Assembly: GCA_009837725.1 (NCBI GenBank)
Contig: VXSY01000206.1
Coordinates: 1-33,968 of the forward strand
Source of the DNA: Gammaproteobacteria bacterium
GTDB taxonomy: Bacteria > Pseudomonadota > Gammaproteobacteria > Pseudomonadales > Azotimanducaceae
Length of the DNA: 33,968 bases
Reading direction: 5' to 3'
Shown here: piece after piece, positions 1-33,968 of the stretch
How positions within the stretch are numbered: position 1 is the first letter of the stretch
How the letters are laid out: each line of letters opens with the position of its first letter
Made by a program: the position numbers and the translations under genes
Notes under the pieces: generated by a model
What the model saw: the letters and a program-made list of their open reading frames with translations, nothing else
What the model was told of the DNA's origin: nothing
Databases searched by the model: none

Positions 1-378
1 CATGTCCGGGTGCAGCGGGGGGCGTCCGTCAATGTCGGGCGGCTTGATGAAGAGTTTGGTGGAGATTGTGTAGAGCCGCTGGTAGACTGGTAGCTGCTGG
101 GCGATGGCAAGCGTCGCAGGATGGCGGGCGTAGTCGAACAGGATCGGGTCCGTCTCCAGGTTCATGATCTTGTTGATGCCGTGCACTGGCGTCTTCGGCG
201 TCACGGCGCCTTTCACGACCATCACGTCGCGCATCACCGTCATTTCGGGCGGGGCGTTGCCGGCGGCGATGTCGAGGAAACGGGCGTTGTAGCGTTCGCG
301 TTGCGCAGGTTCCAGCAAACCAGGCACCAGCACGAAGCCCTCGCGATGGAACTCGGCAACTTGCTCCTCGGTCAGCAT
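1..378 (-). CDS. Phytanoyl-CoA dioxygenase (PhyH) family protein, partial (3' end outside window)
   Basis: The first 126 codons of a PhyH-type Fe(II)/2-oxoglutarate dioxygenase run off the left edge, so the C-terminal half is missing. The protein begins MLTEEQVAEFHREGFVLVPG, the usual opening of the family. It continues through a segment with PVHGINKIMN and ends at RPPLHPDM, where the HxD pair of the iron-binding facial triad appears. The family hydroxylates or halogenates diverse small substrates; the substrate here cannot be told. The ATG overlaps the DUF72 stop as ATGCTGA (7-nt overlap), so translation is probably coupled to that gene. This short reading was made directly from the reverse strand and is open to base 1. 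Confidence 0.8.
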   Translation of the reverse strand, partial: MLTEEQVAEFHREGFVLVPGLLEPAQRERYNARFLDIAAGNAPPEMTVMRDVMVVKGAVTPKTPVHGINKIMNLETDPILFDYARHPATLAIAQQLPVYQRLYTISTKLFIKPPDIDGRPPLHPDM

Positions 379-1097
379 GGCGCACCCTCTTCTTGGGGGC
401 CAGGCGCGACTCCGAGAAACCTCTTTGCGAGTGCCGGTCCTGCGCCTTCGTCCTCATGCTTGAAGAAGGCGAGACCCCGACCGGCACCGCTTTGCTCGCC
501 CCGCTCGCGCCAGAGGGCCAAGCTTGCGTCGTCGTAATCCTGCTTGCGCAAACGAAAGTACGCCCAGTCCGTCGTGGCGAAAAAGGTCGGCAGGTCCAAC
601 TTGCCGTCCTCGGAAACGCAGATGGCGGCGTCGTGGCTTCCGAGCGTCTCGGCAATCTCCTCGTCAAACCAAGACCGGTGGCGAAACTCCAGGGCCACGG
701 GCAGCTCCTTCGGCCAGGTGCCGAGGAAGGCATCGAGCAGCTCGGCATCCTTGCGCACGTACGGCGGAAGTTGAAACAGCACGCAACCGAGTTTGTCGCC
801 CAGCGTCCGCACCTTGCCCGCGAGGTACGAGGTGGCGTCTTCGCAGTCGCGGAGCCTCGCCTTGTGCGAAATGCTGCGCGGCGCCTTGATGGAGAAGCGG
901 AAGTGGTCCGGCACCGCATCACGCCATGTGTCCAAAGCCTTGCTCGACGGCATCCGGTAGAAGGTGTTGTTGATTTCCACTGCCGGCAACTGCGTTGCAT
1001 ACCAGCCAAGCATGGCATCGGGCTTGATCTTCTCGGGGTAGAAACTGCCCTTCCATTCCTTGTAGCTGTAGCCGCTTGTCCCCGCCAGCCACTCCAT
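372..1097 (-). CDS. DUF72 (YecE-like) domain protein
   Basis: A 241-residue DUF72/YecE protein, a TIM-barrel family of unknown biochemical function. The sequence opens with WLAGTSGYSYKEWKGSFYP and has VEINNTFYRMPS shortly after, both hallmark segments. Later it shows FRFSIKAPRSISH and the VALEFRHRSW motif. Length matches the family (about 240-280 aa). I place the start at the second ATG: GGAGGAG at 1104-1110 lies 6 nt upstream and would be a good ribosome-binding site, and family members start at this point. An in-frame ATG at 1112 would add only MEEFK. It lies 59 bp downstream of the SDR gene and overlaps the PhyH gene, so the three probably form one minus-strand operon. Confidence 0.88.
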   Translation of the reverse strand: MEWLAGTSGYSYKEWKGSFYPEKIKPDAMLGWYATQLPAVEINNTFYRMPSSKALDTWRDAVPDHFRFSIKAPRSISHKARLRDCEDATSYLAGKVRTLGDKLGCVLFQLPPYVRKDAELLDAFLGTWPKELPVALEFRHRSWFDEEIAETLGSHDAAICVSEDGKLDLPTFFATTDWAYFRLRKQDYDDASLALWRERGEQSGAGRGLAFFKHEDEGAGPALAKRFLGVAPGPQEEGAPC

Positions 1098-1103
1098 CTT
1101 GAA

Positions 1104-1110
1104 CTCCTCC
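1104..1110 (-). promoter_or_regulatory. Shine-Dalgarno that decides the DUF72 start
   Basis: On the minus strand GGAGGAG is followed by a 6-nt spacer and ATG at 1097. The same bases would be codons 1-3 if the ATG at 1112 were used, which makes 1097 the better start. Confidence 0.6.
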
Positions 1111-1156
1111 ATATGCGCGCCGCACGATAGCAGACGTGGTTTGCTGTGTGCCTTCC

Positions 1157-1924
1157 TCAGCGGGCGATCGCGCCGCCGTCGATGATGATGTTCTGGCCGT
1201 GGATGGCATCGGCGCGCGAGCTTGCGAGGAACAGCACGAGGTCGGCGACTTCCTCGCGCCGGGCGATGCGGCGGATGGGGATGCGGGCAGCGACGTGGGG
1301 TTCCACCTCCTCCCAGGTGTCGCCCCAGCCCTCGCGAGCGGCTCGGCGCATGTAGCCAGCCTCAACTTCCGGAGTGCGGATCATGCCGGGCGATACGAGG
1401 TTCACCCGGATGCCGGTGCCAGCCACCTCCTGGGCGAGGCTCGAGGTCATGGTCACGAGGGCACCCTTGGCGGAGTAGTAGTGTGGGTTGCGTGCCGCCG
1501 GGGCGAGGGTGCCGGCGGTGCCGAGGTTGATGATCCGGGCGCTCTGGCGCTCGCGCATCTCGGGCAGGAAGCGGCGAATCATGCGCTGTGCCGACAGCAC
1601 GTTGGTTTCGTACATGGCGAGCCAATCGGCGTCGGAAGCAGCCTCCCAGCGACCTCCGCTGGCAGCGCCGTAGTTGTTGACGAGAATGTCCGGCGCCGCG
1701 CCGACCTGCTCCGTCACGGCCGCGGCACCCTCTTCGGTGCGAATGTCGCCAAACACCGCCGTGCCGCCGCCGATTTCGGCCACGGCCGACTGGGCCTCGT
1801 CCTGTTCGAAGCCGTGGACGAATGCACGTGCTCCTTCGTGCAGGAACGCGGCGGCGATGACCAAGCCTGTGCCGCGGTGGCTGCCTGTGACGAGGACCGA
1901 TTTGCCGCCTAGTTCGAGATCCAT
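1157..1924 (-). CDS. SDR family NAD(P)-dependent oxidoreductase
   Basis: A 255-residue classical short-chain dehydrogenase/reductase. The Rossmann nucleotide-binding motif TGSHRGTG is at residues 13-20, the NNYG version of the structural NNAG motif at 83-86, the active-site Asn in ETNVLS at 109, and YxxxK as Y149/K153. The C-terminal segment RVNLVSPGMIRTP is typical. The catalytic serine expected 13 residues before Tyr is Thr136 (INLGTAG), a substitution that can still work because it keeps a hydroxyl. The segment GQNIIIDGG closes the fold. The ATG has GGGGAG about 7 nt upstream. The substrate is not predictable. It is the first gene of a probable operon with the DUF72 and PhyH genes. Confidence 0.9.
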   Translation of the reverse strand: MDLELGGKSVLVTGSHRGTGLVIAAAFLHEGARAFVHGFEQDEAQSAVAEIGGGTAVFGDIRTEEGAAAVTEQVGAAPDILVNNYGAASGGRWEAASDADWLAMYETNVLSAQRMIRRFLPEMRERQSARIINLGTAGTLAPAARNPHYYSAKGALVTMTSSLAQEVAGTGIRVNLVSPGMIRTPEVEAGYMRRAAREGWGDTWEEVEPHVAARIPIRRIARREEVADLVLFLASSRADAIHGQNIIIDGGAIAR

Positions 1925-2052
1925 GCGCCGCTCCCCTTGAGTCGCTTGAGGAAGTATGCCAAGTGGCGAAGTGCGGCGGAGAAATGGCCCCGCGTGCGAT
2001 ACTGCGCGGGTGCGTTGCCGGGCACCGAAGAGAGGGCGAGGGGCTGGCCGTC

Positions 2053-3192
2053 TTGGACGAGTTTGAGGACATTCGTCCGTATCGCGATGCGGAGGTTGCC
2101 GGTGTTCTGGCGCGGCTGCTCGACACTGGCGAACTCATTGAGCTCGCGGCGGCGCGCATTGCGCCGACATGGCATCGATTGCTGCCCGGACTGGTGCGTC
2201 ATTGGGTTCGCGCCCTGCTGCGGCGCCGCCTCAAGGGCGTCGACTCGGTGGCAGACATGCAGCAACTGCTCTCCACCCATGTCGAGAAGCTGGTGCGCAA
2301 GACCATGACCGAGTTCACCTACGCCGGCGTCGAGCATTTGCAGCGCGGCGTGCCGCATCTGTTCGTCTCCAACCACCGCGACATCGCCGTGGATCCGGCC
2401 CTCGTCAACTATGCGATCTGGCTCGAAGGCCACCAGACCGCCGAAATCGCCGTGGGCGACAACCTGCTGGGCCGCCCGTTCGAGAGCGACCTCATGCGCC
2501 TGAACAAGAGCTTCTTGGTGCCGCGTGGCGGTGGCAGCGCCCGGGCGCAATACGCGGCGCTCAGCCGCACTTCGGCCTACATTCGTCACACCCTCGAATC
2601 CGGCACCTCGGTGTGGATTGCCCAACGCGAAGGCCGCACCAAGGACGGCTTCGACCGTACGGATCCCGCCCTCTTGAAGATGCTGGGACTGGCCTGGCGC
2701 AAGGAAGTCGCGGCGCCCTTTGGCTGGCTGCAACGCCTGCGCCTCGTGCCGGTGTCGCTCTCCTACGAGCTCGATCCTTGCGCGGCCATGAAGGCACGGG
2801 AACTGTATCTGCGCGACCGTGACGGCGACTACGCGAAGGCGCCGGATGAGGACTTCCGCAGCATTGAACTCGGCATCCTCGGCTTCAAGGGCCGCGTCCA
2901 CGCCCACTTCGCACCGCCCGTCGAGGGCAGCTTCGAGTCGGCAGAAGCGCTCGCGGACTCGATGGATCGAACGATCGTGGGCAATCTCGCCGTGTACCCC
3001 ACCCACCACTGGGCTGAGGCGGAACTCGCGGGCAAGGGAGCCGAACCGCACCTTCGCGCAATGACGGAGCGAGTTCGCCGCGAACTGACGGAGGCGCGCG
3101 AGGCTTGCCCCCCGGAACACGCGCCTTGGCTGGCGGCTCAATACGCCAATTTGATCGAGAGCAAGCGGGCCCTGGGCGGCGGGGAGGGTTGA
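2053..3192 (+). CDS. PlsC-like 1-acyl-glycerol-3-phosphate acyltransferase family protein
   Basis: A glycerolipid acyltransferase-like protein of about 379 residues. Catalytic motif I is SNHRDIAVD, with His and Asp separated as in this sub-family (HX5D rather than the classical HX4D). The downstream block IAQREGRTKDG corresponds to the EGTRS-type motif that binds the phosphate. FLVPRGGG lies between them. Predicted role: acyl transfer to a lysophospholipid or related acceptor at the inner membrane. The start is uncertain. Homologues usually begin close to FEDIRPYRD, which favours the TTG at 2053 with GAGGGG about 9 nt upstream. GTG 1963 or ATG 1984 would add an atypical Arg/Gly-rich leader. 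It is transcribed divergently from the SDR gene. Confidence 0.82.
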   Translation: MDEFEDIRPYRDAEVAGVLARLLDTGELIELAAARIAPTWHRLLPGLVRHWVRALLRRRLKGVDSVADMQQLLSTHVEKLVRKTMTEFTYAGVEHLQRGVPHLFVSNHRDIAVDPALVNYAIWLEGHQTAEIAVGDNLLGRPFESDLMRLNKSFLVPRGGGSARAQYAALSRTSAYIRHTLESGTSVWIAQREGRTKDGFDRTDPALLKMLGLAWRKEVAAPFGWLQRLRLVPVSLSYELDPCAAMKARELYLRDRDGDYAKAPDEDFRSIELGILGFKGRVHAHFAPPVEGSFESAEALADSMDRTIVGNLAVYPTHHWAEAELAGKGAEPHLRAMTERVRRELTEAREACPPEHAPWLAAQYANLIESKRALGGGEG

Positions 3193-3319
3193 CGAGGTAT
3201 GTGCGGGGCGAGGGCCGTACGAAGAAAGCGGCTCAAGAATCATAGGGTTGCGTTGTTGGTCCGTGGAAGTGCCATCTGCCGCGGACGCCCGGGTCGCCGA
3301 CGCGCGTGGACAGGCTTGA

Positions 3320-3439
3320 AGGGCCTTGGAGGGAAGGCATCCTGCCTTCCCTAAGCGCCGATAGGCGCTTGTTCACCACCACAATGAAGCAGGTGCGCTG
3401 ACGCGCAGGGAAGGCAGAATGCCTTCCCTCCAAGGCCCT
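3320..3439. repeat. REP/BIME-like palindromic element in a convergent intergenic gap
   Basis: The 315-bp gap 3193-3507 between two convergent genes holds a compound inverted repeat. The outer arms 3320-3340 and 3419-3439 are exact 21-bp reverse complements. Each arm contains a hairpin with a 10-bp stem, AGGGAAGGCA/TGCCTTCCCT, at 3330-3352 (loop TCC) and 3407-3429 (loop GAA). Between them are smaller hairpins at 3353-3370 (AAGCGCC/GGCGCTT) and 3394-3407 (TGCGC/GCGCA). The 3330-3370 module recurs at 12567-12609. The architecture of two inverted REP hairpins is that of BIMEs. The rest of the gap (3193-3319) shows nothing recognisable. Confidence 0.8.
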
Positions 3440-3460
3440 CACTTTGAGTCAGATCGCCCA

Positions 3461-3496
3461 AGCATCAACGTGTTAGGCGTTTGTTCCATGTAAGCG
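3461..3496. repeat. Dispersed intergenic motif, copy 1
   Basis: AGCATCAACGTGTT plus about 22 further bases resembles 30822-30858, with the first 14 bases identical and most of the rest similar apart from a one-base length difference. On the minus strand both copies lie directly after a stop codon, 12 nt after the DUF6491-like gene and 21 nt after the PBP1B gene. Function is unknown; a 3'-end or repeat-related signal is possible. Confidence 0.4.
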
Positions 3497-3507
3497 TGGC
3501 CTACGAC

Positions 3508-4086
3508 CTACCGTGCGGCACGGCGTACCGTCGCGCCTACCACCGTGTTGCGGCGGCTGGCTTCGATGGCACGGCGCAGCAGTTCGCTGGACTCCGGGTC
3601 CAGTTCGACGAAGTTGCCGAGTTCGCAGATGGTGGACGGCAGCTCGGTGGAGCTGCGGCCCACTCCGCGGAAGCGGTCGCGGGCGCAGAATCGCCAACTG
3701 CGGCGTTCCATCGTCAGGCGCATGTTGCTGTGCAGTCCCAGACAGCGTTGGCGGAGCCGGTTCCACCAAAGTGTGCCGCGGCGACCCTCGAAGACCAAGT
3801 TGCGGTCGTCGACGACTTCCACGTTGCCGAAGCCGCCGCCGGGAATGCAGCGGGACTCGTTCACATAGGCGGTGTTGCCGAGTGGGTTGGCAAGGATCGC
3901 TTCGATGTCTGCATTCGCTGGCGCAGCAGGGTCTGCCTTCGACGCGGCTGTCGTGGCCTCGCTCTCGGCCGCCATTGCGGTCCCGAAAAACGGTGCCACC
4001 GAATAGAGACCTATGACGAAGCACCAATACGCGGTGCACTCACGACGCCGAGCACGAAGGCGTCCCGTGCGTGGGGTCGAGAGCAT
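3508..4086 (-). CDS. Exported DUF6491-like protein
   Basis: A 192-residue protein with a cleavable-looking signal peptide: an Arg-rich n-region (GRLRARRREC), hydrophobic CFVIGLYSVAPFF, then an AMAA cleavage site near residue 38. The mature part resembles the DUF6491 family as I know it: a single conserved domain with YVNESRCIP, a region VEVVDDRNLVFEG, then WWNRLRQRCLGL and a Cys-containing RFCARDRF segment. These cysteines may pair in the periplasm. Function is unknown. The frame is continuous with the first half of the upstream sirtuin because of a frameshift there, which creates a misleading 540-codon ORF; I treat them as separate genes. The ATG at 4086 gives the signal peptide. Confidence 0.7.
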   Translation of the reverse strand: MLSTPRTGRLRARRRECTAYWCFVIGLYSVAPFFGTAMAAESEATTAASKADPAAPANADIEAILANPLGNTAYVNESRCIPGGGFGNVEVVDDRNLVFEGRRGTLWWNRLRQRCLGLHSNMRLTMERRSWRFCARDRFRGVGRSSTELPSTICELGNFVELDPESSELLRRAIEASRRNTVVGATVRRAAR

Positions 4087-4123
4087 GGCTTGGGGGCGCG
4101 TCACAGGCTCACAAGTGACTTGG

Positions 4124-4141
4124 CGCGCCCTTACGGGCGCG
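4124..4141 (-). repeat. Strong intergenic hairpin, copy 1
   Basis: The 7-bp perfect stem CGCGCCC/GGGCGCG encloses a 4-nt loop. Read on the transcribed minus strand the loop is GTAA, a GNRA tetraloop. It sits 38 nt after the sirtuin stop and before the DUF6491-like start. The same stem recurs at 14729-14746. No T-tract follows, so I do not call it an intrinsic terminator. Confidence 0.5.
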
Positions 4142-4178
4142 GCGCCCTCCTCCCAAAGCCGCGGAGGCATCGCCGTAC

Positions 4179-5130
4179 TCAGCAGCCGAGACTGGTTGCG
4201 ACGGCTGCCAGCGCAGCGCCGCACCGCGCCTCGACCTTCAGGGTGAGCATGGCGTCGGCGCGCGTCACCCCTTCGTTCAGTGCCGCGACGGGCAGGTGCA
4301 GAGCCTCGGCCCGGCGGCAGAAGCGAAAGCTCGACTGCACCATCACCGACGATCCGCAGATCAGCACGCCGTTGCAGCCGGCGAGCGCGTTGAATGCCGC
4401 GTCCACCCTCGCTCGCGGCACGCTCTCGCCGAAAAAGACCACATCCGGCTTCGACGCCGCCGCAACGGTCGCAATAGGGGACGCGGAAGTCAGACAGGTC
4501 CACGCCCTCGAAATCGGCGTCGCCGTCTGGTGCGAGGGAGTGGTCAGGCGTCTCGAATCCTGGATTGTTCCCGGCCAGCCACGCGGCCACGTCGGCACGA
4601 GCCGTTCGGTGCCCGCATGCGGTACAGGTCACGGCATCTAGCCGCCCATGCAGGTCGACCACCCGTTCGTGACCTGCCGCCTGATGCAGGCCGTCGACGT
4701 TCTGCGTCACGACGATGCCGACGACTGCAGCGCGTTCCAACCTCGCGAGGGCGAAATGCGCCGGATTGGGCCGCGCCGCGCGAAAGCGCCGCCAGCCGAC
4801 ATGGCTCCTCGCCCAGTAGCGCTGCCGGGCCGCCTCGCTGCGGATGAACTGGTCGTACTGCACCGGCGGCTTGCGCTTCCACTGACCGTCGCGGCCGCGG
4901 TAGTCGAAGATGCCGGATTCGGTGCTGCATCCTGCGCCGGAGATGACGAACAGGGGGGCGTGGCGGGCTGCGAAATCGGCGATCCTCGCTACGTCGTCCG
5001 CGGTCGGCTGTACCGAGGCGGGCGTGGTCTCGAGGCCACGTGGACGGCGTGGCTGCGGCGGAGGCGACGCCGACGGTGCGTGAGGTACCGGACCCGTCAC
5101 GGGGCGCTCCCTCTGCGGCCCGATGGTCAC
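4179..5130 (-). CDS. Sir2-family NAD-dependent protein deacylase, with an apparent frameshift
   Basis: A class II-like sirtuin in two frames. Frame one, from GTG 5130, carries ISGAGCSTESGIFDYRG (NAD site, residues 63-79; the usual Pro of GIPDYR is Phe), TQNVDGLHQ (142-150), catalytic His161 in DLHGRL, and zinc ligands C169/C172 and C220/C223. At CGGV (codon 4455-4453) the frame breaks. One base later the -2 frame continues KPDVVFFGESVPR, then ICGSSVMVQSSF and a normal C-terminus ending at 4179. The family consensus here is CGGxLKPDVVFFGE, so two bases of one codon (L) appear lost; the repaired protein would be about 317 aa. The GTG overlaps the M32 peptidase stop (GTGA). This could be a real mutation or an assembly error. 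Confidence 0.8.
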
Positions 5131-6644
5131 GACGCCGCGTCCTCGCCGAGATAGCGAGCGCGCAGGTGGCTAAGGAACGCCTCGGTGCCCAAGGGCCTCC
5201 CGGTGGCGCGGACGATCAAATCGCTTCCGGCCATCACCCGGCCTTGGCCGTGGATGTTGTCACGCAGCCAGTGCAGCAAAGGCGCGAAATCACCCGCGCC
5301 GATGGCGTCCTCCACCCCCGGCAAAGCTGCTCTCGCCGCCTGCCAAAGCTGCGCCGCGGTGACGGCGCCCAAGATGTAGGAGGGGAAGTAGCCGATCAGG
5401 CCAGCGAACCAATGCACATCCTGCATGCAGCCATCTTTGAAATTGCCGGCGGTGCCGATGCCGAGATAGCTCTGCATCTTCTCGTCCCACGCGTCCGGAA
5501 TGTCACGAACGGCGAGAGAGCCGTCGAGCAGCGCCGTCTCGATCTCGTAGCGAAGGACGATGTGCAGAGGATAGGTTGCTTCGTCCGCATCCACGCGAAT
5601 GAAGCTGCGCTCAACGCGAGTGGCAAGCCTTGCGAGGTTGGCGGCGCTCCAGGTGGGGTCGGTTTCGTCGACGCCGAAGGCGCGACGGACGATGGGCGCA
5701 GCGAAGGCAAGGAAGGGCGCGCTCCGGCACACCTGCATTTCCATCAACAGCGATTGGCTCTCGTGCAGCGCCATCCCGACCGCCACGCCCACGGGCTGCC
5801 CCCGCCAGGCCGGCGGCAGGCCCTGTTCGTAGAGCGCATGGCCGGTTTCGTGCAACACCGCGAACATGGACTTGAGGAAATCGCCCTCGTCGTAGCGCGT
5901 GGTGATGCGGGCATCGTCCGGCTCGCCGCCGCAGAAAGGATGGTGGCTCACGTCGAGCCGCCCGCGCTCGAAGTCGAAGCCCATGTTGCGCATGAGGGTG
6001 CGACCGAGGTGCGCCTGCGCGGCGATGGAGAAGGGGCCGGTCGGCGCTTCGGCCGGCACCTGCCGGGAGATCGCACGGTCGATCAAGTCCGGAAGGACAT
6101 CGCGGAGTTCGCCGAAGATTGGATCAATGGCAGCCCGCGTCAGGCCGGGTTCGTATTCGTCGAGCAGCGCATCGTACGGTTCGGTGCCGTCGCCGACCGC
6201 CTCGGCAAGGGCGTGGCCGCGTTCTCGCGTCAAGCCAAGCACCTCCTCGAGCCCCTTCGTGACGGCGTCGAAATCGTTCGCGCCTCTCGCCGTGCGCCAG
6301 ATTTGCTCGCTTGCGGCGGAGGCGCGGGTCAGCGCCGTCACGAGGTCTTCCGGCAGCGCCCGTGCCCGACGCGAAACCCGCGCCATCTGGCGGAGGTTGG
6401 CGCATCGCCAAGGATCGTCTTCCTGCGCGAGCGCCGTGTCGGTCAACTCCGCGATGTCCGGCGCGGCTTCGAGCGAGTGAACGGTTCCGGCGAGTGCCGC
6501 CAAGGCGTCGGCGCGCATCTTGCCGCCGCCGCTCGGCATCATCACCGCCTCGTCCCAAGACAGCATCGACTCGGCATGACGCAGGTGGCCGATGGTGCGA
6601 AAGCGCTCCTCCAGGCCTTCGTACAGCTCTCCGGCTTGCGGCAT
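5127..6644 (-). CDS. M32-family metallocarboxypeptidase (Taq/Pfu type)
   Basis: A 505-residue M32 carboxypeptidase, a cytosolic zinc/cobalt enzyme that removes C-terminal residues from peptides. The zinc motif HETGH is at 265-269 (LHETGHALYEQG) and the third-ligand segment ALHESQS at 293-299. Other family blocks are RLDVSHHPFCGG, a run starting IRVDADEATYPLHI, and SYLGI. Length matches the family (about 500 aa). The mostly helical N-terminus begins MPQAGELYEGLEER. The ATG overlaps the esterase stop by one base (TGATG), and its own stop overlaps the sirtuin GTG, so the three are probably translated from one message. Confidence 0.95.
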   Translation of the reverse strand: MPQAGELYEGLEERFRTIGHLRHAESMLSWDEAVMMPSGGGKMRADALAALAGTVHSLEAAPDIAELTDTALAQEDDPWRCANLRQMARVSRRARALPEDLVTALTRASAASEQIWRTARGANDFDAVTKGLEEVLGLTRERGHALAEAVGDGTEPYDALLDEYEPGLTRAAIDPIFGELRDVLPDLIDRAISRQVPAEAPTGPFSIAAQAHLGRTLMRNMGFDFERGRLDVSHHPFCGGEPDDARITTRYDEGDFLKSMFAVLHETGHALYEQGLPPAWRGQPVGVAVGMALHESQSLLMEMQVCRSAPFLAFAAPIVRRAFGVDETDPTWSAANLARLATRVERSFIRVDADEATYPLHIVLRYEIETALLDGSLAVRDIPDAWDEKMQSYLGIGTAGNFKDGCMQDVHWFAGLIGYFPSYILGAVTAAQLWQAARAALPGVEDAIGAGDFAPLLHWLRDNIHGQGRVMAGSDLIVRATGRPLGTEAFLSHLRARYLGEDAAS

Positions 6645-7855
6645 CAGTCGTCCATCCCGACCGGGTCTGCGGCGGCGATGCGGTCCGCGGCGCCGATCGC
6701 AGCCCTCGCCAAGCGCGGCATGCGCCAGTCGCCGGCCGGAGTGCCGCTGCCCGTGTTCACCGTCAGCGCCACGGCAAGCCGCCGCGAAGGGTCGCAGAAC
6801 GCGCCGCTGCCGCCGTAGCCGTAGTGCCCAAAGGCATCCGGTGCGGTCTTGCCCAGGGTGAACGCGCGGTGATAGCCGAGCCGCCAGTGCATGGGGATCA
6901 TCAACACTCGGTCGCGGCCTCGGTTCTCCACCCGCGACAACTCCACCAGGCGTTCCCGCGAAACGAGCCGCACCCCGTCGATCTCGCCGCCTTCCGCCAG
7001 CATCGCATACACGCGCGCCAGCGCGCGCGCCGTGAACTGGCCATTGGCGCCGGTAATCGTCGGCGGCCCGGTGTGCTCGGCCTTCCAGGCGAACGGTTCA
7101 TTGAACGGCGTTAGCGCATTGCGGAACTCCGCGAGGTCGACGCCGACGCGAGCGAGCCCCGTCTCGATCCACTCTTGCGCGTTCTCGCGCCACGCCGGCT
7201 TGTCGGAGGGCGGCTCCGCCATGCCATTTTCGAGTTCAGCTCGCCGCGGCATGGCCTCCCCCGGCAGGCCGATGAAGCAGCCATCGAGATCGAGTGGCGC
7301 CACAAGCTCGTCGGTGAGGGCCTCGGCGAGGGACTTGCCCGTGAGTCGTTCGATGAGCCCACCCACCAGCCAGCCGAAGGTGAAGGCGTGATAGCCATGT
7401 GCGGTGCCAGGCTCATGTGCCGGTTCGGAAGCCGCCACCCGACGGCACATGTGATCCCAGTCCAGCATCTCCCGCGGCGAGGCGATCATGTCGGTGATTC
7501 GATACAGGCCCGCCTCGTGGCAGAGAACGTGCCGGATCGTGATGCGCTCCTTGCCACCGGCCTCGAACCCGGGCCAATGCTGCGCCACCGGATCGTCGTA
7601 TGCCGCCTTGCCCTGATCGATCAGCATATGCATGAGCGTCGAGACGATGCCCTTGCCGGTGGAGAAGCAAGGCGCAATGGTGTCCTCGCCCCAAGGCGTG
7701 CCGGCGTCGTCGCGGGTGCCGCCCCAAATGTCCGCCACGCAACGGCCGCGGTGATACACGGTGGCCGCCCCGCCGCCGTGGCCGGAACTGGGCAGCAGCC
7801 GGATGAGCGTGGCCGCTACATCGGCAAAGTCGGGGTGAACGGTTCCGTCAAGCAT
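6644..7855 (-). CDS. Serine hydrolase, beta-lactamase class C / EstB-like esterase family
   Basis: A 403-residue protein of the class C beta-lactamase fold, used mostly by esterases and peptidases. The nucleophile motif SxxK is STGK at 65-68. A Tyr-containing segment GYHAFTFGW corresponds to the YxN region, and HYGYGGSG to the C-terminal KTG/HxG loop. There is no signal peptide from the chosen ATG, so it is probably cytoplasmic and unlikely to be a resistance enzyme. I chose ATG 7855 (MLDGTVHPDF); an in-frame upstream start at 7927 would add 24 residues with no family similarity. It is the first gene of the esterase, M32 peptidase, sirtuin set and divergent from the metallopeptidase gene. Confidence 0.88.
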   Translation of the reverse strand: MLDGTVHPDFADVAATLIRLLPSSGHGGGAATVYHRGRCVADIWGGTRDDAGTPWGEDTIAPCFSTGKGIVSTLMHMLIDQGKAAYDDPVAQHWPGFEAGGKERITIRHVLCHEAGLYRITDMIASPREMLDWDHMCRRVAASEPAHEPGTAHGYHAFTFGWLVGGLIERLTGKSLAEALTDELVAPLDLDGCFIGLPGEAMPRRAELENGMAEPPSDKPAWRENAQEWIETGLARVGVDLAEFRNALTPFNEPFAWKAEHTGPPTITGANGQFTARALARVYAMLAEGGEIDGVRLVSRERLVELSRVENRGRDRVLMIPMHWRLGYHRAFTLGKTAPDAFGHYGYGGSGAFCDPSRRLAVALTVNTGSGTPAGDWRMPRLARAAIGAADRIAAADPVGMDD

Positions 7856-8036
7856 GGTGTGCGCTTTGCCTCCGATTGGTCGGTGCGATAATAGCGAGTA
7901 CGCGGACGTTCGTTCCGGCCGCGTCACCTAAGAAGGTCGGGATGGGCAAGATGCGTGCCTCGCGGCCCCCATGGACGGCGAACGCCCAAGAGAGTGGATG
8001 TCGGCGGAAGGGCTTGAAGCTGAAGACGGAAGCATC

Positions 8037-9053
8037 GTGCGCACATTCACCTGCACTTGTGGCAACCGCATCCACTTCGAGAACGACACCTGCCTGCAAT
8101 GCGGCTGTCGACTTGGCTTCGACCCCGCGCAAATGACGCTGCGGCCCGTCACCTCTCGCGACCGCCTCTGCGGCAACTACGACGAATGGCACGTCTGCAA
8201 CTGGCTGGTCGGCGGCGGCGAGGCCCGCCTGTGCGCCGCCTGCGCTCTCACCGAGATGGTGCCCGATCCCGCCGACGGCCGCCGGGTGAAGCTCTGGTAC
8301 GAAGTGGAGAAGGCCAAGCGGCGGCTCCTTTTCTCGCTGCACAGCCTGCGCCTCCCGGTGGAGGGGAGGGCGGAACGCGCCGATGGCCTCGCCTTTCGCA
8401 TCCTCGCCGACGCCCGCCTCGACACAGCCCAGGCGACGGCGTCGGTGGACGATCCAGTAATGACCGGCCACGACCAGGGCCTCATCACCATCAACCTCAT
8501 GGAGGCCGCGCCGGAGTTGCGCGAGCAGATGCGCGAGGCCATGGACGAACCGTACCGCACCGTGCTGGGGCATTTTCGCCACGAATCGGGGCACTACTAT
8601 TGGCGGCGGCTGGTGGAGGGAAGCCCTGTGCATGGACGATTCCGCGATCGGTTTGGCGACGAGCGCGAGAGCTATGCCGACGCCCTGGGCAACCACTACA
8701 CCAAGGGCCCGCCCGTGGATTGGCAAAGCCGCCACGTCACGCCCTATGCCGCCTCCCACCCGCTCGAGGACTTCGCGGAGACTTGGGCGCACTACCTGCA
8801 CATGACCGACACCTTGGAGAGCGCGCATGATGCCGGCCTTGGTACCGGGGCCCGCACGTTCGCCTCCCCTCTGCCTACCCGCGCGTCCTTCGACCGAACC
8901 TTGGACGACTGGCAAGACCTTGCAACGGTGATGAACAGCCTGAACCGCAGCATGGGGCTGCCGGACCCGTACCCCTTCTCGCTGGCCGCGACGACTGCCG
9001 ACAAGCTGCGCTTCGTCCACGACCTGGTCGCAGATTGGGCGGCGGCTGCATGA
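8037..9053 (+). CDS. Putative zinc-binding metallopeptidase (Peptidase_Mx type)
   Basis: A predicted zinc metallopeptidase of 338 residues. The N-terminus has zinc-ribbon cysteines (CTCG, then CLQCGC) and a second set in LCGNYDEWHVCNW and LCAACAL. The gluzincin-like motif HESGH (HFRHESGHYYW) is near residue 182, with the later acidic segment DFAETWAHYLHM as likely third-ligand region. I prefer GTG 8037 because the product then starts at the zinc ribbon, as homologues do, with GGAAG just upstream. The in-frame ATG at 7971 would add 22 residues. It ends 7 bp before the ATP-grasp gene. This family often neighbours ATP-grasp/alpha-E genes, which suggests a shared pathway. Confidence 0.85.
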   Translation: MRTFTCTCGNRIHFENDTCLQCGCRLGFDPAQMTLRPVTSRDRLCGNYDEWHVCNWLVGGGEARLCAACALTEMVPDPADGRRVKLWYEVEKAKRRLLFSLHSLRLPVEGRAERADGLAFRILADARLDTAQATASVDDPVMTGHDQGLITINLMEAAPELREQMREAMDEPYRTVLGHFRHESGHYYWRRLVEGSPVHGRFRDRFGDERESYADALGNHYTKGPPVDWQSRHVTPYAASHPLEDFAETWAHYLHMTDTLESAHDAGLGTGARTFASPLPTRASFDRTLDDWQDLATVMNSLNRSMGLPDPYPFSLAATTADKLRFVHDLVADWAAAA

Positions 9054-9060
9054 TCGCAAC

Positions 9061-10602
9061 ATGAGCATCGACTGGACCCGCTACGACGCAACCCGGGCGT
9101 GGGATGAACTGGTGACGCCCGACGGCGCGGCGCGCCCCGGTGCCGACAGCGTCATGCGGGTGCTCGCCGGCCTCAGCAGCGAAGAGCTTGCCGAGCGCAA
9201 GGCAGCGGCGGACGTGGCGATCCGCGCGATGGGGATCACCTTCACGGTCTACAGCGAAGACGAGGGCGGCGGTCCCGCGCAGATCGACCGCGAATGGCCT
9301 TTCGACATCGTCCCTCGCCTGGTCCTGAAGCACGAATGGGACGAGGTGGCGCGAGGACTCAAGCAGCGCGTGAAGGCGCTCAATGCCTTCATCGACGACA
9401 TCTACCACGACCAGCGTGCGATCCGTGATGGCCTGGTGCCGGCCGATCACATCCTGAAATCCCGCGAGTTCCGCCAGGAGTGCATCGGCATCGATCCGCC
9501 CCACGGCGTCTGGTCGCATGTCTGCGGCACCGACCTCGTGCGCGACGAGCAAGGTCGCTTCCTCGTGCTCGAAGACAACCTGCGCGTGCCTTCTGGCGTC
9601 TCCTACATGCTGGAGAACCGCGCAGTGATGAAGCGCGTGTTCCCGGAGCTGTTCGAGGACTACATCATCCATCCTGTGGACGACTATCCGCTCGCGCTCG
9701 CCGCTTGCCTGCGTTCGCTGGCACCGCGCCAAGGCACAGCGCCCGTGGTGGCGGTGCTGACTCCGGGCATCTACAACTCGGCCTACTTCGAGCACGCCTA
9801 CCTTGCCCAGACCATGGCCGCAGAGCTGGTGGAGGGGTCGGACCTCTTCGTCGGCGACGACGATTGCGTGTACATGCAGACCATCGCCGGCGCCCAGCGC
9901 GTGGACGTGATCTACCGCCGTATCGACGACCTCTTCATCGACCCGGAGGCGTTCCGGGAAGACTCGATCCTCGGGGTGTCCGGCCTCATGCGCGCCTGGC
10001 GCGCTGGCAACGTGGCGCTGGCGAATGCGCCGGGATGTGGCGTCGCCGACGACAAAGTGATCTACAGCTACGTGCCGGACATGATCCGCTACTACCTCGC
10101 CGAGGAGCCGCTGCTCGCCAATGTGCCCACCTATCGCTGCGTAGAGAAGCAACATCGCGACTTCGTGCTCGACAATCTCGACACGCTGGTGGTGAAGCCG
10201 GCCAACGAGTCCGGTGGCTATGGCCTGCTCATGGGGCCTATGGCGACGCACGCCGAATGCAACGCCTTTGCTCGCTCGATTCGCGCCAATCCGCGCAACT
10301 ACGTCGCTCAGCCGATGATTTCCCTCTCCACCGCGCCGACGCTCACGGAAACGCGCGTGGAAGCCAGGCACCTGGACCTGCGCCCGTTCATTCTCTCCGG
10401 CCGAGATACCTACGTTACGACGGGTGGCCTGACGCGGGTGGCGATGAAGAAGGGCTCGATGGTGGTCAACTCCTCCCAAGGCGGCGGTAGCAAGGACACT
10501 TGGGTGGTGGAGGTGGAGCCCTCAGCCGGGCAAGCTTCCTCCGCCGCTGGCGCGGGGGGCAGAAAGGAAGCTGGTTCCTCTGCCGGAGGCGCAACTTCAT
10601 GA
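9061..10602 (+). CDS. Circularly permuted ATP-grasp family protein
   Basis: A 513-residue circularly permuted ATP-grasp enzyme (DUF404/DUF407 type). Recognisable blocks are FIDDIYHDQRAIRDGLVP, HVCGTDLVRDEQGRFLVLED, NLRVPSGVSYMLENR and KPANESGGYGLLMGP; the last corresponds to the nucleotide-binding Gly-rich segment. ATP-grasp enzymes join a carboxylate to an amine through an acyl-phosphate, so a peptide- or amide-ligase role is likely, but no substrate is established. The last 30 or so residues are a low-complexity Ala/Gly/Ser tail. The TGA overlaps the ATG of the alpha-E gene (ATGA), a sign of translational coupling and probable complex formation. Confidence 0.93.
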   Translation: MSIDWTRYDATRAWDELVTPDGAARPGADSVMRVLAGLSSEELAERKAAADVAIRAMGITFTVYSEDEGGGPAQIDREWPFDIVPRLVLKHEWDEVARGLKQRVKALNAFIDDIYHDQRAIRDGLVPADHILKSREFRQECIGIDPPHGVWSHVCGTDLVRDEQGRFLVLEDNLRVPSGVSYMLENRAVMKRVFPELFEDYIIHPVDDYPLALAACLRSLAPRQGTAPVVAVLTPGIYNSAYFEHAYLAQTMAAELVEGSDLFVGDDDCVYMQTIAGAQRVDVIYRRIDDLFIDPEAFREDSILGVSGLMRAWRAGNVALANAPGCGVADDKVIYSYVPDMIRYYLAEEPLLANVPTYRCVEKQHRDFVLDNLDTLVVKPANESGGYGLLMGPMATHAECNAFARSIRANPRNYVAQPMISLSTAPTLTETRVEARHLDLRPFILSGRDTYVTTGGLTRVAMKKGSMVVNSSQGGGSKDTWVVEVEPSAGQASSAAGAGGRKEAGSSAGGATS

Positions 10603-11633
10603 GAGCCGTGAGTGACGCACCCGGGCCAGCCACACCGGCCGGACAAGCGCTCGCCGCCGGCGGCAGGAGGGACATCCTGTCGCGGGTGGCGGAGCGCGTG
10701 TACTGGCTCGGTCGCTACATCGAGCGGGTGGAAAGCACGGCCCGGCTGGTGACCGTTACCTCCAACCTGCTCATGGACCTGCCTCTGCGGCTGCCGCTCG
10801 GTTGGCGACCACTCATCGACATCACGGGTTCCGGGCCGTTGTTCGATTCCCTCTTCGACGAAGCCAACGAGCACAACGTCTGCCGCTTCCTCATCAGCGA
10901 CACCAGGAATCCCGGATCCATCATCCGCTCCATCGAAGGCGTCCGCGAGAACGCCCGCACGGTGCGCGAGACCATGCCGCGAGTGACGTTCGAGTACGTC
11001 AACGACCTGCATCACTTCGCCCGCTCGGAACTGGCCCCAGGCACCTCTCGCCGGCGCCGCCGCGAGGCGCTCGATGGCGTTGGCTCGCGCGTCCACCAGT
11101 TCGAGGGCTTTCTTTCCCGCAACATGCTGCACGACGCCCACTGGACATTCCTGCGCCTAGGCAACCAGCTCGAACGCGCCGACATGACCACGCGCACCAT
11201 CGACGTCGGCTCTGCCAACCTGCTGACGGGTCACGACCTCGAAGCCTTCCACGAAGCCCAATGGCGCAGTGTGCTGATCTCCCTCTACGCCATGCAGTCC
11301 TACCATGCCGCCGTGGGACAGCCCGTCTCCCGCGCCCCGGTGCTCGAGTTCCTGCTCCGCGCCGGCCACTTGCCTCGCTCCTACGCCCGTTGCCTTGCGC
11401 AAATGCGAAGCAGCGTGCGCGACCTGCCGCGCAATCGTCGCCCCATGCGCAACTGCAACAGCGCCATCGTCGCCCTAGCCAACGCCGATGTCACCGGCCT
11501 CGAAGGCCCGACGCTGCGCGCCTTCATGGACGACTGCCAGAAGCACCTCGGCCGAATCCACGATTCGGTGGCGGAAACCTGGTTCCACTTCCAGCCAAAG
11601 CCCAACCCCAAGGACGGCAAACTGGCGTCGTGA
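10599..11633 (+). CDS. Alpha-E domain-containing protein (DUF403)
   Basis: A 344-residue alpha-helical protein of the alpha-E family. The signature ILSRVAERVYWLGRYIER is at about residues 25-42, followed by ESTARLVTV. Later segments are GNQLERADMTTR, with its conserved acidic residues, and YAMQSYHA. The family always travels with circularly permuted ATP-grasp proteins, and some relatives are fused to them, so it is probably a partner or substrate-binding component of the ligase. The ATG lies in the 4-nt ATGA overlap with the ATP-grasp gene. It ends 4 bp short of the convergent kinase-like gene, leaving no room for a separate terminator. Confidence 0.93.
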   Translation: MRAVSDAPGPATPAGQALAAGGRRDILSRVAERVYWLGRYIERVESTARLVTVTSNLLMDLPLRLPLGWRPLIDITGSGPLFDSLFDEANEHNVCRFLISDTRNPGSIIRSIEGVRENARTVRETMPRVTFEYVNDLHHFARSELAPGTSRRRRREALDGVGSRVHQFEGFLSRNMLHDAHWTFLRLGNQLERADMTTRTIDVGSANLLTGHDLEAFHEAQWRSVLISLYAMQSYHAAVGQPVSRAPVLEFLLRAGHLPRSYARCLAQMRSSVRDLPRNRRPMRNCNSAIVALANADVTGLEGPTLRAFMDDCQKHLGRIHDSVAETWFHFQPKPNPKDGKLAS

Positions 11634-11637
11634 TCCG

Positions 11638-12477
11638 CTAATCGAGACGCGGCTCGGGCGTGGACCGCAGTGCGCTTGCGAACGATGCCGCGAGGGCTGC
11701 CACGGTGGCGTAGCGGGAAGTTGGGCTGGGCTCACAGGCGCGGGCGACCACGTCGCGCACCGTTGGCAGGTCGGCCAAGAGGGTGGCGATGGTGCGGCCC
11801 AGGGCGAACACCGTGGTGCGTTCGTCGATCGCGCGTCCGAGCTCGAACTCCTCCGGCGCCATGAAGCGTGTGGAGCCAAACATGCGACCCATGTTGTTGC
11901 GGTAGGAGCCTTGGCGGTAGCTGTCGAGGTCGAAGACGTGAATGGACTTGCTCGGGAAGTTGTAGATGAGGCAACCGTCGTAGAAATCTCCCGTTACCCA
12001 GTTCTTGCTCGCGAGTTCGACATGCAGGTCGATGAGCGTGCGCACCACCGCCAGCCTTTCTGACGTGGGGAGCGCCAGAAAGCGTTGCCATGCGGTGTCT
12101 GGGTCCTCGCGCCGTTCGCGGCGAGCGTGCAGGTGTTCGCCTTCAACCCAGCCGTACACGAGCATCGGCCCCCAAGCCGACGGGATCGAGCGTTCGAAGC
12201 GCGTCAGAGCCGGATGGGTCACTTCCCGGGCGAGGCGCTCGGCGTTCTGCAGCAGCGCCACGCGATCCTTGTGCGCGAGCGGCAGCCCACCGCCCCCGGG
12301 CGGCCCAGCCGTCTTGACGAAGTGGCGCCCCTCTTCCGTCTCAACCCCGAACGAGATGTTGCCCGAGTCCTGGCGGTCGAAGCGGGCGAAGACGTCGCCG
12401 ATGGACGCGAGGAAGTCGGGCGGCGCTTGATCGGTGGATGTGGTTTTGAGCAGCACGCGACCCAACCTTCCTTTCAC
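11638..12477 (-). CDS. Protein-kinase-like protein
   Basis: A 279-residue protein with an eukaryotic-like kinase fold. HFVKTAG holds the likely ATP-anchoring Lys, GDFYDGC takes the place of the catalytic loop (HRDxxxxN), FDLDSY takes the DFG place, and GSTRFMAPEEF is a clear APE motif. In the catalytic loop the metal-binding Asn position is Cys. The same DFYDGC string occurs in a known bacterial sub-family, so activity is possible but not certain. There is no membrane segment, so it is soluble. The GTG start at 12477 is tentative: GTG 12456 with GGAAGG about 9 nt upstream is an equally good choice. It converges on the alpha-E gene. Confidence 0.8.
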   Translation of the reverse strand: MKGRLGRVLLKTTSTDQAPPDFLASIGDVFARFDRQDSGNISFGVETEEGRHFVKTAGPPGGGGLPLAHKDRVALLQNAERLAREVTHPALTRFERSIPSAWGPMLVYGWVEGEHLHARRERREDPDTAWQRFLALPTSERLAVVRTLIDLHVELASKNWVTGDFYDGCLIYNFPSKSIHVFDLDSYRQGSYRNNMGRMFGSTRFMAPEEFELGRAIDERTTVFALGRTIATLLADLPTVRDVVARACEPSPTSRYATVAALAASFASALRSTPEPRLD

Positions 12478-12566
12478 AGACCGGGACGGCCTTCGAGCGC
12501 GTCGGCGAGACGCCTCCCGCCGAAGGCCCCGTCGACACGGACTCCGCCACTAGGAGCGGCCCTCGG

Positions 12567-12609
12567 AGGGAAGGCATTCTGCCTTCCCTAAAGCGCTGAT
12601 AGGCGCTTT
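12567..12609. repeat. REP-like module, second copy of the 3330-3370 sequence
   Basis: The hairpin AGGGAAGGCA/TGCCTTCCCT at 12567-12589 has the same 10-bp stem as both hairpins at 3330-3352 and 3407-3429. It is followed, as at the first locus, by a second hairpin, here AAAGCGC/GCGCTTT at 12590-12609. The conserved order of two unrelated hairpins at two loci shows a mobile or dispersed unit of about 40 bp. It lies in the 228-bp gap between the GST and kinase-like genes. Confidence 0.75.
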
Positions 12610-12614
12610 TCCTT

Positions 12615-12693
12615 GTAGGGGACGGGCTTTTCCGTCCCACTATCGGAGTTGCGACAGATTCCCGGCACGGGACGGGACAAGCCCGTCCCCTAC
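12615..12693. repeat. Second palindromic family with BIME-like architecture
   Basis: Exact 15-bp outer arms GTAGGGGACGGGCTT (12615-12629) and their complement (12679-12693) flank two internal hairpins: GGGACGG/CCGTCCC at 12619-12638 and GGGACGGG/CCCGTCCC at 12669-12689. The layout of two inverted hairpin units matches the 3320-3439 element but the sequence differs. It abuts the 12567-12609 module, so two repeat families share one gap. Confidence 0.7.
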
Positions 12694-12705
12694 GGTGCCA
12701 GCGGC

Positions 12706-13326
12706 TTAGCCCTTCTGGTCTGCGGTCACCTTGGCGATGCTCTCCCGCGTTGCCAGCCGACCTAGCAGCGCCTTGATCTGGGGTGCATCCGCCAAGATGT
12801 CCACGTCGAACATCTTCTGCGCGATCTGGCCTGCGAGGCCGAACGAGAAAAAGGCGTAGAGGTCTGCCGCCGTGAACTCGGCACCCGCCGCGTACGGGTC
12901 GCAGGCCATCAGCCGCTGCACTGCGGCAACTCCCTTGGCGAGATCCTCCTTCGTCTCCGCCTGCTTGTCCTCGGACGCCTCGGCGCCGAAGAACGCCGCT
13001 CCCAGACAGCGCCGGGCCACCAGTTCCACGTTGAGCTCGATGTGGCGGCTGAGCTCAATGGTCTTGGCGCGGGCGAAGGGCTCTGCCGGCAACAGCGCCG
13101 GCTCCGGTTGCACCCGTTCCAGATAGTCCACGATGGCCCAGGACTCGGAGAAGTACCCCTCATCCGTGCCGAGCACGGGCACGCGCCCCATGGGGCTCTT
13201 GGCGAGGAACTCATCGCTCTGCGCCGGAGACTCCTTCACCTCCTCGAATTCCACGCCCTTATCGAGGAGCGCGGCCTTGGCAAGGCTGTAGTAGTTGCTG
13301 AACCGGACCCCATGCAGTTTGAGCAT
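12706..13326 (-). CDS. Glutathione S-transferase family protein
   Basis: A 206-residue cytosolic GST-like protein. The thioredoxin-fold N-domain begins MLKLHGVRFSNYYSLAKAAL, with Ser10/Tyr12-13 near the usual activating residue. The cis-proline is Pro50 in GRVPVL, and the glutathione-binding Glu-Ser pair is E61-S62 in FSESWAIVDYLE. The C-domain is helical with FTAADLYAFFSFGL. The specific class and substrate cannot be assigned. It starts 35 bp after the CoA-transferase stop and is probably co-transcribed with it; an AAGG lies about 9 nt before the ATG. Confidence 0.9.
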   Translation of the reverse strand: MLKLHGVRFSNYYSLAKAALLDKGVEFEEVKESPAQSDEFLAKSPMGRVPVLGTDEGYFSESWAIVDYLERVQPEPALLPAEPFARAKTIELSRHIELNVELVARRCLGAAFFGAEASEDKQAETKEDLAKGVAAVQRLMACDPYAAGAEFTAADLYAFFSFGLAGQIAQKMFDVDILADAPQIKALLGRLATRESIAKVTADQKG

Positions 13327-13361
13327 CGTTGGCTACCTTGTTGACCTATGGTGGGAGTTGG

Positions 13362-14555
13362 CTACGCGGGGATGCCGACGACGCCTTCGGCGGCAAGGCT
13401 CGCCACTTCGGCATCGCCGTAGCCAAGCTCCCCGAGCACCTCGGCCGTGTGCTGGCCGTGGTGCGGGGCGCCGAGGCGCATCTCGGTGGGCGTTTTCTCG
13501 AAGCGGGCGGCGTTGCGCGTCTGGCGGATACGGCCGGCGTCGGGATGGTCGAGTTCCATGACGATGCCGGTCGCCTCCACCTGCGGATGCTTGACCATCT
13601 CGCTGCGGCGAAGCACTGGCGCGCAAGGAACGCCGGCGTCTTCGAGGATCGTCAGCCATTCCTCGGCGGGGCGTTCGAGCAACGCTCCCTGCGTCAGTTC
13701 CAACCGCTCGTCGGCGTTGCGGTCGCGGCCGCCGGGGGTCTTGAAGCGCTCGTCCTCAAGCCATTCCGGATGCCCGACTGCGTGGCAGAGGCCATCCCAC
13801 TGGCGGTCGTTCATCACCGAGACGCTGATGTAGCCGCTCTTGGTCTCGTAGATGAGATCGATGAACGTCGCCGCCCGTGCCACGTCAACTTCGCGCCCCA
13901 CAAACGTCTGGCTTCCCATGTCCGACGACCACATGAACGCCACCACGGCATCGAGCATCGAAAGCCGCACATGCTGGCCTTCGCCGGTGCGCTCGCGGGC
14001 GAGAAGCGCGCTCGAGACCGCCTGCGCCGCCGTGATGCCGGTGAGCTTGTCCGGCAAGATGGTGCGGATCAGGCGGGGGCGTGCCTCGTCGGAACCTCCT
14101 TGCACGGAAGCGAGCCCCGAAAGCGCCTGGATGATGGGGTCATAGACGGGCTTGTGCGCGAACGGCCCCTTCTCGCCCCAGCCGCTCATGGAGACGTACA
14201 CGATCTTGGGATTGACGGCCTTGAGATCGTCGTAGTCGATGCCGAGCCGCGCCATCACCCCGGGGCGAAAGTTCTGCAGGAACACATCGGCGCTGACGGC
14301 GAGCCTCAGGATCACGTCCCGCCCTGCTGGCGATTTCACGTCCACCGCGATGCATCGCTTGTTGCGGTTGTTGTTCAGGAACGCCGCGCTGAACTCGCTC
14401 TGCGCATACCCCGCCCGCCGAACATGGTCCCCCTGCCGCGGCGCCTCCACCTTGATCACGTCCGCCCCCTGATCGGCCAAGATCATGGTGCCGTAAGGCC
14501 CGGCGATCATCGTGGTGAAGTCGATCACGCGAAATCCATCAAGGGGTCCGGGCAC
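13362..14555 (-). CDS. Family III CoA transferase (CaiB/BaiF type)
   Basis: A 397-residue family III CoA transferase, which moves CoA between carboxylic acids. The N-terminus GFRVIDFTTMIAGPYGTMILADQGADVIKVE is the family signature, here split around residues 8-37. Further blocks are NKRCIAVDVKSP, ADVFLQNFRPGV and a segment with SGWGEKGPF. The catalytic aspartate should be Asp169 in LPDKLTG, matching the position used by formyl-CoA transferase. The start is GTG with GGAGAG about 5 nt upstream. With the GST and symporter genes it may serve uptake and degradation of an organic acid, but the acid is not identifiable. Confidence 0.93.
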   Translation of the reverse strand: MPGPLDGFRVIDFTTMIAGPYGTMILADQGADVIKVEAPRQGDHVRRAGYAQSEFSAAFLNNNRNKRCIAVDVKSPAGRDVILRLAVSADVFLQNFRPGVMARLGIDYDDLKAVNPKIVYVSMSGWGEKGPFAHKPVYDPIIQALSGLASVQGGSDEARPRLIRTILPDKLTGITAAQAVSSALLARERTGEGQHVRLSMLDAVVAFMWSSDMGSQTFVGREVDVARAATFIDLIYETKSGYISVSVMNDRQWDGLCHAVGHPEWLEDERFKTPGGRDRNADERLELTQGALLERPAEEWLTILEDAGVPCAPVLRRSEMVKHPQVEATGIVMELDHPDAGRIRQTRNAARFEKTPTEMRLGAPHHGQHTAEVLGELGYGDAEVASLAAEGVVGIPA

Positions 14556-14728
14556 TTCGGCTCTCCAAGGGAAACAACGGCGCGCTATTGAACCACAACG
14601 CCAAATGGCAACGCATGGGTGCGCTCCCTCCAGCCGATCTCTCTTGGAGGGAACGCAAAGGACGGTGCGGCTGGCCGGCCATGAGCGCTGCCTCGGTGCT
14701 CGCGTAGCTCGATGGCTGGGGCGCCTAG

Positions 14729-14803
14729 CGCGCCCTGACGGGCGCGTCGGCAGTTCGCTACGCGAACTGCTGGCCTTCGTGCTCGCATTCGCTCCTAGCG
14801 AGC
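14729..14803 (-). repeat. Cluster of three hairpins just after the symporter gene
   Basis: Three perfect stems follow within 75 bp: CGCGCCC/GGGCGCG at 14729-14746 (same stem as 4124-4141, loop GTCA on the minus strand), CAGTTCGC/GCGAACTG at 14751-14769 with a 3-nt loop, and GCTCGC/GCGAGC at 14781-14803. They begin 11 nt downstream of the symporter stop and could block 3'-exonucleases or aid termination. No U-tract is seen. The rest of the gap 14556-14728 shows nothing else. Confidence 0.5.
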
Positions 14804-14813
14804 CCTTGTCAGT

Positions 14814-16253
14814 TCACTTGCCAAACAACGCTTGCACGCGTGGGTCCGCGACGGGCTGTTCCGTGGCAGCAAGGGCGATATAGGCCGTCATCGATGCCGC
14901 CAGTGCGGGGAACACCTCGTGCAGGAACGACGTGAGGCCGAGCGCGAGCCAGGCCACCAGAACGGCGATCCCGACGCCGAATGCCGCGAGGGGCGCGGCT
15001 TCATTGCCACGCCGCCAATGCAATCCCAAGAGCACCGTGGGCAGGAAGCAGACGGCATAGAGGCTGCCGGAAAAGATGGTGAGTTCGACGATGCCGCCGG
15101 GTGGGCGCAGGGCGATGAGGGCGGCCACGGCGGCAAAGGCGACCACGCCAATGCGGGTGAGGCGCATCTCGGTTGCTTCCGACTTCGGCCGCACGAGGTC
15201 TCGCGACGTTACCGAGGCGGCCACCAGCAGCACGCTGTCGAGGGACGACATGGCGGCACCGAGGATCGCCACCACGAGGAAGTCGCTCACGAGGCGGGGG
15301 AACACGGTGGCGTCCGTCACCAACGTCGGGATGATGACATCCGTGTCGGTCACGCCGTCGAGCAGAAACCGAGCGTACAGCCCCAGCGGGAACAGGCAGA
15401 ACTGAATCACCAGGATGCCGCCGACGGCCACCCAGATACCAGTGCCTAGGCTCCGTTCGTCACGCAGGCCATAGAAGCGCGATACCTGTCGGGGATCGAT
15501 CAGCAGCTTGAGCGAGCCGGCGAGGGCAATGCCGAGCAGCACCGGGAAGGGAATGGCGGCGTCCAGATCGAACAGGCGTTCCGCTCCGGCCAGTTCCGTC
15601 ACCTGCGTTACGGTGCCGATGCCGCCGGCCGCGTGCGTGATGAAGCCGAACAGCAGCACCGAGCCCACCAGCATCAACGCGCCCTGCAAGACGTCCGTGC
15701 GAACCACCGACAGGAACCCGCCGACCGCGGTGTAGGCCACGACGATCACCAGATTCACGCCTACCGCAGCCTCGTAGGGGATGCCGAGGAACGCCTCGAA
15801 CAGATGCCCCACGCCCTTGAAGATGGCGATCATGTAGAGAAGGCTGGAGAAGACGATGATCGCCCCGGCCGCCCGCCGCACCCGGTCGCTGCCGAAGCGA
15901 ACGGCCAAGAGGTCCGGCACCGTCACCGAGTTCCAGTCCGCCGCAAAGCGACGGATGCGCGGCGCCACCAGCTTCCACGAGACCCACGTGAAAAGCACCA
16001 GCAGCACGGCCATCGTCAGCCAAGGGGCACCGTACTCATAGCCCTTGCCGGAGTGTCCCAAGTAGCTGTTCGTGCTGGCAAACGTGGCATAGAACGAGAT
16101 GCCGATGGCCACCCCTCCAAAGCGCCGGCCGCCGACAAAGTAATCCGCCGTGCCACGAGTGCCCTGCAGCCCGGAACGCGCGTGCAGCACGAGCATTCCC
16201 GCATACGCCAGCAGCAACGCCGCAGCGAACCAATGCTCGAACAACCACGTCAC
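14814..16253 (-). CDS. Sodium:solute symporter (SSF) family protein
   Basis: A 479-residue inner-membrane transporter of the SSF family. Hydrophobic helices run through the whole protein, beginning with FAAALLLAYAGMLVL. Recognisable pieces are the motif TADYFVGGRR near the N-terminus, SFYATFASTNSYLG in TM2, and a sodium-site segment SSLDSVLLVAASVTSRDLV. Length is within the SSF range. The start is a GTG with GGGAGG about 9 nt upstream. The solute cannot be predicted. It lies upstream of the CoA transferase on the same strand, separated by 258 bp of hairpin-containing sequence, so the two may be separate transcription units. Confidence 0.93.
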   Translation of the reverse strand: MTWLFEHWFAAALLLAYAGMLVLHARSGLQGTRGTADYFVGGRRFGGVAIGISFYATFASTNSYLGHSGKGYEYGAPWLTMAVLLVLFTWVSWKLVAPRIRRFAADWNSVTVPDLLAVRFGSDRVRRAAGAIIVFSSLLYMIAIFKGVGHLFEAFLGIPYEAAVGVNLVIVVAYTAVGGFLSVVRTDVLQGALMLVGSVLLFGFITHAAGGIGTVTQVTELAGAERLFDLDAAIPFPVLLGIALAGSLKLLIDPRQVSRFYGLRDERSLGTGIWVAVGGILVIQFCLFPLGLYARFLLDGVTDTDVIIPTLVTDATVFPRLVSDFLVVAILGAAMSSLDSVLLVAASVTSRDLVRPKSEATEMRLTRIGVVAFAAVAALIALRPPGGIVELTIFSGSLYAVCFLPTVLLGLHWRRGNEAAPLAAFGVGIAVLVAWLALGLTSFLHEVFPALAASMTAYIALAATEQPVADPRVQALFGK

Positions 16254-16344
16254 CGCGTTGCGCCTCCCACCTTCAACACCGTGCCTCCTGCATGGGCGAG
16301 GCCCCTTGGGACGAGGGGCCGCGTTGGCTGGCTGGACTTCTCGG

Positions 16345-17616
16345 TCATGGTTTGGGCGCGACCGTGTAGGACAGACCGTCGTACAAGAAAGCTCGCCCGA
16401 TGGTTTCGCGGTCCGCCTCGGTCACGCCCGCGCCTTGCATCACGTTGCGCCAGCGGCGGCGGACGGTTTCCGTGATTTGGTCGAAGATTGCGCTCGCTTC
16501 CGCTTCTTCGAGCAGGAAGCGGCCGTGGCCGCTCAGGAGATTGGTTCGGTTGGCTTGGCGGCCGTACTGACCGCAGGCCATGGCGAGGTCGCGCCGGTCG
16601 AGGGCCAGCACGGGCGAGGGGACAAGGTCGTAGGCGGGGCTCAGGCGCCAAGACGTTCCCGGCGCCAGCATCGCGTGGTTACGGGGATGGTCGTCGATGT
16701 TGGATGTCGCCGCGTTGAAACACATGCGGGCGAAGAGTTCCCTGAGGTCGTCCTGTGGCGCTGCGCTGGCGCGACGGACTTCGTCGGCGAGAAGGAGGTA
16801 GGACCAGCGGTCGCGCTCTCCCACTGCGTCGCCGCTCTGAAGCAGCGTCAGGGCACTGATCATGCGGTGGCGCGAGAGGGCTTTGCCGCGCCGCTCGCGG
16901 TCGAAGCGACGGACAAGAAGCACGTCACGGTCCGCGACGGTATCGACGCGACTGTCGGCAACCTGCAGACCACACGCTCGGGCGAGATTCAGCATGCCGT
17001 GTTCGACCTTGGGGTGATTCCAGCGGTCTTCAGGGCTTGCGAACTTAGCGAGCCAGAGGGTGTCGCCCTCCTGCACGACTGCCTTTGGTCTGGCGCCGCC
17101 CATCGAAGTTCCGAGCAGGAGCAGTTCCTCGACGTGGCGAGCGGTGGGTGTGGTGTCGGGTTCCTTGCCGGCGACAATGGCGTCGGCGGTGCTCTGCAGG
17201 CTCGCGAGATCCAGAGTGCGACTGAACTGGCGCCTCGGCAGGGGAGGCTGCACGTTGGCACCGAACGCCAAGGCCCCGGCTCGGTCGTCCGGGGAGCGCA
17301 GCAAGTAGTCGAATTCGGCGAGTTCTGCGACGCCGAATCTGCGTTCAATTACCCGGCGGCCCCAGAAGTCGGGCATGGCGTCGCGGATCGCGCCAAAGAA
17401 GCCTTGCAGGCGTGCCTTCTGGCGAACTTCGCTCGAAAGCTGGAGTTCGATCGGATCGAACTCCACGGCATCTGGTCGTTCGAGGTACGAGCGGCCATAG
17501 ACGAACTGACCCACGGGAACTTCCCCGTCGTCGATCCAACGAAAGCGGCCCGCAGTGACGAACTCCGTTGCGCCCGGGAGCATGATGTAAACGAAACACT
17601 CGCGTTCAGAAGTCAT
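16345..17616 (-). CDS. hipA: HipA-type serine/threonine kinase toxin
   Basis: A 423-residue HipA protein, the toxin kinase of a type II toxin-antitoxin module; E. coli HipA phosphorylates glutamyl-tRNA synthetase and drives persistence. The N-terminal subdomain has PVGQFVYGRSYL, the core domain has a Gly-rich GTSMGGARPKAV loop near 169-180 (containing the residue region autophosphorylated in E. coli HipA), and Lys191 in LAKF. The catalytic loop is SNIDDHPRNHA with Asp309 and Asn313. The metal Asp is D330 in SPAYDLVP. All catalytic residues are present, so it should be active. It overlaps hipB by 11 nt. Confidence 0.92.
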   Translation of the reverse strand: MTSERECFVYIMLPGATEFVTAGRFRWIDDGEVPVGQFVYGRSYLERPDAVEFDPIELQLSSEVRQKARLQGFFGAIRDAMPDFWGRRVIERRFGVAELAEFDYLLRSPDDRAGALAFGANVQPPLPRRQFSRTLDLASLQSTADAIVAGKEPDTTPTARHVEELLLLGTSMGGARPKAVVQEGDTLWLAKFASPEDRWNHPKVEHGMLNLARACGLQVADSRVDTVADRDVLLVRRFDRERRGKALSRHRMISALTLLQSGDAVGERDRWSYLLLADEVRRASAAPQDDLRELFARMCFNAATSNIDDHPRNHAMLAPGTSWRLSPAYDLVPSPVLALDRRDLAMACGQYGRQANRTNLLSGHGRFLLEEAEASAIFDQITETVRRRWRNVMQGAGVTEADRETIGRAFLYDGLSYTVAPKP

Positions 17617-17947
17617 CGCTGAGTTGCTTGGTGGGGCGGGCGGCGCGGCGGCCGCGGAGCCCTTCCAGCGTCTTGCCTTGCTCGTCGAGGTCTGGGTGGG
17701 CGACGTTCTGTAGGTTGCCGATCAGGTCCAGTGCCCATAGGGCGCCGACATACGCGGCGACCCCCGTGGTCGGCTTGCCGCGCTCGACATCGGCAACGAC
17801 GAAACGGGAAACGCCGACTCGCTGGGCCAGTTCCTGCTGCGTTATGTTGCGACGCAGACGGGCGGTGCGGATGTTGCGCCCGAGTTTCGCGAGTGCTTCC
17901 TCGACTGCGGCGGGGGGAGACTGGGTGATCTTGCTCGGCGCGACCAT
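17606..17947 (-). CDS. hipB: HipB-type antitoxin, XRE-family DNA-binding protein
   Basis: A 113-residue helix-turn-helix antitoxin. The XRE motif spans roughly residues 25-75, with LGRNIRTARLRRNITQQELA, then RVGVSRFVVADVERGKPT forming the recognition region. The short C-terminal tail (KTLEGLRGRRAARPTKQL) is basic and probably flexible, as in HipB. It should bind HipA and repress the module. Its stop codon overlaps the hipA start by 11 nt, and a candidate operator with overlapping promoter lies immediately upstream (17963-17995). Confidence 0.9.
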   Translation of the reverse strand: MVAPSKITQSPPAAVEEALAKLGRNIRTARLRRNITQQELAQRVGVSRFVVADVERGKPTTGVAAYVGALWALDLIGNLQNVAHPDLDEQGKTLEGLRGRRAARPTKQLSDDF

Positions 17948-17962
17948 GTTGCTGTACGGCTA

Positions 17963-17995
17963 CATATACTGGATTTGTGTTGATTGTAGTCAACA
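17963..17995 (-). promoter_or_regulatory. Candidate hipBA promoter and operator
   Basis: The inverted repeat TGTTGA-N6-TCAACA at 17978-17995 lies 30 bp upstream of the hipB ATG. On the minus strand it overlaps a -35-like TTGACT (17993-17988), followed after 19 nt by TATATG (17968-17963) as a possible -10. A repressor bound to the palindrome would cover the -35 box, consistent with HipB autoregulation. The 6-bp arms and 19-nt spacing keep this at moderate confidence. Confidence 0.5.
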
Positions 17996-18210
17996 ATTCG
18001 GCCTTTTGCGACCTCCGCCGCATGGATGGAATTCACCCCCTTCGGAACGACGAGCACTTCGAGAGGTATCGTGGCGAGGTGCAGCCCCAGCCTGAGGGCT
18101 TGGCGGCAATGTGCAGCGCCGCGCTCGAGCTTCGCCGCGGTCGTCAACTGCTCGATCCATCGGATATGTCACCCTGCGCGAACTCTTGGGGCATCGTTGC
18201 CGTAGGTGTG

Positions 18211-19545
18211 TCAGGGGCCGGTTGTGCGGAAGGGAATGTTGGCGTGGGCTGTGTTGCCTTTGGGGTCGGAGGCGTAGGCGAACAGGCGGTATGTGCCGGG
18301 CTCGGGTGCCTGCAATGTGATGGTGGGGCGAGTGGGATCGTCCATTAGGCCGGGGATGTCGGGGATGGCGGGTTCGTAGTCGCCGCCGTCGGTGGTAGCC
18401 GTGCTTTCAGGCTTTAGGTGCCAGCGGTAGGTTAGTGGGTCGCCGTTTGGGTCGTGGATGGTGAACTCGGCGTGGTAGTGCCCGCCGGCTACAAGAGTCA
18501 CGTTGCTGTTGGCGGTGTGGTTGTCGAGACGCATTGCCTGGATCACGGGGGCTTGGTTGGGTGCGTGTTGCCCAGACCATGCGAGTTGCATGGCGTCCAC
18601 GGCGGCGGTGGGTTGGCCGGATGGGGTGAACAGGCTGTACCACGTGGGCGTGCGTTCTTGCTTTTGGCCCCACAGGAACACGTAGCTGCCGAGGCATTGG
18701 CCGCGTGCGAGCACGGGCTCGATGAGTTCGCGGTAGCCGTCTAGATAGCGGCGGGCCTTGGCGGTACTGTCCATTTCGACGGGTGCACCCCATGCGGTTT
18801 GGTTGGCCTCCCAATGGCCTATGGGGCCCCACTCGGTCACCATGAAGGGCCGGCCGGCAAACCACTCGTCTGCGTAGCGCGGCATCAACGCCAGGGCGCC
18901 GTAGAGCTGGATGCTGATGAAGTCGAGGTCTGGCGCGTGCTCCTTCACGACTTCGATGGGCTCCTCGCCGGCCGTGATTGCGGTGGTGGTTGGGTGGTTG
19001 GGGTCCAGTTCGTGGATCATCCTCGACAGCGCGTTCACCTCGTCGTACACGCGCCCGTCTTTCATGCCGTGGTTGAGTTCGTTGCCGATGATCCAGGCGA
19101 GGAGGGCAGGGTGATTGCGATAGCGTTCGACTGCTTCTCGTACTCGTTGTCGCTGCGCCACCACCTGCTCCTCGTCGTCGTAGTCCATGCCCCAGCGTTC
19201 CGCGGCCACCGGCAGGCCGAGTGCCACGGTCAGGCCGTTCTTGGCGGCTTCGTCGAGGTCGCGCCCGGCAGTTTCGATGCCCCAGGTGCGCACGGAGTTG
19301 CCGCCGCGTTCCGCGAGGGTGCGGTAGTTGACGCCGACTACGCCAGCGCCCTTGACGACATAGGGCTGGCCGCCCCGGAGGAGCTGGAAGCCGTCACCGT
19401 GCGCTACGACTTTAACTTCGATGGGTTGCGCGTGGAGCAGCGAGGCCGCGAGCGTCCAAAACAGCAACGTTGTCCGAAGCACACGGGCCTTGTGGCGAAG
19501 CTCCCGCGCTTGGGGCGAGGGCATCTTGCCCCCACGGCGCTTCAT
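18211..19545 (-). CDS. Secreted clan-A-type glycoside hydrolase (GH2/GH158-like TIM barrel)
   Basis: A 444-residue exported glycosidase. After a basic start, a hydrophobic stretch TTLLFWTLAASLLHA at about 25-39 looks like a signal peptide. The TIM barrel starts with PYVVKGAGVVGVNYRTLAERGGNSVRTW, split here around residues 61-88. The likely acid/base is Glu156 in WIIGNELNHG and the nucleophile Glu239 in FMVTEWGP, the clan GH-A arrangement. The C-terminus from about residue 340 resembles an Ig-like beta domain (VIQAMRLDN..., HDPNGDPLTYRW). The family could be GH2-like or GH158; I cannot decide. The ATG overlaps the GH3 stop (ATGA), so the two are coupled. Confidence 0.75.
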   Translation of the reverse strand: MKRRGGKMPSPQARELRHKARVLRTTLLFWTLAASLLHAQPIEVKVVAHGDGFQLLRGGQPYVVKGAGVVGVNYRTLAERGGNSVRTWGIETAGRDLDEAAKNGLTVALGLPVAAERWGMDYDDEEQVVAQRQRVREAVERYRNHPALLAWIIGNELNHGMKDGRVYDEVNALSRMIHELDPNHPTTTAITAGEEPIEVVKEHAPDLDFISIQLYGALALMPRYADEWFAGRPFMVTEWGPIGHWEANQTAWGAPVEMDSTAKARRYLDGYRELIEPVLARGQCLGSYVFLWGQKQERTPTWYSLFTPSGQPTAAVDAMQLAWSGQHAPNQAPVIQAMRLDNHTANSNVTLVAGGHYHAEFTIHDPNGDPLTYRWHLKPESTATTDGGDYEPAIPDIPGLMDDPTRPTITLQAPEPGTYRLFAYASDPKGNTAHANIPFRTTGP

Positions 19546-21479
19546 CGGGGGTAGGTTGGGTTGGTGCGTGGGCGGGCGGCGTCTTCGGGCATGTCGGCCG
19601 CGGTGTCGGACTCTTCGAGTTGCTCGAGGGGTGGTGCTTTCTCGCCGTAGCGAAGACCGAAGCCGTAGGGGAACAGCGGGTCGTAAGTTGTGTCGCCCAC
19701 ATTGAGCGGGGTCTGCAGCGCATGGCCCGGCCACGAGAAGCTTAGGCGACCGTGGAAGTCGGGCCCCTGCTCGCCGGCCCGGGCTTGAAACAGCACATCT
19801 GCGACGCCAGCGCCTTCGCTACCCGGCAACCACGCGACCACGAAGGCATCCGACGCGTTGAGTTCCGGGTTGATCCACATCGGCCGGCCGGTGAGGAACA
19901 CCGAGACGGTAGGGACGCCGAGTGCCTGCAAGCGTCGCAGGATCGCGAGTGGCCCCGCGTTGGTGCGGGAGTGGCTGAGGTGGGTGCGGTCGCCGTCGCC
20001 CTCTGCATACGGGTCTTCGCCGAAGACGACGATGGCGGCGTCGGGTTTGACGTCACCGAACTGCCCGTCTGGTGCCAGCACTGCCGAGCCGCCATTTGCG
20101 ACCGCCGATTGGATGCCGTCGAAGATCGATGTCGCGTTCGGGAAGTCGGCATTGTCGTTGTCCGTGCCCTGCCATGTCAGCGTCCAGCCGCCGCACTGCT
20201 TGCCGATATTGTGTGCGCCGTCCCCTGCCACCAGCACACGCATGTCGCGCCGGAGCGGAAGCAGCCCGTCGTTCTTCAGCAGCACCAGCGATTCGCGCAC
20301 AGCCTGTCGCGCCAGTGCTCGATGTTCGCTTTGCCCGATCACGCTGAAGTCGCCGGCGTCAGGCCGGCTCGACGGTCGTCCCTTGTGGAATAGCCCAGCC
20401 CTCGCCTTCACGAGCAGGATGCGGGAAACAGCGTCATCGATCCGCGCCTCGGAAACCACACCGCTTCGAACCTGCTGCAACAGGTCGCGATAGGTGCGCC
20501 GCCAGTCCTCGCCAACCATCAGCATGTCCACGCCAGCGTTGACGGTGCGGGCGCAAGCCTCGCCGTGGTCCTCGGCGACTTGCTGGTAGCCGTTCCAGTC
20601 GCTGACCACGAAGCCATCGAAGCCGAGGGCACCCTTTAGCACTTCCGTAAGCAGGTAGTGATGGCCATGCACCTTTTCGCCACGCCAACTGTTGTAGGCA
20701 GCCATGACGGTCTGCACCCCGACGGCCAGTGCAGCGCGGTGCCCTGGGGAATGGAGGGCAAGGAGTGTCTCTTCTGAACACTCGGCTTCGCCTTGGTCGC
20801 GGCCGCCCACCGTCGCGCCTTCGCCGATGAAGTGCTTTGCGGTGGCAATCACCCGTTCGGGGCCGAGAAAGCCCTTCGCGCTGCGCGTTCCCTGTAGCGC
20901 GGCGACCATGCGCGATGCGTACTTCGCCACGATGTCGGGTTGCTCGGCGTAGCCTTCGTAGGTCCTGCCCCAGCGGTCGTCGCGCGGCACGGCGAGCGTA
21001 GGCGCGAAGGTCCAGTCGATGCCCGTCGCCGCCACCTCACGGGCGGTGGCGCCGCCGATGGCGGCAACGAGGTCTGGATCGCGAGCGGCACCAAGGCCGA
21101 TGTTGTGGGGGAATACGGTGGCTTTGTAAACGTTCGAGTGTCCATGCACGGCGTCCGTGCCCCACAGGATCGGCACGCCATTGCCGTCGTTCGCTTTCGT
21201 GGACGTTTCGTGGAAGGCATCGGCAAGCTCGACCCAATCCGCCACGCTCGCATGCTTGTTGCCACCCGGAGAACTGCCGCCGCCGTTGAGGATGGAGCCC
21301 AAGCCGTAGCTGCCAGCCTCGGCGGGCGTGACGCTCGCAATCTCCGCCTGCACCATCTGCCCCACCTTCTGTTCCAAGGAAAGGTGTTGGAGGTAACCGG
21401 CAATGGTCCTTGCATCGGCTTCGGCCAAGCGCGAGGTCGGGGTAGCGGCCGGGCCCCAGCGGGCCATAGCTTTGCTCAC
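19542..21479 (-). CDS. Glycoside hydrolase family 3 (exo-beta-glucosidase type)
   Basis: A 645-residue GH3 enzyme resembling exo-beta-1,3/1,4-glucosidases. LSLEQKVGQMVQAE starts the barrel, followed by WGTDAVHGHSNV (about 106-117), FAPTLAVPRDDRWGRTYEG, and KHFIGEG at 215-221. The nucleophile is Asp294 in FVVSDWNGY. The second domain has ESLVLLKNDGLLPL and VVFGEDPYAEGDGDR, and the C-terminus DPLFPYGFGLRYGE is typical. I see no signal peptide, so it may act in the cytoplasm on imported oligosaccharides; some homologues do have one. The GTG overlaps the lacI stop (GTGA); ATG 21467 is the alternative. It is the middle gene of the lacI, GH3, GH operon. Confidence 0.9.
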   Translation of the reverse strand: MSKAMARWGPAATPTSRLAEADARTIAGYLQHLSLEQKVGQMVQAEIASVTPAEAGSYGLGSILNGGGSSPGGNKHASVADWVELADAFHETSTKANDGNGVPILWGTDAVHGHSNVYKATVFPHNIGLGAARDPDLVAAIGGATAREVAATGIDWTFAPTLAVPRDDRWGRTYEGYAEQPDIVAKYASRMVAALQGTRSAKGFLGPERVIATAKHFIGEGATVGGRDQGEAECSEETLLALHSPGHRAALAVGVQTVMAAYNSWRGEKVHGHHYLLTEVLKGALGFDGFVVSDWNGYQQVAEDHGEACARTVNAGVDMLMVGEDWRRTYRDLLQQVRSGVVSEARIDDAVSRILLVKARAGLFHKGRPSSRPDAGDFSVIGQSEHRALARQAVRESLVLLKNDGLLPLRRDMRVLVAGDGAHNIGKQCGGWTLTWQGTDNDNADFPNATSIFDGIQSAVANGGSAVLAPDGQFGDVKPDAAIVVFGEDPYAEGDGDRTHLSHSRTNAGPLAILRRLQALGVPTVSVFLTGRPMWINPELNASDAFVVAWLPGSEGAGVADVLFQARAGEQGPDFHGRLSFSWPGHALQTPLNVGDTTYDPLFPYGFGLRYGEKAPPLEQLEESDTAADMPEDAARPRTNPTYPR

Positions 21480-22516
21480 GCTACGCCTGGTGCGGACGTG
21501 GAGCGCCTCACCACCAATCGGCAATCGAAGGTCTTGCGAACATGCACACTGCGCTCGCCGCGAATCCACTCGAGCAAGAGTTCCGCCGCTTGCGACGCGA
21601 TCTCGACGATGGGCTGGCGCACGGTGGTGAGCGGCGGCCAGGTGTGCAATGCGGTCGGAGAATCGTCGAAGCCAGCTACCGACAGCTCCGCCGGCAAGGC
21701 GATGCCCGCTTCCTGTGCCGCGACGATCACGCCAGCCGCCATGTCGTCGTTGCTGGCGACGATGGCGGTGGGGCGGTCTGCCAGCCCGAAGAGCCCATGC
21801 GCCGCCGCCTTGCCGGACTCGAAATCGAACAGCCCCGGCACGATCAGGCTCTCGTCCACGGTCATGCCGCGATCGCGCAAGGCTCGCAGATGACCGTCGA
21901 GTCGGGCGCTGGCGGCACCGTGGCGTGGGTCGCCTTGAATGAAGCCGATGCGCGTGTGGCCCAAGTCGAGCAGATGCTCGGTGAGCGTGTGGCTGCCGGC
22001 GAAATCATCAGGCCCCACCGAGGTCCAGCGCGTGTCCGTGATGCCGGGGGAAATCTGCACGAACGGTACGTCCCGCTCGGTCAAGGCATCGGTGAGGTCC
22101 GGACGATCCCCGATGGGCGCCGTGAGCACCATTCCGTCGACGCGGGTTTGGGTCAGAAATCGCACGATGTCTTCCGTCGCCGGATTCTCGCTCGAAGGCC
22201 GCAGCAACAGCGCATAGCCGTGCGTTTGGCAAACGCCGAAAACGCCATCGAGGATCTGTTGGATGTAGCTGAATTCGTGCGGGTTCTCATAAAGCAGGCC
22301 GATCGAGAAGGTGCGTCTTCCAGCAAGCCCCCTGGCGGCGGGATTGGGCTCGTATTGCAGTTCGCGCACCGCCTCCATCACCCGCTCCCGCGTCTCGGAG
22401 CGCACGTTGGCTTCGTGGTTGATGACCCGCGAGACGGTCTTGATGGAAACTCCCGCGCGACGGGCAACGTCACGGATCGTGGCGCGGGCACGCCCGCTCG
22501 TTGTGGTTTCTTGCAT
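21476..22516 (-). CDS. LacI-family transcriptional regulator
   Basis: A 346-residue LacI/GalR repressor. The N-terminal HTH ATIRDVARRAGVSIKTVSRV is at about residues 12-31, followed by the hinge helix NPAARGLAGRRT near 57-68. The periplasmic-binding-protein-like effector domain includes TFSIGLLYENPH, RVDGMVLTAP, VASNDDMAAGV and LSVAGFDDSPTA. Effector is unknown but probably a sugar released by the downstream glycosidases. A 14-bp palindrome TGACAACGGTGTCA lies 17 bp before its ATG, and two near-identical sites are in the TonB-receptor promoter. It probably represses both operons. Its stop overlaps the GH3 start. Confidence 0.93.
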   Translation of the reverse strand: MQETTTSGRARATIRDVARRAGVSIKTVSRVINHEANVRSETRERVMEAVRELQYEPNPAARGLAGRRTFSIGLLYENPHEFSYIQQILDGVFGVCQTHGYALLLRPSSENPATEDIVRFLTQTRVDGMVLTAPIGDRPDLTDALTERDVPFVQISPGITDTRWTSVGPDDFAGSHTLTEHLLDLGHTRIGFIQGDPRHGAASARLDGHLRALRDRGMTVDESLIVPGLFDFESGKAAAHGLFGLADRPTAIVASNDDMAAGVIVAAQEAGIALPAELSVAGFDDSPTALHTWPPLTTVRQPIVEIASQAAELLLEWIRGERSVHVRKTFDCRLVVRRSTSAPGVA

Positions 22517-22532
22517 CCGCGTTGAGGATCGC

Positions 22533-22546
22533 TGACAACGGTGTCA
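22533..22546. promoter_or_regulatory. Predicted LacI-family operator upstream of lacI
   Basis: TGACAACGGTGTCA is a near-perfect 14-bp palindrome with the central CG typical of LacI-family sites. It differs at one base from the two sites at 30678-30691 and 30713-30726. It lies 17 bp upstream of the lacI start codon, where binding would repress the lacI, GH3, GH operon. Confidence 0.7.
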
Positions 22547-22597
22547 GTTTATCCTATCGAGGGGATTCTGCCTTCCCGACGAAGAGTCGCCGAGGCG

Positions 22598-24085
22598 TCA
22601 GGCCCGGCAGTAGTGATCGATGAAGCGCTGGTGTTCCGGGAGCTGGCGCACCATTCCCTCCACGTTGCCGTGGATGCCGCTCAGGAAGCCGGCGAGTTCC
22701 TCGTCGCTCATCATGTTGACGATGGGGTGGTACTGCTCTGGCAGCAGGCCTTGTCCGAGCATCACCTGAATCCACGAGTTCTCGCCGAAGAGCTCGGTCG
22801 GCACCTTGAACACACGGCCGGCCTGGCGGAAGAGTTCAATGCGGTGGCGGAGCGAATCGGGCACATCCATGCTGGCGCAGTGCCGCCAGAAATCCGTGTC
22901 GCGTCGTTCCGTCACGTAGTAATGCAGAACGATGAAATCGCGAACATTGTCGATCTCGAATTTCATCTGGCTGTTGAACTCATCCACATCCGGCTGGCGG
23001 ATGCCGTCATAGGGGAACATCTGCATCAGGCGGATGATGCTGCGTTGGATCAGATGAATACTGGTGGATTCGAGCGGCTCGATGAAGCCGGAGGCGAGCC
23101 CCATGGCGATGCAGTTGCGGTGCCAGTGCTGGTGCCGTTGCCCGGTTCGAAAGCGGATCACCCTCGGCTCCGTCAGCATGTCGCCGGCCACGTTCTCCTT
23201 CAGGCGCGCCACCGCTTCGTCGTCGGACCAGTGCTCGGAGGAGAACACCACGCCGTTGCCAACGCGATGTTGCAGCGGAATGCGCCACTGCCAGCCGGCG
23301 CCGCGGGCAATGGCGCGGGTGTATGGCAACGGTGGCGACAATGCCTCGGTTTGCACGGCCACCGCGCGGTCGCAGGGCAGCCAATGGCGCCAGTCCTCGT
23401 AGCCCACCTCCAGCGCGCCTTCGATCAACAGGCCGCGAAAGCCGGTGCAGTCGACGAAGAGATCGCCCTCGATGCGCTGTCCCGACTGCAGTTGTAGGGC
23501 GGTGATGTAACCGGTCTCGGCGTCCTTCTCCACTGCCTGAATGCGCCCTTCCTGGCGCACCGCGCCGTGCTCCTCGGCCATGTGGCGCAGGAACGCGGCA
23601 TAGCGCGAGGCATCGAAGTGATAGGCGTAGTTGAGGCCCTGGCTCGGCAGCACGGCAAATCGGCCTTGCTTGGCCGCCAGCCATTCCTTGCAGTATTCGC
23701 CGAACTCCCGGGCGATCCCCATGCGCTGTCCCTTGAGCCAGAAGTGCTGGAACCCGGCGGCCCAGCTATCCCGTCCGGTCCAGCCGAAGGAGTGGATGTA
23801 GTTCTTGCCGAGGTCGCGCCAGTTCTCGAACGAGATGCCGAGCTTGAAGGTGCCCTGGACGGCGCGCACGAAGTCCTGCTCCTTCACCTTCAACAGTTCG
23901 TGCAGCGTCAGCAGGGTGGGGATGGTGGCCTCGCCAACGCCAACGGTGCCGATCTCTTCGGACTCCACCAGCGTGATGTCGAGGGTTTTGCCGAGGAGCT
24001 TGGCCAGCGACGCCGCGGCCATCCAGCCGGCAGTGCCGCCGCCGGCAATCACGACCTTGTGGATCTTCCTGTGCTGCACGTCCAT
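22598..24085 (-). CDS. Flavin-dependent tryptophan-halogenase-like protein (first of two)
   Basis: A 495-residue member of the FAD-dependent tryptophan halogenase family. The FAD motif GGGTAGW is at 15-21. Lys81 in GTFKLGISFENW matches the catalytic Lys that carries hypohalous acid in PrnA. The halogenase fingerprint WxWxIP is intact as WQWRIP at 265-270, and the conserved GFIEPLEST segment contains the catalytic glutamate region. All known requirements are therefore present. It needs reduced FAD, but no flavin reductase is in the window. The substrate is unknown; the family in TonB-receptor clusters includes enzymes that halogenate free indoles. I chose ATG 24085; GTG 24106 is in frame. It is the last gene of the receptor operon. 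Confidence 0.9.
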   Translation of the reverse strand: MDVQHRKIHKVVIAGGGTAGWMAAASLAKLLGKTLDITLVESEEIGTVGVGEATIPTLLTLHELLKVKEQDFVRAVQGTFKLGISFENWRDLGKNYIHSFGWTGRDSWAAGFQHFWLKGQRMGIAREFGEYCKEWLAAKQGRFAVLPSQGLNYAYHFDASRYAAFLRHMAEEHGAVRQEGRIQAVEKDAETGYITALQLQSGQRIEGDLFVDCTGFRGLLIEGALEVGYEDWRHWLPCDRAVAVQTEALSPPLPYTRAIARGAGWQWRIPLQHRVGNGVVFSSEHWSDDEAVARLKENVAGDMLTEPRVIRFRTGQRHQHWHRNCIAMGLASGFIEPLESTSIHLIQRSIIRLMQMFPYDGIRQPDVDEFNSQMKFEIDNVRDFIVLHYYVTERRDTDFWRHCASMDVPDSLRHRIELFRQAGRVFKVPTELFGENSWIQVMLGQGLLPEQYHPIVNMMSDEELAGFLSGIHGNVEGMVRQLPEHQRFIDHYCRA

Positions 24086-24115
24086 TACTCCAGGGTTGCC
24101 GGCCACTTAAGATCG

Positions 24116-25138
24116 TCACTGATTCAGGCGATTCAGCAAGGATGCCCGCAGACGCTTGGCGCCAGCGTCGTCGAGCGTTGCGAGAAAGCCCTTGCCGGCG
24201 GCGGGTATGTGCTCATGCACGGACTCGTCGGCATCGAATACGTAGTGGTTGAAGAGGCCCCGCCACGCCTCGCGCTGGCGTTGCGGTAAGTCTCGCAATG
24301 CGAGCATCGCATGCAGCAGGGCATCCGACGGGGCGCCGAGCGCAGCCAGCGAATTGCACCACCAATAGTTGACGAGCAGATTGAAGGCGGCAAGCGACTC
24401 GATGTGATGCCACCACATGCTGGGAATGAAGATGGCGTCGCCCGGCTTCAGCAAGGCCGTTCGTGCATGTCGCATCGCCTCGGCGAAGCGAGGGTGGCGG
24501 GATAGGTCTGGGGCCGCGAAATCCACCAGGCTGATGGCCTGCCCGGACGGGGTGCGGTCCACGGGCCCCACATAGAGATTGTCGATTTGATCCGGCGGCA
24601 ACAGCGTGAAGCGGCGTTCGCCAGCCACCACGCAAGCGAGATTGTCGGGAAAGTCGTAGTGCGCCGAGATGCGTGTGCGGCTGCCAAGCCAGAAACTCGC
24701 CAGCGCATCGTCCTGCGGCAGAGCCACGTCGTTTTCGGCTCGAAAGCCGGGCAGCAAAGCGTCCACCGGGGTGGATCCGACATAGATCGTCGAGAGCCGG
24801 TCCTCGCGCCCCGCATCCGCCAGCCTCGCCACCACCTGCGGCACGGTGGCTTTGCCGCTCGCGAAGTTGAAGCCGGTGAAGTCGTCGTTGTAGAAGAACC
24901 TGCCGTCGATGCCGGAGTCGCCGGCATAGACCGTCACCGGGGCGTCGTTCCAGAACCTCGACAGATAGCGCGCCGCCGAACCCATGGAGGCACCGCACTC
25001 GGCCACGGCCGGCCAATCCGCCACCAGGCCCGGAAGATGCACCGGTTCACCGGCATCGAAGACATGGGGCGGGACGGCCCCTGCACCGCGGCCGGGCGCC
25101 AGCGTCGGTACCGGCGCCACATCGTCCAGCCAGTTCAC
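24116..25138 (-). CDS. Cupin-like / JmjC-type Fe(II)-dependent dioxygenase family protein
   Basis: A 340-residue protein of the cupin_8/JmjC-like group, related to FIH-type protein hydroxylases. PVHLPGLVADWPAV is the common opening. The iron ligands are probably His160 and Asp162 in SAHYDFPDN and one of His244/His245 in MWWHHIESL, following the FIPSMWWHH motif. Proteins of this kind repeatedly neighbour SapC and halogenase-like genes in TonB-receptor operons (sometimes named PassA). The substrate is unknown. Its ATG overlaps the SapC stop by 4 nt, so it is coupled to SapC, and it precedes the first halogenase gene. Confidence 0.88.
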   Translation of the reverse strand: MNWLDDVAPVPTLAPGRGAGAVPPHVFDAGEPVHLPGLVADWPAVAECGASMGSAARYLSRFWNDAPVTVYAGDSGIDGRFFYNDDFTGFNFASGKATVPQVVARLADAGREDRLSTIYVGSTPVDALLPGFRAENDVALPQDDALASFWLGSRTRISAHYDFPDNLACVVAGERRFTLLPPDQIDNLYVGPVDRTPSGQAISLVDFAAPDLSRHPRFAEAMRHARTALLKPGDAIFIPSMWWHHIESLAAFNLLVNYWWCNSLAALGAPSDALLHAMLALRDLPQRQREAWRGLFNHYVFDADESVHEHIPAAGKGFLATLDDAGAKRLRASLLNRLNQ

Positions 25139-25872
25139 GCTGCAGCCTCCCTAGCCACTGCCCGGTTTTTCCGTTCAATCAGGCTCTGCACGCGGGCGAG
25201 GGAGGCGAGCGCCATGAACATCGGCATCAGGTAGCCGCTCTCGTTGAACGCACCCAACACGTCGCCGCCAAGCGCCTGAACCTTCTCCTCGGCAACGCAG
25301 TGAAAGCCGAGCAACTGATTGCGCGAGCCATCGTTCAGTTCGATCTCGAAGGTGATGCTTTCGAGCAGTCCATGCTCGGCGAGCGCCGTACAGAAACCCT
25401 TGCTGTGGTCGATGCCGGCATAGATGGTTTCGAGGAGGTTCGCGGCGCTTTCGAGGTACGGCGTGCGCCCGCCCAAAGGGGCGAACAGCGCCTCGCCCAC
25501 CTCGGTGTTGACGCGGGGGTGGTCCATGTCGAGCGACAGCATGCGGGCACGCTCGGTGGCGCCTGGCCCGGTGGCCTCGCCGAAGCCGATGAGGAACGGC
25601 TCGCGCTGCACCATCGCCGGAATGTAGGGCGCTTGCCAGCCGTCCTCGGAGAGAAAGAGATTCTCGCCTTCCTGAAAGCCGAACAGCGCCACCGGGTAGT
25701 AGTCGCCGGCCGAGTTTTGCTGGAACAGAATCGGATAGTGTGCCTGCACGTTGCGGAACTCGAACGTGAAGGCCATCGCCAGCATGATGTCGTCGCCGTA
25801 GCGGGGCGAACGCTCGGTGATGATCTTCACGTCCTGATGGTCGACGTTGTTGAGCAGGGCGTAGTCAGGCAC
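25135..25872 (-). CDS. SapC family protein
   Basis: A 245-residue SapC-like protein. The family is named after a Campylobacter S-layer-associated gene but its function is not known. Features seen: a start with LLNNVDHQDVKI, AFTFEFRNVQAHYPILF, an internal block YPVALFGFQEGENLFL, and GWQAPYIPAMVQREPFLIGF, all characteristic. There is no signal peptide or membrane helix. The start overlaps the stop of the second halogenase gene by 8 nt, and its stop overlaps the cupin start by 4 nt. Such overlaps suggest stoichiometric expression and perhaps a complex with the halogenase and cupin proteins. Confidence 0.9.
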   Translation of the reverse strand: MPDYALLNNVDHQDVKIITERSPRYGDDIMLAMAFTFEFRNVQAHYPILFQQNSAGDYYPVALFGFQEGENLFLSEDGWQAPYIPAMVQREPFLIGFGEATGPGATERARMLSLDMDHPRVNTEVGEALFAPLGGRTPYLESAANLLETIYAGIDHSKGFCTALAEHGLLESITFEIELNDGSRNQLLGFHCVAEEKVQALGGDVLGAFNESGYLMPMFMALASLARVQSLIERKNRAVAREAAA

Positions 25873-27433
25873 CGTTGGCTGATCCTCCCGTCTGCTCGGC
25901 TATGGCGCGCAGCACTTCGCGATTCGTCGGCAGCCTTTGCTGCGCCTCGGCCGCCCTGGCGCGGCTGGCGTGGAACACCTGATCGGCCTCGGAGCGCATC
26001 GCCACGTAGGACGGCGAGTCGTCGCCGGCGTGGCGCGGGCGGAAGCCCATGCCGTAGAGGACGTATTGATAGCTGGCCGAGGGGAAGAGCTCATCGACGC
26101 GGGGGGCATCGTCGTGCCACGGTGGTTGCTGTTGCCACAGGAGCAGCTTGTCGGCGAGGCCCTCCGGCCAAGTGGCCAGGTCGCGGTGTGCGCGCCAGTA
26201 CGGCTCGTCCCGGGCGCTGGTGGCGTAATGCAGCTTGAGGAATTCGACGATGCGACCCCAGTGATAGCGTAGGCGCTCGTTGAAACGCCTTGCCACCGCG
26301 TCCATCACCTGCCTGGTGCGGGGCATTTGCTCGGCAACGATGGCGGCGGACTGTTCGACTAGCGCGAGGGCCGACGCTTCGAGCGGTTCCACGAATCCCT
26401 GAGACAACCCGATGGCGACGCAATTGCGATGCCAGAACGTGTCCCGATGGCCCGGCTCGAAGGCGATGCTGCGATAGGTGAGCGTTTCGGGCTGGATTTG
26501 CGGCGAGGTGCGCGCAACGTATGCCACCAGCGCAGCGCGCGCCGTGCTCTCGTCCATGTGGTCGCTGCCGTACACGGCACCAAGGCCGCGCCGGGTTTGC
26601 AGGCCGATGTCCCAGATCCAGCCGCTCGGCTCGGCGGTTGCCAGCGTTGCCGAGGCGATGGGCGCGTCGGGGTGGTGGTAGGGCACTTGCACGGCGATGG
26701 CGCGGTCGTTGAAGAGCACGTCGCGAGCCGAGACGAAGCGGCGGCGGAAGTGCCCGCCGATCAGCAGGGCGCGTTGCCCGGTGCAATCGACGAAGAGGTC
26801 TCCAGGTACGCGAACGCCGGTGTCGAGGGAGATGGCGGCAATGTCACCGTCCTCCAGCGACTCGATCTGCTCGACCTTGCCGGACACGTGCGCGACGCCC
26901 AGGCGCTGAACGGCATGCCGCTGCAGCAGTTCGGCAAACTTCCCGGCGTCGAGGTGGTAGGCGTAGTTAAAGGCAAATGCATACGGGGGCGCGGACGCCT
27001 CCTTCGGCGCTAGTCCCCGCTCGATGGCGGCCACCTGAGGTGTCGCAAAGCGCGCAAACGGCATATTCGGGCGCTCGCCGAGCCAATACTTCGCAGGGTT
27101 CAGGCGCACGTATTCCACCGGTAGGCTGAACGGATGGATGTATTCGTCCGTCTCACGTTGGCCCGACCAGCCGAGGAAGCGCGTGCCCTGCTTGAAGCTC
27201 GCGCTGCAGGCGTGAAGCATCTCGCCCTCGTCGATGCCGATGCGCTGCAAGGTTCGGCGCATCGACGGCCAAGTGCCTTCGCCAACCCCGATCGTGGCGA
27301 TATCCGGAGCCTCGACCAGCACCACCTGCAACGGCTCGCGCCAGTGGCGGCATTCGGCGGCAATGCGATTGGCGGCAATCCAACCGGCCGTGCCGCCGCC
27401 AACGATCACGACCTTCCGAGTCGCCCGATCCAT
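25865..27433 (-). CDS. Flavin-dependent tryptophan-halogenase-like protein (second, divergent motif)
   Basis: A 522-residue paralogue-like family member. The FAD motif GGGTAGW is at 12-18 and the catalytic Lys81 in ASFKQGTRFLGW is kept. The WxWxIP fingerprint is altered to WIWDIG (272-277), with Gly in place of the final Pro. Other family parts remain, including NYAYHLDAGKFA, FVDCTG, FWHRNCVAIGL and GFVEPLEASAL. It may halogenate, act as a flavin-dependent oxidase, or have lost activity. It is the second gene of the operon, 157 bp after the TonB-receptor stop, and overlaps SapC by 8 nt. Confidence 0.88.
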   Translation of the reverse strand: MDRATRKVVIVGGGTAGWIAANRIAAECRHWREPLQVVLVEAPDIATIGVGEGTWPSMRRTLQRIGIDEGEMLHACSASFKQGTRFLGWSGQRETDEYIHPFSLPVEYVRLNPAKYWLGERPNMPFARFATPQVAAIERGLAPKEASAPPYAFAFNYAYHLDAGKFAELLQRHAVQRLGVAHVSGKVEQIESLEDGDIAAISLDTGVRVPGDLFVDCTGQRALLIGGHFRRRFVSARDVLFNDRAIAVQVPYHHPDAPIASATLATAEPSGWIWDIGLQTRRGLGAVYGSDHMDESTARAALVAYVARTSPQIQPETLTYRSIAFEPGHRDTFWHRNCVAIGLSQGFVEPLEASALALVEQSAAIVAEQMPRTRQVMDAVARRFNERLRYHWGRIVEFLKLHYATSARDEPYWRAHRDLATWPEGLADKLLLWQQQPPWHDDAPRVDELFPSASYQYVLYGMGFRPRHAGDDSPSYVAMRSEADQVFHASRARAAEAQQRLPTNREVLRAIAEQTGGSANGA

Positions 27434-27590
27434 TCCGACCCCACGCGCTCTTGAGAACGCCCCTTCAAGGCACCTCGGCGATCATACAAGGCAGTCAAAC
27501 TCTCAGGAGGCTTGCGTCCCATTGCCGGCCCGGCATGCCAAGCGTCCCGCCCTCACTCCGGAGCAGTCGGAGGGTCGAGAACCCGCCGCA

Positions 27591-30587
27591 CTACAGCTTG
27601 TAGCGGAACCCGAAGTTGTAGCGAGGCCCTGCTTGCCCGGCGAACAGCGTTTGCATCCAGGCGCGGCCGAAGACGTGGGTCGTCTGGTCGTTGAGATTGA
27701 GCGCATCGACGTAGATCTGCATGTTCTCCGTGACCCAGTAGCTCGCGCTCAGGTCGAGCTGCTGATACGCGCCCACATAGGTAGGCGGGCCCGAGCCGAC
27801 GTTGTTCTGCCCGGTTCCGGCGAGGAAGTTGTCGCGCCAGTTGTAGGCCAGCCGAACGCTCAGCCCCTCCTTGTCGTAGAAGGCGATGAGGTTGGCCGAG
27901 TCGCTTAAGCCTGTCAGCACGAACTGCTGCGCCAGGCTGAAGTTGTCGTAGCCCACATCCGCATCGACGATGGTGGCGTTGGCGATGACGCCGAAGCCGG
28001 TGTCGCCGAAGTTGTGCTGGACGACGACCTCCCAACCCTTCATGGTCGCCTTCTCGATGTTGACCGGCACGGTCAGGTTGAACGGTGCCGATGGATCGCG
28101 GCCGGCCACGCCCGAAATGACGCCATTCGCGGCGTCCACCCCGGCGGCGTCGGCGCGGTTCTCTAGAATCCAGGTGTAGAGCAGGCCCGAATCCGAGCTG
28201 CCCGTGGCGGCGCGGGCTTCGTCGGCGAGGGGGCCGAGGCCTGGGTGCGGTAGGTCGAACGTGTTCTCCACCACCGACGCGGTGCCGATGAAGTTGTCCA
28301 CGTCCTTGACGAAGTAACCGAGCGCGGCGTAGTTGTCGTCGGCGTAGTACCACTCGAACGACAGGTCGTAGTTGCTCGATTCGAACGGCAACAGCCCCGG
28401 ATTGCCTCGGTTGCCGGTGCCGCCGTCGATCCGCACCAGCGAGTTGATGGTCTGGCCGCCTTGGATGTCGCCGTAGTTGGGCCGCGTCATGGTCTCGCTG
28501 GTGGAGAACCGGAACAACACATCCGAGGTGAGATCCAAGCGGAAGTCGATGCTCGGCAACAGCAGGTCGTAGCTGCCCGAGAGCTGCGTGAACTCCGGGT
28601 CTGCCTGAATGGCGTTGAGTTCGTTGCCGGCCACCCAGTTGATTGCCGTGTAGGCGGGCGAGAGCGCCTCCGACGAGACATCGGTGTCCTCGTAACGCAA
28701 GCCCAGGCGCAGCCCTGCCGGCATCGTGCCCCAAGTCCAGCCGAGGTTGGCCTGGGCGTGCAGTGCCGCCGACTCCTCCACCGTGCGGCGGTCGGACGTG
28801 AACCGGCTCGAAGTACAGAGCCCCGTGCCGCAATCCCCCATGTCCGTGAGTTGGAAGATGGTCGCATCGCCCGACGCCATGAGCGCCTCGGTGCGGGCCA
28901 CGAGCTCTGCCATGTCGAAGCGGTAGAACTCGGTTTGGCGGCGAGAATCGTCGCCGCCGGGAATCTGGTCGAAGGCATCCGCCGCAGAGTCGGGCGTCAA
29001 CAAATCGGCTATCGCGCCGGGTTGCGTCACCCCGCCCCATGCATCCCGCTGCACCACCGAACCTGCGGAGCGGTTGTTGACCTCGGTGAGCTGGATGCCG
29101 AAGTCGATGCTCTCGATCACACCGACGTCAAAGTCGTAGTGGCCGTCGAGACGGGTCTGGTTGATGCCCATTTTCGAGAGGTTGTTCTGGAACACACTGC
29201 CGGTGACGATCATGTCCTGCGGCGACAGCGGGTTCCGCAGCGTCAGCTCCAGCACCGGCAGTTCGTGGCCGAAGTAGCCGGTGGTGCGGTCTCGCGTGAA
29301 CGCCGCTGTGGAGAGCAGGGCGGAGTCGCCGAAGGGACTGTTGGGCGACCGTTCGGCGGTGGAGTCGTGGTAGTCGAACTCGAAGGTGAGTCGGTCCGTG
29401 GCATCCCAAAGCAGGTTGATGCCGGTGGCGCCGTTGCGCGCCTTCCACGCATCCTGGCCACCACCCATCGAGTAATCGCTGCCGGCCAGGTTTTCGGTAT
29501 AGACCCGAGGCGACGCTTGCGGGCCGTCGGTCCACAAGGTCTCCTGGGCGCCAAAGTTGAACCAAGCCGAGAGATTGCTGTAGGTGCGGTCGAGTTCCAC
29601 CTCCGAGAAGGTGTAGTCGAGGGTGGCGACGAGCGTATCGGTGGCTTGCCACTGCGCCGTGAGCTGGCCATTGGTGCGCAGGCGCGAGTATTCGGCCAGC
29701 TCGTAGCCGATGCTCTGCGGCACGGAGTAAAGGTCACCGGGACCGGGTCGGTTGATCTGGTTCGGATCGCCTTGGGGAGGAATGCCGCCCCACTCCGAGG
29801 GCCCGGCGCCGCACCAGCAGTTGTCCACTTCGCCCGGGAACGTGCGCCAGCCGCCGACGCTGGCCGTGTTGGCGCCGTTGTTGCGATCCTGCCGCACGGC
29901 GGAGAGGGCGATGCCCACCCGGTCGTCAGCGAAGGTGTTGGAAAAAAGCGCCGATATCTCCGGCGTGAAGCCACTGCCGTCCTCCGTGGAGGTGTCGTGC
30001 AGGCCACTGGCGGCGGCAGTGAAGTTCATGCCCGGCGCATCGAGGGGGCGGGTGGTGCGCACGTTCATGGTGGCGCCGATGCCCCCGGTGGGAACATCGG
30101 ACTGGCCGCTCTTGTACACCTCGACGGCACTGATGCCTTCCGAGGCCAGATTGCCGAAGTCGAACGACCGGCCGAGGCCACTGGAAGTGGGCATCTGGCG
30201 GCCGTTCAGGAGCACGAGGTTGAAGTCCGGCCCGAAGCCCCGGACGGTCACCCGAGCCCCCTCGCCGCGTTCGCGGTCGATGGAGACGCCGGTGATCCGC
30301 TGCAGCGACTCGGCGAGGTTGCTGTCCGGAAAGTCGCCGATGTCCTCGGCGGTGATGGCGTCCACCACGCCGTCCCGCGCCCGCTTGAGGTCCATGGACT
30401 CCTTCAGGCTCTGCCGGAAGCCGACCACGATCACCTCTTCGACGGCCCCCGGCAGCACCGCATCATCGGCGCCGGCCGACGGCTCCGGTTCTTGCGCCGT
30501 CGCCTGCTGCGCCGGGGCGAGGGCACTCGCGATCACGAGCGAAACCGCCGATGCAATCGGGGTTTTCCGGAACACGTCGCTTGGCAT
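27591..30587 (-). CDS. TonB-dependent receptor (Xanthomonas-Caulobacter type)
   Basis: A 998-residue outer-membrane receptor. A signal peptide (SAVSLVIASALAPAQQATAQ) ends near residue 32, and a TonB box-like EEVIVVGFR follows at about 50-58. The plug contains DAITAEDIGDFPDSNLAESLQRITGV, split around 77-102, and RVTVRGFGPDFNLVLLNGRQMPT, which mark the Xanth-Caul sub-family (TIGR01782). The barrel ends with NFGFRYKL. Such receptors typically import oligosaccharides too large for porins. The ATG is preceded by GGAGAGG. Two LacI-type operators lie in its promoter (30678-30726). It is the first gene of the receptor, halogenase, SapC, cupin, halogenase operon. Confidence 0.95.
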   Translation of the reverse strand: MPSDVFRKTPIASAVSLVIASALAPAQQATAQEPEPSAGADDAVLPGAVEEVIVVGFRQSLKESMDLKRARDGVVDAITAEDIGDFPDSNLAESLQRITGVSIDRERGEGARVTVRGFGPDFNLVLLNGRQMPTSSGLGRSFDFGNLASEGISAVEVYKSGQSDVPTGGIGATMNVRTTRPLDAPGMNFTAAASGLHDTSTEDGSGFTPEISALFSNTFADDRVGIALSAVRQDRNNGANTASVGGWRTFPGEVDNCWCGAGPSEWGGIPPQGDPNQINRPGPGDLYSVPQSIGYELAEYSRLRTNGQLTAQWQATDTLVATLDYTFSEVELDRTYSNLSAWFNFGAQETLWTDGPQASPRVYTENLAGSDYSMGGGQDAWKARNGATGINLLWDATDRLTFEFDYHDSTAERSPNSPFGDSALLSTAAFTRDRTTGYFGHELPVLELTLRNPLSPQDMIVTGSVFQNNLSKMGINQTRLDGHYDFDVGVIESIDFGIQLTEVNNRSAGSVVQRDAWGGVTQPGAIADLLTPDSAADAFDQIPGGDDSRRQTEFYRFDMAELVARTEALMASGDATIFQLTDMGDCGTGLCTSSRFTSDRRTVEESAALHAQANLGWTWGTMPAGLRLGLRYEDTDVSSEALSPAYTAINWVAGNELNAIQADPEFTQLSGSYDLLLPSIDFRLDLTSDVLFRFSTSETMTRPNYGDIQGGQTINSLVRIDGGTGNRGNPGLLPFESSNYDLSFEWYYADDNYAALGYFVKDVDNFIGTASVVENTFDLPHPGLGPLADEARAATGSSDSGLLYTWILENRADAAGVDAANGVISGVAGRDPSAPFNLTVPVNIEKATMKGWEVVVQHNFGDTGFGVIANATIVDADVGYDNFSLAQQFVLTGLSDSANLIAFYDKEGLSVRLAYNWRDNFLAGTGQNNVGSGPPTYVGAYQQLDLSASYWVTENMQIYVDALNLNDQTTHVFGRAWMQTLFAGQAGPRYNFGFRYKL

Positions 30588-30677
30588 CCGCCTCTCCTTC
30601 GCATACCCAGCCAGTCACGCAAAGCGCAACCGGTGACCGCACCGAAACGCCTTCGCTTGGCACCACGTCACCGCGGG

Positions 30678-30691
30678 TGACAACGTTGTCA
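30678..30691. promoter_or_regulatory. Predicted LacI-family operator, downstream site of receptor promoter
   Basis: TGACAACGTTGTCA is a perfect 14-bp palindrome beginning at the expected transcription start of the receptor operon. A bound repressor here would block initiation. It is 35 bp (centre to centre) from the upstream copy at 30713-30726. Confidence 0.75.
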
Positions 30692-30697
30692 GTGCCC

Positions 30698-30727
30698 TGT
30701 ATAGGGCAAGAAGGACAACGTTGTCAA
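30698..30727 (-). promoter_or_regulatory. Predicted promoter of the TonB-receptor operon
   Basis: On the minus strand a perfect -35 TTGACA (30727-30722) is followed by an 18-nt spacer and TATACA (30703-30698) as -10. The expected start is about 30691. The -35 lies within the upstream LacI operator and the downstream operator covers the start, a strong repressor layout. A small palindrome GCCCTGTATAGGGC spans the -10. Confidence 0.65.
30713..30726. promoter_or_regulatory. Predicted LacI-family operator, upstream site overlapping the -35 box
   Basis: GGACAACGTTGTCA contains the perfect 12-bp core GACAACGTTGTC, one base from the 30678-30691 site. It overlaps the TTGACA -35 hexamer. Two sites about 3.3 helical turns apart suggest cooperative binding or a repression loop. 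Confidence 0.75.
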
Positions 30728-30821
30728 GTTTGCCGGGGAGGGCGTGTGCGAACAGGGCTCGTCTCGTGTGGAGGGCTGGTTGCAACCTTCGGGCCTTGAT
30801 TGCTTCGCCTTCGGCGCGTGG

Positions 30822-30858
30822 AGCATCAACGTGTTGGGCGGTCGGTTCCGTGCGAGCG
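30822..30858. repeat. Dispersed intergenic motif, copy 2
   Basis: It shares AGCATCAACGTGTT and much of the following 22 bases with 3461-3496, allowing one insertion. On the minus strand it begins 21 nt after the PBP1B stop codon, mirroring the position of copy 1 behind the DUF6491-like gene. Confidence 0.4.
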
Positions 30859-30878
30859 CCTTGGGGTTCCGAGCGAGC

Positions 30879-33176
30879 TCAATGGCAGCCTGGCTTTGCT
30901 CGCAGCCGCTGTGGGTCGGTTACCGGGATCGACACGATGTTGCCGCAGCCGTAGTCGGCCAAGAGCCCCGTCTCGTATTCGATGGTGGCGTTGTCGGGGG
31001 CGGCCAGGGCGGGTTCGAGGTCGATGTTCGAGGCGAAGGCGTTCCACACGCGTAGGGCGCCAGCGGAGCCGGTCAGTTGGTGGCTGCCGCCGTCGTCGCG
31101 GCCAATCCAGACGACGCTCAGGTGCTTTGCGCCATAGGCGACAAACCAACTGTCGCGGTAGTCGTTGGAGGTGCCGGTCTTGCCGGCGACGCCGCGGTCG
31201 GCGTGGGGAGAGCGCTTGCCGGTGCCGTGGGTCATGGCGACTTGCAGGGCGCGGGTGAGGGTGGCGGCGTGTTCGAGTTCCACCGCGCTCTCGACTCGAA
31301 TCGGATAGCGCGACAGTGGTTCGCCGCTCGCATCCACCACCGCCAGCACGGTCTTCGCCGGGGTGGTGAAGCCGCCGCTTGCAAACACGGCGAACAGTTC
31401 AGAAAGCTGCATGGGTGAGAGCTGCACGGCGCCGAGCAGCAGCGACGGAAACGCCTGGGCTGTGACACCAGTGAGCGCCTCCACACGATGTGCCACCCGT
31501 TCGATGCCAAGGCTCATGCCGAGCCGCACCGTGGGCACGTTGAGCGAGTCTGCCAGCGAACGCACCAGCGGCACGGGGCCGCGATACTCGCGGTCGAAGT
31601 TGCGCGGCGACCAGTTGCCGTAGCCCGGCACGTCCAGCGTCACCGGGCGATCTTCGATGAGCGAGGCGAGGTCGTACTGGCCAGACTCGAGCGCCATCAG
31701 ATACACCAAGGGTTTGATGGCGGAACCGACCTGACGCCGGGCGCTGACGGCGCGGTTCATGCCGTAGCGCCCCGCCACGCGTCCGGCGACGATGGCCTGA
31801 ATGTCGCCGGTCTGGCTGCCGCGCACCACCATGCCGGCTTCCAGCGAGCCCTCGTCCATGCCGCGGTCGCGCTCGATCTGGGCCAGCGTTTCCGTGACCG
31901 CGGCTTGGGCCGCATCCTGCACGCGGGGCGCAAGCGTCGTGTAGACCGCGAGCCCCTCGCCGCCGAGCGTCTCGGCGTCGTAGTCGTCGGCCAGTTCCTG
32001 GCGAACCATGCGCAAGAAAGCCGGGTAGTAGCGTCCGGCGCGGCGCGTGGCGGCGAGGCCAATGTCCCGCGCAAGCGCCGCGTGGTATTCCTGTTCGCCG
32101 ATCAAGCCGAAATCGTGCATCGTGCCGAGGATGCGGTCGCGGCGTCCTTTGGCGCGTTCGGGGTGGCGGAACGGGTCGTAGTAGGAAGGTCCGCGGATCA
32201 CTGCCACCAACAGTGCAATCTCTTGCGCGCCGAGTTCGGCGATGGGCTTGTTGAAGTAGAACTGGCTGCCGAGACCGAAGCCGTGTACGGCGCGGGCACC
32301 GTCCTGACCCAAGTGGATTTCGTTGACATAGGAGTTCATCAGGTCGGCTTTCGTGAACCGCGCCTCGAGCAACACCGCGAAGGCGAGCTCCTTGAGCTTG
32401 CGGGCAAAGCTGCGCTCGTTGGTGAGGTAGTAGGAGCGCACGAGCTGTTGGGTGAGGGTGCTCGCGCCTTGGCTCAACTCGCCCGTGGAGAGGTTCACCC
32501 ACGCGGCGCGCACGATGCCCTTGAGGTCGAAACCGGGGTGGGAGTCGAAGGTGCGGTCCTCCACCGCCTTTAGCGTGGCTGGCAATAGCGGCGGGGTCTC
32601 CTCCGGCGAGAGGATCAGCCGGTCTTCCCCGTGGCTGGGAAAGAAGCTGCCAACCTGCGGCGGTTCCAGCCGAGCGATGGGCAACTCGCCGCCGGCGCCA
32701 TCGTCGATGCGCACCACGCGGCCTTCTTCGAACTCGATGGCGAGGGGAAGCTCGCCCCGCTCGCCGTCGCCGAAGCGGAAGGGCCGCAGCACGGCGCGCA
32801 AGGTGTTGCCTCGAGCCGACCAACTGCCGGGGGCATTCGCGAACTCCACCTCCCGGTAGCCGAGCCGCGTGAGCTCCGCCACGGCATCGCGTTGGGACAG
32901 CGCCGCGCCCGGGTAGAGCTCGACTGGCGCCGCGTATATGCGCGCTGGCAAGGACCAACGCCGGCCCTCAAACGTGCTCGTGATCTGGCGGTCGAGGAAG
33001 AACAGGTAGCCGGCGATGGCGATGATGCCTGCGAACCCCACGGCGCAACCCCATCGCAGGCAAAACAGCGAGGCCCGCCAGAGTCGCGACCGCTGCTTGC
33101 GCCGTGTGCCTCGCCGCTTGCCCTTGCCCCTCGCGGGACGTTTGCGTCGTGGTGGCTTGCGTTTACGCTGCGCCAT
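30879..33176 (-). CDS. mrcB: Penicillin-binding protein 1B, bifunctional glycosyltransferase/transpeptidase
   Basis: A 765-residue class A PBP that polymerises and cross-links peptidoglycan at the outer face of the inner membrane. A very basic cytoplasmic tail (about 1-33) precedes one membrane anchor near 40-61. A UB2H-like region follows, where LpoB binds in E. coli. The GT51 domain has VEDRTFDSHPGFD with catalytic Glu206 and QGASTLTQQLV at 236-246. The transpeptidase has SAIK (Ser485/Lys488), SLN (544-546) and KTGTS (666-670). Order and length fit PBP1B. It starts 9 bp after the DsbA-like stop, so the two are probably co-transcribed. Confidence 0.95.
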   Translation of the reverse strand: MAQRKRKPPRRKRPARGKGKRRGTRRKQRSRLWRASLFCLRWGCAVGFAGIIAIAGYLFFLDRQITSTFEGRRWSLPARIYAAPVELYPGAALSQRDAVAELTRLGYREVEFANAPGSWSARGNTLRAVLRPFRFGDGERGELPLAIEFEEGRVVRIDDGAGGELPIARLEPPQVGSFFPSHGEDRLILSPEETPPLLPATLKAVEDRTFDSHPGFDLKGIVRAAWVNLSTGELSQGASTLTQQLVRSYYLTNERSFARKLKELAFAVLLEARFTKADLMNSYVNEIHLGQDGARAVHGFGLGSQFYFNKPIAELGAQEIALLVAVIRGPSYYDPFRHPERAKGRRDRILGTMHDFGLIGEQEYHAALARDIGLAATRRAGRYYPAFLRMVRQELADDYDAETLGGEGLAVYTTLAPRVQDAAQAAVTETLAQIERDRGMDEGSLEAGMVVRGSQTGDIQAIVAGRVAGRYGMNRAVSARRQVGSAIKPLVYLMALESGQYDLASLIEDRPVTLDVPGYGNWSPRNFDREYRGPVPLVRSLADSLNVPTVRLGMSLGIERVAHRVEALTGVTAQAFPSLLLGAVQLSPMQLSELFAVFASGGFTTPAKTVLAVVDASGEPLSRYPIRVESAVELEHAATLTRALQVAMTHGTGKRSPHADRGVAGKTGTSNDYRDSWFVAYGAKHLSVVWIGRDDGGSHQLTGSAGALRVWNAFASNIDLEPALAAPDNATIEYETGLLADYGCGNIVSIPVTDPQRLRAKPGCH

Positions 33177-33185
33177 GCGTCGCCC

Positions 33186-33863
33186 TCAGGCGCCGCGTTG
33201 TGCCAGCAGTTCCTCGATCAGTTCGTCCAGGTTCGCCAGCGCCTGCTTTCTTCCGACGCCCATGTTGATGATGTACTTGCCGTCCACGACGAGGGAGGGC
33301 ACGGCGAAAACGCCAATGGCCGCGGACTCTGCGGCGTCGCGCTCCACGGCGGAAGCGGTGGCGGCGGAACCCACCGCCGCCAGAAACGTCCCGCGGTCGA
33401 TGCCGTAGCCGCCGACGAAGTCCGCCATGGCCTCGGCGGTGAGGAACTGGCGGTTGCGGTCGTGGATGGCGCGGAAGATGCGTGCATGGTTGGCGTCCAA
33501 GGCACCGTGGCGTTCGAGGGCCACATGGGTTCTCGCCAGTACCCGCAGGGGGCCGGAGTACGATGCATGCACCCGCCGGAATGTCACGCCATCGGGCAGG
33601 TTCTGTTGCCAGCCCTCGATGAGTTCGTCGAGATTGCGGCAATGGATGCAGGCCCAGGAGAAGTACTCCACCACCTCCACATCGCCGTCGCCGTCGGGCC
33701 GGTCTTCGAGCACCTGATACGGCTCGTCGGCACCGCCGAAACCGAGGCTGTAGCCGATGCCGACGATGGCGACGAGAGCTACCACCGCGCCGATGCCGGC
33801 GCTGATGGTGATGCGCGCCCGCGCCACCTGCTTCGCACTCGATTGCCTGCGCCGCTTGGCCAT
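33186..33863 (-). CDS. Membrane-anchored DsbA-like thioredoxin-fold protein
   Basis: A 225-residue thiol:disulfide interchange-like protein. A basic N-terminus (MAKRRRQSSAKQ) precedes one hydrophobic helix at about 19-41 and a periplasmic thioredoxin-fold domain. The redox motif CIHC (Cys72-Cys75) follows VVEYFSWA, and a Val-cis-Pro (188-189) is in FAVPSLVVDGKY, both as in DsbA. A helical insertion lies between them. It may be an anchored oxidase rather than soluble DsbA, so I leave the symbol blank. It is encoded directly before mrcB and divergently from the partial plus-strand gene. Confidence 0.88.
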   Translation of the reverse strand: MAKRRRQSSAKQVARARITISAGIGAVVALVAIVGIGYSLGFGGADEPYQVLEDRPDGDGDVEVVEYFSWACIHCRNLDELIEGWQQNLPDGVTFRRVHASYSGPLRVLARTHVALERHGALDANHARIFRAIHDRNRQFLTAEAMADFVGGYGIDRGTFLAAVGSAATASAVERDAAESAAIGVFAVPSLVVDGKYIINMGVGRKQALANLDELIEELLAQRGA

Positions 33864-33912
33864 GGCCGAAGTTTATACTCGCGCTCCCGCGAAGCGAAGG
33901 TGGGGCTAGGGT

Positions 33913-33968
33913 ATGGATGGCGGCAAAGACGTGAACGACGAAAGCTATGTGCTCTACCAATACCGCTC
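33913..33968 (+). CDS. Start of a plus-strand gene, possibly GST/glutaredoxin-like (partial)
   Basis: An ATG at 33913 opens a frame that runs off the window after 18 complete codons. The visible peptide ends ESYVLYQYR, which resembles the beta strand before the CxxC of glutaredoxin- or GST-type N-terminal domains, but the active site is outside the window. Its position, divergent from the DsbA-like gene with a 49-bp gap, supports a real start. The assignment is a guess. Confidence 0.35.
   Translation, partial: MDGGKDVNDESYVLYQYR

Follow-up and report, generated by a model that had tools for sequence, protein, structure and literature searches.

The locus described here raises the question of why two flavin-dependent halogenase-like proteins, a SapC family protein and a JmjC-like protein should be encoded behind a TonB-dependent receptor, and on what they would act. 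We addressed it by computation, which established the gene order and its conservation, the catalytic signatures, the palindrome layout and the context of SapC genes beside giant genes. The genes lie in a stretch of 33,968 nucleotides (the window) that is an entire contig of a 4.66 Mb assembly in 303 contigs. On the minus strand, the order is TonB receptor, Hal1, SapC, Cupin_8/JmjC and Hal2 (Table 1), with 157 nt between receptor and Hal1, overlaps of 8 nt (Hal1/SapC) and 4 nt (SapC/JmjC), and 9 nt between JmjC and Hal2. The receptor matched the TIGR01782 profile at 593.6 bits (cut-off 310), plug and barrel being recognized via PF07715 and PF00593; Hal1 and Hal2 matched PF04820 at 391.4 and 633.3 bits (cut-off 21), SapC matched PF07277 at 210.4 bits (cut-off 28.9), and the JmjC protein matched PF13621 at 220.1 bits (cut-off 27.4). 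Since, by inspection, the receptor alone among the five proteins has a signal-peptide-like N-terminus, Hal1, SapC, JmjC and Hal2 are probably cytoplasmic. Genes for LacI, GH3 and a glycosyl-hydrolase-2-like protein follow 3′ of Hal2, and an SSF symporter is more distant.

Table 1 Features of the receptor locus and its surroundings in the window
Feature	Coordinates	Strand	Basis
TonB-dependent receptor, 998 aa, TIGR01782 (Xanth-Caul)	27591..30587	-	ORF, profile match, model
Receptor W917 codon (YNWRDxF), candidate modification site	27837..27839	-	alignment
Hal1, flavin-dependent halogenase-like, 522 aa; K81 and E352 kept, WIWDIG replaces WxWxIP	25865..27433	-	profile and motif
SapC family protein, 245 aa; model with pLDDT 97	25135..25872	-	profile and model
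Cupin_8/JmjC protein, 340 aa, FIH-like; H160, D162, H244	24116..25138	-	profile and motif
Hal2, flavin-dependent halogenase-like, 502 aa; best PDB match Xcc4156 (6y1w, 685 bits)	22598..24106	-	profile and motif
LacI-family regulator	21476..22516	-	profile
GH3 glycoside hydrolase; listed GTG start overlaps LacI, real start probably later	19542..21569	-	ORF and profile
Glycosyl hydrolase family 2/TIM-barrel-like protein	18211..19734	-	profile
Palindrome TGACAACGTTGTCA, upstream of receptor	30678..30691		assembly-wide site search
Second palindrome copy, 1 mismatch, upstream of receptor	30713..30726		site search
Palindrome copy, 1 mismatch, upstream of LacI gene	22533..22546		site search

Across the whole assembly, SapC and TIGR01782 matches above cut-off each occur once, and Hal1 and Hal2 are the sole PF04820 matches above 130 bits. 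Two more, remote PF04820 relatives, both above the family cut-off and one also FAD_binding_3-like, belong to this assembly too (L099:10674-12311 and L101:5218-6603). Beyond the glycan genes, on their downstream side, the window also includes a HipA-like kinase gene (16345-17616), and SIR2-like, M32 peptidase, beta-lactamase-fold and circularly permuted ATP-grasp genes between 3508 and 10602, for which a tie to the operon is not evident.

We evaluated the stability of the gene order by scanning named genomes with a Hal2 alignment. Of the 580 relatives confirmed, the best 80 were used, a sample picked by closeness to Hal2 that measures how stable the order is and not how frequent. The full receptor-Hal1-SapC-JmjC-Hal2 series was found on one strand in 60 of these 80 loci, and SapC-JmjC-Hal2 in 72, so that the clustering is not a matter of chance. 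The eight exceptions to the shorter series comprise four loci in which Hal2 lies at most 200 bases from a contig edge (L111, L125, L139, L150), one with a run of N across SapC (L113), one without Hal1 and SapC (L146), one without JmjC (L151), and one in which Hal2 has no partners within 10 kb upstream (L110). An apparent Hal1-SapC gene fusion in L113 was rejected, given the stretch of N there. By NCBI class, 64 of the 80 loci are gammaproteobacterial, 7 betaproteobacterial and 6 alphaproteobacterial, with 3 unassigned. The preliminary description of this DNA had listed five same-strand genes (receptor, two halogenase-like, SapC and JmjC-like), the last four with 4–8 nt overlaps or short gaps, which coordinates and profiles confirm, and had staked its case on an order kept in related genomes, which is indeed strongly conserved. 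It had also placed the recurrence in Caulobacterales and Xanthomonadales: the neighborhood does recur, over a wider range that takes in Gamma-, Beta- and Alphaproteobacteria, with Alteromonadales or Cellvibrionales accounting for 44 of the 80 loci. Shewanella, Alteromonas, Colwellia, Microbulbifer and Rheinheimera are among the genera with named cassette loci.

A sample independent of Hal2 took in 274 genomes of the class; 40 of them have SapC, at 49 places in total. Hal1 and/or Hal2 were close by at nine of these places, the window counted (phmmer, E 1e-10), and a receptor was also present at eight of the nine. Partial versions occur as well: one locus has the four enzyme and SapC genes with no adjoining receptor detected (L071), and two have receptor-Hal1-SapC only (L092, L095). 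Starting instead from TIGR01782, 249 genomes of the phylum were sampled with about three candidates scored per genome, and 33 genomes matched at 1e-60. Among the 75 receptor regions fetched, a halogenase relative was found in 32 and none in 43, and all 15 SapC-bearing regions fell within the 32. A bigger TIGR01782 sample of 370 genomes, with two candidates scored per genome, had 17 genomes with matches at 1e-100. Five receptors of another clade (L219, L233, L235, L255, L260) were accompanied by two to at least four halogenase relatives and a Cupin_8-like gene, with SapC not nearby; the best PDB matches of two L255 halogenases were BrvH, Xcc4156 and 9luq.

The catalytic signatures of the enzymes are strongly conserved in the ORFs above score limits that we set (Hal2 > 700 bits, n = 96; Hal1 > 550 bits, n = 78; JmjC > 360 bits, n = 92). 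The sequence motifs of flavin-dependent halogenases, as given in the available part of PMC5945002, are GxGxxG, a Lys, a Glu and WxWxIP. Hal2 has all of them: G22, G24 and G27 of GxGxxG, K88 and E346 are each present in 96/96 ORFs, and WxWxIP in 95/96. Hal1, which shares 34 percent identity with Hal2 in the window, keeps K81 and E352 (78/78) and lacks WxWxIP, having in its place WxWDI(G/A) with Gly in 74/78 and Ala in 4/78 (WIWDIG in 65/78). WxWxIP has been proposed to stop halogenases from working as monooxygenases (PMC5945002, in the part available), and its loss from Hal1 would suit a reading in which both flavoproteins oxygenate indoles or phenols as part of general aromatic metabolism and are tied to the receptor by regulation only. 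Such a role seems quite unlikely to us, as order and spacing are conserved over three classes and the ten recurrent-neighbor representatives scanned included no aromatic-degradation family.

Among solved structures, Hal2 is nearest to Xcc4156, followed by 9luq and BrvH (6frl); in sequence alignment, its residues 11-502 are near-collinear with 12-502 of 6y1w. BrvH likewise has the Lys, the Glu and WxWxIP, and its gene is directly preceded by another halogenase gene (PMC5945002, available part). According to the portions available of PMC5945002 and PMC7336383, BrvH and Xcc4156 act in vitro on indole or its derivatives and do not accept free Trp, and their active sites are open, for which peptides or larger substrates have been raised. 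Unlike the cassette described here, neither TonB nor SapC is mentioned in those portions, and a word search of the available text of PMC8269204 found no mention of TonB, SapC or cupin. The best PDB matches of Hal1, and thus its closest structures, are 9ltb (518 bits), 2pyx (504 bits) and 9lu2 (381 bits), named as tryptophan halogenase; no publication on 9ltb, 9luq or 9lu2 was found in the open-access literature. Action on a Trp inside a protein has a precedent in QhpG, an FAD enzyme that dihydroxylates peptidyl Trp (PMC7876137, available part). QhpG and LodB, flavoproteins of Trp-derived cofactor biogenesis, are related to Hal1 and Hal2 only remotely in sequence, their NCBIfam models matching far below the curated cut-offs (Hal1 at 41.6 of 240 for QhpG, Hal2 at 26.6 of 400 for LodB), and Hal1 and Hal2 thus stand outside these peptidyl-Trp oxygenases as delimited by the cut-offs.

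The third enzyme retains an iron triad, H160, D162 and H244 (HxD..H), in 92/92 JmjC ORFs. Of its 35 PDB matches, 33 are named FIH, JMJD7 or JMJD5/KDM8, with FIH at 68 bits, and the HxD and a WWHHIES stretch align with FIH, JMJD5 and JMJD7. FIH acts on proteins. The likeness to FIH extends over about 105 aligned residues only, and R175, invariant in 92/92 ORFs, occupies the position of what we take to be the 2-oxoglutarate-binding Lys of FIH. A DUF6445 protein, named on one representative, is encoded in 25 of 83 SapC+Hal2 loci, in 24 of them immediately 3′ of Hal2 (e.g., L172:11479-12228), and its conserved H129xD131, H221 and R239 suggest a second Fe(II)/2OG oxygenase site. Its single PDB match up to E 1 was at E 0.39, and no DUF6445 protein was found among the window genes scanned.

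SapC itself is probably not an enzyme. Its predicted model is confident (mean pLDDT 97, pTM 0.91) and found no match in the PDB by Foldseek at E 0.001 (best 0.14), while a profile search of the PDB returned four matches, the best only at E 0.29; PADLOC matched neither SapC nor JmjC. No catalytic motif was evident by inspection of the conserved columns, and an oxygenase function was rejected for lack of both HxD..H in these columns and a PDB fold match. A reading in which SapC and the enzymes help the receptor to fold or assemble but change nothing covalently, for instance as chaperones whose active sites are dead, could draw on these properties of SapC; the invariance of the catalytic residues (Hal2 K88 and E346 in 96/96, JmjC HxD..H in 92/92) makes it very unlikely.

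Stand-alone SapC genes, outside receptor cassettes (L050-L097, 40 loci), had a same-strand ORF of at least 1000 aa within 2 kb at 22 loci; among 459 control genes, 37 had one (Fisher p 2e-12). One rule was applied to SapC loci and controls, and the control genes were drawn from receptor regions and eight fetched cassette loci, mostly of other genomes. A first, laxer count gave 23 of 40, and at 21 of these 23 loci the giant gene lay on the 5′ side of SapC. Giant same-strand neighbors were absent at 18 of the 40 loci, some of them at contig edges. Among five giants scanned, two had a TPS domain, one had RTX repeats, one had repeat families such as DUF5649 and one was without match; ShlB and FecR genes, each named on one representative, recur beside stand-alone SapC (8 and 7 loci). 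This association of stand-alone SapC with giant genes is a new observation of the present analysis. In Campylobacter fetus, a SapC of the same Pfam family by name is encoded near genes for the S-layer, a large exported surface protein, and to our knowledge without a TonB receptor or halogenase at the locus. Where known, the neighbor of SapC is thus often a large exported protein, and the receptor is the sole such protein in the cassette. At E 1e-40, PF04820 was without a match in seven of eight stand-alone-SapC genomes checked, G213 being the exception, which argues that the role of SapC is independent of halogenation.

Next, we consider regulation and the ligand. With at most one mismatch, TGACAACGTTGTCA has three sites in the full assembly, all inside the window, two before the receptor and one before LacI. 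A palindrome is thus common to receptor and regulator genes, as in a LacI-controlled glycan uptake locus, and LacI may bind these putative operator sites. With up to three mismatches, the window alone has three matches against 0.75 expected, a number reached in 4 of 100 shuffles. Among relatives, 10 of 84 upstream regions carry TGACAACGTTGTCA with at most one mismatch (reversed control, 0/84), which rules out one common palindrome for most cassettes. Genes for GH3, GH16 or GH1, families named from one representative per cluster, are nearby in 63 of the 83 SapC+Hal2 loci, and uptake of a beta-glucan or beta-glucoside is therefore likely for most of this Hal2-biased locus set. Both the palindromes on the LacI side and these glycosidase genes support the glycan-type regulon that the preliminary description had proposed.

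The same context could mean that the substrates are the imported ligand itself or aromatic aglycones freed from imported beta-glycosides, which the enzymes would detoxify or tag in the cytoplasm. The cassette adjoins LacI, GH3 and a symporter, glycosidase genes recur around it as just described, and BrvH and Xcc4156 do halogenate indole or derivatives in vitro (PMC5945002 and PMC7336383, available portions). We nevertheless consider this unlikely: it leaves SapC without a role, SapC being elsewhere often beside giants and in genomes mostly without halogenases, and several cassettes per genome, all with a receptor of their own, would be needless for a common cytoplasmic product. Moreover, a flavin halogenase would find no aromatic ring in a beta-glucan. 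The role first suggested for the enzymes of this DNA was that they may modify a ligand, peptide or on the surface, tied to receptor function, or may detoxify or tag an imported compound; the evidence points rather to the receptor polypeptide, which had not been named.

SapC cassettes are repeated in several genomes, and every copy has a receptor of its own: two in G012 (L073, L075), two in G256 (L069, L092) and three in G143 (L068, L090, L095). Another possible substrate of the enzymes is a peptide or protein, RiPP-like or on the cell surface, whose gene lies elsewhere and which, once modified, would be bound or imported by the receptor. MibH, a halogenase, has a peptide as substrate, and the active sites of BrvH and Xcc4156 are open (PMC7336383 and PMC5945002, in the portions available). 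The gap from receptor to next gene is, however, at most 100 nt in 18 of 82 measured cassettes, so that a precursor-peptide gene right after the receptor is not a constant part of the cassette, and we judge this reading improbable. In the others the gap reaches up to 1667 nt (with guessed start sites), which leaves room for a small gene 3′ of the receptor in some cassettes.

If the receptor were the substrate, its sequence might vary with its neighbors. We classed 149 receptors by neighbors within 9 kb: class A has SapC with Hal2 (84 receptors, one of them a bystander in L135), class B a halogenase but no SapC (18, the N-run locus L113 among them), class C Hal1 with SapC (5), and class D none of these (42). 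In a receptor tree of 81 of the 149, built by a quick method with SH-aLRT support only, a clade of 25 rows with support 100 unites 18 A, 4 C and 3 D receptors. All SapC-bearing receptors of the tree belong to it except one C row, L240, which groups with D rows; the 16 B rows occupy two further regions of the tree. Among the clade's three D rows, L229 runs into a contig edge, L225 shows no cassette over 16 kb, and L270 keeps most of the conserved Trp residues without an adjoining cassette, Hal2/Hal1 relatives being elsewhere in its genome.

All A receptors but one (83 of 84) have W917, the exception being the second, bystander receptor in L135; it also occurs in 12/18 B, 2/5 C and 5/42 D receptors, or 3/39 D receptors once L225, L229 and L270 are left out. 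It is found in 10/10 receptors of a separate halogenase-bearing clade (B) and in the C receptor L240 placed among D rows; it is missing in six B receptors of another clade, and Asn takes its place in three of five C receptors. A tree-corrected test gave seven independent pairs with a mean of 2.4 same and 0 opposite (p 0.25-1), which is not significant, and W917 ranks 8th of 235 columns. W917 appears to track halogenase neighbors in the alignment and serves as a lead only. A loop with W266 was rejected as a required target: it is present in 85 percent of A receptors and lost in several. No receptor column stood out as tied to Hal1 presence. As for the ligand, the 50 listed Foldseek matches of the receptor model (pLDDT 88) were all TonB receptors, siderophore and other, mostly for iron, and gave no hint; a PDB search with the receptor-alignment profile found no chain at 1e-10.

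The reading we tentatively prefer, though we place it somewhat short of an even chance, takes the genes for Hal1, SapC, JmjC and Hal2 together as a cassette dedicated to maturation of the receptor polypeptide. A LacI-type repressor would leave the receptor promoter, probably on beta-glucan or beta-glucoside, and the cassette would be made. SapC, probably a non-enzymatic binding protein, would hold the unfolded receptor precursor in the cytoplasm and present it to the flavoenzymes and the FIH-like hydroxylase. Hal2, with its full halogenase signature, and Hal1, a divergent halogenase or monooxygenase, would modify Trp side chains of the receptor; the FIH-like Fe(II)/2-oxoglutarate hydroxylase would modify Asn, Asp or His; and all modification would precede Sec export.

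We infer the receptor as substrate, SapC as its presenter, and the residues changed along with any effect of the change. For the receptor as substrate argue its place as the only usual cassette gene that is neither enzyme nor SapC, the lack of a constant precursor-peptide gene after it, the repeated cassettes within one genome, each with its own receptor, and the pattern of W917 across receptor classes. Relatives of the enzymes acting on proteins point the same way, namely FIH and QhpG, as do the peptides raised as substrates for BrvH and Xcc4156 in the available portions of the papers on them. The maturation reading is also favored by the conserved gene order, by the single clade of nearly all SapC-bearing receptors in the tree and by the giant genes beside stand-alone SapC. 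Against it stand the absence of W917 from six B and three C receptors, the non-significant independent pairs, the SapC-clade members without adjoining cassette (L270, L225), the cassette without detected receptor (L071) and the lone Hal2 (L110). The 18 of 40 stand-alone loci without a giant, and controls drawn from other loci, weaken the case for SapC as presenter, and the invariant Arg of JmjC, where FIH presumably has Lys, counts against receptor maturation as a whole. The co-occurrence of receptor and enzymes could also reflect co-regulation only.

In the open-access literature, we found no paper on SapC together with halogenases, or on SapC with tryptophan halogenase and a TonB-dependent receptor, a result that does not prove the cassette undescribed. 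Among the matches listed, papers joining tryptophan halogenase or halogenase with TonB, with Shewanella and N-acetylglucosamine, or with polysaccharide utilization included none on the cassette as judged by title and start of abstract, and none of the best 15 of 202 papers on laminarin or polysaccharide utilization contained tryptophan halogenase. No report of covalent modification of a TonB receptor was met in the open-access literature searched, and we know of no case of halogenated residues in such a receptor. A broader proposal can be framed, which we hold to be doubtful: covalent receptor modification before export may be widespread. While SapC holds the precursor, Trp (W917 is one candidate) would be halogenated or hydroxylated, and a further residue would be hydroxylated. 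In this proposal SapC would present large proteins destined for export in general, whether such enzymes accompany it or not.

For BrvH and the Xanthomonas halogenase Xcc4156, the native substrates were reported as unknown in 2020 (PMC7336383, available part), and the receptor would be one concrete candidate substrate. If the proposal is true, post-translational modification would join glycan-uptake biology, and the SapC family, with its confidently predicted fold and no PDB fold match, would gain a testable role.
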